From Polaromonas sp. JS666 (lineage in GTDB: Bacteria; Pseudomonadota; Gammaproteobacteria; Burkholderiales; Burkholderiaceae_C): a stretch of 64,000 nucleotides of DNA. The notes beneath the pieces are model-generated. The model ran no database searches. It worked only from the letters and a program-made list of their open reading frames with translations, and had not been told where the DNA came from. The stretch is taken from assembly GCF_000013865.1 (NCBI RefSeq), contig NC_007948.1, positions 4,827,001 through 4,891,000 on the forward strand. The letters are read 5' to 3'. This document shows positions 1 through 64,000 of this stretch, in pieces. The position numbers were made by a program, and so were the translations under genes. Position 1 is the first letter of the stretch. Each line of letters opens with the position of its first letter.

Positions 1-459
1 TACGACTTCCAGTTCCTGATGGAAGAGCTGGCCGTTGGCGCGCAGTTCAACCTGCCCTATGTGCAGGTGCTGGTGAACAACAGCTACCTGGGCCTGATTC
101 GCCAGAGCCAGCGCGGCTTCGACATGGACTACTGCGTGCAGCTGGCATTTGAAAACCAGAACGTGCCGGCAGGCGAAGGCGATCTGCGCAGCTACGGCGT
201 CGATCACCAGGCAGTCGTGCAGGGCCTGGGCTGCAAATCCCTGCGCGTCACCGATCCCGAGAAGATTGAATCGGCGATGGTCGAGGCCCAGGCCATGGCG
301 CGCAAATACCGCGTGCCGGTGGTGGTGGAAGTGATCCTGGAAAAAGTCACCAACATTGCCATGGGCACCGAAATCGACAAGGTCAATGAGTTTGAAGACA
401 TTGACTGCCGCCATCCCAAGGGCCGCGAGGGCCTGGAACTGGCCGGCCTGCTGGAGTAA
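1..459 (+). CDS. gcl: Glyoxylate carboligase, C-terminal part (partial)
   Basis: Thiamine-diphosphate enzyme that condenses two glyoxylates to tartronate semialdehyde and CO2. The reading frame is already open at base 1, so only the last 152 codons are present. The visible part is the C-terminal ThDP-binding domain: [10 protein letters not shown] is the conserved stretch after the metal/diphosphate site, and the ending [11 protein letters not shown] is typical of Gcl rather than of acetolactate synthases. It is followed on the same strand by hyi and glxR, the usual glyoxylate-assimilation order, which makes this assignment secure. Confidence 0.95.
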
Positions 460-520
460 GGCCGCGGCAACGCAGTCATCAACGCCCCCCTACTCACTTA
501 TACCCACCCACAGACAAGAC

Positions 521-1300
521 ATGCCAAGATTTTCCGCCAACCTCAGCATGCTCTTCACCGAGCATGCTTTCCTCGACCGCTTTGAGCCTGCCGCGAAAGC
601 CGGCTTCAAGGCCGTGGAGTTTCTTTTCCCCTATGCCTTCAGCATCGAAGACATCAAGTCCAGGCTGGACCGCCACGGCCTGAAGCTGGTGCTGCACAAC
701 CTGCCGGCCGGCAACTGGGAGGCCGGCGAGCGCGGCATCGCCTGCCACCCCGATCGCGTCGAGGAGTTTCGCGCCGGTGTGGCGCAGGCCATCACCTATG
801 CCCAGGCGCTGGGCGTGCGCCAGCTCAACTGCCTGGCGGGCAAGGCGCCCGCGGGTGTCGACAACGCGCTGCTGCGGCAGACCTTTGTGGACAACCTGCG
901 CCATGCGGCGGCGGCGTTGAAGAAGGCAGGTCTCAAGCTGCTGATCGAACCGATCAATACCTTTGACATCCCGGGCTTTTACCTGAACCGCACGGCGCAG
1001 GCGCTCGAAATTCTGGACGAAGTGCGGGCCGACAACGCCTTCGTGCAGTACGACATCTACCACGCGCAGCGCATGGAGGGCGAGCTGGCGGCGACCATGC
1101 AAAAGCATTTGCCGCGCATTGGCCACATCCAGCTGGCCGACAATCCGGGCCGCAACGAGCCGGGCACGGGCGAGATCAATTACGCGTTTCTGTTCGCGCA
1201 CCTGGACCGCATCGGCTACGACGGCTGGATTGGCTGCGAATACAAGCCTGCGGGCACCACGGAAGCCGGCCTCGGCTGGCGCGAACGCCTGGCAGCCTGA
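521..1300 (+). CDS. hyi: Hydroxypyruvate isomerase
   Basis: TIM-barrel isomerase (AP-endonuclease 2-like fold) interconverting hydroxypyruvate and tartronate semialdehyde. The 259-residue product matches the family length of about 258. The start chosen is the ATG giving MPRFSANLSMLF; the frame stays open upstream to 356, but that part is unlike the family and overlaps the gcl stop. Conserved acidic and histidine residues of the barrel are visible in IEPINTFDIPGF, VQYDIYH and IGHIQLADNPGRNEPGTGE (metal/substrate pocket). It lies 61 bp after gcl and 40 bp before glxR, so it is probably in one transcript. Confidence 0.93.
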   Translation: MPRFSANLSMLFTEHAFLDRFEPAAKAGFKAVEFLFPYAFSIEDIKSRLDRHGLKLVLHNLPAGNWEAGERGIACHPDRVEEFRAGVAQAITYAQALGVRQLNCLAGKAPAGVDNALLRQTFVDNLRHAAAALKKAGLKLLIEPINTFDIPGFYLNRTAQALEILDEVRADNAFVQYDIYHAQRMEGELAATMQKHLPRIGHIQLADNPGRNEPGTGEINYAFLFAHLDRIGYDGWIGCEYKPAGTTEAGLGWRERLAA

Positions 1301-1340
1301 CCTTCATTTTTTTCGACAAGTTTTCGACAAGGACTTTCTG

Positions 1341-2270
1341 ATGACTTCCCAACCCCTGAAAATCGGTTTTATCGGCCTCGGCATCATGGGCGCGCCCATG
1401 GCGGGCCACCTGATCAACGCAGGCCACCAGCTGTTTGTATTCTCGCAGGCCAAACTGCCCGCCAGCATTGCCAACAGCAACGCCACCCAGTGCCTGAACG
1501 CCCGCGGTGTGGCCGAACGCGCCGACGTCATCATCGTCATGGTGCCCGACACACCCGATGTGGAAGCCGTGCTGTTCGGCGAGACCGGCGTGGCCAGCGG
1601 GCTCGCCATGCCGCCTCACGCATCGGACGCTCCCCGCAAGACGGTGGTGGACATGAGCTCCATCTCGCCGATCGCCACCAAAACCTTTGCGCAAAAGATC
1701 AACGCGCTGGGCTGCGATTACCTCGATGCGCCGGTCTCGGGCGGGGAGGTCGGCGCCAAAAATGCCACGCTCTCCATCATGGTGGGGGGTGACGAGGCGG
1801 TCTTCGGGCGCATCAAGCCGCTGTTTGACCTCATGGGCAAGAACATCACGCTGGTGGGCGGCAACGGCGATGGCCAGACCGCAAAAGTCGCCAACCAGAT
1901 CATCGTCGCGCTCAACATCGAGGCCGTGGCCGAAGCGTTGCTGTTTGCCGCCCGTGCCGGTGCCGACCCGGCGCGTGTGCGCCAGGCGTTGATGGGAGGT
2001 TTCGCCTCGTCAAAAATCCTGGAAGTGCATGGCGAACGCATGGTCAAACGCACGTTTGACCCAGGCTTTCGCATTGAGCTGCACCAGAAGGATTTGAACC
2101 TGGCTCTGTCCAGTGCCCGCGCGCTCGGCGTCTCGCTGCCCAACACCGCCACAGCCCAGGAGCTCTTCAACTCCTGCGTGGCGCATGGCGGCAAAGCCTG
2201 GGACCATTCGGCCATGGTCCGCGCGCTGGAGAAGCTGGCCAACTTCGAGATCGGGCAAAAGGCGGAGTGA
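1341..2270 (+). CDS. glxR: Tartronate semialdehyde reductase (2-hydroxy-3-oxopropionate reductase)
   Basis: Beta-hydroxyacid dehydrogenase reducing tartronate semialdehyde to D-glycerate, completing the glyoxylate-to-glycerate route begun by the two upstream genes. The 309 residues begin with a Rossmann motif GLGIMG (12-17). DAPVSGGEVGA (129-139) is the substrate-binding loop, and Lys182 in AKVANQ is the expected catalytic lysine. The frame is open further upstream, but the ATG at 1341 gives the canonical N-terminus. A stretch of about 20 extra residues near 84-103 (GVASGLAMPPHASDAPRK) lies in the loop before the VVDMSS strand and is longer than in E. coli GlxR. It is the last gene of the + strand run and converges on the next gene. 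Confidence 0.93.
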   Translation: MTSQPLKIGFIGLGIMGAPMAGHLINAGHQLFVFSQAKLPASIANSNATQCLNARGVAERADVIIVMVPDTPDVEAVLFGETGVASGLAMPPHASDAPRKTVVDMSSISPIATKTFAQKINALGCDYLDAPVSGGEVGAKNATLSIMVGGDEAVFGRIKPLFDLMGKNITLVGGNGDGQTAKVANQIIVALNIEAVAEALLFAARAGADPARVRQALMGGFASSKILEVHGERMVKRTFDPGFRIELHQKDLNLALSSARALGVSLPNTATAQELFNSCVAHGGKAWDHSAMVRALEKLANFEIGQKAE

Positions 2271-2394
2271 TGGGGCGGGCCGCGCAGGAAGCCGTCAACT
2301 CGATGGCATCTTGCGCCCCAGCCATGACGTTCCCCAACCGCTGCTCACTCCTCACTACTGACCACTGACTATTGCTTCAGATACCAGGCCGCTC

Positions 2395-3798
2395 TCAAAG
2401 CGCCGTCTCGACATAGGTGTAGATGTAGTTGGAGCCGCCGTTGACGCTGCCCAGCAGGCGTGACGCGCCAAAAATGCCGGAGCGGTGCGACACGCCGAAA
2501 CCGATATAGGTATCTTTCAGCATGCGCGAGCCCAGCAGGTCGCCCAGGCTCACATCAATCGTCGGGTCCAGGTAATTGAGCAGGCGCGAAGCCGTTCTCC
2601 CGCCAGCGGCCTGGCTGGACGCCTCGATATAAGGCGCCCGTTGCGCCGCGGACAGGCCCACGCCCAGCCCCAGCCGCGTCTTGACCCGGTGGCTCCACGG
2701 AAAGCCGGAGTAGACGGCTTTCATGAAGAGGTCCAGTTGTGCCCCGTTGGCCTGCAGTCCGCGCTCGTTGTGCTGCGTCAGGCCCACATAGCCGACAAAA
2801 TCAAGCGGCCAGCCATTGACGTTCCGGATGAAGGGCTTGCCGACCTGAATGCCGGTAATGGTGGTCGCGTTGGTGGTGGCCGTTGACAGGCAGCGTGCCG
2901 TGAGTATCTTGATCAGGTGGCAGCCGTCTTCCGTTGATTTGCCATAGAGCAGCTTGAAATACGTGGGCGAGCCGTCTTCGGCCCACTCACGCTTGTGGCC
3001 GCCGAAGTCATAGGCTGCGCCCACATAGACGGCGGGCAGCGCACTTTTCTGCACAATGGGGCTGTCCTTGATCTTGCCGCTCAGCACCGTGGCGGACACA
3101 CCAGCCAGCAGGCGCCAGCGCTGCGACACATCGTAGGAACCATACAGGCCCATCGAGGTGTTGATGCCGGCACCCGGCGAATAGGCTGGGCGGTCAGGCG
3201 TGGCCTCACTGGCCCGCACGCCGTAGTAATAATTGTTGAGCTTGGCATCACGCAGCGCCACGGTCACGCTGGGACGCAGCATCCAGGGCCCGGAGCGCCA
3301 GTCATAGGTGTAGCTCAGGCGAAACTCGCTACCCTTGGAGGTGTTGCCGATGTCATGCAGCAGCTCGGCCTGCAGCGCGCCCCAGGGTTGGCTGTAGCGG
3401 TAAGACAGGCCGCCGTCCAGGCCGGAGTCGCGGTTCGCCATGCCTGCCAGCCCGGCGGGCAGACGATTAGCCGGGAAGCCCTCCAGGCGCTGCTCCACAA
3501 ACAGGTCCAGCCGCTGCTCACTGCCGTTGAGCATTTTCACGCCGACCCGGTTGGCATGCAGAAACAGCCGCTCGCCCTCGTACAGATAAAGCGGCAACAA
3601 GTCGTAGCGGGTGCCGCCGTCCCGGTAGGGTGAGCGCTCGACGCGTGTGACCAGGCCGAGCCCGGCGCTGCCGGGGGTCGACAGGATATTCGTCAGCGGC
3701 TCCAGGTCAGGGGCCGCACGGACGGGCATCATGGCCAACAAACCAGCCGCCACCAAAGCCGTGCCCCAAAAACTGCGCGAAAGTAAGATGCTTTTCAT
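2395..3798 (-). CDS. Outer-membrane beta-barrel protein, MipA/OmpV-like
   Basis: Predicted secreted outer-membrane protein of 467 residues. The ATG at 3798 gives a clean signal peptide (MKSILL..., hydrophobic core, cleavage near PVRA/A); starting at 3888 would put 30 polar residues in front of it. The mature part alternates short aromatic/hydrophobic strands with Gly/Asn turns (YDWRSGPWMLRPSVTV, GLYGSYDVSQRWRLLAG) and ends in an aromatic-rich strand, as barrels do. MipA-family relatives are usually about 250 residues, so this is nearly twice as long and the family call is tentative. It converges with glxR. No enzyme motif is visible, and its ligand or scaffold role is unknown. Confidence 0.6.
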   Translation of the reverse strand: MKSILLSRSFWGTALVAAGLLAMMPVRAAPDLEPLTNILSTPGSAGLGLVTRVERSPYRDGGTRYDLLPLYLYEGERLFLHANRVGVKMLNGSEQRLDLFVEQRLEGFPANRLPAGLAGMANRDSGLDGGLSYRYSQPWGALQAELLHDIGNTSKGSEFRLSYTYDWRSGPWMLRPSVTVALRDAKLNNYYYGVRASEATPDRPAYSPGAGINTSMGLYGSYDVSQRWRLLAGVSATVLSGKIKDSPIVQKSALPAVYVGAAYDFGGHKREWAEDGSPTYFKLLYGKSTEDGCHLIKILTARCLSTATTNATTITGIQVGKPFIRNVNGWPLDFVGYVGLTQHNERGLQANGAQLDLFMKAVYSGFPWSHRVKTRLGLGVGLSAAQRAPYIEASSQAAGGRTASRLLNYLDPTIDVSLGDLLGSRMLKDTYIGFGVSHRSGIFGASRLLGSVNGGSNYIYTYVETAL

Positions 3799-4123
3799 CG
3801 TTGATCTTGTTTTTTGAAGATTTTTTGATGCCCAAGCTTCAAAGCAGCAAGCTGACCTTGACCGACCCTGACTGACCTTGAAATTCATTGCCTACATGCT
3901 ATCGGCGAACAGCCCTGGCAGCGCGCCGCGCTTGTAAGGAAACGCGCCATCCATGCCCAAGCCAGCATCCCGCATTGCCCCGCTGCGCGGCCGGCCCTGA
4001 CCGTCCCACCCTGTCAGCCCCGCAAAACAGCCAGATTCAGCTATTTATTCAAGAGCGCCCCAGCATCAACAAAGCCCGCCAAAGCGGGCTTTTAGAGGAT
4101 TCTCAAGGCCGGTAGCCGATGCC
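3799..4123. other. Intergenic region between the barrel-protein gene and ssb
   Basis: About 325 bp without a convincing gene. It holds the presumed promoter of the minus-strand barrel-protein gene, a 10-bp direct repeat (CTGACCTTGA at 3852 and 3872), and the hairpin terminator of ssb at 4071-4093. A 75-codon + frame (3888-4115) has no recognisable features and is not called. Confidence 0.6.
4071..4093 (-). terminator. Rho-independent terminator downstream of ssb
   Basis: Perfect hairpin AAAGCCCGC / GCGGGCTTT with a 4-nt loop. It lies 31 bp beyond the ssb stop on the minus strand and is followed by a short T-rich stretch. The stem is symmetric and could work in both directions, but no + strand gene ends here. 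Confidence 0.8.
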
Positions 4124-4612
4124 TCAAAACGGAATGTCGTCATCCATGTCGTCGAAGCCGCTGGCCGCCTTGGTCGGCGCGGGAGCCTGCCGCGGCGCGG
4201 CAGCGGGTGCCCGAGCAGCGGGACGGGCCGGCGCCTCATAGCCGCCGCCATCGTCGCCCCCGGGGCCGCCCATACCCTGGCGGCTGCCCAGCATCTGCAT
4301 CTGGTCGGCACGGATTTCGGTGGTGTACTTTTCCTGGCCGTCCTTGTCGGTCCATTTGCGCGTGCGCAGCGAACCCTCGACGTAGACCTGCGAGCCCTTG
4401 CGCAGGTACTGGCCGACGATTTCGGCAAGGCGGCCGTTGAACACCACGCGGTGCCATTCGGTGGCCTCTTTCATTTCGCCGGACTGCTTGTCCTTCCACT
4501 TGTCGGTGGTGGCGATGGTGACGTTGGCCACCTGGTCGCCGCTGGGAAAGCTGCGCATTTCGGGGTCGCGCCCCAGATTGCCGACGATGATGACTTTGTT
4601 GACGGATGCCAT
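4124..4612 (-). CDS. ssb: Single-stranded DNA-binding protein
   Basis: Binds ssDNA in replication, recombination and repair. The 162 residues consist of an N-terminal OB fold ([17 protein letters not shown] through about residue 110), a Gly/Pro/Ala-rich linker, and the acidic tip DMDDDIPF that docks partner proteins. It starts at the ATG at 4612. The usual Burkholderiales neighbours are an MFS gene and divergent uvrA. Here an IS element of 937 bp sits between ssb and the MFS gene, so any co-transcription from that gene is interrupted. Confidence 0.97.
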
Positions 4613-4684
4613 GACGTGTTCTCCTGATCTATCTGTCAGAGTTTAACTGGCTGGCCAGCACGAGGGCTCGAGTCGAATCGCTTA

Positions 4685-5621
4685 GAAGTTATCCGTAAAT
4701 AGTACACTCTCGTCCTGAGCCGTACTTCACACGGCGTCGGGGCGAATGTATGGCGACACGCAAGCGAGTCGAATCGTGGGTGGTGACCGATGAATTCTGG
4801 CAGCGTGTTGAGCCGTTGATTCCGGTGCGCGAGCGCAGCGCGGACAAGGCGTACCTGCGCAAGGCGGGAGCGGGGCGGCCACCCAAGCCAGCACGACAGG
4901 TGTTCGAGGCAGTCGTATATGTTTTGCGCACGGGCTGCCAATGGAAGGCGCTGCCCAAGGAACGCTTTGGCAGTGCCAGCGCGGTCCACAAGCGCTTCCT
5001 GGAGTGGGAGGCCGCGGGCGTGTTCGAGGCCATCTGGAAAGCCGGGCTTGCCGAGTACGACCAGATGGAAGGCATCGCTTGGCGATGGCAGAGCATCGAT
5101 GGGGCCATGTTCAAGGCGCCCTTGGCGCAAGAGGCGGTCGGACGCAACCCGACCGATCGGGGGAAAAAAGGGGAGCAAGCGCCACCTGCTGGTGGACGGC
5201 CGTGGCGTCCCGTTGTCGCTCGTCGTGACCGGGGCCAATGAGCATGACGTGACGCAACTCGATGCTGTGCTGCAGGCCATCATGGTCAAGCGCAAGACGC
5301 CCAGCACGCGGCGCAGCAAGCACCTGTGCGCCGATGCCGGTTACCGAGGCCGGCGCGCGTTGGAGATCATCGAATCGCATGGCTATATTCCTCACGTCGT
5401 TGATCGCGCCAAGGAGGCCGATGCCAAGCGGCGCGACCCGACCAGGAAGGCTCGGCGCTGGGTGGTCGAGGTCTGCCACAGCTGGTTCAACCGCTTTCGC
5501 AAGCTGCTGGTGCGATACGAGAAGCTCGAACGCAGCTTCGTCGCGCTGAACCACATAGCCGCGGCCATCATCGCGTTCCGTAAAGTGACGCTCAAGGTAA
5601 ACATAATTTACGGATAGGCTC
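4685..5621 (+). mobile_element. IS5-family (IS427-group) insertion sequence
   Basis: Complete element of 937 bp. The imperfect terminal inverted repeats share the core TATCCGTAAAT: the left end begins GAAGTTATCCGTAAAT and the right end read inward is GAGCCTATCCGTAAAT (13 of 16 matches). Flanking TTA trinucleotides at 4682-4684 and 5622-5624 are the expected TNA target duplication of this group. The right-hand TTA is also the stop codon of the minus-strand MFS gene. The element carries a DDE transposase in two overlapping frames. Confidence 0.9.
4750..5617 (+). CDS. IS427-group transposase, two overlapping frames
   Basis: DDE transposase of the IS5 family. Frame one starts at ATG 4750 (MATRKRVESWVV) and covers the N-terminal part up to the first catalytic Asp (SIDGAMFKAP), reading on to 5241 if not shifted. 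The rest lies in the +1 frame and ends at 5617: SKRHLLVDGRG, the second Asp in CADAGYRGR, and a Glu in the WVVEVCHSWFNR region. The switch falls at the homopolymer run G5-A6-G4 (5159-5173), which suggests ribosomal frameshifting or transcriptional slippage on A6. A simple inactivating indel would look the same. Joined, the product would be about 288 residues, normal for the group. Confidence 0.85.
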
Positions 5622-6923
5622 TTAGTCGGCAGAGCGGGAATTTTCCGCAGGGCCGCCCCAAGGAAAATTAGCCCCCCCGGGGGGCAGCGTAGTACGCGAA
5701 GCGACAAGCGTGGGGGCCTTCCTTCCCGGCGCCCTCATGGGCCAGGCGACCAGCAGCCACAGCAGCATCAGGCCGCCGCACAGCAGGAAAAGCCCCTGGG
5801 CGCCGTGTGTCTTGGTCACCCAGCCGCCCACCGCGCCGCCGGCAAAAAAGCCCAGCGACTGCAGCGTGTTGTACACCCCCAGCGCCGCCCCCCGGGCATG
5901 CGCCGGCGCCATGCGCGAGGCCATGCTGGGCTGGCTGGCTTCGAGCACGTTGAAGCCGCAAAAAAACAGGAACAGCAGCAGGGCGAGCCAGCTGAGGCTG
6001 TGCGCCTCCGGCGCGGTGTGGGACGCAGCCCAGAGCAGCCCCAGTTGCACCACAAAAACAAGTCCCACGGCCCCCAGAAACACCGCACGCAGGTAGCCCC
6101 GCCTCTCCAGCGGGAAGAGCGTCATACCCATCACGCCGAACGAAGCCAGCACCGCCGGCAAATAAACCTGCCAGTGCTGGCTTTTGTCCAGTCCGGCGGC
6201 TACCAGCAGGGCGGGAATGGCCACCCACATGGCGAGTTGCACCGCATGCAGGACGAACACGCCAAAGTCCAGCCGCAGCAGCGCCGTATTCTTCAACACC
6301 TCCGCCACGCTGCCGCGCGGCCGGTTGACATGGTCCAGAGGCTCAGGCGGCACCCACCACAGCACGACGGCGATACCGCCCAGCGCCAGCGCACCCGTCA
6401 GCGCGAACAGGCCGTGCAGCCCGATGTAGCCCGCCAGCAGCGGCGCGATCACCAGCGACAGGGCAAACATCAGGGCAATGCTGGCGCCGACCAGCGCCAT
6501 GGCCTTGGTACGCACTTCGTCACGGGTGCTATCTGCCAGCAAGGCCGTGACCGCGGCCGAAATCGCCCCTGCGCCCTGCAGCGAGCGGCCGGCGATCAGC
6601 CAGTCCAGGTCTGGCGCCCAGGTGGCCACAAAGCTGCCCAGCGCGAATAGCAGCAGCCCGGCGATGATCACCCGCTTGCGGCCCCACCAGTCGGAGGCGA
6701 TGCCAAACGGAATCTGCAGCACGCCTTGGGTCAGCCCGTAAATCCCCATGGCCAGCCCGACGCGCGCGGGGTCGTCCCCGCCAGGGTATTTGGCAGCTTC
6801 GAGCGCAAACACCGGCAGCACCAGAAAGAGGCCCAGCATGCGCAGGGCGAAAATCGAGGCCAGCGACGCGCTGGCACGTCGCTCGGTTGCGGTCATCGGG
6901 AATGACAAAGAGGCAGAAGACAC
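5622..6923 (-). CDS. Major facilitator superfamily transporter
   Basis: Predicted inner-membrane MFS exporter, 433 residues, with about 12 hydrophobic helices. The classical loop 2-3 motif is seen as [13 protein letters not shown], and a DHA1-like GRSLQGAGA follows. The substrate is not deducible. The ATG at 6923 is the first start; the ATG at residue 10 (MTATERR) is also plausible. The last roughly 25 residues (after RKAPTLVAS) are encoded by a dispersed palindromic repeat, so the C-terminus looks extended by mobile DNA. The stop codon is the target duplication of the adjacent IS. It is divergent from uvrA, an arrangement common in related genomes. Confidence 0.85.
5649..5712 (+). repeat. 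Dispersed C/G-hairpin repeat, copy in MFS 3' end
   Basis: Core GCCGCCCCAAG, an 8-9 nt spacer, a CCCCCC/GGGGGG hairpin, CAGCG, then a GCGAAGCGACAAGCGTGGGGG tail split over 5680-5712. The same arrangement recurs at 42823-42888, 61662-61784 and 63878-63940. Here it encodes the C-terminal tail of the MFS protein. Confidence 0.7.
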
Positions 6924-6935
6924 GGCAAAACGGCT

Positions 6936-6965
6936 AAAAAAGGGACGAAAAGGGAGAAAAAAGGG
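6936..6965 (+). repeat. Purine-tract direct repeats in the MFS/uvrA divergent region
   Basis: Three spaced units of A4-6 followed by GGG (6936-6944, 6948-6954, 6957-6965), all on one strand, inside the 124-bp divergent promoter region of the MFS gene and uvrA. No clear LexA-type CTGT-N8-ACAG operator was found here by eye. Function unknown. Confidence 0.5.
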
Positions 6966-7047
6966 CGAATCAACCGGCCAAAGTCCAAAAACGGGCGCCG
7001 GAGTCGGTGCGAAGCCGTCTATTGTGCTTCAAACGGCTCTTCGGTCT

Positions 7048-10000
7048 ATGATGGAGAGTTTTGCGGCCCCCTTCCCTGTGAACTCTCCTGACGATAGCAA
7101 ATACCTTGCCAGCGTGCTCGCCGCCCAGCGCATCAGCATCCGCGGGGCGCGCACGCACAACCTCAAGAACATCGACCTCGACATTCCGCGCAACCAGCTG
7201 GTGGTGATCACCGGGCTGAGCGGGTCGGGCAAGTCATCGCTGGCCTTTGACACCCTGTATGCCGAGGGCCAGCGCCGCTATGTGGAAAGCCTGTCCACCT
7301 ACGCGCGGCAGTTTTTGCAGCTGATGGACAAGCCCGATGTGGACATGATCGAGGGCCTGTCGCCGGCGATTTCCATCGAGCAGAAAGCCACCTCGCACAA
7401 CCCGCGCTCCACGGTGGGCACGGTGACGGAAATCCACGACTACCTGCGCCTGCTGTTTGCGCGCGCCGGCACCCCCTATTGCCCCGAGCACGACCTGCCG
7501 CTGCAGGCGCAAAGCGTCAGCGAGATGGTGGACGCCGTGCTGGCCCTGCCCGAAGACACCCGGCTGATGATCCTGGCGCCCGTGGCGCGTGAACGCAAGG
7601 GCGAGTTTGTCGAGGTATTCGCCGAGATGCAGGCCCAGGGCTATGTGCGCTTTCGCGTCGACGGCACGGCTTATGAATTTGACGACCTGCCCAAACTCAA
7701 GAAGGCCGAGAAGCACAACATCGACGTGGTGATTGACCGCCTCAAGGTGCGCAGCGACATGCAGCAGCGGCTGGCCGAAAGCTTTGAAGCGGCGCTGCGC
7801 CTGGCCGACGGCAAGGCGATTGCGCTGGAAATGGACACGGAGAAGGAGCACCTGTTCAGCGCCAAATTCTCCTGCCCGGTTTGCAGCTACTCGCTCAGCG
7901 AGATGGAGCCGCGGCTTTTCTCGTTCAACTCGCCCGTGGGCGCCTGCCCGAATTGCGACGGCCTCGGTCACCGGGAGTTTTTCGACCCGGCCCGCGTGGT
8001 GGCCTTTCCCTCCCTGAGCCTGGCCAGCGGCGCCGTCAAGGGCTGGGACCGGCGCAACGGCTATTACTTCTCGATGCTGGAGAGCCTGGCCCGGCATTAC
8101 CAGTTCGACATTGACACGGCCTTTGAAGACCTGCCGGTCAAGGTGCGGCAGGTGGTGCTGCATGGCTCCGGTGAGGAAGAGATCAAATTCAGCTACGTGA
8201 TGGACTCGGGCAATTCCGCGGGCAAGAAAGTCAGCAAGAAGCATGCGTTCGAAGGCGTGATCACCAACTTTGAACGCCGCTACCGCGAGACCGACTCTGC
8301 CGCCGTGCGCGAAGAACTGGCGCGCTACCGCGGGGTGCAGCCCTGCCCCGACTGCGAGGGCACGCGCCTGCGCACCGAAGCCCGCCACGTCTACCTGGTC
8401 AGCGCACCGGACGAGGGCGCCGAGGCCTCTGCCTCTGCGCGCGGCCAGCGCAAGGCCATCTACGAAATCAGCCGGACCACGCTGCGCGAAAGCTTTGACT
8501 ACTTCAACCAGCTGAAGATGCAGGGCGCCAAGGCCGAGATTGCCGCCAAGGTGGTGCGCGAGATCGGCCTGCGCCTGAAGTTCCTCAACGACGTGGGGCT
8601 CAATTACCTGAGCCTGGACCGCAGCGCCGAGACCCTCTCGGGCGGCGAATCGCAGCGCATCCGGCTGGCCTCGCAGATCGGCTCGGGGCTGACCGGCGTG
8701 ATGTATGTGCTCGACGAGCCCAGCATCGGCCTGCACCAGCGCGACAACGACCGCCTGATCGGCACGCTCAAGCACCTGCGGGACATCGGCAACAGCGTGC
8801 TGGTGGTCGAGCATGACGAAGACATGATCCGCGCGGCCGACCATGTGATCGACATGGGGCCAGGCGCCGGCATTCACGGCGGGCGCGTGATGGCGCAGGG
8901 CACGTTTGAAGAAGTCAAGGCCAACCCGGACTCGCTGACCGGCCAATACCTGGCGCAGACCCTGAAGATTGCCGTGCCCACGCGCCGCACCCCCTGGCTG
9001 CCCACCGTGAAGGCGGTGGAGGCTGCCGAGAAAAAGAAGGTCTCGCGCTTTCCGCAAAGCCCCGCCGCAGAGCGCCGCGCCGCGCGCGAAGTCGTGCATC
9101 AGGCCACGCTGGGCGACATGCAGGCCTTGCGCGTCGTCAATGCCACGGGCCATAACCTGAAGGGCGTGAATGTCGAATTCCCCGTGGGCCTGCTCACCTG
9201 CGTCACCGGCGTCTCGGGCTCGGGCAAGTCCACGCTGGTCAACGACACGCTGTACGCCGCCGTGGCGCGCACGCTGTACCGGGCACACGAAGAGCCTGCA
9301 ACCCACGACGCCATTGAAGGCATAGAGCACTTCGACAAGGTCATCAACGTCGACCAGTCACCGATTGGCCGCACGCCGCGCAGCAACCCGGCCACCTACA
9401 CCGGCCTGTTCACGCCCATCCGCGAGCTGATGGCCGAAATGAACACGGCGCGCGAACGCGGCTACGGCGCCGGGCGCTTCAGCTTCAACGTTGCCGGCGG
9501 CCGCTGCGAAGCCTGCCAGGGCGACGGCGTGGTGAAGGTCGAGATGCACTTCCTGCCCGACGTCTATGTGCCCTGCGACGTCTGCAAGGGCATGCGCTAC
9601 AACCGCGAAACGCTGGAAGTGCAATACAAGGGGAAAAACATCGCGCAGATCCTGGACCTCACGGTCGAGGTGGCCGCCGAATTTTTCAAAGCCGTCCCGA
9701 CGATTGCGCGCAAGCTGCACACGCTGCTGGATGTGGGCCTGTCGTACATCAAGCTGGGCCAGGCCGCCACGACGCTGTCGGGCGGCGAGGCACAGCGCGT
9801 CAAGCTCGCGCTGGAGCTGAGCAAACGCGACACCGGCCGCACGCTGTACATCCTGGACGAGCCGACCACCGGTCTGCACTTTGCCGATATTGATTTGCTG
9901 CTCAAGGTGCTGCACCAGCTGCGCGACGCGGGCAACACGATTGTGGTGATCGAGCACAACCTCGATGTCATCAAGACCGCCGACTGGCTGATCGACATGG

Positions 10001-10110
10001 GGCCTGAGGGAGGAGCCGGGGGTGGCACCGTGGTGGGCGTGGGCACGCCTGAAGCCATTGCGGCCAACCCGGAGAGCCACACCGGCCGCTATTTGAAACG
10101 CCTGCTTTGA
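7048..10110 (+). CDS. uvrA: Excinuclease ABC subunit A
   Basis: DNA-damage-recognition ATPase of nucleotide excision repair. It has two ABC modules: Walker [10 protein letters not shown] (about 56-64), a zinc module CPVC...CPNC, and signature LSGGESQR with LDEPSIGLH; then GVSGSGKST, a second zinc module CEAC...[12 protein letters not shown] and LDEPTTGLH. The length is 1020 residues from the ATG at 7048 against about 940 in E. coli. The extra length is mainly an N-terminal leader before [11 protein letters not shown] and an inserted Ala/Ser/Glu-rich segment near 8400-8450. The start is uncertain: a second ATG follows at 7051, and GTG codons nearer the conserved region are possible. Divergent from the MFS gene. 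Confidence 0.95.
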
Positions 10111-10182
10111 CCCGATCGATGTGTCGCCGCCAACCCGGGCCGGACGTGAATTTCACGCCACGAGCGGAGCCTTCGCGCGAGT

Positions 10183-12099
10183 TCAGGCGTTGAGTTTGCG
10201 GTAAAGCGTTTGCCGGCTGATCCCGAGGCGCCTGGCGGCTTGCGAGATATTGCCGCAACTGCTCTCCAGCGCCTGCCGGATGGCCGCGCGGGACAGTTCG
10301 TCGAGGTTTTGTGATGGGCCCCCTGCGCTCGGGGAGGTGACCGGTTGCGTCAAGGCGGCGAGTTCTTCCTTGATGTCATCTGGCAAGTGCTGCCAGTCGA
10401 TACATTCCTCATGCGGGTCCAGCATGGCGCTGGCGGTGCGCAGCATACTGGCGTACTGGCGCAGGTTGCCAGGCCATGCATGCCGGCTCAATCGCGCCAA
10501 CAGATCAGGTGCGAGGCGAATATCGCATTCGGGATTGAAGCTGGCCAGCAGGCGCTCGGTCAGCACCCCAAAATCGCTGCGTTCGCGCAGGGGCGGGAGA
10601 TGGACAGTCAGGCCGTTGATGCGGTAGTAGAGATCGCTGCGGAAACTGCCCTTGTCGGCCGCTTCGCGCAGATTGCGGTGGGTGGCGCAGATCAGGGCGA
10701 AATCGACATCAACCGGCCGGCCGCCGCCGAGCGGGGTGACCTGCCGCTCCTGCAGCACGCGCAACAGGCGGGTCTGCATGCTCAGCGGCATGTCGCCGAC
10801 TTCATCGAGAAAAAGCGTGCCGCCGTGGGCTTCACGCAGACGGCCCGCGCTGCCTTCACGCCGCGCGCCAGTAAACGCTCCTGGTGCATAGCCAAACAAT
10901 TCTGCTTCGATCAGGTTTTCCGGCACGGCGGCGCAGTTGATGGCCACGAAGGGGCCGTCACGGCGGGGTCCGCTGTCGTGCGTGGCGCGGGCGAAAAGCT
11001 CCTTGCCCACCCCCGATTCACCCTGGATCAGCAGCGGGATGGGCTTACCGGCCACGCGCCGGGCTTTCTGGGCAGCGCTGAGCCAGCGCAGGTCGCCGGT
11101 GTCGAGGCGGGCCAGCGCATCGGGCTGCGTGGCGCCGACCTTGCCAGTGCCGGACGCCGGGGCGGCGACCAGTCCTGACGGCTCGGCATGCACCTGCACA
11201 AAGAGCGTGGTGCCGTCGTGCAGCTGCACCTGCGTCGGCTGGCCGGGACGGCGCTTGTGCCGGGACAGCAATTCGTCAAGGCGCACATCGATCGCGCGGG
11301 CCAGCGGCGTGGCGCCCAGATCAGACCATGCCAGATGAAGCAGGGCCAGACCCTTGCGGTTGGCGCCAACGATCCAGCCGTCGTCCGAGAGGGCGATGAT
11401 GCCCTCGGCCACGCTGCCTATGCCCTCGAAGTGAGCGTGCAGGTGCAGGCGGATGTATTGCCGGCAGCTGGAAATGACCAGGCGGTTTTCGATCATGCAC
11501 GCCGCCGTGCTGACCAGCCCCAGGGCAAACGGATGCCGGCTGCGCTGGCCGCCGGACAGGTCGAGAATGCCCATCAGCTCGCCGCTGGCCGACATGATGG
11601 GCGCGGCCGCGCAGGTGAGAAATCCGTTGCGCTCGAGAAAGTGCTCGCTGCCGTGAATTTCGACGCCGCTGCCTTCGGCCAGCGCGGTGCCAATGGCGTT
11701 GGTACCGCGGTGCTGCTCGTGCCACGAGGCGCCGGAGGTCAGCGCCGCGCGTTCGGCCTTGTCGAGAAAATCGGCATCGCCCAAGGTGTTGATCAGCGTG
11801 CCACGCGGGTCGGCCAGGACGACCATGCTCTGGCTGTGCCGCACCTGCTCGAAGAGGTATTCCATCACCGGCAGGGAATGTGCGAGCAGATCGTGGTTGA
11901 ACGCCAGTGCGCGGCGCAGATTGCCGTCGCTGGCGTGTTCGGTGTCGGCCAGGCGGTCGGTGGGCGACAGGCCGGCTGCCAGGCTACGCCGCCACGAACG
12001 GGCAAGCCGGTCGTCGATGCCGGCTGACGGGCAGTCACCGTGTTCCAGCAGATGCAGCCGCGCCTGACGCAATGCCAACGCGGTTGATGTTGTTCGCAC
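10183..12099 (-). CDS. Sigma-54-dependent activator, AcoR type
   Basis: Enhancer-binding protein of 638 residues. The chosen start is GTG 12099, preceded by CAGGAGACAAA; a longer frame to 12393 crosses the divergent promoter and is unlikely. Order: an N-terminal sensory region with a GAF domain, an AAA+ domain with Walker A GESGVGKE, the sigma-54 contact loop GAFTGA, Walker B GGTLFLDEVGD, and a C-terminal Fis-type helix-turn-helix (NISQAARRLGISRQTLYRKL). The architecture is that of AcoR, which senses acetoin/acetaldehyde-type effectors. It is divergent from an aldehyde dehydrogenase behind a -24/-12 promoter, so it probably activates that gene. The effector is inferred. Confidence 0.88.
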   Translation of the reverse strand: MRTTSTALALRQARLHLLEHGDCPSAGIDDRLARSWRRSLAAGLSPTDRLADTEHASDGNLRRALAFNHDLLAHSLPVMEYLFEQVRHSQSMVVLADPRGTLINTLGDADFLDKAERAALTSGASWHEQHRGTNAIGTALAEGSGVEIHGSEHFLERNGFLTCAAAPIMSASGELMGILDLSGGQRSRHPFALGLVSTAACMIENRLVISSCRQYIRLHLHAHFEGIGSVAEGIIALSDDGWIVGANRKGLALLHLAWSDLGATPLARAIDVRLDELLSRHKRRPGQPTQVQLHDGTTLFVQVHAEPSGLVAAPASGTGKVGATQPDALARLDTGDLRWLSAAQKARRVAGKPIPLLIQGESGVGKELFARATHDSGPRRDGPFVAINCAAVPENLIEAELFGYAPGAFTGARREGSAGRLREAHGGTLFLDEVGDMPLSMQTRLLRVLQERQVTPLGGGRPVDVDFALICATHRNLREAADKGSFRSDLYYRINGLTVHLPPLRERSDFGVLTERLLASFNPECDIRLAPDLLARLSRHAWPGNLRQYASMLRTASAMLDPHEECIDWQHLPDDIKEELAALTQPVTSPSAGGPSQNLDELSRAAIRQALESSCGNISQAARRLGISRQTLYRKLNA

Positions 12100-12210
12100 T
12101 TTGTCTCCTGGCCGAGTGTTGTCCGTTCCTGACCAAGTGTAGCGAGATGGCAGGCCGACGCAATGGCTGTGAATGACAGTGAAGGCTGCACGAACCAGGG
12201 CGGCCCAACT

Positions 12211-12225
12211 GTACCGTTTTGGTAC
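12211..12225. promoter_or_regulatory. Inverted repeat, candidate upstream activator site
   Basis: GTACC-GTTTT-GGTAC, perfect 5-bp arms, about 100 bp upstream of the -24 element at 12323. That is the distance expected for a sigma-54 activator binding site. It may be one half of a larger array; the protein bound is inferred to be the divergent AcoR-type activator. Confidence 0.5.
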
Positions 12226-12322
12226 GGGTGTTGCGATATGGAACGTTGCACGGCCCACGATGCGCCTTGCCCGGTTTGGCAAAAACTGTTTTGAATCAAT
12301 GGTCTGGCATGCCTCAAGGTAC

Positions 12323-12338
12323 TGGCACGGGACTTGAA
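12323..12338 (+). promoter_or_regulatory. Sigma-54 (-24/-12) promoter of the aldehyde dehydrogenase gene
   Basis: TGGCAC-N5-TTGAA, against the consensus TGGCAC-N5-TTGCA: the -24 half is perfect and the -12 half has one mismatch, with correct spacing. It lies 57 bp before the ATG at 12395 and next to a divergent sigma-54 activator gene. Confidence 0.75.
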
Positions 12339-12394
12339 GGGAAGCTTGGCCCGCAAGGGCAACTTTGATCAACGGCAAATAATCAGGAGACAAG

Positions 12395-13915
<1,521 letters not shown>

Positions 13916-14178
13916 TCCTGCGCAAAGAGGCGGTGGCCGCGAACGCGCTCAAGGATGCCTGCGGCCTGACCAATCCGCGCAAGGCCAGCCAGGCCGCTCT
14001 CGAAGTGGCCGTCTGACGCCATGCACGACAGCGTCATGCATGCCGGCCACCCCGGCTGCGCTGATGCTGGTCGGGCAGCTGCGGCGGCAACAGCACCGCC
14101 AACCGGTGAAGCCATCGTCATTGAAGGCCTCAACCCCTATCCGACGCGCGCAATCAGCTACATTTTTATAGCGACTGT
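13916..14178. other. Intergenic region with possible gene remnants
   Basis: Two short + frames look protein-like but lack starts. One runs from about 13917 to a TGA near 14017 (ending RKASQAALEVAV); the other ends near 14180 (VIEGLNPYPTRAISY). They may be decayed pieces of a gene. An A/T-rich CATTTTTATAGC motif, similar to one near 27250, lies at the right end. Confidence 0.35.
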
Positions 14179-14997
14179 CTAAAACCCGTACAGCTGTGCC
14201 GGGTTGTCCACCAGGATTTTCTGGCGCGCCGCGTCGCTGGCTGCCCAGGAAAACAGCAGGTCGTACATCGCAACATTCGACGGCGCGGGGTTGCGCCCCG
14301 GATGCGGCCAGTTGCTGGCCCAGAGGCAGCGCTCGGGAAACTTCTCGGCCAGGGTGCGCGCCAGCAGGCTGACATCGTCATAGCCGGGCGCGCCGGTTTG
14401 GGAAGTTTCGTAAGGCGCCGACAGCTTGATCCAGGCGCGGCCGGTATCGAGTATGCGCAGCAGCGACTGGAAGGAGGCATGGTCCGGACTGACGGGCTCG
14501 AGGAATTTGCCGTTGTGATCAATCACCACCTGGCAGGGCAGGCGTTTCAGCACCGCCTCATGGTCCGGCAGCTTGCGGCCATCGAGCTGCAGGTTGATCA
14601 TCCAGCCGAAGTGCTCCAGCCGTGCCGCCATGGGCTCCAGCGATTCCCAGGGCAGCATGCCGCCCAGCATCATGAAACGCACGCCGCGCATGCCGCCGTC
14701 ATGCAGCCGCTGGAACTCCGCGTCGGGCGCATCCGGCGCGACCAGCGCAATGCCGCGGGCAACGTCACCAAGCTGGGCCAGCGCATCCAGGGTGCAGCTG
14801 TTGTCAAAACCGTAGCCCGTGGGCTGCACGATGATGGCACGCGAAAGGCCCAGCGCCTGCTGCACCTCGCGGTAGCTTGAGACCGGCGAGTGCGGCGGAA
14901 TCACCGCCACATTCGGGATCAGGGGGTACTTGTCTTCGTAAATGTGCACATGGCAGTCGCAGGCGCCGTCGTAGGTGGTGTTGTGGGTGGCTTGCAT
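14179..14997 (-). CDS. Amidohydrolase-family (TIM-barrel) hydrolase/lactonase
   Basis: 272-residue metal-dependent hydrolase of the amidohydrolase-2 group (2-pyrone-4,6-dicarboxylate hydrolase / D-galactarolactone isomerase relatives, COG3618-like). HxH metal motif CHVH (His16, His18), VVIDHNGKF with a further His, and C-terminal LWASNWPHP. Many members have Asp in the last motif (TDWPH); here it is Asn. It is the last gene of a minus-strand operon with a TRAP transporter, a LacI-type regulator and a 2-hydroxyacid dehydrogenase, so a lactone or lactone-like intermediate of a sugar-acid pathway is the likely substrate. That is inference from context. Confidence 0.8.
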   Translation of the reverse strand: MQATHNTTYDGACDCHVHIYEDKYPLIPNVAVIPPHSPVSSYREVQQALGLSRAIIVQPTGYGFDNSCTLDALAQLGDVARGIALVAPDAPDAEFQRLHDGGMRGVRFMMLGGMLPWESLEPMAARLEHFGWMINLQLDGRKLPDHEAVLKRLPCQVVIDHNGKFLEPVSPDHASFQSLLRILDTGRAWIKLSAPYETSQTGAPGYDDVSLLARTLAEKFPERCLWASNWPHPGRNPAPSNVAMYDLLFSWAASDAARQKILVDNPAQLYGF

Positions 14998-15058
14998 AAA
15001 AGTCTTCCGGGATTTGCGTGGAGGTCAAAAAAGTCTGACCGGCCGTGAGCGCCCGGGC

Positions 15059-16066
15059 TCAGGCTGGCTGCGTCGTGCCAAACGCCTGTTGCCAGCGGTG
15101 CGCCTGCGCCGCATTCACCGCGCCCTGGGGCACGCATCCCTGCAGGATGTCGGCGACCTGCGCCACCGTTTCCAGGGCCTGGTGCTCCACCGCCGGCGGC
15201 GTCAGGCCACCGATGTGCGGCGAGGCGATCACACGTGGATGCGCCGCCACCCGGGGCGAGGGCATCTGGTCAGGCGCGCGGCCCACGTCGACGGCGCAGC
15301 CAGCCATCGTGCCGGCGTCCAGCGCGGCCAGCAGCGCCGACTCATCGACCAGGTTGCCGCGCGAGGCGTTGATGAAAAACGCGCCGGGCTTCATCAGGGC
15401 AAAGGCCTGGGCGTTCATCAGGTTTTCGGTGGCCTCGGTCGCAGCGGCCAGGCAGACCACATAGTCGGCTTCCGCCAGCAGCGGTGCGAGGCCGGTCTGC
15501 ACCAGTTCCTGGCGGCCGGTGCGGGTGTAAGGGTCGTGCACCACGATGCGCATGCCCAGGGCCAGCGCCACATCGCACAGATAGCGGCTGATCTGGCCAT
15601 AGCCAATGACGCCCAGCGTGGCGCCGCGCAACTCGCGCCCCATCAGCGGCGCCACCGGGCGGCCCGCATGGTAGAGCGCAGCCGAGGCGCTGATGTGCCG
15701 GCTCAGGTCAATCATCACGCCGATGATCCACTCGGACACCGAGGCAATAAAGCCGGCGCTGGCCTGTGTCACCAGGACGCCGTGGCGGCTGGCGGCGGGG
15801 ACATCGATATTGCGGATGTCGATGGCGCAGCGGACAAAGGCCTTGAGTCGCGGCAGCGCGGCAAACAGCGCTTCATCGCCCTGCGTCTGCCGGTAGGAAA
15901 TGATCACATCGCAGTCCTGCGCCAGCGCAGCCAGCTCCCGCGACGACAGGTCGGTGTCGCCGGGATTGAAGCGCACGTCGGCCAGCGCCTGCAATGCAGC
16001 GGTGGCGCGGGCGCCGAAATAGTGGCCCAGGCTGGTTCGGGGGTGGCTTACAAAAACCGTTGTCAT
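15059..16066 (-). CDS. D-2-hydroxyacid dehydrogenase family protein
   Basis: NAD(P)-dependent oxidoreductase of 335 residues. Rossmann motif GVIGYGQIS (about 152-160), Arg236 in NASRGNLVDE and His284 in ASPHIGG match the family catalytic Arg and His. The catalytic Glu, normally in a DVF-x-x-EP motif, is not found: the corresponding segment reads DVGRAPDQ, with Pro near position 265. Activity or substrate may therefore differ from phosphoglycerate- or formate-dehydrogenase relatives. It lies in the TRAP/LacI/amidohydrolase operon, 61 bp upstream of the amidohydrolase, suggesting oxidation of an imported hydroxy acid. Confidence 0.85.
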   Translation of the reverse strand: MTTVFVSHPRTSLGHYFGARATAALQALADVRFNPGDTDLSSRELAALAQDCDVIISYRQTQGDEALFAALPRLKAFVRCAIDIRNIDVPAASRHGVLVTQASAGFIASVSEWIIGVMIDLSRHISASAALYHAGRPVAPLMGRELRGATLGVIGYGQISRYLCDVALALGMRIVVHDPYTRTGRQELVQTGLAPLLAEADYVVCLAAATEATENLMNAQAFALMKPGAFFINASRGNLVDESALLAALDAGTMAGCAVDVGRAPDQMPSPRVAAHPRVIASPHIGGLTPPAVEHQALETVAQVADILQGCVPQGAVNAAQAHRWQQAFGTTQPA

Positions 16067-16130
16067 TCCATGCCTTGTTCAATTGTTCAATCGTCAAAAG
16101 TTCACAAAAAATTCAATGCTCAAAAGGACT

Positions 16131-17183
16131 TCACTGTTCGGAGCTTCGGGCTGCCACGGAGCCCCTGACCACCAGGCTGGGCTGGAAGATGAACTCGCCG
16201 GTCGGCAGGCTGGGGGCGGCCAGCCGGCTCATCACGCGCTCGACGATGGTGTGGGCCATCTCCGGCACGGGCAGGCGCACCGTGGTCAGGGCCGGATGCA
16301 TCAGCGCCGACAAAAACACATCGTCCATGCCCACCACCGACACGTCGGCCGGCACGGACAGCCCGGCCTCGCGAAAACCGGCCATCAGGCCCAGCGCCAT
16401 CATGTCGTTGACCGCCACAACGCCGGTGGGCCGCTCCGCCGGGTCGCGTCCGGCGAGCTTTGCCGCCTCGATGCGGCCCAGCTCGCTCATCATCGAGTCG
16501 CCGTATTCATTGAGCGGCGTGCCCTCGATCACCTGCGCGCTGGCAACCAGGCCGGCGCTGGCCGCGGCCGCCATGAAACCGTTGATCTTTTCACGCCGGC
16601 TCATGGTGATGCCGGCGGCCGTCACAAAGGCCAGCCGCCTGTGGCCCTGCGCTATCAGGTGCTCGGTGGCGATGCGGGCCGCCTCGAAGTTGTCGACCGA
16701 CACGTGGTCAATGCCCGACTCGACGCCAGGCGTGGCGCGGCGGTCATAACTGACCACCACCAGGCCGCGCTCGCCGGCGGATTCGAAGTGCTGCTCGTCG
16801 ACGAGCGAGGAGATGATGATCACGCCGCGCACGCCATGCGCCATCAGGTCGTCGAAGAAGCGGGCTTCCTTGTCCTTGTCGCGATAGGTGTTGCCCATCA
16901 TGATGCGAAAGCCGTAGCGCTCCTGTGCCTGGGTTTCGATCTCACGGGCAATGAAGCCGTACATGGGGTTGGCGATTGACGGCACCAGCAAACCCAGCAT
17001 GGGCGTGTGGCCGGTCTTGAGCTGGCGCGCCGTGGTGTTGGGCCGGTACCGGAGCTCGGCAATCGCCGCCTCCACACGCGCCAGCGTCTCTTTGGCCATG
17101 CGGTTGCTCCGGCCATTGAGCACGTTGGACACCGTGCTGGTTGACACGCCAGCACGGCTGGCCACATCCTGAATCTTGCTCAC
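16131..17183 (-). CDS. LacI/GalR-family transcriptional regulator
   Basis: 350 residues. The N-terminal LacI helix-turn-helix (KIQDVASRAGVSTSTVSNVLNG) and hinge are followed by a periplasmic-binding-protein-like effector domain starting near MLGLLVPSIANPMYG. It sits inside the operon, 12 bp after the TRAP permease and 64 bp before the dehydrogenase, so it is probably the local repressor responding to the transported sugar acid. The inverted repeat at 21531-21557, ahead of the first gene, is a candidate operator, although its 7-bp spacer is unusual for LacI proteins. Confidence 0.92.
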   Translation of the reverse strand: MSKIQDVASRAGVSTSTVSNVLNGRSNRMAKETLARVEAAIAELRYRPNTTARQLKTGHTPMLGLLVPSIANPMYGFIAREIETQAQERYGFRIMMGNTYRDKDKEARFFDDLMAHGVRGVIIISSLVDEQHFESAGERGLVVVSYDRRATPGVESGIDHVSVDNFEAARIATEHLIAQGHRRLAFVTAAGITMSRREKINGFMAAAASAGLVASAQVIEGTPLNEYGDSMMSELGRIEAAKLAGRDPAERPTGVVAVNDMMALGLMAGFREAGLSVPADVSVVGMDDVFLSALMHPALTTVRLPVPEMAHTIVERVMSRLAAPSLPTGEFIFQPSLVVRGSVAARSSEQ

Positions 17184-17195
17184 GCGGTTTCTTTC

Positions 17196-18392
17196 CTATA
17201 AGCCCATGCGGGTGGGCAGCCACAGGGAAAACGCCGGCACCAGAACCAGCACCATCAGCGTCACAAACAAGACCACAAGATACTTCATCATGGGCCGGGC
17301 CACGTTTTTGACTTCGGTGCCGGTGATGGCGCAGGTGGCAAACAGCCCCAGGCCGATCGGTGGCGCGAACAGGCCAAAGCCCATGGCGATCACCATCACC
17401 GTGCCGAAGTGCAGCGGGTGCACGCCCAACTGGGCCGCAATCGGGGTGAGCAGCGGGCCAAAGATGATCAGCGCCGGTGCGCCTTCGAGCACCGCGCCAA
17501 ACACGATCATGATCAGCACCGACAGCAGCACGAACATGGTGCTGCCGTAGTGATGCGCAAAGGTGATCATGAAGTCGGACAGGTACTGCGGAATCTGCTG
17601 GATGGTCAGCGCAAACGACACGCTGGAAGCGGCCGCGACGATGAACAAAATACCGCCCGCCATGGAGGCTGAACGCACGAAGAGCTGCGCCACCGAACGC
17701 ATTGTCAGCTCACGAAACGCCAGCGCGCCCACCACCAGGGCATACATCACGGCGAAGGCCGACACCTCGGTGGAGGTGGCCACACCCGAGGTCACGCCCT
17801 TGCCGATCATCGCCACCATCACCAATGCCACCAGTGCGCCACCCAGCAGGCGGAGCATGGGCTTCTTCACATCGAAGGCTTCATCGGGGTTGATGCGGGT
17901 GCCCACATACACCGTCACCGCCGCCAGCGACAGCGCCAGCACCGCGGCCGGCACCAGCCCGGCCATGAACAGGCCGGCAATCGAGATGTTGGCGACAAAG
18001 CCCATGATGATCATGTTGATGCAGGGCGGAATGGTTTCGGCCATGACGGCCGTGCAGGCCAGCAGGCCGGCCGTTTCGTTCGGGTCCTGTCTGGTCTTGC
18101 GCACGGCGGGCATGATGATGCCGCCGACGGCCGCGATATCGGCCAGCTTGGAGCCGGAGACACCCGAAAAGAAGGCCGTGGCCGTGATGGTGATCAGGCC
18201 CAGCCCGCCGCGCACGCGGCCGAACATGCGCAGCAGCAGTTCAATCAGGCGCGACGACATGCCGTTGGACTCCATCAGCAGACCGGCCAGCACAAAGAAG
18301 GGAATGGCCAGCAGCACGAAGTGGTCCATGCCCGCCATGACCTGCTGCGAGTACACCAGCATCGGCAGCGACGGATCGGCCATGAAAAAAAG
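17196..18392 (-). pseudogene. TRAP transporter fused DctQM, 3' fragment (large permease part)
   Basis: C-terminal 399 codons of a fused small/large TRAP permease. They hold multiple membrane helices typical of DctM (MDHFVLLAIPFFVLAGLL, GFGLFAPPIGLGLFATCAI). An ISL3 element entered at 18385-18392. Removing the IS and one copy of the 8-bp duplication joins this piece in frame to 19731-20432, giving a 632-residue protein with the junction ALSSLLFFMADPSLP. The ATG at 18383 is originally an internal Met, so a truncated permease without its first transmembrane part might still be made. The intact transporter cannot. Confidence 0.9.
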
Positions 18393-19722
18393 GGTTCTTC
18401 ATCAATTTCACTGTGATTTTTTGCTCGCTGCGGGACAATCCAGTGATTCAAAATTACCAGCTTGAACATGAAAGATACGGCGCTGTATGAGCAGCTTCTT
18501 GGACTGAAGGCACCCTGGTCGGTCAAGAAGGTAGACCTTTCTTTGACAGACCAGCGCGTGGTGGTCGAAGTCGTGTTGAAGAAGGGTCAGGTATGGGCTG
18601 ACTCCACCGATGCGACCAAGAGGGCTCACATCAATGGCTGGAGCGAGCGCCAATGGCGTCACCTTGATACATGCCAGTTTGAGACGATCATCAGGGCACG
18701 TATTCCCCAGCTCAAATTCAGTGACGGCACTGTCGAAGAGTTGATGGTGCCCTGGGCGGAGCGCTACAGCCGGGTCACCACCTTGATGGCTGCGTTCGTT
18801 ATCAAACTGCTTGAAGCCTGTCCCACCACGCAAGCCGTATGTACGCTCACACGACTGTCCTGGAGCACGGTCAACGCCATCATGGTCAGCGCCGTGGCGC
18901 GAGGCATGCTGCGGCGTACCGAGGAAGAGATTTCGTACCTTGGCATCGATGAAAAGAGTTCGGAGAGAGGCCACACCTACGCCAGCATCCTGACCGACAT
19001 TGACCGCTCGCGGGTGCTGGACTTGGTGCCAGACAGGAAGCTGGGAGCGGCCGTGAGCTTGCTGGAAACGCTTTCTCCGGCGCAACGCATGTCGGTCAAG
19101 GCGGTGGCCATGGATATGTGGCCGGCGTACATGAGTGCGGCCAGGCAATGCATGCCGCAGGCGGACATCGTGCATGACAAGTTTCACATCTCCAAGTACC
19201 TTGGTGAGGCAGTGGATGCTGTGAGAAAACAGGAGCACCGCAAGTTGTCCCAAGCAGGCACCTCGCCATTGGCAGGCAGCAAATGGGCGTGGTTGAGAAA
19301 GTATCCCGATGGCCGTAGCGCTGAAGCCGTCTCGTTTCGGGCCTTGAACCAGCTCAACTTGAAGACAAGCCGGGCCTGGTGCATCAAGGAGAACTTTACC
19401 CAGTTCTGGAGCTACAGCTACAAAGGAGCTGCCAAGCGCTTCTTCAAAGCCTGGTCGAATAACGCGATGAGGAGTCGCCTGGAGCCTGTGAAAAAGGTAG
19501 TCAGGATGCTCCGACGCCACGAGGAAGGACTGCTGAACTATAGCCAACATGGAATCAGCAACGCCTGTGCAGAAGGCTTCAATAGTGCCATCCAGCTCAT
19601 CAAAGCCAATGCGCGCGGGTTTCGCAACTTCACCAACTACCGGGCAAGGATTCTGTTTCATTGTGGAAAGTTGAACTTGGCTATGGCCTAGGAAAAGCTC
19701 CCAGTGAATTCAACGAAGCTCC
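18393..19722 (+). mobile_element. ISL3-family insertion sequence
   Basis: 1330-bp element. The left end GGTTCTTCATCAATTTCACT and the right end read inward GGAGCTTCGTTGAATTCACT match at 17 of 24 positions without gaps. It is flanked by the perfect 8-bp duplication AAAAAAAG (18385-18392 and 19723-19730), as expected for ISL3. It carries one transposase gene and no passenger. It interrupts the dctQM gene of a TRAP operon and is oriented against it. Confidence 0.92.
18462..19691 (+). CDS. ISL3-family transposase
   Basis: 409-residue DDE transposase filling the element. The central part shows the ISL3 pattern: YLGIDEKSSERGHTYASI with the first Asp, VAMDMWPAYMSAARQCMPQADIVHDKFHI with the second, and a C-terminal EGFNSAIQLIKANARGFRNF carrying the Glu. 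The frame is intact from ATG 18462 to the TAG at 19691, so the element may still be active. Codon usage is noticeably less GC-biased than the genes around it. Confidence 0.93.
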   Translation: MNMKDTALYEQLLGLKAPWSVKKVDLSLTDQRVVVEVVLKKGQVWADSTDATKRAHINGWSERQWRHLDTCQFETIIRARIPQLKFSDGTVEELMVPWAERYSRVTTLMAAFVIKLLEACPTTQAVCTLTRLSWSTVNAIMVSAVARGMLRRTEEEISYLGIDEKSSERGHTYASILTDIDRSRVLDLVPDRKLGAAVSLLETLSPAQRMSVKAVAMDMWPAYMSAARQCMPQADIVHDKFHISKYLGEAVDAVRKQEHRKLSQAGTSPLAGSKWAWLRKYPDGRSAEAVSFRALNQLNLKTSRAWCIKENFTQFWSYSYKGAAKRFFKAWSNNAMRSRLEPVKKVVRMLRRHEEGLLNYSQHGISNACAEGFNSAIQLIKANARGFRNFTNYRARILFHCGKLNLAMA

Positions 19723-20432
19723 AAAAAAAGCAGCGAGGACAGCGCCAGTACAAAGGCGATCGGCACGCCCAGCATCAGCCCGCCGAAGAAGCCGACGGTC
19801 AGCAGCACCCACGGTTTGACGGCCTGCTCCGGCAGCAGCGTGTTCCACAGCGTGACGGCTGCCACCAGCCCGACGCCGACCGCCAGCGTGAGCCAGACGG
19901 TGCGGCGCGGGCCGCTCAGCGCGTTAGCCGCGCCAAACAGGGTCATGAAGAGGCTGCCGATCACCACCGGGTAAATGTAGATCCACTGCGGAAAGCCGAT
20001 GGAGGTGGTCATGCCATTGGAGTCCACCAGCAAGGCGCACGACGACAGGAACAGGCTGAACGACACCCCCACGATGATCCAGCTGCCCGACTGCAACAGC
20101 GCAGGCTGCCACGAGTCGGGGAAGAAACCCCGGAACAGGTCGATGCCGACATGCTGGCTGCGCGCCAGCACCGTGGCCGCGCCAATGAACACCAGCACCA
20201 CCATCAGCGCCCGGGCGACCTCTTCAGCCCAGTCAAAGGGGGCATGCAGAAAGTAGCGAAAGACCACCGAGGCAAATACCACCAGCACGTCCAGCGCCAG
20301 CACGGCACCGGCGAGGTATTCGGTCCAGCGCATCAGGGTGGCCAGCCAGCGCCCGGGCGCGCGGGCCACGCTGAAGCCGGTGACAGAAGGCAGGGGGATA
20401 TGCGGCAGGTCCGGCGACAACTGGGCGCTCAC
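19723..20432 (-). pseudogene. TRAP transporter fused DctQM, 5' fragment (small permease plus start of large)
   Basis: N-terminal 234 codons of the fused TRAP permease: a four-helix DctQ-like part (FDWAEEVARALMVVLVFIGA) followed by the first helix of DctM (GVPIAFVLALSSLLF). The frame reads into the IS end and stops there (stop at 19710). It begins at 20432, 3 bp after the dctP stop. With 17196-18392 it reconstitutes one continuous gene once the IS is removed. Confidence 0.9.
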
Positions 20433-20435
20433 GAC

Positions 20436-21470
20436 TCACACCCTCGCCGCGGAGATCGCGGTGAACAGCGGCGCGGTGGCCGGATGCTCCTTGGCAAAGG
20501 AGGACCAGAGACGGGCCTCCATGTCCTTGCGCACGGCATCGCGCTCGGCTTTGGCCATCGGGTTGAACACCATGCCCAGCTTCGTTAGCGCGTCGATAGC
20601 CTGCGCGCCCTTGTCGGTGGCAATGGCGCGCTGCTGGGCGGTGGCGTCCGCCGCGGCCTTCAGGAAGGCCGGGCGCAGGTCTGCCGGGATCTTGTCCATG
20701 CCGCGCTTGCCCATCACCACCACCAGCGGGCTGAAGAGGTGTTCGGTCAGCCAGCAGTTTTTGGCAACTTCATTGAGCTTGCTGGCCAGCACGGTGGCGG
20801 CGTCATGCTCGAAGCCGTCCACCACACCGGTCTGCGCGGCCATGTAGAGCTCACCGAACGGGATCGGCGTCGGGATGGCGCCCATGATCTTGAAGGTTTC
20901 AATGAAGGCCGGCGTGGGCAGCACGCGCAGCTTGACGTTTTTCACCTCGGCGAGCGACTTGACCGGCTGCCGGGTGTACACGCTGCGCGCCCCAAAGTGC
21001 GAAGCCCAGGTGATGACCTGGCAGCCCGTGCTCTTTTGCAGGATGTCATTGAGTTTGGCGCCCACGCCCCCGTCCAGCGCCCTGGCCGCATGGGCATAGC
21101 TGTCAAACAGGTAACCGAGGTCCAGCATGCCGAACTGCGGCGCGGCCGTGGCCCAGATCGACGAGCCGGTGACCATCATGTCAATCGAGCCGACCTTGAC
21201 CTGCTGCACCACATCGCTTTCCTTGCCGAGCTGGTTGTTGGGAAAGTAGTCGATCCGGATCCGGTCGCCGACGGCGGCCTTCAGGTTGGCGTCCAGGCGC
21301 TGGTACCAGACGTAGTGGGCCGAATTCTGGTCGGCGACCAGCGAGGACGAAAAGCGCAGCGCAACGGGCGCCTGCGCCCGCGCCAGGCTGGGCAAGCCGG
21401 AGGCAAGCGCCACGGAGGCGGCGGCGGTGGACTGGACAAAGCGGCGGCGGGAAAGTGAATGTGAATGCAT
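20436..21470 (-). CDS. TRAP transporter periplasmic substrate-binding protein
   Basis: DctP-family extracytoplasmic solute receptor, 344 residues. The N-terminus has a twin-arginine-like start (LSRRRFVQS) followed by a hydrophobic segment and an Ala-rich cleavage region. The binding core is recognisable: NNQLGKESDVVQQVKVGSIDM and LRVLPTPAFIETFKIMGAIPTPIPFGELYMAAQTGVVDG. The Arg in this segment usually holds the ligand carboxylate, so an organic or sugar acid is likely. It is the first gene of the operon; its partner permease is disrupted by an IS, so transport is probably lost in this strain. Confidence 0.93.
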   Translation of the reverse strand: MHSHSLSRRRFVQSTAAASVALASGLPSLARAQAPVALRFSSSLVADQNSAHYVWYQRLDANLKAAVGDRIRIDYFPNNQLGKESDVVQQVKVGSIDMMVTGSSIWATAAPQFGMLDLGYLFDSYAHAARALDGGVGAKLNDILQKSTGCQVITWASHFGARSVYTRQPVKSLAEVKNVKLRVLPTPAFIETFKIMGAIPTPIPFGELYMAAQTGVVDGFEHDAATVLASKLNEVAKNCWLTEHLFSPLVVVMGKRGMDKIPADLRPAFLKAAADATAQQRAIATDKGAQAIDALTKLGMVFNPMAKAERDAVRKDMEARLWSSFAKEHPATAPLFTAISAARV

Positions 21471-21530
21471 GGTTGTCTCCTGATGACTTGACGTTGTAGG
21501 GATGCATTGGCGTGCATCGGTGGGGCGCTT

Positions 21531-21557
21531 GTATAACGATTTACTGTATCGTTACAC
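21531..21557. promoter_or_regulatory. Inverted repeat, candidate operator of the TRAP operon
   Basis: GTATAACGAT - 7 nt - ATCGTTACAC: 10-bp arms matching at 9 positions, 61 bp upstream of the dctP start. It is the only strong dyad in the 272-bp region between dctP and the divergent thioesterase gene. It is plausibly bound by the operon's LacI-type regulator; a GntR-type protein is an alternative given the spacer. Confidence 0.55.
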
Positions 21558-21742
21558 CAATTCGCCGGTCAAGCCTGTTTGGCTAGGTGTTTTCCTCCGT
21601 AAACACAGGTTTCACTCATTTTTTGCCCATTTTTTGCCCGTTCGCGCCGTTTCCGGCCGAAATTTGCTGGCAGCGGCGACCGCCAGCAGACCGCCCCGAC
21701 TGGCGATAATCAGGCCCTCACGCATAGCAAAGGAAATTCACC

Positions 21743-22192
21743 ATGTCATCCATCACCCTGCGCTTTCTGGCCGAGCCCAGCACCGTCAACTTTGGCGGCA
21801 AGGTGCATGGCGGCACCGTCATGAAATGGATTGACGAAGCGGGTTACGCCTGCGCCACCAGCTGGGCCAAACGCTATTGCGTCACCGTGTCGGTAGGCAC
21901 CATCCGCTTTCAGCGCCCCATCATGATCGGCGACCTGGTGGAAGTGCAGGCCCGCCTGGCCTACACCGGCAGGACCAGCATGAACATCTCGGTCGAAGTG
22001 CGGGCCGGCGACATGAAAACCGGCCATATGGAGGTCATCACCGACTGCCTGGTGGTCTTTGTGGCGGTGGACGCCGCTGGCCAGACCATTCCCGTGCCGA
22101 CCTGGCAACCCGAAACACCCGGCGACATTGCGCTGGCCCAGCACGTCAAGGCCTACCTGGATGCGGCCCGGGCCATGCACCCCGGCGCCTGA
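21743..22192 (+). CDS. Acyl-CoA thioesterase (hotdog fold)
   Basis: 149-residue acyl-CoA hydrolase of the hotdog ACOT/YciA group. NFGGKVHGGTVMKWIDEAGYACA contains the conserved Asn-x-Gly...His-Gly-Gly and the Asp on the long helix expected at the active site. The ATG has an AAAGGAAA ribosome site 8-9 nt upstream. It stands alone, divergent from the TRAP operon and convergent with the patatin gene. The chain-length specificity cannot be read from the sequence. Confidence 0.9.
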   Translation: MSSITLRFLAEPSTVNFGGKVHGGTVMKWIDEAGYACATSWAKRYCVTVSVGTIRFQRPIMIGDLVEVQARLAYTGRTSMNISVEVRAGDMKTGHMEVITDCLVVFVAVDAAGQTIPVPTWQPETPGDIALAQHVKAYLDAARAMHPGA

Positions 22193-22240
22193 CCGGGCGG
22201 TGCCGGCGGCCTGCACGGGCGCCGTCCTGATGGATCGGTC

Positions 22241-23116
22241 TCAATCCACGTGCGGTCGCAGCGCACCGGGAATGCGCGGACGCTGCAGGCCGCCACTCTC
22301 AAGCCAGCGCCGGGTATTGTGCTCGGCCCGTTCAATCAGCTCACGGGCACGCGAAAAGTCGTAAGCCGATGCTGACAGCGGACACAGCGGCGGCACCGTC
22401 AGCACTTCGAAGCGATCCGCCAGCAACTCCAGGTCTCGCACCAGCTGGTGCGCAATCAGCATGTTCAGCGCATGCAGCGCGCTGGCGATGGCACTGACCG
22501 GCGGCGCGGTCAAGGCACAGGCATAGCCGGTGGGCAGCACGATCAGCCGGGTCGCACCCAGTGCGATCGCCGCCGTGACCGGCGTGTTGCTGGCAATGGC
22601 CCCGTCGATCAGGTACTCCTTGCCGACCAGCACCGGTGGAAAGATCGCCGGGATCGCACAACTGGCCAGGATCGCCTCCACGGCCGGACCGGACGACAGG
22701 CAGACCAGGTTGCCGTGCAACTGCTCGGTGGCGACCACATGGAGCGGCAGCGCCGCCTGCTCCAGCAGGCTGTAGGGCAAATGGGCTTCGATCAACGCGC
22801 GCAGCCCACTGGAGTCGACGAGCGACGGCGAACGTGAAAACAGGCCGGCGATGCGGCTGAAGGTCATCGGGAAGATCTCGCGGCGCTTCAGCTGGCACCA
22901 GAGCTGCTCGAGCTGCATGACACCGGCCAGCGTCGGATTGCCGGCGAAATACGCGCAATTGATCGCGCCCACCGAAGCGCCCACCACCAAATCAGGCAAC
23001 ACGCCATGGGCGAGCAGCGCATGCAGCATGCCGACCTGAATTGCGCCAAAACTGCCGCCGCCGGCAAATACAAAGGCGGTCTTGCCATTGGCCTTCGCGT
23101 TGGCCCTCGGTTCCAT
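22241..23116 (-). CDS. Patatin-like phospholipase
   Basis: 291-residue Ser-Asp dyad lipid hydrolase. Oxyanion loop GGGSFG (about 19-24), nucleophile elbow GASVG (Ser48) and DGAIA with Asp171 are all present, so it should be active. No signal peptide or membrane helix is obvious, so it is probably a cytoplasmic or peripheral enzyme related to the RssA group. Convergent with the thioesterase gene 48 bp away. Confidence 0.9.
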   Translation of the reverse strand: MEPRANAKANGKTAFVFAGGGSFGAIQVGMLHALLAHGVLPDLVVGASVGAINCAYFAGNPTLAGVMQLEQLWCQLKRREIFPMTFSRIAGLFSRSPSLVDSSGLRALIEAHLPYSLLEQAALPLHVVATEQLHGNLVCLSSGPAVEAILASCAIPAIFPPVLVGKEYLIDGAIASNTPVTAAIALGATRLIVLPTGYACALTAPPVSAIASALHALNMLIAHQLVRDLELLADRFEVLTVPPLCPLSASAYDFSRARELIERAEHNTRRWLESGGLQRPRIPGALRPHVD

Positions 23117-23310
23117 TTGCGCCTCCGTGCTGCCAGCACCGTCGCGGCTGTCCCTGCGTGCGGCAGATCACCCATCCATCTTACTGCCGCGTCTGCGTCA
23201 CGCAAGGCACGGCAGGGCCGCCTGTAAATCCGACACCGGCCGCAGCCCGGAAAGACGACATTGCGGCATCGGCAACAGCGGCGGGAGCTGCGTCATGCCG
23301 AAGCAATTCG

Positions 23311-24258
23311 TCAGGAGTGAAAGGCAGTGGCAGTGTGCGCCGCAGCCGCGCCGCCCGCGTCGCCCGCGTCGCCCGCGTCGCCGAAGTACAGTGCCAGCAC
23401 GTCCAGCGCATGGCGCACCTTGGCCGGCTGCTCACCGCGCCGCGGGGTCACCGCATACACCGGCAAGTCAGCCAGACGCCAGCCGGGCAGCACCGGCAAC
23501 AGGCGCCCGTCCGCCAGCGCTTTCTGGTCGTCGTCGCTCACGCCCAGGCTGATGCCCCAGCCCGCCACACACAACGCGTGCAGGGCCGTCACCTGGGAAG
23601 CCTGCACCCGGCCCTCGAGCCGCAGCGTCTCGCGTTCGCCGGCAGGTCCTTGCAGCTCCAGCATGTCGGCGCCGGCGTTGGCCGGTTTGCTGCCGAGCCA
23701 GTCATGCTGCAGCAGATCACGCGGCTGCGCAGGCCAGCCGCGCTCGGCCAGGTAGGCCGGCGACGCACACAGCTGGCGCGCCATGCTGCCCAGCTTGCGC
23801 GCCACCAGGCCTGAATCGGCCAGCACGCCAATGCGAAGCGCGATATCCACGCGCTCCCCGATCAGGTCAATCAGTGCGTCATCGAGCAGCAGGCGCAGCG
23901 TGAGCCTGGGGTAGCCCCGCAGCGGCGCCAGCGCGGTGGCCAGGACGCTGCCAAAGCCGGCGGGCGCGGCCAGCCGCAATTCGCCTTCGGGCTCATCGCG
24001 CAGGCGCGCCAGGGCCTGCTCGGCCGAGCGCGCCGCCGCCACCATCGCGGCGCAGCCTGCGTGGTAGCGCTCGCCCGCCTCGGTCAGGGTGAGCCGCCGG
24101 GTGGAGCGGTGCAGCAGCGCCAGCCCCAGCGCCTGTTCCAGCTGGCGCAAATGCTGGCTCACCGCCGAGGGCGTCATGCCCAGTTGCCGCGCCGCCGCAG
24201 TCAGGGAGCCTGCCGCCACGACTTCGGCAAAGATGGCCATGCGCTTGAGTTGATCCAT
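23311..24258 (-). CDS. LysR-family transcriptional regulator
   Basis: 315 residues with an N-terminal LysR helix-turn-helix (FAEVVAAGSLTAAARQLGMTPSAVSQHLRQLE) and a C-terminal effector domain. It resembles the AaeR/DmlR-like subgroup. The C-terminus is extended by a repetitive GDAGDAGDAGG tail encoded by a 9-bp tandem repeat. It is divergent from the NAD(P)-binding protein gene with 134 bp between, the usual arrangement of a LysR regulator and its target; GTTAGC occurs twice, 20 bp apart, near 24275-24300. Confidence 0.92.
   Translation of the reverse strand: MDQLKRMAIFAEVVAAGSLTAAARQLGMTPSAVSQHLRQLEQALGLALLHRSTRRLTLTEAGERYHAGCAAMVAAARSAEQALARLRDEPEGELRLAAPAGFGSVLATALAPLRGYPRLTLRLLLDDALIDLIGERVDIALRIGVLADSGLVARKLGSMARQLCASPAYLAERGWPAQPRDLLQHDWLGSKPANAGADMLELQGPAGERETLRLEGRVQASQVTALHALCVAGWGISLGVSDDDQKALADGRLLPVLPGWRLADLPVYAVTPRRGEQPAKVRHALDVLALYFGDAGDAGDAGGAAAAHTATAFHS
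23352..23382 (-). repeat. 9-bp tandem repeat in the LysR gene
   Basis: Unit CGCCCGCGT repeated 3.4 times. The length is a multiple of three, so it encodes repeated Gly-Asp-Ala without breaking the frame. It could vary in copy number by slippage. Confidence 0.8.
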
Positions 24259-24392
24259 GGTTTAGAGGCCCATTAGTTAGCTGTACTTCACAGTGTTAGC
24301 CAATTAAGCCATCTATTCAGCAACTTGTGAAGCAATCAAACTGGAGCCTCTTCTACTTTTTTATATCTTTTTTATATCCTCAGGAGTTTTTG

Positions 24393-25037
24393 ATGAACAT
24401 CGCACTGATTGGCGCTACCGGTTTTGTCGGCTCGGCCATCCTTCCCGAACTGCTCGACCGGGGCCACCAGGTCACCGTGCTGGCCCGCACGCCCTCCAAA
24501 CTGGCCCCACAAAGCGGTCTGCGCGTGGTGGCTGCCGATGTGCTGGACACGGCCCAGGTCGCCCAGGCCGTGGCCGGTCACGACGCGGTCATCAGCGCCT
24601 ACAACCCCGGCTGGGGCGAGCCGAAGATTTACGAGTTGTTCCTGCAAGGCAGCCAGGCGATCGTTTCCGGCATGAAACAAGCCGGCGTCAAGCGCCTGCT
24701 GGTCGTCGGCGGCGCGGGCAGCCTGTTTGTGGCGCCCGGGCTGCAGCTGGTCGACACACCAGAGTTTCCGGCCCAGTACAAGCAGGGCGCGCTGGCGGCA
24801 CGCGAACTGCTCGACCAGCTCAAGGCGGAGACGGCGCTGGACTGGAGTTTTATCTCGCCCCCCATCGGCCTGGCGCCCGGCGCACGCAGCGGCAAATACC
24901 GCTTGGGCACGGACGATCTCCTGTCTGGCCAGGGCGACCAGCCCGCCGGTATCTCGGTGCCCGACCTGGCTGTGGCCATCGTGGACGAGATTGAGCAACC
25001 GCGGCATGTGAAGCGCCGGTTTACTGCGGCGAACTGA
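24393..25037 (+). CDS. NAD(P)-binding oxidoreductase / epimerase-like protein
   Basis: 214-residue atypical short-chain dehydrogenase (NAD(P)H-binding, NmrA/YwnB-like). Dinucleotide motif GATGFVG (7-13); GAGSLFV and DWSFISPP are typical of this subgroup. It lacks an obvious YxxxK pair, so it may bind nucleotide without classical SDR catalysis. The start is ATG 24393 with CAGGAG 7-8 nt upstream; the open frame from 24327 has no such site. Divergent from the LysR regulator that probably controls it. Confidence 0.85.
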
Positions 25038-25129
25038 GCGTTTCCTGCCCGGTGCCCGGGAGGGGCCGGGCCCTGGTGGCGCGGGTCATTCGCTATCCAT
25101 TCAGCAGCTGTTCACGGCCGCCCAAGGGC

Positions 25130-25156
25130 CTCGTGGCCCTCGTGGCCCTCGCGGCC
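25130..25156. repeat. 9-bp tandem repeat downstream of kup
   Basis: Three units of CTCGTGGCC (the last with one mismatch) immediately beyond the kup stop. No gene is affected. Confidence 0.7.
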
Positions 25157-25160
25157 AGCG

Positions 25161-27029
25161 TCAAATCTCGATCTTGCTGCCCAGCTCCACCACGGAGTTA
25201 TTGGGCAGGTTGAGAAAGTCCGCCGCCCCACTGGCGTTATGGTGCATCTGCGCAAACAGCTTCTCGCGCCAGGACGCCATGCCGCGGCCAATCGTCGGGA
25301 CCACGGTGTCGCGCGAGAGGAAGTAACTGGTGGTCATGGACTCCAGCTCACAGCCCCGGCCCTTGATTTGCTGCAGGGCTTTTGGCAGGTCCAGGTCGTT
25401 CTTGAAGCCGTAATGAACAGTGACCTGCCAGCAGTCGTGGCCCAGCGATTCAATTTCGAGCCGTTTGTTCATGCCTATCCACGGCACCTCGTGGTAGCGC
25501 ACGGTCACAAACAGATTCTGCTGGTGCAGCACCTTGTTGTGCTTGAGGTTGTGCAGCATCGCATTGGGCACGGTGCCCGGCTCGGCGGTCAGGAAAACAG
25601 CCGTGCCTTCCACCCGCGCCGGTGGGCTGACAAAGACGGCGTCGAGAAAGCTCGGCAGGTCGATGGCGTCGGAGCGCAACTTGTCATTGAGCAGGCCCCG
25701 GCCTTCCTTCCAGGTCATCATCAGGGTGAAGACCGCGCCGCCGATCAGCAGCGGGAACCAGCCGCCGGCAAAAAGCTTCATGAGGTTGGACGCAAAAAAC
25801 GCAAGGTCCACCAGAAAGAAAACACCCGTGGCGGCAATACACAGGCTGAGCGGGTAATTCCAGCTGTAGCGAATGACAAAGAAGGTGAGGGTCGTCGTGA
25901 TCAGCATGTCCAGCGTCACGGCGATACCGTAAGCGGCCGCCAGATTGCTGGACGAGCGGAACATCACCACCGCCAGCACAATGGCCACGAACAGGCTCCA
26001 GTTGACGAAGGTGATGTAGATCTGCCCCGTGTCTTTCACACTGGTGTGCTGAATGTTCAGGCGCGGCAAATAGCCCATTTGAACGGCCTGCTTGGTCACG
26101 CTGAAGGCGCCGGTGATCATGGCCTGCGAGGCAATCACGGTCGCCATGGTGGCCAGCCCCACCAGGGGCAGCAGCGCCCATTCGGGGGCCATCAAATAGA
26201 ACGGATTCTTGACGGCGGCGGGGTTGTTGAGCAGCAGCGCGCCCTGGCCGAAGTAATTGAGCACCAGCGAGGGCATGACCACTGAAAACCAGGCCAGCCG
26301 GATCGGCCGCTTGCCGAAATGGCCCAGATCGGCATACAGCGCCTCGGCACCGGTCACGCAGAGCACCACGGCGCCCAGGATGATGAAGGTGGTGCCGGGG
26401 TTGTGCCACATGAACAGCAGCGCGTAATGCGGGCTGATCGCCTTCAGAATCGCCGGGTTGGTCACAATCTGGGAAATGCCCAGCAGGGCAATCACGACAA
26501 ACCAGATCAGCGTGATCGGGCCGAAATACCGGCCGATGCCGGCGGTACCGTGCTTTTGAAGGGCAAAGAGGCAAAACAGGATGACCAGCGTGATCGGGAT
26601 GACGCCCTCCTTGAAGGCGGGCGACACCACTTCCAGCCCCTCGACGGCCGACAGCACCGAGATGGCCGGGGTGATGACGCCGTCGCCGTAGAACAGCGAG
26701 GTGCCAAAAACACCCACGATCAGCAGGATGCGCCTGAGCTTCGGCTTGTCCTTGACTGCCGTGGAGGCCAGCGCCAGCATGGCGATCAGGCCTCCCTCGC
26801 CGTTGTTGTCGGCGCGCAGCACCAACACCACGTACTTGATGGAGACAATGACCGTCAGCGTCCAGAAGAAGATGGACAGGATGCCGTAAATGTTGCCTGG
26901 GGTGAAGGGAACATGCCCCGAGCCAAACACTTCCTTGATGGCATACAGGACGCTGGTTCCGATGTCGCCGTAGACGACACCGATGGCGCCCAATGTGAGC
27001 GCCGCAAGTGATGATTTTTTACTTGACAC
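25161..27029 (-). CDS. kup: Low-affinity potassium transporter Kup
   Basis: Proton-coupled K+ uptake protein of the KUP/HAK/KT family, inner membrane, 622 residues as in E. coli. The N-terminal signature [17 protein letters not shown] is followed by about 12 transmembrane helices ([19 protein letters not shown]) and a C-terminal cytoplasmic domain from about residue 450. The start is the ATG at 27029. It appears monocistronic, with 131 bp to gshA counted beyond the repeat-like region upstream. Confidence 0.96.
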
Positions 27030-27319
27030 AAAAACTTCCCGCCTTGACCCTGACCGGGCCGGGCACGGTCAGGGGGTGGCGGGAATGGGTTACCTGGGGG
27101 AACGCTATTTTGCGCCCAGGCAGGGGGCTTGCGGGTCGGCGAACACCCCTAAATTGAACAAATCCGGATTTTGTTGCGATGCAACAACTTGTAACAAAAA
27201 CTGGCTGATTTATCGGACCACCGCTCGGCCCGGCCACCCAATTGCTATTATTTTTATAGCCAACAATCTCCGCAGGTCAAGGGGTTCAATCCCCACAATC
27301 CAGCACCCCAGAGCACCCG
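27030..27319. other. Intergenic region between gshA and kup
   Basis: About 290 bp. It contains the kup promoter region, an A/T-rich palindromic motif GCTATTATTTTTATAGC (27244-27260) resembling motifs common near genes in this bacterial family, and a T-arm-like GGGGTTCAATCCCC (27281-27294) without a tRNA around it. No gene is seen. Confidence 0.5.
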
Positions 27320-28615
27320 TCAGTCGTAGACCTCGGCATCCGGATCGGTCGCTTCCAGTTCATAGCTGGCAGCCAGCATGGCCAGCCGGGCAATCACGCC
27401 ATACATGTAGAAGCGGTTGGGGCTGCTGGAGCCCGGTTTTTCACCAGGCTGGGGCAGGCGGCCGCTTTCGGCAAAGGCCAGCGGCACAAAGCTGGCGCCG
27501 GGGGCGTTGAGGTTTTCATCGACGCCGCGCTCGGCATGCACGCGGTAGAAGCCGCCGACCACATAGCGGTCCATCATGTAGACCACCGGCTCGGCCACCG
27601 CATCGTTGACGCGCTCATTGGTCAGCACGCCTTCCTGGATGATGACTTCCGACAGCGTCTGGCCATCCTTGGTCACGCCCATCTTGTTTTTGGTCTTGCG
27701 GTTCAACACCTCAAGGTCTTTCACATCGCGCACCGTCATGATGCCCATGCCATAGGTGCCGTTGTCGGCCTTGACCACGACAAAGGGCTTTTCGTTGATG
27801 CCGTATTCCTTGTACTTTCGCTTGATTTTGGTCAGCAGCGCATCGACGTTGGTGGTGAGGCACTCCAGGCCCACGCCCTCGGCAAAGTTGATTTCACCGC
27901 ATTGCGTGAACATCGGGTTGATGAGCCAGGGGTCGATGCCCAGCAGCTTGCCGAAGCGCTTGGAGACCTCTTCGTAGGCCTTGAAGTGCCTGGACTTGCG
28001 CCGTACCGACCAGCCGGCATGCAGCGGTGGCAGCAGGTACTGCTCGTGCAGGTCTTCCAGCATGCCGGGAATGCCCGCCGACAGATCGTTGTTCAGCAAG
28101 ATCGTGCAAGGGTCGAAGTTTTTCAGGCCCAGCCGCCGGTCGGTGCGGATCAGCGGCTCGATCGTGATGGTCTCGCCGGTCGGCAGGTTCAGCGTGGTGG
28201 GCTCCTTGATCTCGGGACTGAGCGAGCCAAAGCGCACGTTGAGGCCCGCCTGGTGAAAGATGCGCTTGAGTTGCAGCACATTCGACAGGTAAAAGCTGTT
28301 GCGCGTGTGGTTCTCGGGCACCACCAGCAGGTTGCGGGCTTCGGGGCAGATTTTTTCAATCGCGGCCATCGCCGCCTGCACCGCCAGCGGCAGCATCTCG
28401 GGCGACAGGTTGTTCCAGCCGCCGGGATAGAGGTTGGTGTCCACCGGCGCGAGCTTGAAGCCCGCGTTGCGGATATCGACGGAGCTGTAAAAGGGCGGCG
28501 TGTGCTCCATCCACTCCAGCCGGAACCAGCGCTCGATCGCGGGCATGGAGTCAAGAATGCGCTGCTCAAGTTCGTTGATGGGGCCGTTCAGGGCGGTGAT
28601 GAGATGCGGAACCAT
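27320..28615 (-). CDS. gshA: Glutamate-cysteine ligase (thiobacillus/Burkholderiales type)
   Basis: First step of glutathione synthesis: ATP-dependent joining of L-glutamate and L-cysteine. It belongs to the separate GshA family found in Burkholderiales and acidithiobacilli, not to the E. coli type. 431 residues from ATG 28615 (MVPHLITALNGPINELEQ); the frame extends to 28717, but the extra 34 residues are unlike the family. ATP-grasp-like segments are visible in FVVVKADNGTYGMGIMTV and in EVIIQEGV. It lies 149 bp downstream of proA on the same strand. Confidence 0.92.
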   Translation of the reverse strand: MVPHLITALNGPINELEQRILDSMPAIERWFRLEWMEHTPPFYSSVDIRNAGFKLAPVDTNLYPGGWNNLSPEMLPLAVQAAMAAIEKICPEARNLLVVPENHTRNSFYLSNVLQLKRIFHQAGLNVRFGSLSPEIKEPTTLNLPTGETITIEPLIRTDRRLGLKNFDPCTILLNNDLSAGIPGMLEDLHEQYLLPPLHAGWSVRRKSRHFKAYEEVSKRFGKLLGIDPWLINPMFTQCGEINFAEGVGLECLTTNVDALLTKIKRKYKEYGINEKPFVVVKADNGTYGMGIMTVRDVKDLEVLNRKTKNKMGVTKDGQTLSEVIIQEGVLTNERVNDAVAEPVVYMMDRYVVGGFYRVHAERGVDENLNAPGASFVPLAFAESGRLPQPGEKPGSSSPNRFYMYGVIARLAMLAASYELEATDPDAEVYD

Positions 28616-28765
28616 GCGGCCACTTTCAAAGGGGAGTTTTGTTATCAAATCCGGCAATATCTGACCGAATCCTAGGGATATTGGGATGCGCAGGGCGGTT
28701 ACAAGGTGCACAGCCAAAATCTCAAAAGACGGATGGCAACCGCCGCTGGCCAGGGGTGCGGCGAC

Positions 28766-30076
28766 TCAGGTCCGCACTTCCCCGTTGCCCAGCACCACAT
28801 ACTTGAGGGAGGTCAGGCCCTCAATGCCGACCGGCCCGCGGGCGTGGAACTTGTCGGTGCTGATGCCGATTTCTGCGCCCAGCCCGAACTCGAAACCATC
28901 CGCGAAGCGGGTGCTCGCATTCACCATGACGCTGGCTGAATCCACCTCGCGCAAAAATCGCTGGGCGTGCATGTGGTCGCGCGTCAGGATGGCGTCGGTG
29001 TGGTGGCTGGAGTACTGGTTGATGTGGGCGATCGCTTCGTCAATGCCGGCCACCACCTTGATGCTGATGATGGGTGCCAGATACTCCTCATACCAGTCCT
29101 GCTCGGACACGGGCTGGAGGTTGGCGCCCGCCACGCCGGCAAGAAGGGCCCGGGCTTCGGCATCGCAACGCATTTCCACACCCTTGGCCGCATAAACTGC
29201 GCCGATTTTTGGCAGGAAGCCGGCGGCCACGCCGCGCGCCACCAGCAAACCTTCGCTGGCGTTGCAGGGACTGTATTTCTGGGTCTTGGCGTTGTCGGCC
29301 ACCCGGACCGCCATGTCGATGTCGCAGGGGTCGTCGACATACACATGGCAGTTGCCGTCCAGGTGCTTGATGACCGGCACCTTGGCCTCGCGGCTGATGC
29401 GTTCAATCAGGCCCTTGCCGCCGCGCGGAATGATGACGTCCACATACTGCGGCATCGCGATGAGCAGGCCCACGGCTTCGCGGTCGGTCGTCGGCACCAG
29501 TTGCACCGCGTCTGCCGGCAGCCCGGCGTCAAGCAGCGCCTGCTGCACCAGCGAGGCCAGCGCCTTGTTGGACTCGATGGCCTCGGAGCCGCCGCGCAAG
29601 ATGCAGGCGTTGCCGCTCTTGATGGCCAGCGACGCCGCTTCAATCGTCACGTTGGGGCGGCTTTCATAAATCATGCCGAACACGCCGATGGGCACGCGCA
29701 TCTGCCCGACGCGGATGCCGCTGGGCTGCTCTTTCATGCCGATGATCTCGCCAATCACGTCGGGCATGGCAGCAAGCTGCTCGCAGCCCAGGGCCACGGT
29801 CTCTATGTCTTTGGGGCTCAGCCTGAGCCGGTCCAGCAGGGGACCGGCCAGCCCGGCCGCCTGGGCGCGCGCCAGGTCACGCTGGTTGGCGTTATCCAGG
29901 GCCTTGACATTCTGGCGGAGCAAGGTGGCCAGCTTTGACAGCGCCCAGTTTTTAACAGCCGCTGACGCACGCGCCATGTGGGCTGACGCCACTTTTGCCC
30001 CGGAACCCATGCGCTGCATCAGGTCCGTGAGTTCGCTGCGGGCTGCCAGGGCGTTGGGGGAGTCGGGCGCGTTCAT
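28766..30076 (-). CDS. proA: Gamma-glutamyl phosphate reductase
   Basis: NADPH-dependent reduction of gamma-glutamyl phosphate to glutamate semialdehyde in proline synthesis. 436 residues; aldehyde-dehydrogenase fold with the catalytic Cys in [13 protein letters not shown] and the cofactor segment [15 protein letters not shown]. In relatives proA usually follows leuS-lptE-holA directly. Here holA ends at 50981, and the whole nitrate respiration block lies between them. The ATG at 30076 gives a slightly extended N-terminus before [14 protein letters not shown]. Confidence 0.96.
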
Positions 30077-30143
30077 CCCGCTATTTTGCCTCTAATCAGG
30101 ATCGCCAGAACATCGCTTGCCGCAAACCGCGGCCGCCACGGCA

Positions 30144-30641
30144 TCAGGATGCGGCAAGTACGCCGCGGCGCTGCATCATGTCCCGGCTCATGGCCTGCAG
30201 GGCATCCGCCGCAAGCACCGCCTGCGCCGCGGGATAGGCCAGATGGTCTTCGTCCGCCAGATGCCGGCCATACAGCGCGGCAAAGCGGTTCAGGGCCTCG
30301 GTCTGGGGCGGCCCCAGCGGCGTCCAGTCCGCGGCAGGGCTTTTGGCGACAGCCTTCAGCACGCAGCGCGCCGCTGGCCAGGCCGCTTCCATGTCCCGGT
30401 GATCCTGCAGCAGCCGCTGGACCAGCGCACGCAGGCCGGCATCCGGCCCGGCCAGCAGCAGCGGAAACACGTGCAGCTCTTCATCCAGGTGATGCTGGGG
30501 CGCAGCCATGTCGAAATAACGCATCACATCGCGGGCGGCCTGGCGCGCGGAATCGTCGCAGCCGTGCTCCCGCAGGTGCTGCTGCAAGCGCCCGATGAGG
30601 GCCAGCATGCGCTCCACCCGCTCATGGCAGGCCGCCAGCAT
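30144..30641 (-). CDS. Hemerythrin HHE-domain protein
   Basis: 165-residue all-helical protein with the spaced His/Glu motifs of a di-iron hemerythrin-like domain: an N-terminal CHERVERML, then HHLDEELHVFPLL and HLADEDHLAYP. The ATG at 30641 is fixed, because a stop codon directly precedes it in frame. Hemerythrin-like proteins in denitrifiers are often tied to O2 or NO binding or iron-sulfur repair. Its place at the end of a nitrate respiration block fits such a role, which is inference. Confidence 0.85.
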   Translation of the reverse strand: MLAACHERVERMLALIGRLQQHLREHGCDDSARQAARDVMRYFDMAAPQHHLDEELHVFPLLLAGPDAGLRALVQRLLQDHRDMEAAWPAARCVLKAVAKSPAADWTPLGPPQTEALNRFAALYGRHLADEDHLAYPAAQAVLAADALQAMSRDMMQRRGVLAAS

Positions 30642-30695
30642 TTATGAAGGCCGGGCAGCGCCCCGGCGCGCGCTGTCCGGCGCACGATGCCCATG

Positions 30696-31100
30696 TCAGC
30701 CGATCTGCACCGGCTGCCCTTGCGGGTCAAACGGAATGAAACCGCCAATTCGCCCCTGCTTGATGGACTCGACCATGCGCTGCAACGGCTCCTCGGCGTC
30801 TGCGCTGGTCGGCGCACGGCTCACCGAGCCCGCCAGGGCGGCGGCAAACACCAGGCCCCAACGGCGTCCGAACTGGCCGGATTCCTGCACCAGCGCGGCA
30901 AACGAGGTCAGCTCTTCGGGACGCTTGTCCACACACATCAGCGGCACCAGCGCACCGCCCTGGCCGGCTTTAAAACGCTCCCGCTGCACGGGTGTGCTGT
31001 CCTCGGGCAGTTCCACACCGGCAAACACAAACAGCAGGCGCTGCGGCTCGGGCTGGGCCCGGGCCGCCTGCAGCAGGTCGTCAAAACTCAGGATGTCCAT
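30696..31100 (-). CDS. Small conserved protein next to class II ribonucleotide reductase
   Basis: 134 residues without a recognised catalytic motif. Proteins of this type are, as I recall, found beside nrdJ in Comamonadaceae and are sometimes labelled a ribonucleotide reductase subunit, but nothing in the sequence shows that. It is acidic overall with a conserved-looking LLFVFAGVELPEDSTP and GFIPFDPQGQPVQIG end. It is 12 bp downstream of the nitroreductase gene and 54 bp upstream of the HHE gene. Function unknown. Confidence 0.7.
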   Translation of the reverse strand: MDILSFDDLLQAARAQPEPQRLLFVFAGVELPEDSTPVQRERFKAGQGGALVPLMCVDKRPEELTSFAALVQESGQFGRRWGLVFAAALAGSVSRAPTSADAEEPLQRMVESIKQGRIGGFIPFDPQGQPVQIG

Positions 31101-31112
31101 GGGTAGTTCCAG

Positions 31113-31799
31113 TCACAGGGAATAAAAAGAGTCCGCCGGGTCGCGACCCGGCGCAGCCCCCTCGGCAGCAAGGCAGGTCACAAAATTGCCGGGCACCGGG
31201 CGCAAGCGGGCGGGTTTGCGCGACTGCGCGGTGCCGATGCTGACAAAACACAGCGCCTGTTCGCCGTCTGCCAGGCCAAACAGCGCACGCAGTCCACTGG
31301 ACTTCAGGGCCTTGCCGCTCGTCAGCGCCGAACCATAACCCAGCGCCGTGGCCATGAGCAGCATGTTCTGCACCGCACAGCCGGCAGAAACGATGCGTTC
31401 GGACAGGTCAACCGCTGCATCGCCGCGCCGGCCATCAACCACCACCAGCATCAGCAGAGGGGCGCGATGCGCCTTTTCGCGCGCCTGGCCGACCTGTTCG
31501 GGGGTGGCCTGTGCGTCACGCGCCATCAGCGCGGCACCAAACACCTCGGCGAGCCGGTCGCGCGCAGCATGGGGTACAAGCACAAAGCGCCAAGGCAGCA
31601 GCTGCCCGTGGTCGGGGGCGGTGGCCGCGGCATTGAGGATCATGCCGAGCTGTTTCGCATCGGGGCCGGGCGCCACCAGGCGTTTGGGCAAAATGGTTTG
31701 GCGCGATTGCATCAGCGCCGCCGCAAAGGCCGCCGCATCGTTGTCCGCCAGTGCGGACGCAACAAGCGGGAGCGGGACAGGGACAGCACGCAGGCTCAT
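31113..31799 (-). CDS. Nitroreductase-family flavoprotein
   Basis: 228-residue FMN-dependent oxidoreductase of the nitroreductase superfamily (YdjA/TM1586-like). It begins the family core with MQSRQTILPKRLV, followed by AATAPDHGQLLPWRFVLV for FMN binding and CAVQNMLLMATALGYGS. It probably reduces quinones, nitro compounds or a related substrate with NAD(P)H. It is in the run downstream of nrdJ, separated by 79 bp, and its relation to ribonucleotide reduction is unknown. Confidence 0.88.
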   Translation of the reverse strand: MSLRAVPVPLPLVASALADNDAAAFAAALMQSRQTILPKRLVAPGPDAKQLGMILNAAATAPDHGQLLPWRFVLVPHAARDRLAEVFGAALMARDAQATPEQVGQAREKAHRAPLLMLVVVDGRRGDAAVDLSERIVSAGCAVQNMLLMATALGYGSALTSGKALKSSGLRALFGLADGEQALCFVSIGTAQSRKPARLRPVPGNFVTCLAAEGAAPGRDPADSFYSL

Positions 31800-31878
31800 C
31801 AGGGCTCACCTCCGTCGGAGCATCCATCGGCACGCAGGCGGCCAACGCGCCAGCGACAGTCAACCTTCGCCTGGCCGC

Positions 31879-34800
31879 TCATCCGCAAACGCCCAGATGG
31901 CCGCACTGGGTGCAATAGTCGCAGCCATCCTTGCGGATCACGGCATGGGCGCCGCACTCGCTGCACTTCTTGCCCGCCATCACGGGCGGCGCAAGTGCGG
32001 GGTCGACCTGGGGCTCCACCACGGGTGTCGTGCCGGCAGCAGGCTGCCGGGCGCGCCGCGCGATGATATTTTGCACCGCATAGGCAATGGCCGCGACCTC
32101 GGAATCGTGCCACAGCGGTACCCGTGTACCGTCGGCCTTCTCATAGGTTCCCAGCCGCACCGGGCCACGGTCCCAGGCCACCTTGCGCATGTCGCTGAGT
32201 GCGCGCTCGAGAAAGCCGCCGCGCGCGGCCAGCGACAGCATGCGCATGCTGGAGGTGATCCACTGCTGCGACTCGCCGCTCTGGCCCACCGGCATGAAAA
32301 ACTCGATGGCGCGCTCCACCGTGCCTTCCCCGCTGGCCGCTGGCACCGGCAAAAAGGACACCACGATGTACAGCGTCTTGTGGCCCTCCTGCGTCCAGTA
32401 TTCGACCTTTTCAGCCACCGCCGACAGCGCGCCCTTGGGCCGGCTTTCGATCACCGTGCGCATCGGATCCACAGGTGTCGGCGCTGCCGGCGGCGTTGCT
32501 GCGGCGCTTGCATGGGTTTCCAGCACCGCGCCGAGGATCGCATTGGGCCGGTAGGTGGCCAGGCCCTTCAGCCGTGCGCGCCAGGCCTGCTGGTACAGGC
32601 CCTTGAAGTCGTCATAAGCGTAGTCCACCGGCACGTTGACGGTCTTGGAGATCGCCGTGTCCACAAAGGGCTGCACCGCTTCCATCATGGCGATATGGCT
32701 GGCCGCGGACATCTCAAGCGCCGAGACAAAGTAGCCGGGCAACCTGTCCACGTCGCCACCGAGCTCCCGGTACAGCCGCCAGGCGTGGTCTTCCACGGCG
32801 TAATCGGTGGTGCTGCCGTCGGACTCGCGCTTCCTGCGCCGGTACATCCACGAAAACGACGGCTCGATGCCGTTGGAAGCGTTGTCGGCAAAAGCCAGGC
32901 TCACGGTCCCGGTGGGCGCAATCGACAGCAGGTGGCTGTTGCGGATGCCGTGCGCGCGAATGGCCTGCTGCAACCCGGCCGGCAGCCGGTTGGCGAAGGT
33001 ACCGGGTGCGAGGTAGCCCTCGGCGTCAAACTTCAGAAAAGCGCCTTTTTCCTTGGCCAGCGCCACCGACGCGGCGTAGGCGGCATCACGCATGCACACG
33101 GCAATGCGTGCAGCCATCTCGCGGCCCTCGGGCGCGTCGTAGCGCAGGCAGAGCATGACCAGGGCGTTACCCAGGCCGGTAAAACCGACGCCAATGCGCC
33201 GCTTGGCAGCCGACTCGGCCTGCTGTTGCGGCAGCGGCCAGAAGGTCAGGTCCAGCACGTTGTCGAGCGCCCGCACCTGCGTGGTCACCGACTTGCCGAA
33301 AGCGTCGAAATCGAAGTCCGGCACGCCATTGAAGCCGAAGGGGTTCCGCACAAAACGCGTGAGGATGATGGGCCCGAGGTCGCAGCAGCCGTAGGGCGGC
33401 AAGGGTTGCTCGCCGCAGTTGTGCACGTAGAGGCCGTTGGCGTCAAATGCATGGATGTCAGCCACAGTCACGTCGAAGACGTCCTCGGAGCCCTCCTCGG
33501 TCAGCGATTCGACCGTGACCGTGAAGCGCTCGCGGTTGAGGCTGCGGTTGTAACTGCCCAGGGCCTGGTCCAGCCGGTCAGCCTTGTCGGTATCTGCAAA
33601 ACCGATGCGCTCTGCGTAGATCCGCAGGTTGTCCGCGCTGATGACCAGTTCGTGCTGCGAGGCCGTCTCATAAACCCTCAACCCGCCGCGTCCGTCGGGC
33701 AAAGGCCGCGCCTGTGCCAGGCGCCGGTTTGGGTAAATCGTCGAGGCGATGCCCAGGCGCAGCAACATGCGCTGCGCCGTCTGCAGCAAGCTCAGATCAC
33801 TTTGCGACAGCCTCAGACTGACGCCTTTTTCCTGCGAGCCCTGCACAGATCCATCGGCATCAAACAGGCCACGCAAAAGCCCTTCGGTGAACACGGAAGA
33901 GGCTTTTTCCATCGCGGTGGTGATCGTCTTGTGCCCTGGACGCATGCCCATTTCATGGGCCAGGTGCCGCACAGCACCAGACGCCATGCGAGCCTCACCC
34001 CGTCCCGAGATGGAGCGCTGAAAACCCCGGAAGTCGACCCGATGCGACAAGGTGGCGGCCGCAGCCTCGGCGGCCTGCACGATACCGCCTGCACCTGTTT
34101 GCGCATACGCCACGGCACCACCGCCTGCCACTTTGAGCTCGGGCGCCCAGACCGAAATAACGGCTTTGTCACTCTTGAGTGTTCCATCGCCGATCAACAA
34201 CCCAAGCAAATAGCCCTCAGCGTGCGTGCCGGCGCCCTCCCAGCCACCCAGTGCGCGATGATCATGCAACAGGATTTCGTCACCGGGCTGCAGCTGTCCG
34301 GCTTCGGTCCACTCGGCCTCCAGCGTGTAACGGGTTCTGCGGGCCACGCGACGCACCCGGTGGTCGGCCGTGAGGCGCAAAGCCGGCCCTTCTCGCGTGC
34401 GCAAAGCGAGCACGGGTTTGTGGCCCGTTCTGAAAAAGCCGTCGCTCGTCACGGCATACGCCTTGCCATCGACCACTGCGCTGAAAGACCGGCCCGTCAG
34501 CTCCGACACCTGCGCCGGCCCGGCTGTCGTCATCACCCACGTATCGGCGGTGACGCAGGGATTGGTCGCCTCGATCGACTCGCAGTAACGCAGGTTGTTG
34601 TCCTGATTGATGTGGTCCAGGAAAAGAATGCCGGGCTCGGCGAAATCGTAGGCCGAGCGCATCACGGTGTCCCACAGTTCGCTCGCAGCCAGGGTCTGAT
34701 AGACCCACAGGCCGTCGGCTCGCTGGAATGCTCCTTGCGCGATGAGCCTGGCGCCGGGTTTGGCACGATGCACCAGCTCCCAGGGCTGGTCGTCTCCCAG

Positions 34801-35448
34801 GGCCTGCATGAAGGCGTCGGATACACCAACCGACACGTTGAAATTGTTCCAGCGCCCCGGGGTGCGTTTGGCGGTGATGAACTCGAACACGTCGGGGTGG
34901 TCAATGCGCAGCACGCCCATTTGCGCGCCACGCCGCGCACCGGCGCTCTCCACCGTCGAGCAGGACTGGTCGAACACATTGATGTAGCTGCACGGACCCG
35001 ACGCCATGGAGGCCGTCGCCTTGACCTCGGCGCCGCGCGGCCGGATGCGTGAAAAGTCGTAGCCCACGCCGCCGCCGCGCCGCATGGTTTCAGCCGCCTC
35101 GCGCAGGGCCTCGTAAATGCCAGGGTAGCCGCCATCATCCATGCCCTGGATGCAATCGCCCACGGGTTGCACGAAGCAGTTGATCAGGGTGGCCTGGATG
35201 GACGTGCCGGCCGCGCTCATGATGCGGCCGGCGCCGATCGCACCGGCGTGCAGGTTCTCGAGGAACAGCGCCTCGTGTTCGGCGCGCGCGGCTTCCGGTT
35301 CGACCGAGGCCAGCGCCCGCGCCACGCGGCGGTACAGGTCTTCCACCCCGTTCTCGCCGGGCTTGAGGTATTTTTCCTTCAGGACATCGTGGCTGATGGG
35401 CTGCGTGGCTGTCACGTCGTGTGGCTGGCCAAAATGCTCGCGTTTCAT
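31879..35448 (-). CDS. nrdJ: Adenosylcobalamin-dependent ribonucleotide reductase (class II), intein-containing
   Basis: Makes dNTPs without oxygen, using vitamin B12 to form the thiyl radical. The precursor has 1189 residues: N-extein 1-297, intein 298-677, C-extein 678-1189. The spliced enzyme would have 809 residues. The intein interrupts the motif NP/CGEQPLPPYG directly before the active-site Cys. The C-extein continues with the barrel segment SIAPTGTVSLAFADNASNGIEP and ends in a Cys-rich zinc-ribbon tail (CSECGAHAVI...CDYCTQCGHLGVC) typical of B12-type reductases. The start is ATG 35448, overlapping the stop of the upstream flavoprotein gene (ATGA). Upstream codons to 35688 are read inside that gene and are not used. 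A role in anaerobic growth on nitrate is inferred from position. Confidence 0.95.
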   Translation of the reverse strand: MKREHFGQPHDVTATQPISHDVLKEKYLKPGENGVEDLYRRVARALASVEPEAARAEHEALFLENLHAGAIGAGRIMSAAGTSIQATLINCFVQPVGDCIQGMDDGGYPGIYEALREAAETMRRGGGVGYDFSRIRPRGAEVKATASMASGPCSYINVFDQSCSTVESAGARRGAQMGVLRIDHPDVFEFITAKRTPGRWNNFNVSVGVSDAFMQALGDDQPWELVHRAKPGARLIAQGAFQRADGLWVYQTLAASELWDTVMRSAYDFAEPGILFLDHINQDNNLRYCESIEATNPCVTADTWVMTTAGPAQVSELTGRSFSAVVDGKAYAVTSDGFFRTGHKPVLALRTREGPALRLTADHRVRRVARRTRYTLEAEWTEAGQLQPGDEILLHDHRALGGWEGAGTHAEGYLLGLLIGDGTLKSDKAVISVWAPELKVAGGGAVAYAQTGAGGIVQAAEAAAATLSHRVDFRGFQRSISGRGEARMASGAVRHLAHEMGMRPGHKTITTAMEKASSVFTEGLLRGLFDADGSVQGSQEKGVSLRLSQSDLSLLQTAQRMLLRLGIASTIYPNRRLAQARPLPDGRGGLRVYETASQHELVISADNLRIYAERIGFADTDKADRLDQALGSYNRSLNRERFTVTVESLTEEGSEDVFDVTVADIHAFDANGLYVHNCGEQPLPPYGCCDLGPIILTRFVRNPFGFNGVPDFDFDAFGKSVTTQVRALDNVLDLTFWPLPQQQAESAAKRRIGVGFTGLGNALVMLCLRYDAPEGREMAARIAVCMRDAAYAASVALAKEKGAFLKFDAEGYLAPGTFANRLPAGLQQAIRAHGIRNSHLLSIAPTGTVSLAFADNASNGIEPSFSWMYRRRKRESDGSTTDYAVEDHAWRLYRELGGDVDRLPGYFVSALEMSAASHIAMMEAVQPFVDTAISKTVNVPVDYAYDDFKGLYQQAWRARLKGLATYRPNAILGAVLETHASAAATPPAAPTPVDPMRTVIESRPKGALSAVAEKVEYWTQEGHKTLYIVVSFLPVPAASGEGTVERAIEFFMPVGQSGESQQWITSSMRMLSLAARGGFLERALSDMRKVAWDRGPVRLGTYEKADGTRVPLWHDSEVAAIAYAVQNIIARRARQPAAGTTPVVEPQVDPALAPPVMAGKKCSECGAHAVIRKDGCDYCTQCGHLGVCG
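33418..34557 (-). mobile_element. Intein with LAGLIDADG homing endonuclease in NrdJ
   Basis: 380-residue in-frame insertion. Block A starts with Cys (CVTADTWVMT); block B is LRLTADHRV with the expected T-x-x-H; LAGLIDADG helices are GYLLGLLIGDGTL and LLRGLFDADGSV; blocks F and G are VFDVTVADIHAFDANGLYVHN, with terminal His-Asn, and the next residue is Cys. All splicing residues are present, and both endonuclease Asp residues (GDG and DADG) are kept, so splicing and probably homing should work. The insertion point is immediately before the radical-site Cys, a conserved site where inteins are known to settle in ribonucleotide reductases. Confidence 0.95.
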
Positions 35449-36713
35449 GTCTGCGCTCCGGTGGTAAGCGCTGCGGGGCGAATGCCGCCCAGCAGCCACT
35501 GCAGCAATTCTTGCACCGAACGGATCTGGTTGCCAAACGGCAGGTGGCCGGCGCCCCGGAAAAAAAGGCCTTTGTGAATGTCGCCATCCAGCGCATGGCC
35601 GAGCTGCTTGTCGATGCAGAACTGGCCTATGCTGGCATCGCCATCGCGCAGCCCGCAGTGGGACAGGCAATCGAACGACATGTTGCATTTGGCCTTGACA
35701 TGCGCCACGGCCTTGAGCCTGGGCTCCAGCCGGATGTATTTGTCCAGCCAGGGCGTGCGCACCGCACGGGCCGGCAGGCCAGCCACGCTGATGAACTCAA
35801 TGAGGTCTTCGGGCTTTGCGTCGGCCAGCACCTTTTTGAAAGCCGGATCGGCATCACACTCCAGGGTGACAGCAAACGCCGTGCCCAGCTGCACAGCCGA
35901 GGCACCCAGGGCCTGCAGGCGCAGGATGTCGTCCCGGCAATTGATGCCCCCGGCCGCGATCAGCGGAATCTCGCGCTCGATGCCCGCGGTCTTGAAAAAC
36001 TCCAGCACCTGCGGGATGACCACCTCGAAATCGAAACGCGCATCGTGCAGATCGGCAACTTTCGCGGCGCCCAGATGGCCGCCTGCCAGGCCGGGGTGCT
36101 CAATCACGATGGCATCGGGCAAGCGCCCTTTCTTTTGCCACTTGCGCACCAGCAATTGCACGCCGCGTGCATCGGAAAGAATGGGGATCAACGCGGTTTT
36201 GGGATAGTCACGCGCCAGTTCCGGCAAATCAAGCGGCAGGCCGGCACCCACCACCAGCGCATCGGCCCCGCTGGCAAGCGCCTGGCGCACACAGGCCTCG
36301 TAGGCACTGAGCGCCTTCATCACGTTGACGGCAATCAAACCGCGGCCCTGCGCGAGTTCTCGGGCCCGGCGGATTTCGCGGTCCAGGGCCTGCAGATTGG
36401 CCGCATCAATCAGCTGGCGCGCGTCGGGCTCCTTGTCAAGGTGGCCGGTCCGGGCCATCAGGTCGGGGTGCAGGCGCCGCAGATCCACCGAGGAAAGCGT
36501 GCCCACCCCGCCCAGGCGCGCCACGGCACCAGCCAGCCCGCCGGCAGAAACACCCACGCCCATGCCGCCCTGCACCACGGGAATCAGGCTCTTGTTGCCA
36601 AGCTGCCAGGGCCGCAGGCCCGAATCGCGCGAAAGCGCCTGCAAAGCGGCAGCCACCGCCGCTGCGTCGACACCGGCCGTCTCGGCCGGGTCAGCTGGAA
36701 AAGATTTGTCCAT
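35445..36713 (-). CDS. NAD(P)H-dependent flavin oxidoreductase, nitronate monooxygenase-like
   Basis: 422-residue FMN-binding TIM-barrel protein of the 2-nitropropane dioxygenase/NMO superfamily. GGMGVGVSAGGLAGAVARLGGVG is the FMN/N-terminal signature, and IPLIAAGGI with AVQLGTAFAVT forms the phosphate-binding end of the barrel. The start is ATG 36713 (GGAG 5 nt upstream), overlapping the carbonic anhydrase gene by 23 bp; an upstream in-frame ATG at 36725 is less likely. A Cys-rich segment (KCNMSFDCLSHCGL) near residue 340 is not in the short NMO class. Its stop overlaps the nrdJ start. Substrate unknown. Confidence 0.87.
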   Translation of the reverse strand: MDKSFPADPAETAGVDAAAVAAALQALSRDSGLRPWQLGNKSLIPVVQGGMGVGVSAGGLAGAVARLGGVGTLSSVDLRRLHPDLMARTGHLDKEPDARQLIDAANLQALDREIRRARELAQGRGLIAVNVMKALSAYEACVRQALASGADALVVGAGLPLDLPELARDYPKTALIPILSDARGVQLLVRKWQKKGRLPDAIVIEHPGLAGGHLGAAKVADLHDARFDFEVVIPQVLEFFKTAGIEREIPLIAAGGINCRDDILRLQALGASAVQLGTAFAVTLECDADPAFKKVLADAKPEDLIEFISVAGLPARAVRTPWLDKYIRLEPRLKAVAHVKAKCNMSFDCLSHCGLRDGDASIGQFCIDKQLGHALDGDIHKGLFFRGAGHLPFGNQIRSVQELLQWLLGGIRPAALTTGAQT

Positions 36714-37458
36714 CGCGCTCCACATAAGGTTGGTACGGGCCAGTGCCGCTATTCGAGGCTACAGAAGCCGGCACAAAATTTCCTTGTCGTACATCAAAGG
36801 TATGGACTTCACCATCTTCAATCACGTAATGCCAGCCATGCAGCGTGAGCCTGCCGTTTTCCACCTCGCGCCTGACCATGGGATAGCCCATCAGGCGCTC
36901 CAGCTGCAGCACCACCGCGCGCTGCTCGGTGCGGCGCAAGGCCTCGGGGCTGGACTGCACGGGCAGCAGGGCTTCACGGGCCAGCTTGAGCCAGGCCTGT
37001 AGCGCCACCGCCTCCGCCGAAACCCCGTCGTAGGCAGCGCGGATGGCGCCGCAATGGCTGTGCCCACAGACGATGATGCGCTCCACATGCAGATTCAGCA
37101 CCGCGAACTCAATCGCCGCCGTGGTGCCATGCAGGCCCACCCACTGCCGGGCGGCCTCCAGACGCGCACGCCCTCCCGGCGGGCAGCCGCCACCGGGCTC
37201 ATGCGGGTCGGTGACGTAGCCGTCATAAGGGGGAATGAAGGCCCCCACGTTGCGCACAATGAACAGCTCCCCGGGGCCGGCACCGGTCAGCAGGTAAGGC
37301 ACCAGACGCGAGTCCGAGCAGCCGATGAACAGCGTCTTGGGATGCTGTCCCTGGGCCACCAGGTCCTGGAAGCGCTGCTGGTGCAGCGGAAAATAGTCGG
37401 AGTGGAAACGCCGCAGACGCAACAGCAGTTCGTCCGCGGGGTCCGCGTTTTCATTCAT
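36691..37458 (-). CDS. Beta-class carbonic anhydrase
   Basis: Zinc enzyme interconverting CO2 and bicarbonate, 255 residues. Ligands Cys47, His133 and Cys136 lie in GCSDSR and CGHSHCG, with Asp49/Arg51 as the usual dyad. There is an unusual Gly/Pro/Cys-rich insert (EPGGGCPPGGRARLEAAR) near residues 87-104, between IVRNVGAF and the TTAAIEFAV helix. Its start overlaps the isomerase stop by 4 bp (ATGA), so it is translationally coupled to the nar operon. The benefit may be CO2/bicarbonate or pH balance during nitrate respiration; this is inference. Confidence 0.92.
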   Translation of the reverse strand: MNENADPADELLLRLRRFHSDYFPLHQQRFQDLVAQGQHPKTLFIGCSDSRLVPYLLTGAGPGELFIVRNVGAFIPPYDGYVTDPHEPGGGCPPGGRARLEAARQWVGLHGTTAAIEFAVLNLHVERIIVCGHSHCGAIRAAYDGVSAEAVALQAWLKLAREALLPVQSSPEALRRTEQRAVVLQLERLMGYPMVRREVENGRLTLHGWHYVIEDGEVHTFDVRQGNFVPASVASNSGTGPYQPYVERDGQIFSS

Positions 37459-38324
37459 TGCACCAGAGGCGAATCAGCCCCTTCCAGCGTGATGCCTTCG
37501 ACCTCGGCCTCACCCACCAGCAGGCACATGTACTGGTGCAGCGCCCTGGCGCGCGACTGCATGGTCAGCAGCGCCGCAATGCGCTCGCGCACCTCCTCAT
37601 AGGCGGGCTGCCTGCCGCTGCGGCGCTCCAGCACGTCGATGATGTGAAAGCCGAAGCGGGTGTGAAACAGGCGTGGATGCACACCCGTGCCGGTCTGCGC
37701 ATGCTGGAGGTGAAACAGTTCCGTCGCCAGCTCGGGCGCACAGTCGTCCGGACCGATCCAGCCCAGGTCGCCGCCCTGCGCGCTGCTGGGACAGTTGGAC
37801 AGTTCGGCGGCCAGTTGCGCAAAGCGCTCCGGGCGCACGCCCTTATGCGAGAGCTCCAGCAAGGCGCGCTCGGCATGCACCGTGAGCGCCTGGACATTCA
37901 CGCCGGGGGTGACGGCAAACAGGATGTGCCGCACGTGCAGCGCCTGGCCCACGACAAACTGCGGCTTGTGGGCTTCGTAATAACGCCGGCCCTCTTCTTC
38001 AGTGGGCTGAGGGGTGGTCACTTCGCGGTCCACCATGGTTTCGATCACGGTGCGCTCGGCTTCGGTCAGCTCCGGTGCGCTGAGCGCGTCTGGCCCGGTA
38101 TGACGCGGCAACAGACCTTGCCGAACCGCCTGCTGGCGCAGCAGTTCGGCGTAAGCCAGCTCGCGCAGCGTGGCCGTGTCCGGACACTGCCCGGGTGCAT
38201 GCAGGGCGATGCCATTGACCAAAGCCTCCGGCACTGCGGGCTGGGCTGCGGTAGAAGCACACTGGCAGGAACCGCTGCCACAGCCCTGGGCGGCGGCGGG
38301 TGAAGAAAGCGTTTGTGTAGTCAT
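37455..38324 (-). CDS. Parvulin-type peptidyl-prolyl isomerase associated with nitrate reductase
   Basis: 289 residues. An N-terminal Cys-rich stretch (QGCGSGSCQCAS) is followed by a helical SurA/NifM-like region and one parvulin domain (LHVRHILFAV ... GGDLGWIGPDDCAPELATELF ... FGFHIIDVLER). There is no clear signal peptide, so it probably acts in the cytoplasm, like NifM. It begins 30 bp after narI. PPIases in this position are seen in many nar operons of beta- and gammaproteobacteria and are thought to help mature the reductase. Confidence 0.88.
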   Translation of the reverse strand: MTTQTLSSPAAAQGCGSGSCQCASTAAQPAVPEALVNGIALHAPGQCPDTATLRELAYAELLRQQAVRQGLLPRHTGPDALSAPELTEAERTVIETMVDREVTTPQPTEEEGRRYYEAHKPQFVVGQALHVRHILFAVTPGVNVQALTVHAERALLELSHKGVRPERFAQLAAELSNCPSSAQGGDLGWIGPDDCAPELATELFHLQHAQTGTGVHPRLFHTRFGFHIIDVLERRSGRQPAYEEVRERIAALLTMQSRARALHQYMCLLVGEAEVEGITLEGADSPLVQ

Positions 38325-38354
38325 GGAGGGAGCCTCGTTTCTTGCAGTGCGTAC

Positions 38355-39074
38355 CTAGCGGCCGTCGGGCGACTTGGCCCCGGGAACGCCCAGGCGCCGG
38401 CTACGCACCACCTGGTAGGGACGAAGCAGATAGCCCACCGACGCGAACCCGCTCCAGACATGCACGAGGCGGCTGAACGGAAACAGCAGGAAAATCGTCA
38501 TTCCGAACACGATGTGAAAAAGGTAAGGCCAGGGCAGACCGGCCAGCGCCGCAGAATCCACCGTCCGCAGCGTGAGGATGCGCTGCGCCCAGTCGGCCAG
38601 GATCAGCATCACGCTGCCATCCGAATGCGCCCACGAATACGGCAGGGTAATCAGCCCGACCACCAGCTGCACCCACAAAATCAGGAGGATGGCCAGGTCG
38701 GTTTTGTGGCTGGTGTAACGGATGCGCGGATCAAAGACGCGGCGATAGATCAGCATCGACAGGCCGATAAAACACAGGATGCCGAACGCACCGCCCGAGT
38801 AAATGGCGATCTTCTGCTTGACTGACGCTTCGAGAAAATGCGCGTAAAAGGCGTGCGGTGCCAGCAAACCCACCAGATGGCCGAAAAACAGGAAAAGGAT
38901 GCCGACATGGAACAGGTTGCTGCCCCAGCGCAGCAAGCCGCTGCGAAGCAGCTGCGAGGAATCGCTTTTCCAGGTGTACTGGTCGCGGTCAAAGCGGATC
39001 AGGCTGCCGAGCAGAAACACCGTCAGGCAGATGTAGGGGTAGACACCAAAAAGAAAACCGTGCAGCGTGGTCAT
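38355..39074 (-). CDS. narI: Respiratory nitrate reductase gamma subunit (cytochrome b)
   Basis: Membrane diheme cytochrome that passes quinol electrons to NarH. 239 residues with five transmembrane helices. The four heme-ligand histidines fall at His56, His66, His187 and His205, the same positions as in E. coli NarI. The start overlaps the narJ stop by 4 bp. Confidence 0.97.
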   Translation of the reverse strand: MTTLHGFLFGVYPYICLTVFLLGSLIRFDRDQYTWKSDSSQLLRSGLLRWGSNLFHVGILFLFFGHLVGLLAPHAFYAHFLEASVKQKIAIYSGGAFGILCFIGLSMLIYRRVFDPRIRYTSHKTDLAILLILWVQLVVGLITLPYSWAHSDGSVMLILADWAQRILTLRTVDSAALAGLPWPYLFHIVFGMTIFLLFPFSRLVHVWSGFASVGYLLRPYQVVRSRRLGVPGAKSPDGR

Positions 39075-39766
39075 GCTTGTACTCCTTGGGTGGGACGCAC
39101 CTTGCGCACAATGTGAATCGGTTGCGCCTGGTCGGGCCGGGCCTGGCCTTTGGAAGAGCAGCCGTCAAAAACCACCGGCTCTTCCCAGACCGCATCTATC
39201 GGTTCCTCGGCTGCAACCTGAACCGGCTGGGCCTTTTCTCCGGCCAGCTCCAGCAACGCGCCCAGCACGCAGGCATAAGCACTGCCGCGCTGCTGCAGCG
39301 CCGAGAAGATCGCGTTGAAAATATGCGCCATCTCGGCCAGGAACTCGCGTGCCTCGCACGGCGGCTGCGTCGAGGTGAACTCGAGCACCACCGGCAAAAA
39401 GTCGGGCATCTCGCCTTCGGCCAGAAAAAGACCAGCCTTCTCGTAGGTCTGCGCCAGGTCAATCATGGCCGGCCCGCGGTCGCGCGAGTCGCCGTGCACA
39501 TGCTCGAACAGGTGCAGCGAGGTGGCACGGCCGCGGTCGAAGAGCTCCACATAGGCGGCTTCGGTATCGAGCGGCGCGGCGAGCGCCAGCGAATCGATCA
39601 GCGCGTCAAGCTCTGCCAGGCGCTGCTGCGGCAAGGCACGCTCACCGTGCAGTGCCTCGCGCAGCGCTGCCAGGTCGCCGCGCAACCCGGCGTCGGGATA
39701 ACCGAGCAGCCTGGCCAGCACGCGCAGGCTTCTCGAAGCCATAGTGGGGTTGTTAAAAAGTGCCAT
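39071..39766 (-). CDS. narJ: Nitrate reductase assembly chaperone
   Basis: 231-residue cytoplasmic TorD/NarJ-family chaperone that holds apo-NarGH until the molybdenum cofactor is inserted. The helical core LSRLLGYPD-like start appears as LARLLGYPDAGL, and YVELFDRGRATSLHLFEHVHGDSRDRG is the family signature. It lies 3 bp after narH and overlaps narI by 4 bp. Confidence 0.96.
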   Translation of the reverse strand: MALFNNPTMASRSLRVLARLLGYPDAGLRGDLAALREALHGERALPQQRLAELDALIDSLALAAPLDTEAAYVELFDRGRATSLHLFEHVHGDSRDRGPAMIDLAQTYEKAGLFLAEGEMPDFLPVVLEFTSTQPPCEAREFLAEMAHIFNAIFSALQQRGSAYACVLGALLELAGEKAQPVQVAAEEPIDAVWEEPVVFDGCSSKGQARPDQAQPIHIVRKVRPTQGVQA

Positions 39767-39769
39767 GGT

Positions 39770-41302
39770 TCAGACCTCCACCTTGATGGGAATAGTTCGT
39801 TTGCGGTTGCCGCCAAACAGGCTGACGTCGCTGGCGCCGTCGGAGCAGCCGTTGCCGAAGGTGAAGCCGCAGCCACCGCGCATGTCGAACGCGTTCTCGG
39901 CGTATTCGCGATGGGTGGTCGGAATCACGAAACGGTCTTCGTAGTTGGCAATCGCCATGATGTGGTACATCTCCTCGACCTCGGCCACCGAGAGCCCGGC
40001 CTGCTCCAGCACGGCCAGGTTCTGCACCTGGTCCACATGCTTGCTGCGCTGGTAGGAGCGCATGGCCAGCATGCGCTGCAGCGAACGGATCACCGGCGCA
40101 GTGTCGCCTGCCGTCAGCAGGTTGGCCAGGTACTGCACGGGAATGCGCATCTGCGCGATGTCGGGCAGTTCGCCATTGATGCCGATCTGTCCGGCATTGG
40201 CCGCCGAGGTGATAGGCGACAGCGGCGGCACATACCAGACCATGGGCAGCGTACGGTACTCGGGATGCAGCGGCAACGCCACCTTCCATTCCACAGCCAT
40301 CTTGTAGACCGGACTGCGGCGGGCGCCTTCCAGCCAGGCTTCTGGAATGCCGTCCTTGCGCGCCTGTTCAATCACTTTCGGATCGTTCGGGTCCAGGAAG
40401 ATGTCGAGCTGGGCCTGGTACAGGTCCTTGTCGTCTTCCACACTGGCCGCTTCCTGGATGCGGTCGGCGTCATACAGCACCACGCCGAGGTAACGGATGC
40501 GTCCGACGCAGGTTTCGCTGCACACGGTGGGTTGCCCGGCTTCGATGCGCGGATAGCAAAACGTGCACTTCTCGGCCTTGCCGCTTTTCCAGTTGTAGTA
40601 GATTTTTTTGTACGGGCAGCCCGACACACACATGCGCCAGCCGCGGCACTTGTCCTGGTCGATCAGCACGATGCCGTCTTCCTCGCGCTTGTAGATGGAG
40701 CCCGAAGGACAGGAGGCCACGCAGGCCGGGTTCAGGCAATGCTCGCACAGGCGCGGCAAATACATCATGAAGGTGTTTTCGAACTGACCCACCATGTCTT
40801 TCTGGACCTGGTCGAAGTTCGCCAGATTGGCGTCCTTGCTGCGCTTGGAGAATTCACCGCCCAGGATTTCCTCCCAGTTCGGGCCCCATTCGATTTTCTC
40901 CATGCGCTTGCCGGTGATCAGGCTGCGCGGGCGCGCCGTTGGTGCGGCCTTCATCTCGGGCGCCGACTGCAAATGGTCGTAGTCGAAGGTGAAGGGCTCG
41001 TAGTAGTCGTCGATCTGCGGCATGTTCGGGTTGGCAAAGATGCGCATCAGCAGCTTCCACTTGCCTCCCTGGCGCGGCTCAATCGAACCGTCGCTCTTGC
41101 GAATCCAGCCGCCGTTCCACTTGTCCTGGTTTTCCCACTCCTTCGGGTAACCGATGCCGGGCTTGGTTTCAACGTTGTTGAACCAGGCGTACTCCATGCC
41201 GGTCCGGCTGGTCCAGACGTTTTTGCAGGTGACTGAGCAGGTGTGGCAGCCAATGCACTTGTCCAGGTTCAGCACCATGCCGATTTGCGCGCGTACCTTC
41301 AT
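39770..41302 (-). CDS. narH: Respiratory nitrate reductase beta subunit (iron-sulfur)
   Basis: Electron-transfer subunit, 510 residues. It has four ferredoxin-type clusters: CIGCHTCSVTCKNVW at the N-terminus, CEHCLNPACVASCP, CRGWRMCVSGCPYKK (with Trp where the fourth Cys would be, marking the [3Fe-4S] cluster) and CTFCYPRIEAGQPTVCSETC. The start overlaps the narG stop by 4 bp (ATGA). Confidence 0.98.
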   Translation of the reverse strand: MKVRAQIGMVLNLDKCIGCHTCSVTCKNVWTSRTGMEYAWFNNVETKPGIGYPKEWENQDKWNGGWIRKSDGSIEPRQGGKWKLLMRIFANPNMPQIDDYYEPFTFDYDHLQSAPEMKAAPTARPRSLITGKRMEKIEWGPNWEEILGGEFSKRSKDANLANFDQVQKDMVGQFENTFMMYLPRLCEHCLNPACVASCPSGSIYKREEDGIVLIDQDKCRGWRMCVSGCPYKKIYYNWKSGKAEKCTFCYPRIEAGQPTVCSETCVGRIRYLGVVLYDADRIQEAASVEDDKDLYQAQLDIFLDPNDPKVIEQARKDGIPEAWLEGARRSPVYKMAVEWKVALPLHPEYRTLPMVWYVPPLSPITSAANAGQIGINGELPDIAQMRIPVQYLANLLTAGDTAPVIRSLQRMLAMRSYQRSKHVDQVQNLAVLEQAGLSVAEVEEMYHIMAIANYEDRFVIPTTHREYAENAFDMRGGCGFTFGNGCSDGASDVSLFGGNRKRTIPIKVEV

Positions 41303-44300
41303 GCTGCTTCTCCCAGTTGTTGCACGGCGAACGCACGCTCGTCATCGCGCGGCGTATCCAGCCAGTCCACCTTGTCCATCTTGCGCACCACGACGAATTC
41401 ATCGCGGTTGGTGCCTATGGTCCCGTAGTAGTTGAAGCCCCAGGAAAGCTGCGCGTAGCCGCCAATCATGTGGGTCGGCTTGAGCACAATGCGCGTCACC
41501 GAGTTGTGGATGCCGCCACGCTGGCCGGTGATCTCCGAGCCCGGTGTGTTGACGATTTTTTCCTGCGCGTGGTACATCATCACCATGCCGGGCTTGACGC
41601 GCTGGCTGACCACCGCACGCGCGGAAATCGCGCCGTTGACGTTGTAAAGCTCGATCCAGTCGTTGTCTTCAACGCCGATCAGCCTGGCATCATCTTCACT
41701 GAGCCAGACGATCGGCCCGCCCCGGCTCAGGGTCAGCATGAGCAGGTTATCGGTATAGGTCGAATGGATGCCCCACTTCTGGTGCGGCGTGATGAAGTTC
41801 AGCAATATCTCGGTGTTGCCATTGGTACGGATGCCGTGCACGCCCGCTGTCGCCTTCAGGTTCACCGGTGGCCGGTAGCTGGCCAGGCCCTCGCCAAAAG
41901 CCAGCATCCACGGGTGGTCCTGGTAGAACTGCTGGCGGCCCGTGAGGGTACGCCAGGGGATCAACTCATGCACATTGGTGTAGCCGGCGTTGTACGACAC
42001 GGTCTCCGATTCAATGCCGCTCCAGGTCGGCGAGCTGATGATCTTGCGCGGCTGCGCCTGGATGTCGCGGAAACGGATTTTTTCATCCTCGCGGTGCAGC
42101 GCCAGGTGCGCGTGCTCGCGGCCGGTCTGCTTGCCGAGCGCCGCCCAGGCTTTCACCGCCACATGGCCGTTGGTTTCCGGGGCGAGCTGCAGCACCATTT
42201 CGCAGGCGTCGATGTCGCTGTTGATGCGGGGCATGCCCTGCGTCACGCCGGGTTCGGTCACCAGGCCGTTGAGTTCACCGAGCTGTCGCACTTCGGTCTC
42301 GGTGTTCCAGGCGATGCCCTTGCCGCCGTTGCCCACCTTGTTGAGCAAGGGGCCGACCGCTGTGAAGCGTTTGTAGACATTGGGGTAGTCGCGTTCAACC
42401 ACCTGCATTTGCGGCGCCGTCTTGCCGGGTACCAGGTCGCATTCACCACGCTTCCAGTCCTTGACTTCAAAGGGCTGGGCCAGCTCACCGGGCGAGTCGT
42501 GCATCAGCGGGGTCAGGACCACTTCCTTCTCGACACCGAGGTGACCCTCACACAGCTCGCTGAATTTTTTCGCGAAGCCCTTGTAGATTTCCCAGTCGCT
42601 TTTCGATTGCCACACCGGATCCACCGCCGTGGACAGCGGATGGATGAAGGGGTGCATATCGCTGGTGTTGAGGTCGTTCTTTTCATACCAGGTCGCCGTC
42701 GGCAGCACGATGTCGGAATACAGGCAGGTCGTGCTCATGCGGAAGTCGAGCGTGACCAGCAGGTCGAGCTTGCCTTCGGGCGCCTTGTCGTGCCAGACTA
42801 CTTCCTCGGGTTTGCCTTGGCCGGCGCCGGGCCGCCCCAAGCCGGTCGTGCCCCCAGTGGGGGAGGCGCGCAGCGCTTCGGGGGCGTCCAGTTCTTCACC
42901 CAGGTCCTTGCCCTGCACGCCGTTGTCCGTACCGAGCAAATGCTTGAGGAAATACTCGTGCCCCTTGCCCGACGAACCGATGATGTTGGAACGCCAGACA
43001 AACATGTTGCGCGGCCAGTTATCCGGATGGTCCGGGTCCTCGCAGCTCATCTTGAGCGAGCCGTCCTTGAGCGACTTGACGACATAGTCTTTCGCATCCA
43101 GCCCCTGGGCCTGCGCGTCCTTCACCACCTGCATCGGATTGGTCTGCAGCTGCGGCGCGCTCGGCAGCCAGCCCATGCGTTCGGCACGCACGTTGTAGTC
43201 GATCATGCTGCCGCCGTAGAGCTTTTTGTCCGCCAGCGGCGACAGCACCTCGTCCACACCGAGCTTCTCGTAGCGCCACTGGTCCGTGTGCGCGTAGAAA
43301 AAGCTGGTCGAGTTCATCTGCCGCGGCGGTCGGATCCAGTCGAGCGCGAAGGCGAGCGGGGTCCAGCCGGTCTGCGGGCGCAGCTTTTCCTGGCCGACAT
43401 AGTGCGCCCAGCCGCCACCGCTCTTGCCGATGCAGCCGCACATCATCAGCATGTTGATGACACTGCGGTAGTTCATGTCGCTGTGGTACCAGTGGTTCAT
43501 GCCGGCGCCGATGATGATCATCGAGCGGCCTTCGGTCTTCTCGGCATTGTCGGCAAACTGGCGTGCGACGGTGATCACCTGATCGCGCGGTACACCGGTG
43601 ATCTGTTCCTGCCAGGCCGGTGTATAGGGCGTGTTGTCGTTGAAATCAGCCGCTGCCAGCTCGCCGGGCAAGCCGCGGGGAATGCCATATTGCGCGGCCT
43701 GCAGGTCGAACACGGTCGCCACCAGGGCGGCACGCTCCTCGCCCGCCTTGCCGAGCGAAATGCGCTGCACCGGCACCGTGCGCACCAGCACATCACCCTG
43801 TTCGTTGTTCGGAAAGTGCTCGTGGTGGATGCCGCCGAAATACGGAAAGCCGACTTTGGCGCTGTCCTGGCTGGGCGCATCACCCTCCATCACCGACAGC
43901 TTGAGCCTGACCTCGTCGCCCTGGCGCGCCTCTCTGGATTCAAGGTTCCACTGGCCAGCGTCGGCCCGGCCGTCCGGGCCCCAGCGAAAGCCGATGGCAC
44001 CGTGTGGCAACACGACCTTGCCCTGCGCGTCGAAGGCCACCGTTTTCCACTCGGGGTTGTTCGCCTGGCCGAGCTTGCCGTTGAAGTCTGACGCGCGCAC
44101 ATAGCGGTCTGGCACCATGACGGTCTCGCCATTTTCCAGCAGGTGCTCCTTGAGCATCACGAGCATGGGCAGGTCGGTGTAGCGGCGCGCGTAGTCGTCG
44201 AAATAGGCCGAGCGCGGCTTGCCGTTGCCGCCGAAATAGAAGTCTTTCAGAATCACATGCCCCATGGCCATGGCGACGGCGGCGTCGGTGCCCTGCTTGG

Positions 44301-45189
44301 GGTGCAGCCAGAGGTCGGAGAGCTTGGCGACCTCGGAATAGTCGGGCGTGATGGCGACGGTCTTGGTGCCCTTGTAGCGGACTTCGGTGAAAAAGTGTGC
44401 ATCCGGGGTACGCGTCTGCGGCACGTTGGAGCCCCACGCGATGATGAAGCCCGAGTTGTACCAGTCGGCCGATTCCGGCACGTCGGTCTGCTCACCCCAG
44501 ACCTGCGGACTCGACGGAGGCAGGTCGCAGTACCAGTCGTAAAAACTCATGCACACGCCGCCAATCAGCGACAGGTAGCGCGAGCCCGAGGCGTAGCTGA
44601 CCATGGACATCGCCGGGATAGGCGAGAAGCCGATGATGCGGTCGGCGCCATGTTTCTTGATCGTGTGAATGTTGGAAGCGGCGATGATCTCGTTGACCTC
44701 GTCCCAGCTTGAGCGCACAAAACCGCCGAGGCCACGCACGCTCTGGTAGTCGCGCCGCCTGGCGTCGTCCTGCACCACCGCCGCCCAGGCCTCGACCGGC
44801 GCCAGCGTCAGGCGTGCTTCGCGCCAGTGCTTGAGCAGCCGGGCGCGCACCATGGGGTACTTGACCCGGTTGGCGCTGTACAGGTACCAGCTGTAGCTGG
44901 CGCCGCGCGAGCAGCCGCGCGGCTCGTGGTTGGGCATGTCCCAGCGCGTGCGCGGGTAGTCGGTCTGCTGGGTTTCCCAGGTCACGATGCCGCCCTTGAC
45001 ATAAATCTTCCACGAACACGATCCCGTGCAGTTGACGCCGTGGGTGCTGCGCACAATCTTGTCGTGCGCCCAGCGGTTGCGATAGGCGTCCTCCCAGGTG
45101 CGGTCTTCCGCGGTGGTGACACCGTGGCTGCCAGAAAAGGATTCCCGTGGATTTGAAAAGTGATTCAGTCGATCAAGAAAATGACTCAT
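41299..45189 (-). CDS. narG: Respiratory nitrate reductase alpha subunit (molybdenum)
   Basis: Catalytic Mo-bisMGD subunit reducing nitrate to nitrite on the cytoplasmic face of the membrane. 1296 residues against 1247 in E. coli. HGVNCTGSCSWKIYVKGG provides the FS0 cluster, and DVPESADWYNS holds the Asp that binds molybdenum. Most of the sequence aligns closely with E. coli NarG from memory. An exception is a segment of about 24 extra residues at roughly 766-790 (DAPEALRASPTGGTTG...), between GKDLGE and KPEEVVWHDK, where E. coli has only a few. It is encoded by a dispersed repeat. narG is 42 bp after narK2. Confidence 0.98.
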   Translation of the reverse strand: MSHFLDRLNHFSNPRESFSGSHGVTTAEDRTWEDAYRNRWAHDKIVRSTHGVNCTGSCSWKIYVKGGIVTWETQQTDYPRTRWDMPNHEPRGCSRGASYSWYLYSANRVKYPMVRARLLKHWREARLTLAPVEAWAAVVQDDARRRDYQSVRGLGGFVRSSWDEVNEIIAASNIHTIKKHGADRIIGFSPIPAMSMVSYASGSRYLSLIGGVCMSFYDWYCDLPPSSPQVWGEQTDVPESADWYNSGFIIAWGSNVPQTRTPDAHFFTEVRYKGTKTVAITPDYSEVAKLSDLWLHPKQGTDAAVAMAMGHVILKDFYFGGNGKPRSAYFDDYARRYTDLPMLVMLKEHLLENGETVMVPDRYVRASDFNGKLGQANNPEWKTVAFDAQGKVVLPHGAIGFRWGPDGRADAGQWNLESREARQGDEVRLKLSVMEGDAPSQDSAKVGFPYFGGIHHEHFPNNEQGDVLVRTVPVQRISLGKAGEERAALVATVFDLQAAQYGIPRGLPGELAAADFNDNTPYTPAWQEQITGVPRDQVITVARQFADNAEKTEGRSMIIIGAGMNHWYHSDMNYRSVINMLMMCGCIGKSGGGWAHYVGQEKLRPQTGWTPLAFALDWIRPPRQMNSTSFFYAHTDQWRYEKLGVDEVLSPLADKKLYGGSMIDYNVRAERMGWLPSAPQLQTNPMQVVKDAQAQGLDAKDYVVKSLKDGSLKMSCEDPDHPDNWPRNMFVWRSNIIGSSGKGHEYFLKHLLGTDNGVQGKDLGEELDAPEALRASPTGGTTGLGRPGAGQGKPEEVVWHDKAPEGKLDLLVTLDFRMSTTCLYSDIVLPTATWYEKNDLNTSDMHPFIHPLSTAVDPVWQSKSDWEIYKGFAKKFSELCEGHLGVEKEVVLTPLMHDSPGELAQPFEVKDWKRGECDLVPGKTAPQMQVVERDYPNVYKRFTAVGPLLNKVGNGGKGIAWNTETEVRQLGELNGLVTEPGVTQGMPRINSDIDACEMVLQLAPETNGHVAVKAWAALGKQTGREHAHLALHREDEKIRFRDIQAQPRKIISSPTWSGIESETVSYNAGYTNVHELIPWRTLTGRQQFYQDHPWMLAFGEGLASYRPPVNLKATAGVHGIRTNGNTEILLNFITPHQKWGIHSTYTDNLLMLTLSRGGPIVWLSEDDARLIGVEDNDWIELYNVNGAISARAVVSQRVKPGMVMMYHAQEKIVNTPGSEITGQRGGIHNSVTRIVLKPTHMIGGYAQLSWGFNYYGTIGTNRDEFVVVRKMDKVDWLDTPRDDERAFAVQQLGEAA
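42823..42888 (+). repeat. Dispersed C/G-hairpin repeat inside narG
   Basis: GCCGCCCCAAG, then a spacer, GCCCCC-AGT-GGGGG, then GCGCAGCGCTTCGGGGG. This is the same layout as the repeat copies at 5649-5712, 61662-61784 and 63878-63940. It is in frame with narG, without stops, and accounts for most of the extra residues relative to E. coli NarG. Confidence 0.7.
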
Positions 45190-45231
45190 TTGGTTCTCCG
45201 GTAAGGCGGTAAAAAACGGATGGGCGGTGAG

Positions 45232-46890
45232 TCAGGGGTTCTTGATCTCGGCGCCGCGGCGCAGGTAGAACCACCAGTTGAGCACCAGGCACAGGGCATA
45301 GAAGATGGCAAAGCCATACATCGCGTTTTCCGGCGTGCCGGCCTTGATCTGTGCACCGATCACCACCGGGGCGATGAAGGCGCCGTAAGCGGCAATGGCC
45401 GAAGTCCAGCCGAGCACAGGGCCGGCCTGCTGGCGGTCGAAGATGACGCCAATGGTGCGGAAGGTGGAGCCGTTGCCGATGCCGCTGGCCGCAAACAGCA
45501 CGACGAACAGCACCATGAAGAGCAGGAAGTACTGCTCGGGCGCGGCCGACTTGTAGGCCAGCAGCATGACGTAGCCGACCGCGGCCGAAGCGACGACCAT
45601 GACAGCGGAAATGATTTGGGTCACGATGGAGCCGCCGACCTTGTCCGACACCCACCCTCCCACGGGCCGGATCAAGGCGCCGACAAAGGGGCCTATCCAG
45701 GCGAAGGTCAGTGCCGAGGGTGCGTTCGGATTTTTCAATGTGTGCTGAATGACGCCTGCCGCGTCCGGCACGTGGCTGATGCCGAAGATCACCGTGATGG
45801 CGAGCGGCAAGGCCATCGAAAAGCCGATGAACGAGCCGAAAGTCACGATGTACAGCAGGGTCAGCGACCAGGTGTGCTTGTTGCTGAAAATCGCGAACTG
45901 CTTGGCAATGTTTTCCTTCATCGGGCCAAAGGCCGTGACCTTCAGCACCATCAGGGTGCTGGCCACGATCAGGGGCATCGCAATCCACATGTTCAGCAGG
46001 CCCAGCCCGGTGGGCTTGGGCAGGTAGAGATACAGGCCGATGCCGGCCGGCACAAACGACAGCGTGTACAGCCAGATGATCTTGAGAAAGGCCGGGATCG
46101 TGCCGCCAATCGCGGGCGACACCGTCGTGAGGTTGTTCATGCCGAAGAAGCAGAGAATCGACAGCGGCACCAGCGACAGCAGCCAGGTGAAGCCGGCGTT
46201 CTGGATCCAGGTGGGCGTGCCGGCGACGATTTTTCCGAAAATCCAGCCGCTGTCCTTCACCAGGGTCATCGAATCTCCCCCGAAGCTGCCGAAGACGCTC
46301 AGCGTCATCACCAGCGGGATCACGACCTGCATGGCCGTGACACCGAAATTGCCCAGTCCCGCATTGAGCCCCAGCGCCGTGCCCTGCAAGCGCTTGGGGA
46401 AAAAGGTGCTGATGTTGGACATGGAGCTGGCGAAATTTCCGCCACCCACCCCCGACCACAGGGCCATCAGCTGGAAGGACCACAAGGGCCATTCGGGGTG
46501 CTGGAGCACGATGCCGGTGCCTATCGCTGGCGCCAGCAGCATGGAGGTCGTCAGGAAAATGGTGTTGCGCCCGCCGGCCAGCCGGATCAGGAAGGACGCC
46601 GGAATGCGCATGGTGGCGCCAGCCAGGCCCGCAATGGCCGTCAGCGTGAACAGCTCGGCCTGGGTGAATGGAAAGCCCAGGTTGAGCATCTGGACCGTGA
46701 TGATGCCCCACATGCCCCAGACGGCAAAGCCGCACAGCAGGCTGGGCACGGAGATCCAGAGGTTGCGGTAGGCGATGCGTTTTCCCGTGCTCTCCCAGAA
46801 CTGGTCGTCCTCGGGACGCCAGTCGATGATGTCAACACCGGAAACGGTGGAACTGGTGGAAGCGGTGCCGGAAATGGTTTTTGTATTCAT
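45232..46890 (-). CDS. narK2: Nitrate/nitrite transporter, NarK2 type
   Basis: MFS protein of 552 residues, the longer of two NarK paralogues in tandem. GNFASSMSNISTFFPKRLQGTALGLNAGLGNFGV is the nitrate-signature region in the first half, and GNGSTFRTIGVIF matches the second signature. It is likely a nitrate/nitrite antiporter supplying nitrate to NarG and exporting nitrite. A polar N-terminal extension of about 45 residues (Thr/Ser-rich, then DWRPEDDQFWE) precedes the first helix. It starts 26 bp after narK1 and ends 42 bp before narG. Confidence 0.93.
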   Translation of the reverse strand: MNTKTISGTASTSSTVSGVDIIDWRPEDDQFWESTGKRIAYRNLWISVPSLLCGFAVWGMWGIITVQMLNLGFPFTQAELFTLTAIAGLAGATMRIPASFLIRLAGGRNTIFLTTSMLLAPAIGTGIVLQHPEWPLWSFQLMALWSGVGGGNFASSMSNISTFFPKRLQGTALGLNAGLGNFGVTAMQVVIPLVMTLSVFGSFGGDSMTLVKDSGWIFGKIVAGTPTWIQNAGFTWLLSLVPLSILCFFGMNNLTTVSPAIGGTIPAFLKIIWLYTLSFVPAGIGLYLYLPKPTGLGLLNMWIAMPLIVASTLMVLKVTAFGPMKENIAKQFAIFSNKHTWSLTLLYIVTFGSFIGFSMALPLAITVIFGISHVPDAAGVIQHTLKNPNAPSALTFAWIGPFVGALIRPVGGWVSDKVGGSIVTQIISAVMVVASAAVGYVMLLAYKSAAPEQYFLLFMVLFVVLFAASGIGNGSTFRTIGVIFDRQQAGPVLGWTSAIAAYGAFIAPVVIGAQIKAGTPENAMYGFAIFYALCLVLNWWFYLRRGAEIKNP

Positions 46891-46916
46891 GGTGATTTCT
46901 CGAAAAGGGTTCCGTT

Positions 46917-48179
46917 TCAGGCCTGAGCGCCAGCCGCGTTCCTGCCCATGACTTCAGTACCGCGGACTTCGGTCCAGTACATCCACATCAGTGAAACGCA
47001 GACCACGCCGTACATGAACATGAAGGCGCTGGAGCGGATGCCGGTCAGGTCCATCAGCCCACCGAAGATGATGGGCAGCACAAAGCCACCCAGGCCGCCT
47101 GCCAGGCCCACGATGCCGCTGATGCCGCCGATGTTCGCGCCGTAGTCTTCGCTGATGTACTTGAAAACACTGGCCTTGCCGAAGGCCCAGGCGATGCCCA
47201 GCGTGAACATCAGCGCGGTGAAGGTGTAGACGTTCAGCCCGATGTGAAAGCTTGCGGGTCCGTTGACCGTGAGGATGGTGAAGTCGGTCTGCGGGTAGGA
47301 CAGCAGGAACAGGCAGACCCAGCTCACCCACATCACCCACCAGGTGACGCTGTGCGCGCCGTATCTGTCGGACAGCACGCCGCCGAAAGCGCGCAACACG
47401 CCGCCCGGCAGCGAGAAGCACGCCGCCAGCAAGGCCGCCACACGGATATCCAGGCCAAATTCACCGACGTAGTACTGAACCATCCAGAGCGACAGCGCCA
47501 CATAGCCGCCGAACACGATGCTGTAGTACTGGCAGTACTTGATCACCTTGGGGTCTTTCAGCGCCTTGAGCTGGTCGCTGAACTTGACGTGGCTGGGCAC
47601 CAGGTGCGAAGGGTCGCTGTAGCTGAACAGCCAGAACAGCACCAGCGCGCCCAGCATGATGACGGCATACACCTGCGGCACCATGGCCCAGCCGAAAGCC
47701 ACCAGCAACACGGGCGCCACAAACTTGTTGACGGCAGCGCCCGAATTGCCGGCGCCATAGACGCCCATCGCCATGCCCTGGCGGTTTTTCGGAAACCAGC
47801 GCGCCACATAGGGCGTACCCACAGAGAACGAACCGCCGGCCAGGCCCACAAACAGGCCGATCACCAGAAAATGCCAGTACGCGGTGGCGTAACTCATGAG
47901 CCAGATCGCGGGGACCGTGACAGCCATCAGGATCGCCATGACCATGCGCCCGCCGTAGCGGTCGGTCCAGATACCCAGCGGAACGCGGATCAGGGAGCCC
48001 GTCAGCACGGGCGTGGCCGCAAGCAGGCCGAACTCCGTGGCGTTGAGGTTGAGCATCTTCTTGATCGGTATGCCGATGACGCCGAACATCATCCAGACCA
48101 TGAAGCAAACGGTGAACGCCAGCGTGCTGACAATGAGCACCGACCACGCTTTTCTTGAATTACCCAGTTCAGAGGTCAT
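46917..48179 (-). CDS. narK1: Nitrate transporter, NarK1 type
   Basis: MFS protein of 420 residues, the shorter, proton-coupled NarK type. GGSFSVGTPYVARWFPKNRQGMAMGVYGAGNSG and GNIGG-like NIGGISGIVGLAGGLGG are the two nitrate-signature regions. The start is ATG 48179 with GGAG 9 nt upstream; a longer frame to 48290 covers the promoter and is rejected. It is the first gene of the narK1K2GHJI operon, with an FNR box about 150 bp upstream. Confidence 0.93.
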   Translation of the reverse strand: MTSELGNSRKAWSVLIVSTLAFTVCFMVWMMFGVIGIPIKKMLNLNATEFGLLAATPVLTGSLIRVPLGIWTDRYGGRMVMAILMAVTVPAIWLMSYATAYWHFLVIGLFVGLAGGSFSVGTPYVARWFPKNRQGMAMGVYGAGNSGAAVNKFVAPVLLVAFGWAMVPQVYAVIMLGALVLFWLFSYSDPSHLVPSHVKFSDQLKALKDPKVIKYCQYYSIVFGGYVALSLWMVQYYVGEFGLDIRVAALLAACFSLPGGVLRAFGGVLSDRYGAHSVTWWVMWVSWVCLFLLSYPQTDFTILTVNGPASFHIGLNVYTFTALMFTLGIAWAFGKASVFKYISEDYGANIGGISGIVGLAGGLGGFVLPIIFGGLMDLTGIRSSAFMFMYGVVCVSLMWMYWTEVRGTEVMGRNAAGAQA

Positions 48180-48329
48180 GCATGTTTCTCCAGACACATG
48201 GCATGACTGTCGACCTTTCCCGCCCCCTTGAACATCCTCCTTTGGAACGTGCAGATCAGGCAGAAAAGGCGATGGCGGCCGGGCCGCCATCGTTCTGAAG
48301 AACTACTGCCGGATCAATCAGCCCCGGCG

Positions 48330-48343
48330 TTGATCTTTGTCAA
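48330..48343 (-). promoter_or_regulatory. FNR/ANR-type box ahead of the nar operon
   Basis: On the minus strand it reads TTGACAAAGATCAA, one mismatch from TTGAT-N4-ATCAA. It lies 150 bp before the narK1 start, overlapping the last codons of narL, and would place a class II promoter start near 48295. It implies anaerobic induction of the whole narK1-to-nrdJ run. Confidence 0.75.
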
Positions 48344-49059
48344 CCCAGGTCATGGGCGGCCGCGTATACGGCGGCCTGCACCCGCGAACTGAGCTGAAGC
48401 TTGCGCAGAATGTGCTGCACGTGAATCTTCACCGTGGTCTCCGCGATGTCGAGCTTGCGCGCAATCACCTTGTTGCTGTCACCGTGCGAGATCCGGGCCA
48501 GAACCTCGCGCTCACGCGCCGAAAGCAGCGCAATGGCCGAATCGTCCTGCCTGCCCGGTACCGGTGCTGCCTCGTCGTGGCCTTCCTCGTTCGCTGCGGT
48601 CTCGCCGGTTGCAGACGACAGCGCCCGGGACCGGAAGGCGGCCACCAGCTTGGTCATCATTTCCGGACTGACAACGGATTCACCGTCCAGGACCTTGATG
48701 ATGGATTCGGACAGGCTGTCGAGTTCCACGGTTTTCAGCAGATAGCCGTCAGCGCCGGCCTGCAGCGCCGCAGCCAGATCGTCCTCGTTTTCGCTGACGG
48801 TCAACATCAGGATGCGGGTGCCCGGGGCCGCGTCCTTGAGCGCTGCGATGCCATCCACGCCAAGAACGCCCGGCAGGTGGTTGTCCAGCAGGATCAGGTC
48901 CGGCTTGCTGCGCTCCACGCAACGCAGCGCCTCGCCGATATCGCCGGCCTCGCCAGCGACTTCGAAGCGCCCATCCTGCGACAGCAGCGCAACGAGTCCG
49001 CGGCGAAACAGGGTGTGGTCGTCGACTACCAGCAATTCAACAGCTTTCATCGTGTTCAT
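48340..49059 (-). CDS. narL: Nitrate/nitrite response regulator
   Basis: Two-component regulator, 239 residues. The receiver domain has the acidic pair Asp13/Asp14 and phosphoacceptor Asp59 (LILLDNHLPG); a variable linker rich in Glu/Ala precedes a LuxR/NarL helix-turn-helix (LSAREREVLARISHGDSNKVIARKL). It is directly downstream of narX (3 bp gap), its sensor. It probably activates narK1K2GHJI together with FNR. Confidence 0.95.
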   Translation of the reverse strand: MNTMKAVELLVVDDHTLFRRGLVALLSQDGRFEVAGEAGDIGEALRCVERSKPDLILLDNHLPGVLGVDGIAALKDAAPGTRILMLTVSENEDDLAAALQAGADGYLLKTVELDSLSESIIKVLDGESVVSPEMMTKLVAAFRSRALSSATGETAANEEGHDEAAPVPGRQDDSAIALLSAREREVLARISHGDSNKVIARKLDIAETTVKIHVQHILRKLQLSSRVQAAVYAAAHDLG

Positions 49060-49062
49060 TCC

Positions 49063-50976
49063 TCAGTCGGCGGGTGCCGGATCCGGTATCTTCGTCGCCA
49101 CACCGCCGCTCACCTCCGGATGCGGCGGCAGTGTCAGCGTCACCGTGGTTCCCTGACCCGCCGTGGAGACAATGTCCACCTCGGCACCGATGCGCCCGGC
49201 ACGCTCGCGCATGATGTTGAGGCCGACATGCGACTCTCCCGGGTGCTTTCCGGTATCGAAACCGGCACCGTTGTCGCGCACCACAAAACGCCAGCGCGCG
49301 CCCTTGGCCACTTCCAGGTCGACCTGCGTGGCGCCGGCATGCTTGCGCACATTGGACAGCGCCTCCTGCACCACGTGCAGCACCTGCACCTGAACGTCGG
49401 ACGGCAGCGGGAGACCCTGACCCTGGACCTGCAGCTGTGCAGGCAAAGCTGTCTGGCTCTGGAATTTCTGCAGCGTTTCCTGCAGCGCCTGCTCGATGTC
49501 GTCGGTGTTGGTGCGCGTGCGGAAATGCACCAGCAGTTCGCGAACGTCGCCAATGCTTTCGCGCAGCCCGAGGTCCAGTTCGTCGAGTGCGCCCTGCACC
49601 TGGGGCTCCTGCCCCTTCTGCACGGCTGTCCGCAGCAGCTGCACCTGGATCTTGAGAAATGCCAGCGACTGCGCAATCGAGTCATGCAGGTTGCGCGCCA
49701 GCAGCGCGCGCTCCTCCGCAACCGCCGCCTCCCGGTCCAGGGCGTCGGCGCGCAAACCTTCCAGCGAACTGGCCAGGTGGCTGGCCAGCGCATCCAGCAG
49801 TTCGATTTCGTCGGCGCTCAGCAGGACAGGCGCGCGAAAGAACAGGTTGAACTCGCCGAGCAGGCGCTGCTGCAGCCGTATCGGCACGCTGACCACGCTT
49901 TCGTAGCCCACCTTGGCGCAATGGCGAACGGGCGCTTCGTCGTGGCTGAGAATCGGAATCACGCGGGTGCGCGCGTCCGGCCGCAGGTTGCCGCAGGCAC
50001 AGGCCCCGGCCAGCAGGCTGCGCTCTTCCTCCACCAGGTCCTGCGGAAAGCAGTCGGAAGCCAGCATCAGGTAACGCTGGTTGGCATCGTCAGACCAGCG
50101 GACCGCTGCCGCGTCGGCCTTCATCACGGCGCGCACGCGCTGGGCAAACCCGCGCGCCAGCTCGTCAATGCTCCCGGCCTGGGCCAGAAATGCGCTGACC
50201 TTGTAGAGCGCCTCGAGCCGGGCGTGTTGCGCCTCGATGCGCCGCGTCTTGGCCTCGACCTTGGCTTCCAGCCCTTCATAGAGCGACTGCAGGGTCGCCG
50301 CCATGTGGTTGAAGCCGGCCGCTACCTGGCCAAACTCGTCCACGGTGTCGACCTCGATACGCGTCCTGAAATCCCCGGACTCCAGCTTGCGCAAGCCCTG
50401 GCGAAGCTGCCCCAGGGGGTTGATCACATACATGTACCCGGTATAGAGCATGATGACCGCCCCACCAATGGCCAGTGCCAGCAGCAGGAGCTGAAACAGG
50501 TTCAGGATGGCGGTCAGCCGGGACTGGTGCTGCTCGATCACCAGCACCAGGCGGTCGCTGGCCGCCACAAACTCCTCCCCGGCCTTCTGCAGGACCTGCA
50601 CCTGCGGAGCCGGTTCGGCCAGCCACAACGGCCGCTGATCGCGCCACAGGGACTCGACTTCGGCAAAACGCTGGCGCACCTGGTCGTCCCAGGGCACGAA
50701 CAGCGGCCTGGAAGGGTCCCCCTCGCGCAGCACGGCCAGACTCTCATCGAACCGGACCACGAGGCCCTGCAGCTCGGCGCGCTCCACGCCGGCCTGCACC
50801 GCGCTGACCAGCCGCCAGGTCTGCATGCGCATGCGCCCGGCCTCATTGACGGCCGCTGCGCCTCCCTCGAGCTGCCACGTCACCCAAAGGGTCAGCCCGA
50901 TGGAGATCAGCGAAACGACCAGCAGGCTGGCGCCTATGCGAACGAGTTTTTTGGAGAGCGAGGCCGTGTGCTGCAT
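49063..50976 (-). CDS. narX: Nitrate/nitrite sensor histidine kinase
   Basis: Membrane sensor of 637 residues. TM1 is near 12-35, followed directly by the P-box AAVNEAGRMRMQTWRL (about 41-56), the nitrate-binding element; then the periplasmic helices, TM2 near 160-180, a HAMP domain, a Cys-containing GAF-like central module (GACACGN), a HisKA_3 dimerisation domain with His431 (ARNLHDSIAQSLAF), and an ATPase domain (VRDNGAGFD). It starts only 4 bp after the holA stop, so it is either read through from holA or has a promoter inside it. Confidence 0.95.
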   Translation of the reverse strand: MQHTASLSKKLVRIGASLLVVSLISIGLTLWVTWQLEGGAAAVNEAGRMRMQTWRLVSAVQAGVERAELQGLVVRFDESLAVLREGDPSRPLFVPWDDQVRQRFAEVESLWRDQRPLWLAEPAPQVQVLQKAGEEFVAASDRLVLVIEQHQSRLTAILNLFQLLLLALAIGGAVIMLYTGYMYVINPLGQLRQGLRKLESGDFRTRIEVDTVDEFGQVAAGFNHMAATLQSLYEGLEAKVEAKTRRIEAQHARLEALYKVSAFLAQAGSIDELARGFAQRVRAVMKADAAAVRWSDDANQRYLMLASDCFPQDLVEEERSLLAGACACGNLRPDARTRVIPILSHDEAPVRHCAKVGYESVVSVPIRLQQRLLGEFNLFFRAPVLLSADEIELLDALASHLASSLEGLRADALDREAAVAEERALLARNLHDSIAQSLAFLKIQVQLLRTAVQKGQEPQVQGALDELDLGLRESIGDVRELLVHFRTRTNTDDIEQALQETLQKFQSQTALPAQLQVQGQGLPLPSDVQVQVLHVVQEALSNVRKHAGATQVDLEVAKGARWRFVVRDNGAGFDTGKHPGESHVGLNIMRERAGRIGAEVDIVSTAGQGTTVTLTLPPHPEVSGGVATKIPDPAPAD

Positions 50977-50980
50977 GCCT

Positions 50981-52105
50981 CTAGCCCCGTGCGATCTCCA
51001 CCGGATTGCGCAACCCGCGAGGCGCAGCGGACGGTGCCGCGCACTCCCGGCAGACCATGCCGGCCAGCCGGTGCAGGGCCTGCCAGCCGTCGGCCGGCCA
51101 GTCGGGCTGCTTCAGGCCCTTGACGATGCCGTCGACCTTGTGCGCGGCATGCAGCAGGTTGGCCAGCGTGGTGTCGCCCATCTGGGGCAGCACACGTTCA
51201 AACAGTTTTTCCTTGATGCCCCAGACGCGGTTTTCGCGCAGGGCCATCGGCATGGGCCGGCCGGCCTGGATCGCGTCTTTCACCCGCTTCATGCTGCGGA
51301 TGTCTTCACTCAGCGCCCAGTGCACCAGCACTTCAGACTCGCCCTCGGACTGCAGGCCGTCGAGCATGCGCGCCACGCGCACCGCCTGGCCGCCAAGCAC
51401 GGCCTCCGACAGCTTGAACACGTCATAGCGCGCCACATTCAGCACCGCGTTTTCCACCTGGTCAAAACTGAGGATGCCGTCTTCCTGGGCGGGGTACAGC
51501 AAGCCCAGCTTCTGGATCTCCTGGTGCGCGGCCAGCAGGTTGCCTTCCACCCGGTCGGCAAAAAACTGCAGGGTGCGCTGGCCTTCTTCACCTGCCGCCA
51601 CGCGCTGGCCCTGCTGTTGCAGGCGCTGGGCAATCCATTGCGGCAGGTTGCGCCGGTCAATCGGGTCGAACTTCACCGTGACGCCAAAGCTGTCGAGCGC
51701 GCCAAACCAGGCGCCCTTGGCGGTCATGCTGTCCAGCCGGGGCAGCAGCACCAGCGTGAGCGTGGAGTCGTCGCCCTGGGCGCGCTCGGCCAGCTGCTGC
51801 AGCGCGACCGACCCGTCCTTGCCGGGTTTGCCGCTGGGAATGCGGATCTCGACAATCTGCCTGTCGGCAAACAGGCTCAGCGAGCCGCCACTGGCCAGCA
51901 CCTCGCTCCAGTCGAAATGCGCCCCGGCCACCGTGTGTACGGTGCGTTCGGTGTAGCCCTGCTCCCGGGCCGCCGCGCGCAGGGCATCGGCGAACTCCTG
52001 CACCAGCAAGGGCTCATCGCCATGCAGCGTGTAAAGGCTTTTCAAGCCGCGCTTGAGGTGCTCGGACAGTTGCGCGGGGGCCAGGTTGGAGGGTAGGGAT
52101 ACCAT
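50981..52105 (-). CDS. holA: DNA polymerase III delta subunit
   Basis: Clamp-loader subunit that opens the beta clamp; 374 residues from ATG 52105. The core LKRGLKSLYTLHGDEPLLVQEFADALR is the usual N-terminal start of HolA. The ATG at 52105 lies in domain VI of the upstream group II intron, and the first residues (MVSLPSN) are intron-derived. If the intron splices as proposed (5' site after the ATG at 54889-54891, 3' site near 52085/52084), the native protein would begin M-LAPAQLSEHL. So either the unspliced or the spliced RNA can give an in-frame product. Its normal upstream neighbour lptE is now about 5 kb away. Confidence 0.93.
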   Translation of the reverse strand: MVSLPSNLAPAQLSEHLKRGLKSLYTLHGDEPLLVQEFADALRAAAREQGYTERTVHTVAGAHFDWSEVLASGGSLSLFADRQIVEIRIPSGKPGKDGSVALQQLAERAQGDDSTLTLVLLPRLDSMTAKGAWFGALDSFGVTVKFDPIDRRNLPQWIAQRLQQQGQRVAAGEEGQRTLQFFADRVEGNLLAAHQEIQKLGLLYPAQEDGILSFDQVENAVLNVARYDVFKLSEAVLGGQAVRVARMLDGLQSEGESEVLVHWALSEDIRSMKRVKDAIQAGRPMPMALRENRVWGIKEKLFERVLPQMGDTTLANLLHAAHKVDGIVKGLKQPDWPADGWQALHRLAGMVCRECAAPSAAPRGLRNPVEIARG

Positions 52106-52128
52106 CTCTCGATGATATCCCCCCCATC

Positions 52129-52162
52129 GAACCGAGCTTGCGACTTTCACCGCACACGGCTC
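52129..52162 (-). ncRNA. Group II intron domain V
   Basis: 34-nt catalytic hairpin: stem GAGCCG ... CGGTTC, the inner GTGCG / CGCA stem, a GTGAAAGT loop and an AGC-type catalytic triad in the first strand. It is followed at once by domain VI, as in functional introns. Confidence 0.9.
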
Positions 52163-52177
52163 ACGTACGACCACTGA

Positions 52178-53935
52178 CTACACAGCTTCAACAGGTTGCA
52201 TAACCTTCGACTGCTTCGCCAGATTAAAGTCCCCCGTACCGGGGACCGGCTTGATAACCTTCAAACCTAGGGCGTGGACACGCCTGTGACATACCGGATG
52301 TAACAGCACCCGGTTGGAGAGAGCATCACTCCCTCCAAACTGCCTATAGACGATATGGTGATCGTCCATGTTTTCATCAGCCAAGTCGATTTCTTGCTGA
52401 CAGAGAGCGCATTTACCACCTTGGTCGAACCACAGAGAGGCCCTTTGAGCGCTCCAGATGATTTCACCCATCCTTCGTACTCGCAGTTTCTCTCCGTAGG
52501 CAACCCAGTCCGGGTGGAAGGGGTTGTAATCCCCCTTGACCTTGATGTGCCGGACAATTTTCATGTCCGACAGGAGATACAGCGGCAGCGGTATCCTTTC
52601 ATCACTTCCGGACGGGTCATCCTGCAATCCCGCGAATTGTTTGCGTGAACCACACTGTTTCCAGTAATGGCCGTACACCCAGCCCGCCGTCTTGCGCGGA
52701 TGCGTTCGCAAGCCCCAGCGCATCAGTCTCCAATAAATCAGAAAATCCATTTTGCTGAAAGTCTGTTTTGCAACCGTGCCCTTGTGGTACTGAGCCCAAC
52801 CTTTGAGGATTGGGTTCAGGCGCTTTATCAACGTTTCTACCGGAACCTTCGATAGCGATTCAACGATTTCCTTTTTTACCTTGGCATAGAACGCTTTCAC
52901 GTTTTTCTGGCTCGGTTTGATGAGTAGCTTGCCCCCGTATTTACGGAAGTTCCACCCCAGAAAATCAAAACCTTGGTCAATGTGCACAATGCGCGTCTTT
53001 TCCTGGTTCAGTGTCAACCCCCGCTCGCGCAGGAATTCAACAATCCAAGGTCGGACGGTCGTCTCAAGGAAGTCTTTTGAACTACCCGTTATCACGAAGT
53101 CATCTGCGTACCTTACCAAGTTCACCTTCACCTTTTCTGCCTGCTTGACGCCCAACTTTTCCCGGAGGAATTGCGTGAGCCCCGTTTCCAAACCATTCAG
53201 GGTGATGTTCGCTAACGCCGGCGAGATGACCCCGCCCTGCGGCGTACCGTCATCCGTGCGCTGGAGCTGACCCGCGTCAACGACTCCAGATTTCAACCAC
53301 TTGCGCAGCATCACCTTGTCCATGTGGACGTGGTTCAGCAGCCACTCGTGGTTGATGTTGTCAAAGAACCCAGAGATGTCCGCATCCAATACCCATTGGG
53401 CCGAAGCCTTTTGGGATAGTGTTACGAACAGCTGGCTCCGCGCATCATGTGTTGATCGCCCTTTCCGAAAGCCGTAGCTGTTCGGGTCAGACGCACATTC
53501 CACAGCCGGTTCCAGCGCAAGCAGATAAAGTGCTTGCATCGCTCTGTCCTTCATAGTCGGCATGCCCAGGGGGCGTTCCTTTCCGCCGGCCTTCGGGATA
53601 TAGACCCGCCTTAGGGGGCGAGCCCGATACCCTTTGGGGTTCAGACAACCTATCGCATTCCATTTCTTTGTTGGCGTGTCCCAAAGTACGTAATCGACGC
53701 CACTCGTTCGCTTCCCTTGGTTTTCCGTTACTCTCCTGACGGCCAATGCCTTGGCTTGCCAGGATCGAATCAAACCCCTTCCGAGTCTTGCGACTCGTCG
53801 GAAGTCCTTTTCTGCTTCTGCCTGCGCTATGCGCATCTGCGCCTTTCCTACGAATTGCATGACGGCTTTCCAATCGATGGAGTGCCATTCACTTGATTCG
53901 CCCGGAGACGCAGCATCCTTTCGGATGTGTTCCAT
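52178..53935 (-). CDS. ltrA: Group II intron reverse transcriptase/maturase with HNH endonuclease
   Basis: 585 residues from ATG 53935 (TGGAG 7 nt upstream); the frame stays open to 54046, but that is intron domain sequence. The RT domain carries RRVYIPKAGGKERPLGMPTMKDR, DADISGFFDNINHEWL, TPQGGVISPALANI and the catalytic YADD (LVRYADDFVITG). A maturase X domain follows (about 360-440), and a C-terminal HNH nuclease is seen as CALCQQEIDL...DDHHIVYRQFGG...LHPVCHRRVH. All key residues are present, so splicing and retrohoming competence is likely. Base composition is lower in GC than in flanking genes. Confidence 0.95.
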   Translation of the reverse strand: MEHIRKDAASPGESSEWHSIDWKAVMQFVGKAQMRIAQAEAEKDFRRVARLGRGLIRSWQAKALAVRRVTENQGKRTSGVDYVLWDTPTKKWNAIGCLNPKGYRARPLRRVYIPKAGGKERPLGMPTMKDRAMQALYLLALEPAVECASDPNSYGFRKGRSTHDARSQLFVTLSQKASAQWVLDADISGFFDNINHEWLLNHVHMDKVMLRKWLKSGVVDAGQLQRTDDGTPQGGVISPALANITLNGLETGLTQFLREKLGVKQAEKVKVNLVRYADDFVITGSSKDFLETTVRPWIVEFLRERGLTLNQEKTRIVHIDQGFDFLGWNFRKYGGKLLIKPSQKNVKAFYAKVKKEIVESLSKVPVETLIKRLNPILKGWAQYHKGTVAKQTFSKMDFLIYWRLMRWGLRTHPRKTAGWVYGHYWKQCGSRKQFAGLQDDPSGSDERIPLPLYLLSDMKIVRHIKVKGDYNPFHPDWVAYGEKLRVRRMGEIIWSAQRASLWFDQGGKCALCQQEIDLADENMDDHHIVYRQFGGSDALSNRVLLHPVCHRRVHALGLKVIKPVPGTGDFNLAKQSKVMQPVEAV

Positions 53936-54696
53936 ACCATTCTCCAGTGAGGTTGACCCATTGAAGAAGGCACTGACCCAGAGGGTCAGATACCCTCTGG
54001 GTCGTTGACAAGTCGCAACGGCTTTACGCTGTCGCACCTGAGGCAAGTCTGCCGGCTTTCACCGCAGGTCATGAGCCCTATCCTGTCCATTACAGACAGG
54101 CATTTGCTTTTTGCCTCTTCCTCTACCCCCTCCACCATGGCCCTTGATTACTCGCAGGTTGCCAACCCCTTGCGGGGCTGGCGGTGAGTGGGGCTTACCT
54201 CGTTTCCCTCTGTGCCCAGTCTGGTGGCTGCCAGACCGATGGGGTTAGGGACTCTCTATCCACCGGAAGTCGTTTGGGAACGATGCGCAGTCCATGACAG
54301 GCGCATCCTGACTTCGTGCCTTTTGGCCGCAGCTCCTCCCTTGTGGGAGAGACAAGCGTTAGCTGCTCACTTCTAGCGATGGTTCGAACGAGAGTTCACA
54401 TTACATTTCCCATACCCTATACCTCGGCAACCTTCCCGCGTCTTGTTCGTGGGATTGGGACTGACTCACGTCAGCCTTGTGTGCTTGCGCACGGGTTGTT
54501 TAACCGTAGCTCCGCACCCCCGGATTACTCCAGACGCACGTACGGTCGAGGTCACGTCGTTCCAGACGTGGTTTTGGTGGAAAACAAGACACAGAGAGCG
54601 GTAGCGCTCTCATTACCAGTACTTCCCATTGCAAAGTTATTTGCAACAAGAGGCAACAAAGCCTTTCCTTGCGGAAATATGTCTCTAATTGGCAAC

Positions 54697-54723
54697 GAAT
54701 TGCGTCCCTTAGGGACGCAATTC
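54697..54723. repeat. Perfect 12-bp stem hairpin in the 5' part of the intron
   Basis: GAATTGCGTCCC - TTA - GGGACGCAATTC. Two further perfect hairpins are nearby: GAGAGCG-GTAG-CGCTCTC (54594-54611) and GCGACT-TCG-AGTCGC (54872-54886). They may be domain I stems. They could also be terminator-like structures, in which case the intron would begin further in. Confidence 0.6.
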
Positions 54724-54888
54724 ACCATTACCGCACCCTGAAAGCGCGGGCTGGAGCAGCCAAATTAGAGCCATTTGGCTGCTACAAAGTTAACCCTTTT
54801 GAGGGGGCTGAATGGAACCTCCTGAGAGGGAAACCATCCACTGATAAAGACGATCACAAGGATCGAATGAAGCGACTTCGAGTCGCAC

Positions 54889-55151
54889 CATGGCTGAAGT
54901 TTAGCGCCCTCTGTCCGTGGGCCGGAATGGGTGGAACCCATCAAAATGACAATTTTTTCTGCCACTTTGATCGATTAACCGCTTAAATTGCAAGGTTTTC
55001 TGTCTTTTCTTTATCACCGCTCCTTCAGACAATGGAGCCTTGAACGGGTTTGAGGGGGCCTGAATGGGCGACATCCCCTGTTCCCGCCCGGGAAGCCGCC
55101 CGCCATCGACACCGCACAGGCGACACCGTGCAGACACAAGAAAGACAGACC
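54889..55151. other. Region between the intron and the ornithine cyclodeaminase gene
   Basis: 263 bp. The left side holds the proposed 5' exon of holA (ATG read on the minus strand at 54891-54889) without an obvious ribosome site. The middle is A/T-rich (AAAATGACAATTTTTTCTGCC near 54943-54963), reminiscent of IS or transposon ends, but no partner end was found. The right side must hold the + strand promoter of the arginine-catabolism genes. Confidence 0.4.
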
Positions 55152-56249
55152 ATGGTTGACTATATTGGCATTGCAAACATCCAGAAAATGGTGGGCGCGC
55201 TGGGCCCCGCTGTATTCATTGAGGGCCTGGCCGCCGAAATCGAGGCCGACTACCGGCGCTGGGGGGAATTTGACAAGTCCGCCCGCCACGCCATTCATTC
55301 ACCGGTGGGTGTCATCGAGTTGATGCCGACCAGCGACGGCCAGATGTACTCCTTCAAGTATGTCAACGGTCATCCCAAAAACACCGCGCTCGGCCTGCTC
55401 ACAGTCACCGCCTTTGGTGTTCTGGCGGACGTCAAGACCGGCTACCCGCTGCTGCTGTCCGAGCTGACGGTCACCACCGCGTTGCGCACGGCGGCCATGT
55501 CGGCGCTGGCCGCGCGCTGGATGGCACGGCCGGACAGCCGCGTCATGGCGCTGATCGGCAATGGCGCGCAAAGCGAATTCCAGGCCATCGCGTTCCACCA
55601 CATGCTGGGCATTCGGGAGATACGGCTCCATGACGTGGACCGCAAGGCAATGGACAAGCTGGCGCGCAACCTTCACGAACTGGGCCTGCGCGACCTGCAG
55701 GTCAGGCTGTGCAAGTCTGCCGCCGACGCCGTGCAGGGCGCCGACGTTGTCACCACCGTCACAGCCGACAAACGCAATGCCATCATCCTGACCCCCGAGA
55801 TGATTGCGCCCGGCATGCATCTGAACGCCGTGGGAGGCGACTGCCCGGGCAAGACCGAGTTGCACGCCGACATCCTGCGGCGCACCGACGCACGCGTGAT
55901 CGTGGAGTACGAGCCCCAGTCGCGCATTGAAGGCGAGATCCAGCAAATGCCGGCCGACTTTGCGGTGACGGAGTTTGCCCAGGTACTCAGCGGTGAGGCC
56001 GCCGGCCGCGCCTCGCCGGCTGAAGTGACGATTTTTGACTCGGTGGGCTTCGCGCTGGAGGATTACTCGGCCCTGCGCTATTTGTATAAACTGCAGCAGG
56101 TGCAAAGCCTGCGCCAGGAGATCGATTTGGTTCCCGATCTGGACAATCCGAAAAACCTGTTTGGCCTGTTGGCAGCCGCCCCCGGGGGCACAACCCAGGC
56201 GGCCCCGGGACTGGTCAAACCCTTCGCTGCCGAATTGACCTCGACATGA
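55152..56249 (+). CDS. Ornithine cyclodeaminase
   Basis: NAD-dependent conversion of ornithine to proline and ammonia; ornithine cyclodeaminase/mu-crystallin family, 365 residues. The start is ATG 55152 (MVDYIGIANIQ); upstream codons to 55050 are unlike the family. RHAIHSPVGVIELMP and the Rossmann stretch MALIGNGAQSEFQAIAFHHMLGI are visible, and NAVGGDCPGKTELHADIL contains the catalytic Asp region. The 3' end overlaps the arginase start (ATGA), so the pair forms one unit turning arginine into proline. Confidence 0.92.
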   Translation: MVDYIGIANIQKMVGALGPAVFIEGLAAEIEADYRRWGEFDKSARHAIHSPVGVIELMPTSDGQMYSFKYVNGHPKNTALGLLTVTAFGVLADVKTGYPLLLSELTVTTALRTAAMSALAARWMARPDSRVMALIGNGAQSEFQAIAFHHMLGIREIRLHDVDRKAMDKLARNLHELGLRDLQVRLCKSAADAVQGADVVTTVTADKRNAIILTPEMIAPGMHLNAVGGDCPGKTELHADILRRTDARVIVEYEPQSRIEGEIQQMPADFAVTEFAQVLSGEAAGRASPAEVTIFDSVGFALEDYSALRYLYKLQQVQSLRQEIDLVPDLDNPKNLFGLLAAAPGGTTQAAPGLVKPFAAELTST

Positions 56250-57160
56250 CCAGACGCATCCGGCTGATTGGCGCCCCGACCGACATTGGCGCCAGTACCC
56301 GAGGCTCGTCCATGGGCCCAGAAGCGCTGCGCGTCGCGGGACTGCAGGCAACGCTGGAAGGCCACGGCCTGACCGTCGCGGACCAGGGCAATCTGGTGGG
56401 ACCGGCCAACCCCTGGCAAGCATCCGTTAACGGCTACCGCCACCTGGCCGAAGTGGCTGCGTGGAACCGTTCGGTGCATGAGGCCGTGCATACCGCGCTC
56501 AGCGAAAACGACATGCCGATTTTGCTGGGAGGCGACCATTGCCTGGCCATTGGCTCCATCAGCGCGGTGGCGCGCCACTGCCGCAAGACCGGTCAGAACC
56601 TGCGCGTGCTGTGGCTGGACGCCCATGCCGACTTCAACACCAACGACCTGACGCCCACCGGCAACACGCACGGCATGCCGGTGGCCGTGCTGTGCGGCCA
56701 CGGGCCTGCCGAGCTGACCGGCATAGGCGGCGTGGTGCCCGCCATCCAGCCCTCGGCCGTGCGGCAGATCGGCATCCGCAGCGTGGACCAGGGCGAAAAG
56801 CGCTTTGTCCGGGAATTGGGCCTCGAAGTGTTCGACATGCGTTACATCGACGAAATGGGCATGCGCCACACCATGCAGGCGGCACTGGCCGGCATGGACG
56901 ACAACACCCACCTGCATGTGAGTTTTGATGTCGACTTTCTGGACGCCTCGTTTGCGCCCGGTGTGGGCACCGCCGTCAAGGGTGGGCCGACCTACCGCGA
57001 GGCCCAGCTGTGCATGGAGATGATTGCCGACACCGGCCGGCTGGCATCGCTGGATGTGATGGAGCTCAACCCGGCGCTGGATGTGCGCAACGGCACGGCC
57101 GAAGTGGCACTGGACCTGATGGAAAGCCTGTTCGGCAAGAGCACGCTGATGCGGCGCTAG
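56246..57160 (+). CDS. rocF: Arginase
   Basis: Mn-dependent hydrolysis of L-arginine to ornithine and urea, 304 residues. Metal ligands are His98 (GGDHCLAIGS), Asp125/His127/Asp129 (DAHADFN) and Asp228/Asp230 (SFDVDFLD); ELNPALD follows. True arginase rather than agmatinase or formiminoglutamase is favoured by the TPTGNTHGMP segment. It is translationally coupled to ornithine cyclodeaminase and converges on lptE, with both stop codons inside one hairpin. Confidence 0.92.
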   Translation: MTRRIRLIGAPTDIGASTRGSSMGPEALRVAGLQATLEGHGLTVADQGNLVGPANPWQASVNGYRHLAEVAAWNRSVHEAVHTALSENDMPILLGGDHCLAIGSISAVARHCRKTGQNLRVLWLDAHADFNTNDLTPTGNTHGMPVAVLCGHGPAELTGIGGVVPAIQPSAVRQIGIRSVDQGEKRFVRELGLEVFDMRYIDEMGMRHTMQAALAGMDDNTHLHVSFDVDFLDASFAPGVGTAVKGGPTYREAQLCMEMIADTGRLASLDVMELNPALDVRNGTAEVALDLMESLFGKSTLMRR

Positions 57161-57187
57161 TGCGAAGGGCCGGCGCCCGGTAGCGCC
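57153..57187. terminator. Bidirectional hairpin between convergent arginase and lptE genes
   Basis: Outer stem GGCGCTA (57153-57159) with TAGCGCC (57181-57187), and an inner stem GGGC-CGGC-GCCC (57167-57178). The TAG stops of both genes lie in or at the edge of the stem. There is no long T tract, so it may act as an mRNA 3' end stabiliser or a weak terminator for both strands. Confidence 0.55.
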
Positions 57188-57693
57188 TAGATTTCCGTCA
57201 CGGCCGCCAGGCGGCGCAGGACCTGCTGGACGATGTCGCTTTGCATGTCGCGGTAAAGCAGGTTCTCCTCCGCCTCCTTGGCCAGCACGGCGGACTCGTT
57301 GAAGCTGATGTCGCGCTGCTGCAGGATCTCGGTCTCCGGAATCAGCTCCTTGCCCGCCAGCGTGCGCAGCTTGAAACGAAAACGCATGCGCAACTGGAAC
57401 TCGCGCACCTGGCCGGAGGCGTTGCGGCTGAGCACCTGCTTTTCCCGCTGGTCGCCCAGCACATCCAGAATGACCTGCGCATCCTTGATCTGCCGGCCGT
57501 CGGTGATCACCTTGACCTTGCGGGTGGACTCCAGCGAGCGCCGCAATTCCACGCCCAGCGGCGATGATTCGGGAAGGCCGCTGAACAGGGTTGTGAAGGC
57601 GTAGTCGGGCGCCTTGCGCAGCTGAAAACCACAGCCAGCCAGGCTCAGGGCGGCGGCGGAAGCCGTCAGTGACAGTAAAGCGCGACGCTGCAT
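57187..57693 (-). CDS. lptE: LPS-assembly lipoprotein LptE
   Basis: Outer-membrane lipoprotein that plugs the LptD translocon. 168 residues; short signal peptide with lipobox LSLAGC (Cys21) followed by GFQLRKAP. FDDxP-like domain features appear as YAFTTLFSGLPESSPLG and RLAAVTEI ends the protein. It follows leuS by 46 bp in the usual order; the expected next gene, holA, has been separated from it by the arginine cassette and the intron. Confidence 0.93.
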   Translation of the reverse strand: MQRRALLSLTASAAALSLAGCGFQLRKAPDYAFTTLFSGLPESSPLGVELRRSLESTRKVKVITDGRQIKDAQVILDVLGDQREKQVLSRNASGQVREFQLRMRFRFKLRTLAGKELIPETEILQQRDISFNESAVLAKEAEENLLYRDMQSDIVQQVLRRLAAVTEI

Positions 57694-57739
57694 GGTTTGC
57701 CTTGTCTTGGGATTATCTTGGGACTATCTTGGGGTGATC

Positions 57740-60400
57740 TCAGACAACGATGTTGACCAGCCGGCCAGGCACCACGATGACCTTTTTGGCCGGCGCGCCG
57801 GCCGCCTGCTTGAGGAAAGCCTCCGACGCCAGCGCTGCGGCCTCGATGGTGGCCTTGTCGGCCCCGGCGGGAACCGTGACCGAACCCCGCAGCTTGCCAT
57901 TGACCTGCAGCACCAGCTCGATCACATCCTGCTGCAGGGCGCCGCTGTCCACTTCAGGCCAGGGCGCATCCAGCAGATCGCCCTGCTGGGCCGCATAGCC
58001 CAGCTCTGACCACAGGGCGTGCGCCAGGTGCGGCGTGGCGGGGTAGAGACAGCGCAGCAGGATGCCGAAGCTTTCATGCAAAGCTTTATGGCTTCCAGCC
58101 GCACCGTCATTGGTGAAGTTTTCAAGCGCGTTGAGCAATTTCATGTTGCCCGATACCACCGTGTTGTATTGCATACGCTGGTAGTCGTAGTCGATCTGCT
58201 TGAGCACTGTGTGGATCTCACGGCGCAATTCTTTAGCTTCCTTGCCGTACTCGGCTACAAACCCTGCAGCCTGCGCAGCAGCTGCAGCAGTTTTGGCGGC
58301 ACTCAGCTTGACTCCGAAATTCCAGACACGGCGCAAAAAGCGGTAAGAGCCTTCCACCGCCGCATCATTCCACTCCAGCGTGGCTTCGGGCGGTGCGGTG
58401 AACATGGTGTACAGGCGCGCGGTGTCGGCGCCGTATCGCTCGATCAGGTCCTGGGGGTCGACACCGTTGTTCTTGGATTTGCTCATGGTGCCCACGCCTT
58501 CGTAGTTCACCAGCAGGCCGTCGCTCTTGCGCTTCGCGCCGGTCACCTTGCCCGCGGCGTCATGGATGTCTTCCACTTCGCTGGGCCAGAAATATTCGAT
58601 ACCGCCTTTGTCACCCTTGCGCGAGTAGATGTGGTTGAGCACCATGCCCTGCGTCAGCAGCTTGGTAAAGGGCTCATCGATCTTCACCAGGCCCAGGTCG
58701 CGCATGACCTTGGTCCAGAAACGCGCATACAGCAGGTGCAGGATGGCATGCTCGATGCCGCCTATGTACTGGTCCATCGGCATCCAGTAGTCGGCCCCTC
58801 CGGCGACCATCTGCTGGTCGTTCTTCGGGTCGCAGTAGCGCATGTAGTACCACGATGAATCGACAAAGGTGTCCATGGTGTCGGTCTCGCGGCGCGCCGG
58901 CTTGCCGCACACCGGGCAGACGACACCCGCGTGAAAACCTTCGTGCCTGTGCAGCGGGTTGCCCGAGCCATCGGGCACGCAGTCCTGCGGCAGCACCACC
59001 GGCAGGTCTTTCTCGGGAACCGGCACGGCGCCGTGTTCATCGCAATGAATGATGGGGATGGGCGTACCCCAGTAGCGCTGGCGGCTGACGCCCCAGTCGC
59101 GCAGGCGCCAGGTGGTTTTCTTCTCGCCCAGGCCCTTGGCGGCCAGGTCGGCGGCCACGGCATCGACGCAGGCCTTCAAGCCCAGGCCGTCGTACTTGTC
59201 GGAGTTGATCGCCACGCCCTGCTGCTTGTCGCCGTACCAGTCCGCCCAGGCCTCCAGGCTGTAGGCCTGGCCTTTCACATCGGTCACCTGTTTGATGGGC
59301 AGGCCGTATTTTTTGGCGAACTCGAAATCACGTTCGTCATGCGCGGGCACGCCCATCACGGCGCCGTCGCCATAGCTCATGAGCACGTAGTTGCCGACCC
59401 AGACCTCGACCTGCTCGCCCGTCAGCGGGTGCGTCACAAAGAGGCCGGTGGGCTTGCCTTTTTTCTCCTGCGTGGCCAGCTCGGCCTCGGTGGTGCCGCC
59501 GGCCTTGCATTCCTCAATGAACGCGGCGAGCTGCGGATTCAGGGCGGCGGCATGCAGCGCCAGCGGGTGCTCGGGGGCGACCGCGCAGAAGGTGACGCCC
59601 ATGATGGTGTCGGCTCGGGTGGTGAACACATACATCTTCCCGCCGCCGATCAGCGCGCCGGAGGCATCCCTGATGTCGTGCGTGAAGGCAAAGCGCACCC
59701 CTTCGCTTTTGCCGATCCAGTTTTCCTGCATCAGCCTGACACGCTCGGGCCAGCCCGGCAGCTGGTGCTGCACGTGGCCCAGCAGCTCTTCAGCGTAGTC
59801 GGTGATCTTCAGGTAGTAGCCGGGGATCTCGCGCTTTTCCACCGTCGCGCCGGTGCGCCAGCCCTTGCCGTCGATCACCTGCTCGTTGGCCAGCACGGTC
59901 TGGTCGACCGGGTCCCAGTTGACGACCTGGGTCTTGCGGTAGGCAATGCCTTTTTCCAGCATCTTCAAAAACAGCCACTGGTTCCACTTGTAGTAGCTTG
60001 GGTCACAGGTGGCCACCTCGCGGCTCCAGTCGATGGCCAGCCCCATCGCCTGCATCTGCTTTTTCATGTAGGCGATGTTGTCGTAGGTCCACTGCGCCGG
60101 TGGCACGCCGTTTTTCATCGCGGCGTTTTCGGCAGGCAGGCCGAAGGCATCCCAGCCCATGGGCATGAGCACGTTGTAGCCCTTCATGCGCAGGTAGCGC
60201 GTGAGCATGTCGTTGATGGTGTAGTTGCGCACATGGCCCATGTGCAGCTTGCCGCTCGGGTAGGGCAGCATGGAGCAGGCGTAGTACTTGCCCCTCGGCT
60301 TTTTGCCGCTGGTGTCTTCGGTGACGCGGTAGGCGTCCGCGGCGATCCATTGGGCTTGAGCGCTGCGCTCGACGTCGAGGTGGTTGTATTTGTCTTGCAT
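57740..60400 (-). CDS. leuS: Leucyl-tRNA synthetase
   Basis: Class I aminoacyl-tRNA synthetase, 886 residues. The HIGH motif is seen as HMGH in [15 protein letters not shown], the KMSKS motif as TMSKS in [10 protein letters not shown], and an editing (CP1) domain lies between them ([22 protein letters not shown]). The start is ATG 60400 ([11 protein letters not shown]); the 13 extra upstream codons are not family-like. First gene of the leuS-lptE unit. Confidence 0.98.
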
Positions 60401-60477
60401 GGGGATAGCGCCCGAAAGTTTGGCTTCCTTCGGTCGCACAATAAGTTCGGGCGGTAAAAGGGGCGGTTAACAACAGT

Positions 60478-60509
60478 GAAAAAAGCCGGGCAGCCCCGTC
60501 GCTTTTTCC
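60478..60509 (-). terminator. Terminator-like hairpin downstream of exbD
   Basis: GAAAAAAGC ... GCTTTTTCC with an inner GC-rich arm, 32 bp past the exbD stop on the minus strand and just upstream of leuS. It separates the exbB-exbD pair from leuS. Confidence 0.6.
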
Positions 60510-60540
60510 AGATCTTCAGAAATGGTGGCTGGCCGTAATT

Positions 60541-60969
60541 TTACGGGCGCGCTGCGGGCTTGGGCTCGGCGACAAAACCGATGCGGCTGAGCCCGGCTTT
60601 TTGCGCCACACCCATCACCTCCACCACCCGGCCGTAGGGCACGGCCTCATCGGCGCGCAACTGCACCTCGGTATCGGGGTTGCGGCCCGCGGTTTGCGCC
60701 AGGTCCCGCGCCAGCTCGTCCAGCTTCACGGGCTTGTCGTTCAGAAAGACCTGGCCCGATTTGTCGACCACCAGCGTGACAAACCGGGGCACGTCACTCG
60801 ACTGGGCCCCCTCGGCCTTGGGCAGGTCGAGCCGGATGGTGCTGGCCAGCAAGGGCGCCGTGATGATGAAAATGACCACCAGCACCAGCATCACGTCCAC
60901 CAGCGGCGTGACATTGATATCGCTCATGGGCTGCGGGCCCTGGATGCGTTCGAGTCGGCCAAATCCCAT
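60541..60969 (-). CDS. Biopolymer transport protein ExbD/TolR
   Basis: 142-residue inner-membrane protein: one N-terminal transmembrane helix with the conserved Asp (NVTPLVDVMLVLVVIFI) and a periplasmic domain. It couples the proton motive force, together with the MotA/TolQ/ExbB partner 26 bp upstream, to TonB- or Tol-type transport. No tolA/tolB/tonB gene follows, so ExbD is favoured over TolR. Confidence 0.9.
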   Translation of the reverse strand: MGFGRLERIQGPQPMSDINVTPLVDVMLVLVVIFIITAPLLASTIRLDLPKAEGAQSSDVPRFVTLVVDKSGQVFLNDKPVKLDELARDLAQTAGRNPDTEVQLRADEAVPYGRVVEVMGVAQKAGLSRIGFVAEPKPAARP

Positions 60970-60995
60970 GGTGCATGCGTTCCTGGTTTGAGGGC

Positions 60996-61640
60996 TCAGC
61001 CCCGATGGCCCGCCAGCAACTCCCGCAAATCGCGCGCAAACCCTTCCAGGTCGGCTTCGATGCGGCCAATGTGGCGGCCAAAGATGTTGTAGGCCAACAC
61101 GGCGGGAATCGCGACCGCCAGGCCGGCGGCCGTCATGATGAGCGCCTCGCCCACCGGCCCCGAGACCTTGTCTATCGTGATCTGGCCAGCCGACGCGATG
61201 CCAATCAATGCATGGTAAATGCCCCAGACGGTGCCGAGCAGGCCCACGAACGGTGCAGTCGAGCCGACGGTAGCCAGCAAGACCTGGCCGAACTGCAGCT
61301 TGTGCAGGATGGCGTGCAGGGCATCGCGCAGCACGCGGGTTAGCTGCTGGGCGCGGTCGCCGGCAGCGCCCAGGGTGCCAATGGCCCTTAACTTCGTGGC
61401 ATCAATCAAGGGCAACACCAACGCTTCACGGTCAAAAGCGGCAACTTTCTGGCTGGCCTCCTCGATCGACACCGACTGCCAGAAAACAGCGGTACTGCGC
61501 GCCACATCGCCCAGCGCGCGGTGCAGCAGCCAGGCCTTCCACAGGATCACCACCCAGCTGGCCACCGACATGGCCAGCAGCAGCACCGCGACCAGCTGGC
61601 TGACAACGCCGCCCTGGGTCATGAGGCTGAAGAAATTCAT
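60996..61640 (-). CDS. MotA/TolQ/ExbB proton channel family protein
   Basis: 214-residue inner-membrane protein with three helices: MSVASWVVILWKAWLL near the N-terminus, VLLATVGSTAPFVGLLGTVWGIYHAL and ALIMTAAGLAVAIPAVLAYNIF. The Thr/Pro residues of the channel core are present. It forms a pair with the downstream ExbD protein. Ahead of it lies a repeat region rather than a gene of the same operon. Confidence 0.92.
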   Translation of the reverse strand: MNFFSLMTQGGVVSQLVAVLLLAMSVASWVVILWKAWLLHRALGDVARSTAVFWQSVSIEEASQKVAAFDREALVLPLIDATKLRAIGTLGAAGDRAQQLTRVLRDALHAILHKLQFGQVLLATVGSTAPFVGLLGTVWGIYHALIGIASAGQITIDKVSGPVGEALIMTAAGLAVAIPAVLAYNIFGRHIGRIEADLEGFARDLRELLAGHRG

Positions 61641-61661
61641 ACCAGCCCTTCACGAGGAGAT

Positions 61662-61784
61662 GGGGCTGAACTTGCTCGGGGCGGCCCTTCGCGGCGTTCG
61701 TTGGCCCCCACGCTTTTCACTGCGTGTAATGCGCTGCCCCCCAGGGGGGCTGAACTTGCTCGGGGCGGCCCTTCGCGGCGTTCG
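61662..61784. repeat. Dispersed repeat with a perfect 39-bp direct duplication
   Basis: GGGGCTGAACTTGCTCGGGG... occurs identically at 61662-61700 and 61746-61784, with an 84-bp period. Between the copies are CCCCCACGCTT...GCGCTGCCCCCC, the conserved parts of the dispersed repeat family. It fills the 151-bp gap between dapB and exbB. Confidence 0.85.
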
Positions 61785-61791
61785 GCGGGGC

Positions 61792-62607
61792 TCATTTCAG
61801 GTTGAGGACGTCAAACATGTCAAACAGGCCGCTGGGCTGGCCGGCCAGGAAACGGGCGGCGCGCAGGCTGCCCTGCGCGTAGGTGGCCCGGCTCGATGAC
61901 TTGTGGGTGATCTCGATGCGCTCGCCGGTGCCGGCAAACAGTACCGTGTGGTCACCCACGATGTCGCCGCCGCGGATGGTGGCAAAGCCGATGCTGGAGG
62001 GGTCGCGTTCGCCGGTGACGCCTTCGCGGGCGTAGACGGCGCAATCCTTCAGGTCGCGGCCCAGCGCGCCGGCAATCACTTCGCCCATCTTGAGGGCGGT
62101 GCCCGAGGGCGCATCCACCTTGTGGCGATGGTGGGCCTCAATGATTTCGATGTCGTAGCCTGTGGACAGCGCCCTGGCGGCCATCTCCAGCAGCTTGAGC
62201 GTGACGTTGACGCCCACGCTCATGTTGGGGGCCATGACGATGGCAATGTCTTTGGCGGCTGCGGCTATCTCGGCCTTCTGCGCTTCTGAAAAGCCGGTGG
62301 TGCCTATCACCAGCTTGACGCCGAGTTCACGGCACACCTTCAGGTGCGCCAGCGTGCCTTCGGGGCGGGTGAAATCGATCAGTACGCCAGCGTTTTGCAA
62401 ACCCTGGCGGACATCGGCACTGATGGGAACACCGCTGGTCAGTCCGGAAAATGCCGCTGCATCCATACCGATGGCCGGGCTGGCGGCCACGTCGAGCGCG
62501 CCCGTCAGCAGGCAGTCGCTGCTGGCGCTCACCGCTTCAATCAGCATGTGGCCCATGCGGCCACTGGCGCCGGCTACCGCGATACGGTGGGGGCGAGCGT
62601 CCATCAT
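61792..62607 (-). CDS. dapB: 4-hydroxy-tetrahydrodipicolinate reductase
   Basis: NAD(P)H-dependent step of lysine/diaminopimelate synthesis. 271 residues from the ATG at 62607; a GTG at 62619 overlapping the bamE stop and the ATG at 62604 are alternatives. Rossmann start [14 protein letters not shown]; substrate motif [17 protein letters not shown] with the catalytic His and Lys; [27 protein letters not shown] follows the family pattern. It follows bamE. Confidence 0.95.
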
Positions 62608-62615
62608 GCCCCCGC

Positions 62616-63173
62616 TCACTGTTTCGGGCTTTCGAGCGGTGGGTAGACCGTGGTTTGCGGGCTTGCCGGCGGTGCGGCAACGGCGGCGGCAGACCCTGCG
62701 GCGGGCTTGGCAGCAGACGGCTTCTCGGCGGCCTTCAATTGCTCTTCGGTGGCTTCCAGCGGAGGGACTTTGCCCAGTTTGCGCTTGTTGTCCAGCTTGG
62801 CGATGAACTCCGCCTCGCTGGGCATGGCGTCGCCGGCAAAGCGCTCGAGCTGGTCACCGTTGAAGAACACGGTGTATTTGTAGGTCTGGGAGTCAACGCC
62901 TTGCCGCTTCAGCGTGAAGACATAGTCCCAGCGGTCGGCATGGAAAAGGCTCGCCATCAGGGGCGTACCGAGAACTGCCCGGACCTGGTCGCGGCTCATG
63001 CCGGGCCGCAGCTGCTCAACCTGCTCACTGGAGATGAAGTTGCCCTGGATCACATCCACCTTGTAGGGGGTCACCCAGTTGACCGGATTGATCGCGCTGC
63101 TGCAGGACGCCAGCACCGCGCATGCCAAGACGATGGAAGCTGTTTGGATGCTGTAATGATGATTTGCAGACAT
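62616..63173 (-). CDS. bamE: Outer-membrane assembly lipoprotein BamE (OmlA)
   Basis: Component of the BAM complex that folds outer-membrane proteins. 185 residues from ATG 63173 (MSANHHYS); a longer frame to 63221 runs into the fur promoter. Signal peptide and lipobox VLASC, then the SmpA/OmlA core [30 protein letters not shown] and [14 protein letters not shown] Lys/Pro/Ala-rich C-terminal tail of about 55 residues is longer than in E. coli BamE. It is divergent from fur, as in many proteobacteria. Confidence 0.93.
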
Positions 63174-63188
63174 GGAATTGGGTGTAGC

Positions 63189-63207
63189 GATATGATTGAT
63201 CATTGTA
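63189..63207. promoter_or_regulatory. Candidate Fur box between bamE and fur
   Basis: GATATGATTGATCATTGTA, with a TGATTGATCA dyad, in the 105-bp divergent region. It partially matches the 19-bp Fur consensus. Autoregulation of fur is common, but the match is imperfect and was judged by eye. Confidence 0.35.
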
Positions 63208-63278
63208 GCGGCTGGGTGCATCCCGACCCCGGATCCGGCCGCCAGGGGCCGTGCGCCCTGTCCCCGAAAGAGATTCCC

Positions 63279-63737
63279 ATGAGCAACATTGACGAGTTAA
63301 AAAGCACCGGCCTCAAGGCCACCTTGCCGCGCCTGAAGATCCTGGAGATTTTTCAGGCTGGCAAGCAGCGCCACATGACGGCGGAAGACGTCTTCCGGGT
63401 ACTGCTGGAAGACCGGTCGGATATCGGCCTAGCCACCGTCTACCGCGTGCTGACCCAGTTCGAGCAGGCGGGGCTGCTCAATCGCAGCAATTTCGAGTCG
63501 GGCAAGGCGGTCTACGAGATCAATGAAGGCCAGCACCACGACCACCTGGTGTGCCTGGATTGCGGCAAGGTTGAGGAGTTTTACGACGCCGAGATTGAAA
63601 AACGCCAGCATGCCGTGGCCAAGGCCAAGGGGTTTGCCATCGCCGACCACTCCCTCTCGATGTACGCCAATTGCACCAAGGACAACTGCCCCAACCGGGG
63701 AACCGCGCCCGTGCGCCATCACCACCACCACCTCTGA
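63279..63737 (+). CDS. fur: Ferric uptake regulator
   Basis: Iron-responsive repressor, 152 residues from ATG 63279; the much longer open frame upstream is antisense to bamE and dapB. Winged helix ([31 protein letters not shown]), regulatory metal site [16 protein letters not shown] and a second Cys pair CTKDNCPN. It ends in a natural His-rich tail (VRHHHHHL). Confidence 0.97.
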
Positions 63738-63807
63738 GTTTTCAGAGAAGAGGCCGTACCGGCCCAATCGGAACAGGCGCAGCCGGCTATTAATTCAGTG
63801 GCACATC

Positions 63808-63844
63808 AGCCCCCGAGGGGCTGGAGCCTGCGTGGGGGCTTTTC
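63808..63844 (+). terminator. Terminator-like hairpin downstream of fur
   Basis: AGCCCCC ... GGGGGCT followed by TTT, with an inner AGCCCC-CGA-GGGGCT dyad, 71 bp beyond the fur stop. It is also related to the dispersed repeat family, so its role as a terminator is inferred. Confidence 0.5.
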
Positions 63845-63877
63845 CCTCCAGCAGGGGCCGCGGAACCGGCTTAGCCG

Positions 63878-63940
63878 GGCCGCAGGCGCAGCGGCCCCCT
63901 CGGGGGGCAGCGAAGCACTCGCAGTGGCGGGCGTGGGGGC
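63878..63940 (+). repeat. Dispersed C/G-hairpin repeat downstream of fur
   Basis: GGGCCGC, a spacer, GCCCCCTCGGGGGGC, CAGCGAAGC and GGGCGTGGGGGC, in the same order as the other copies. It ends directly at the stop codon of the minus-strand gene running off the right edge, as the 5649 copy does for the MFS gene. Confidence 0.7.
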
Positions 63941-64000
63941 TCAATCATCCTGCTCCATCGCCTTGCGATGCCGCTCCACGAACTCCTGGTAGGTATTGAT
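63941..64000 (-). CDS. Unidentified protein, C-terminal end (partial)
   Basis: The last 19 codons and TGA of a gene entering from beyond the right edge: INTYQEFVERHRKAMEQDD. It is highly charged and helical. This is too short to assign. It converges with fur, with the dispersed repeat in between. Confidence 0.55.
   Translation of the reverse strand: MNTYQEFVERHRKAMEQDD

Follow-up and report, generated by a model that had tools for sequence, protein, structure and literature searches.

Introns located at stop codons, such as the one in Azotobacter groEL, illustrate how an element that inserts at a codon boundary can leave a housekeeping gene unharmed. The intron RmInt1, whose protein has no endonuclease domain, targets an insertion element. 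The accessible text of a 2015 review recognizes three kinds of target for bacterial group II introns, namely homing sites, terminators and attC (PMC4424553). According to the same text, class C introns follow terminators or attC, operate without an endonuclease, and form a lineage with a target class rather than one gene site. Relatives of the TeI4h intron proliferate as families with different EBS elements. The insertion sites given in the accessible part of that study fall in a tRNA gene, the ORF of an intron, an insertion element and intergenic DNA, and promoters are not among them (PMC2882425). The accessible main text of a 2022 census, which measures the distance to terminators, does not contain the word 'promoter' (PMC8919778). 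No report of a promoter-targeting group II intron was found in searches of the open-access literature, although this does not prove that none exists.

The window analyzed here is a stretch of 64,000 nt from the genome of Polaromonas sp. JS666. On its minus strand, a group II intron of 2801 nt separates the ATG of holA from the rest of the gene (Table 1). Azotobacter groEL-type introns reside at the stop codon, whereas this one resides at the start codon. The initial annotation had placed an intron directly after the holA start codon, and this is borne out by two Rfam matches, a reverse transcriptase/maturase frame and the intron-free holA genes of relatives. RF02012 matches the D1-D4 core (54571-54428, minus strand, 62.4 bits) and RF00029 matches D5/D6 (52164-52088, minus strand, 60.7 bits). 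Both matches exceed their gathering cutoffs. The GTGCG at 54888 provides the GUGYG feature found at the 5' ends of group II introns. Six GTGCG motifs occur from the maturase start to position 55100 and, as first noted, this one alone is preceded by ATG.

The 3' end of the intron is assigned to position 52088 because relatives read ATG-AAC-CTG at the start of holA. The frame downstream of the intron is recognized as holA by TIGR01128 and is the single holA match in the genome. In relatives this gene is uninterrupted and starts at the equivalent ATG, with ATG-AAC/AAT-CT or ATG-CAA/CAG as its first bases, as expected for uninvaded copies. The AAC at 52087-52085 is assigned to holA because these relatives are uninterrupted and because four intron copies in the genome share GTGCGAC...CTACCCTCC and differ outside. 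An intron end at 52085, as originally annotated, is thus 3 nt off, and is ruled out by the RF00029 boundary, the holA genes of relatives, and the divergence of genomic copies after CTACCCTCC. On splicing at these boundaries, the joined protein would begin M-N-LAPAQLSEHLKRGL (M-N-LAPAQ) rather than M-LAPAQ.

The intron lacks the AY that ends group II introns and terminates in TCC. Among 69 introns with the clade 3' end (defined below), six end in TAC, and sister-clade introns mostly end in GAC, GAT or AAC. The missing AY is treated as a variable feature and is not taken as grounds for exclusion. In its other tested core features the element is a group II intron, and what seems new is its target class, which was not found reported.

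Two further observations concern the surroundings and interior of this intron. A 27-nt stretch (54697-54723 of the window) matches its own opposite strand, and therefore could form a hairpin. Between lptE and holA, the window carries two opposite-strand genes (55050-57160, plus strand) that resemble ornithine cyclodeaminase and arginase by eye. In several relatives, unlike in the window, holA directly follows an lptE-like end.

Table 1. Features of the holA intron and its insertion site (window positions)
Feature	Position	Strand	Basis
Group II intron, GTGCGAC...CTACCCTCC	52088..54888	-	Rfam matches, other genomic copies, intron-free holA in relatives
Intron-encoded protein (reverse transcriptase, maturase domain, HNH)	52178..53935	-	TIGR04416, PF00078, PF08388, PF01844
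holA start codon ATG, end of 5' exon	54889..54891	-	Sequence and relatives
holA without its ATG (3' exon, from AAC)	50981..52087	-	TIGR01128; relatives
Domain V, 34 nt	52129..52162	-	RF00029
Presumed branch-point A, bulged in domain VI, seventh base before 3' exon (counting back from intron end)	52094	-	Fold; role presumed
EBS1 (CATGG), loop of hairpin GATGCGC...GCGCATC	54292..54296	-	Pairing; hairpin fold z = -3.4
EBS2 (GAAGT)	54369..54373	-	5/5 pairing with IBS2
IBS1 (CCATG)	54889..54893	-	5/5 pairing with EBS1 CATGG
IBS2 (ACTTC), overlapping last three hexamer bases	54896..54900	-	5/5 pairing with EBS2 GAAGT
-10-like hexamer TAAACT, 9 nt before intron, 6 nt before ATG	54898..54903	-	Sequence; conserved at other sites
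ATG in domain VI, holA frame (ATG GTA TCC CTA CCC TCC, then AAC)	52103..52105	-	Sequence; start-codon role putative

The intron-encoded protein is an uninterrupted frame of 585 aa, located in domain IV, that combines reverse transcriptase, maturase and HNH endonuclease (PF01844) domains. Its TIGR04416 match scores 375 bits against a cutoff of 300. The closest solved structure is 6me0_C (E 4.9e-165), which we take to be TeI4h of Thermosynechococcus elongatus. The intron is therefore described as TeI4h-like and of the IIB/CL1 class, a name based on this likeness and the HNH domain. The features of class C terminator introns are different (PMC4424553, accessible text), in that the lineage of the holA intron is marked by a -10-like hexamer, the holA intron protein has an HNH domain, and no terminator was found before the intron. 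One weak terminator-like match (54865-54851) is inside it instead.

The four intron copies in the Polaromonas sp. JS666 genome are 100, 92, 91 and 86% identical to the query, and the presence of several nearly identical copies at separate loci suggests that the element has moved in the past. They follow the hexamers TAAACT, TAGAAT, TACAAT and TAAACT, and in each case six nucleotides separate the hexamer from an ATG (three copies) or an ATTG (one copy). It is true that holA is split after its ATG, as a one-off insertion with no wider rule would have it. However, the three further copies, and copies in other genomes, obey the same hexamer rule at other genes. This refutes a one-off event as a full account and leaves it next to no probability.

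Relatives were collected in searches with the protein (the best 80 of 385 taken), with intron DNA within the genus (9 of 87 genomes), and with a 3'-end pattern applied to the family (17 of 399 genomes) and the order (7 of 399 genomes), the last two being samples of larger groups. All of these searches are blind to the insertion site. The family 3'-end search yielded 30 places, of which 21 were used; four are Polaromonas sp. JS666's own and five, all of one genome (G424), are too close to a contig start to include a 5' end. Among plasmids, 314 records match and none spans 80% of the intron. In total, 69 introns carry the clade 3' end (rule CTACC[CT]TNC), of which 52 come with a 5' flank of 60 nt or more. 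Sixteen without a 5' end were excluded, as was L047, which has a flank of 6 nt. Clustering of the flanks at 55% identity reduces the 52 copies to 32 distinct sites.

The start codon is not a lineage-wide rule. The constant element is a -10-like hexamer located 9-12 nt upstream of the intron, which the initial annotation had missed. TAnnnT occurs in this position at 30 of the 32 distinct sites (50 of the 52 copies), and the two exceptions carry CACAAT (L045) and CATAAT (L046). For each of the other spacings between 0 and 54, it is found at one site at most, and flank composition predicts 0.7% per position. Among the 30 hexamers, where T1, A2 and T6 are fixed by the search pattern, A occupies position 4 in 21 cases and position 5 in 22, with C at position 5 in a further seven. 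Over all 32 sites, T1 is present in 30 and both A2 and T6 in 32. Three introns that fall outside the 69-intron rule or have one end only (L063, L080 and L044) carry TATAAT, TATACT and TATGGT at spacings of 11, 10 and 9, respectively.

In a tree of 102 proteins made with a quick method, the hexamer-bearing introns occupy one side of a branch with an SH-aLRT of 100. L063 and L080, which had been labeled as outgroup, belong to this side. The sister clade is represented by 46 introns, 19 of them without a located 5' end, and TAnnnT precedes none of the other 27. Five sister-clade introns (L078, L081, L085, L095 and L100) directly follow TAA or TAG, as if at stop codons. Within the hexamer clade, introns that split off an ATG form one subclade of 32 rows (SH-aLRT 100), while other members are located in gene leaders, before a tRNA or before a riboswitch. 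The ATG was rejected as a feature recognized throughout the lineage, because 17 of the 32 distinct sites end in something other than ATG and because EBS1 changes along with the site.

The hexamer is also present where the intron is absent. It occurs upstream of holA in 18 of the 25 relatives that could be parsed (from 29), and upstream of pyrF in all 17 parsed (from 29, leaving out the genome's own intron-bearing copy). Six of the seven relatives without a hexamer at holA have an lptE-like end just upstream, as judged by eye. By this comparison, the hexamer is evidently older than the intron.

Some gene starts are occupied in several genomes (L036-L039, L048-L050 and L052; L002 and L040), among them that of guaB (L063, L066, L067, L070, L071, L076, L165 and L174). 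The introns at shared gene starts are sometimes quite divergent. Compared with the holA intron, L039 and L040 are 68-69% identical and L036-L038 are 85% identical. Such shared occupancy could reflect either repeated invasion or old inheritance.

Part of the target is matched by intron RNA. EBS1 is a five-nucleotide loop that pairs with exon positions -5 to -1, and 97.4% of cells are paired at the 23 of 32 sites that have those columns. Loop and site covary, for example CATGG/CCATG, CAATA/TATTG, CATGC/GCATG, TGAAT/ATTCA, GGAAA/TTTCC and CATCT/AGATG. The partner of EBS2 consists of the last three hexamer bases plus two more. EBS2 was located at 30 of the 32 sites, with 22 fully paired and a mean of 4.5 of 5, while 1000 within-class shuffles gave at most 10 fully paired. 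In L066, L173 and L178 the rule chose a wrong position for the loop, and these were counted as low scores; in L064 and L179 it found no loop. EBS2 is more variable than 86% of windows, yet other stretches are more variable still, and its description as a hypervariable loop was dropped. For EBS3-IBS3, the best column pairs with +1 in no more than 65% of sites. Because EBS1 and EBS2 each pair 5/5 with the 5' exon of holA and covary over the lineage, the match at that site is not a matter of chance.

T1 and A2 of the hexamer come shortly before IBS2, and no intron bases were identified that pair with them. The TeI4h protein reads one or two bases in this place (A-15, C-16; PMC2882425, accessible text). 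The RmInt1 protein contacts G-16 and T-15 next to IBS2 (PMC8914252, accessible text), which is the position of T-A in the holA lineage. By analogy, T1-A2 are presumably read by the intron protein.

The units behind the introns include the starts of the housekeeping genes pyrF, hemB, guaB, argH, secB, ribF and rpsO. A profile search of the downstream units, in which several matches fall below the curated cutoff, identified KdsD, PyrF, RadC, CcsB-like, HemB, transglycosylase, YceD, HemJ, AmgK, nucleoside bisphosphate phosphatase, ArgH, IMP dehydrogenase, Ndk, DapA, UbiE, an AmpG-family transporter, M48 protease, BamE-like, CinA-like, MlaE-like, SecB, RibF, YjgA, NadC, HemX-like and S15. It assigned no family to L041 or to the tested frame of L177. 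At one site in two genomes (L163, L164) the intron is followed by tRNA-Leu. At L176, a SAH riboswitch (56.6 bits, gathering cutoff 37) begins within the last five intron bases, a placement predicted for an intron that enters where a leader begins. From the hexamer spacing, the tRNA and the riboswitch, we infer that transcription starts just before the intron.

The strength of this gene context differs between site types. Among sites of the non-ATG type, 13 of 17 are followed 13-34 nt downstream (searched within 60 nt) by a frame that opens with ATG and runs for 120 codons or more, compared with 283 of 1247 background TAnnnT sites and 11 of 30 consensus-like TA[TC]AAT sites. The other four precede rpsO, tRNA-Leu, secB and the SAH riboswitch. 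An open frame of at least 100 codons follows 14 of 15 ATG sites versus 17 of 27 background TAnnnT-N6-ATG sites. With a stricter limit of 40 open codons upstream, the counts become 10 of 15 and 15 of 27. In the ATG class, gene context contributes little further evidence because the background TAnnnT-N6-ATG sites are themselves mostly at gene starts.

A -35 signal was not found at the intron sites, where the score is -0.45 versus -0.23 in shuffles, and 211 of 300 shuffles reach the intron-site score. There is no TTGACA peak at fixed spacing upstream of these sites, and neither a full sigma-70 consensus nor a -35 element was found at holA. Twelve native gene starts of the same form do show a -35 signal (1.46 versus -0.48).

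The missing -35 signal is compatible with the main rival explanation, in which the RNP can enter any site that suits EBS1, EBS2 and a few bases read by the protein, and copies just behind promoters are the ones that persist because they are transcribed and the gene is spared. Each site is indeed fitted by EBS1 and EBS2, and TAnnnT-N6-ATG is mostly found at gene starts anyway. Survivorship of this kind should nevertheless leave copies at neutral sites elsewhere. None of the 52 copies is away from a -10-like hexamer (counting the two near matches), and the spacing between hexamer and intron is tight. We consider this explanation unlikely.

The pattern is probably best explained by a lineage of TeI4h-like mobile group II introns, mainly from Burkholderiales, whose DNA target is the -10/transcription-start region of promoters. 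Its RNP would divide the reading of this target among three components. The protein would recognize T-A, EBS2 would pair with hexamer positions 4-6 and two further bases, and EBS1 would pair with exon positions -5 to -1. Insertion 9-12 nt behind the hexamer would be a few nucleotides past the presumed transcription start, and the host promoter would therefore transcribe the intron from near its 5' end. In genes with a leader, the ribosome site would stay downstream and splicing would be unnecessary. At holA, 6 nt separate the -10 box from the ATG, and so the start codon is split off by the intron. Rescue might then come from splicing, which would join AUG to AAC CUG, from the in-frame domain VI AUG carried by most members of the subclade, or from both.

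Reading of the -10 box by protein plus RNA would be the simplest mechanism. A bolder one is that polymerase melts the -10 region and the RNP enters the opened non-template strand, such that the hexamer marks the bubble. The bases in common, T1, A2 and T6, are the hallmark bases of -10 elements, the first two have no identified partner in the intron RNA, and IBS1 and IBS2 would be in or beside the bubble. However, bound polymerase could block access, and the sites show no -35 signal. T1-A2 could equally be read by protein, as in the TeI4h and RmInt1 examples (PMC2882425, PMC8914252; accessible text). We consider capture of an open complex improbable.

A more specific version of the promoter reading can be offered tentatively, with slightly less than even confidence, in which the promoter itself is the homing site. 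The RNP would dock on the -10 box, possibly in polymerase-opened DNA, and copies would capture housekeeping promoters. The 5' exon would be some 3-6 nt long, and IBS2 would serve DNA targeting and not splicing. The start-codon subclade would bring its own in-frame AUG in domain VI, permitting expression with or without splicing.

As the initial annotation had stated, the ATG at 52105-52103 near the intron 3' end shares the holA frame; there is no stop between the two, and the product would read MVSLPS-N.... Among 26 distinct D6 sequences of the ATG class, 18 have an ATG in frame 0 (at -15, -18 or -21), six in frame 1 and five in frame 2. For these counts, 13 rows without a 5' end were classed as ATG type by an open frame of at least 150 codons. 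The 23 distinct D6 sequences of the other class have an ATG in frame 0 in six cases, frame 1 in two and frame 2 in 14. Four of those six are ATTG introns nested within the ATG subclade. Thus, the in-frame D6 ATG looks like a derived start, although part of the frame bias may be due to shared descent.

Expression of holA might even be independent of splicing, with translation from the domain VI ATG only. The frame counts agree with this, as does the short 5' exon. The hexamer is six nucleotides from the ATG, so transcription is expected to start at or near the AUG. With a 5' exon RNA of about 3 nt, splicing from holA's promoter may therefore be weak. Against exclusive use of the domain VI ATG, eight of the 26 distinct ATG-class D6 sequences have no frame-0 ATG (including the nadC copy L171, L170 and L173), for which reason it was rejected as a universal feature. 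Moreover, no well-placed ribosome site was identified before it, and the frame bias may partly reflect descent. Exclusive use is somewhat doubtful, and it is plausible that holA is expressed with or without splicing.

Other members of the subclade show different arrangements. The radC leader introns L004, L056, L061 and L072 follow ATTG, are nested in the ATG subclade, and retain the D6 ATG with a TAG at once in the exon. The pyrF intron (L003; G000:C1:4896819-4899622, about 5.8 kb past the window end) is flanked on both sides by the 12-nt sequence AATAAGCCCATG, the span from IBS2 to IBS1. This duplication restores pyrF's own ATG behind the intron. Target duplication of this type is unusual for group II introns.

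If the promoter specificity is true, it raises the questions of whether the RNP reads the -10 element or a melted promoter, how splicing proceeds with a 5' exon of a few nucleotides, and whether a ribozyme domain can double as a start codon. It would constitute a fourth target class of bacterial group II introns, and it would explain how a retroelement can live before essential genes while staying transcribed.
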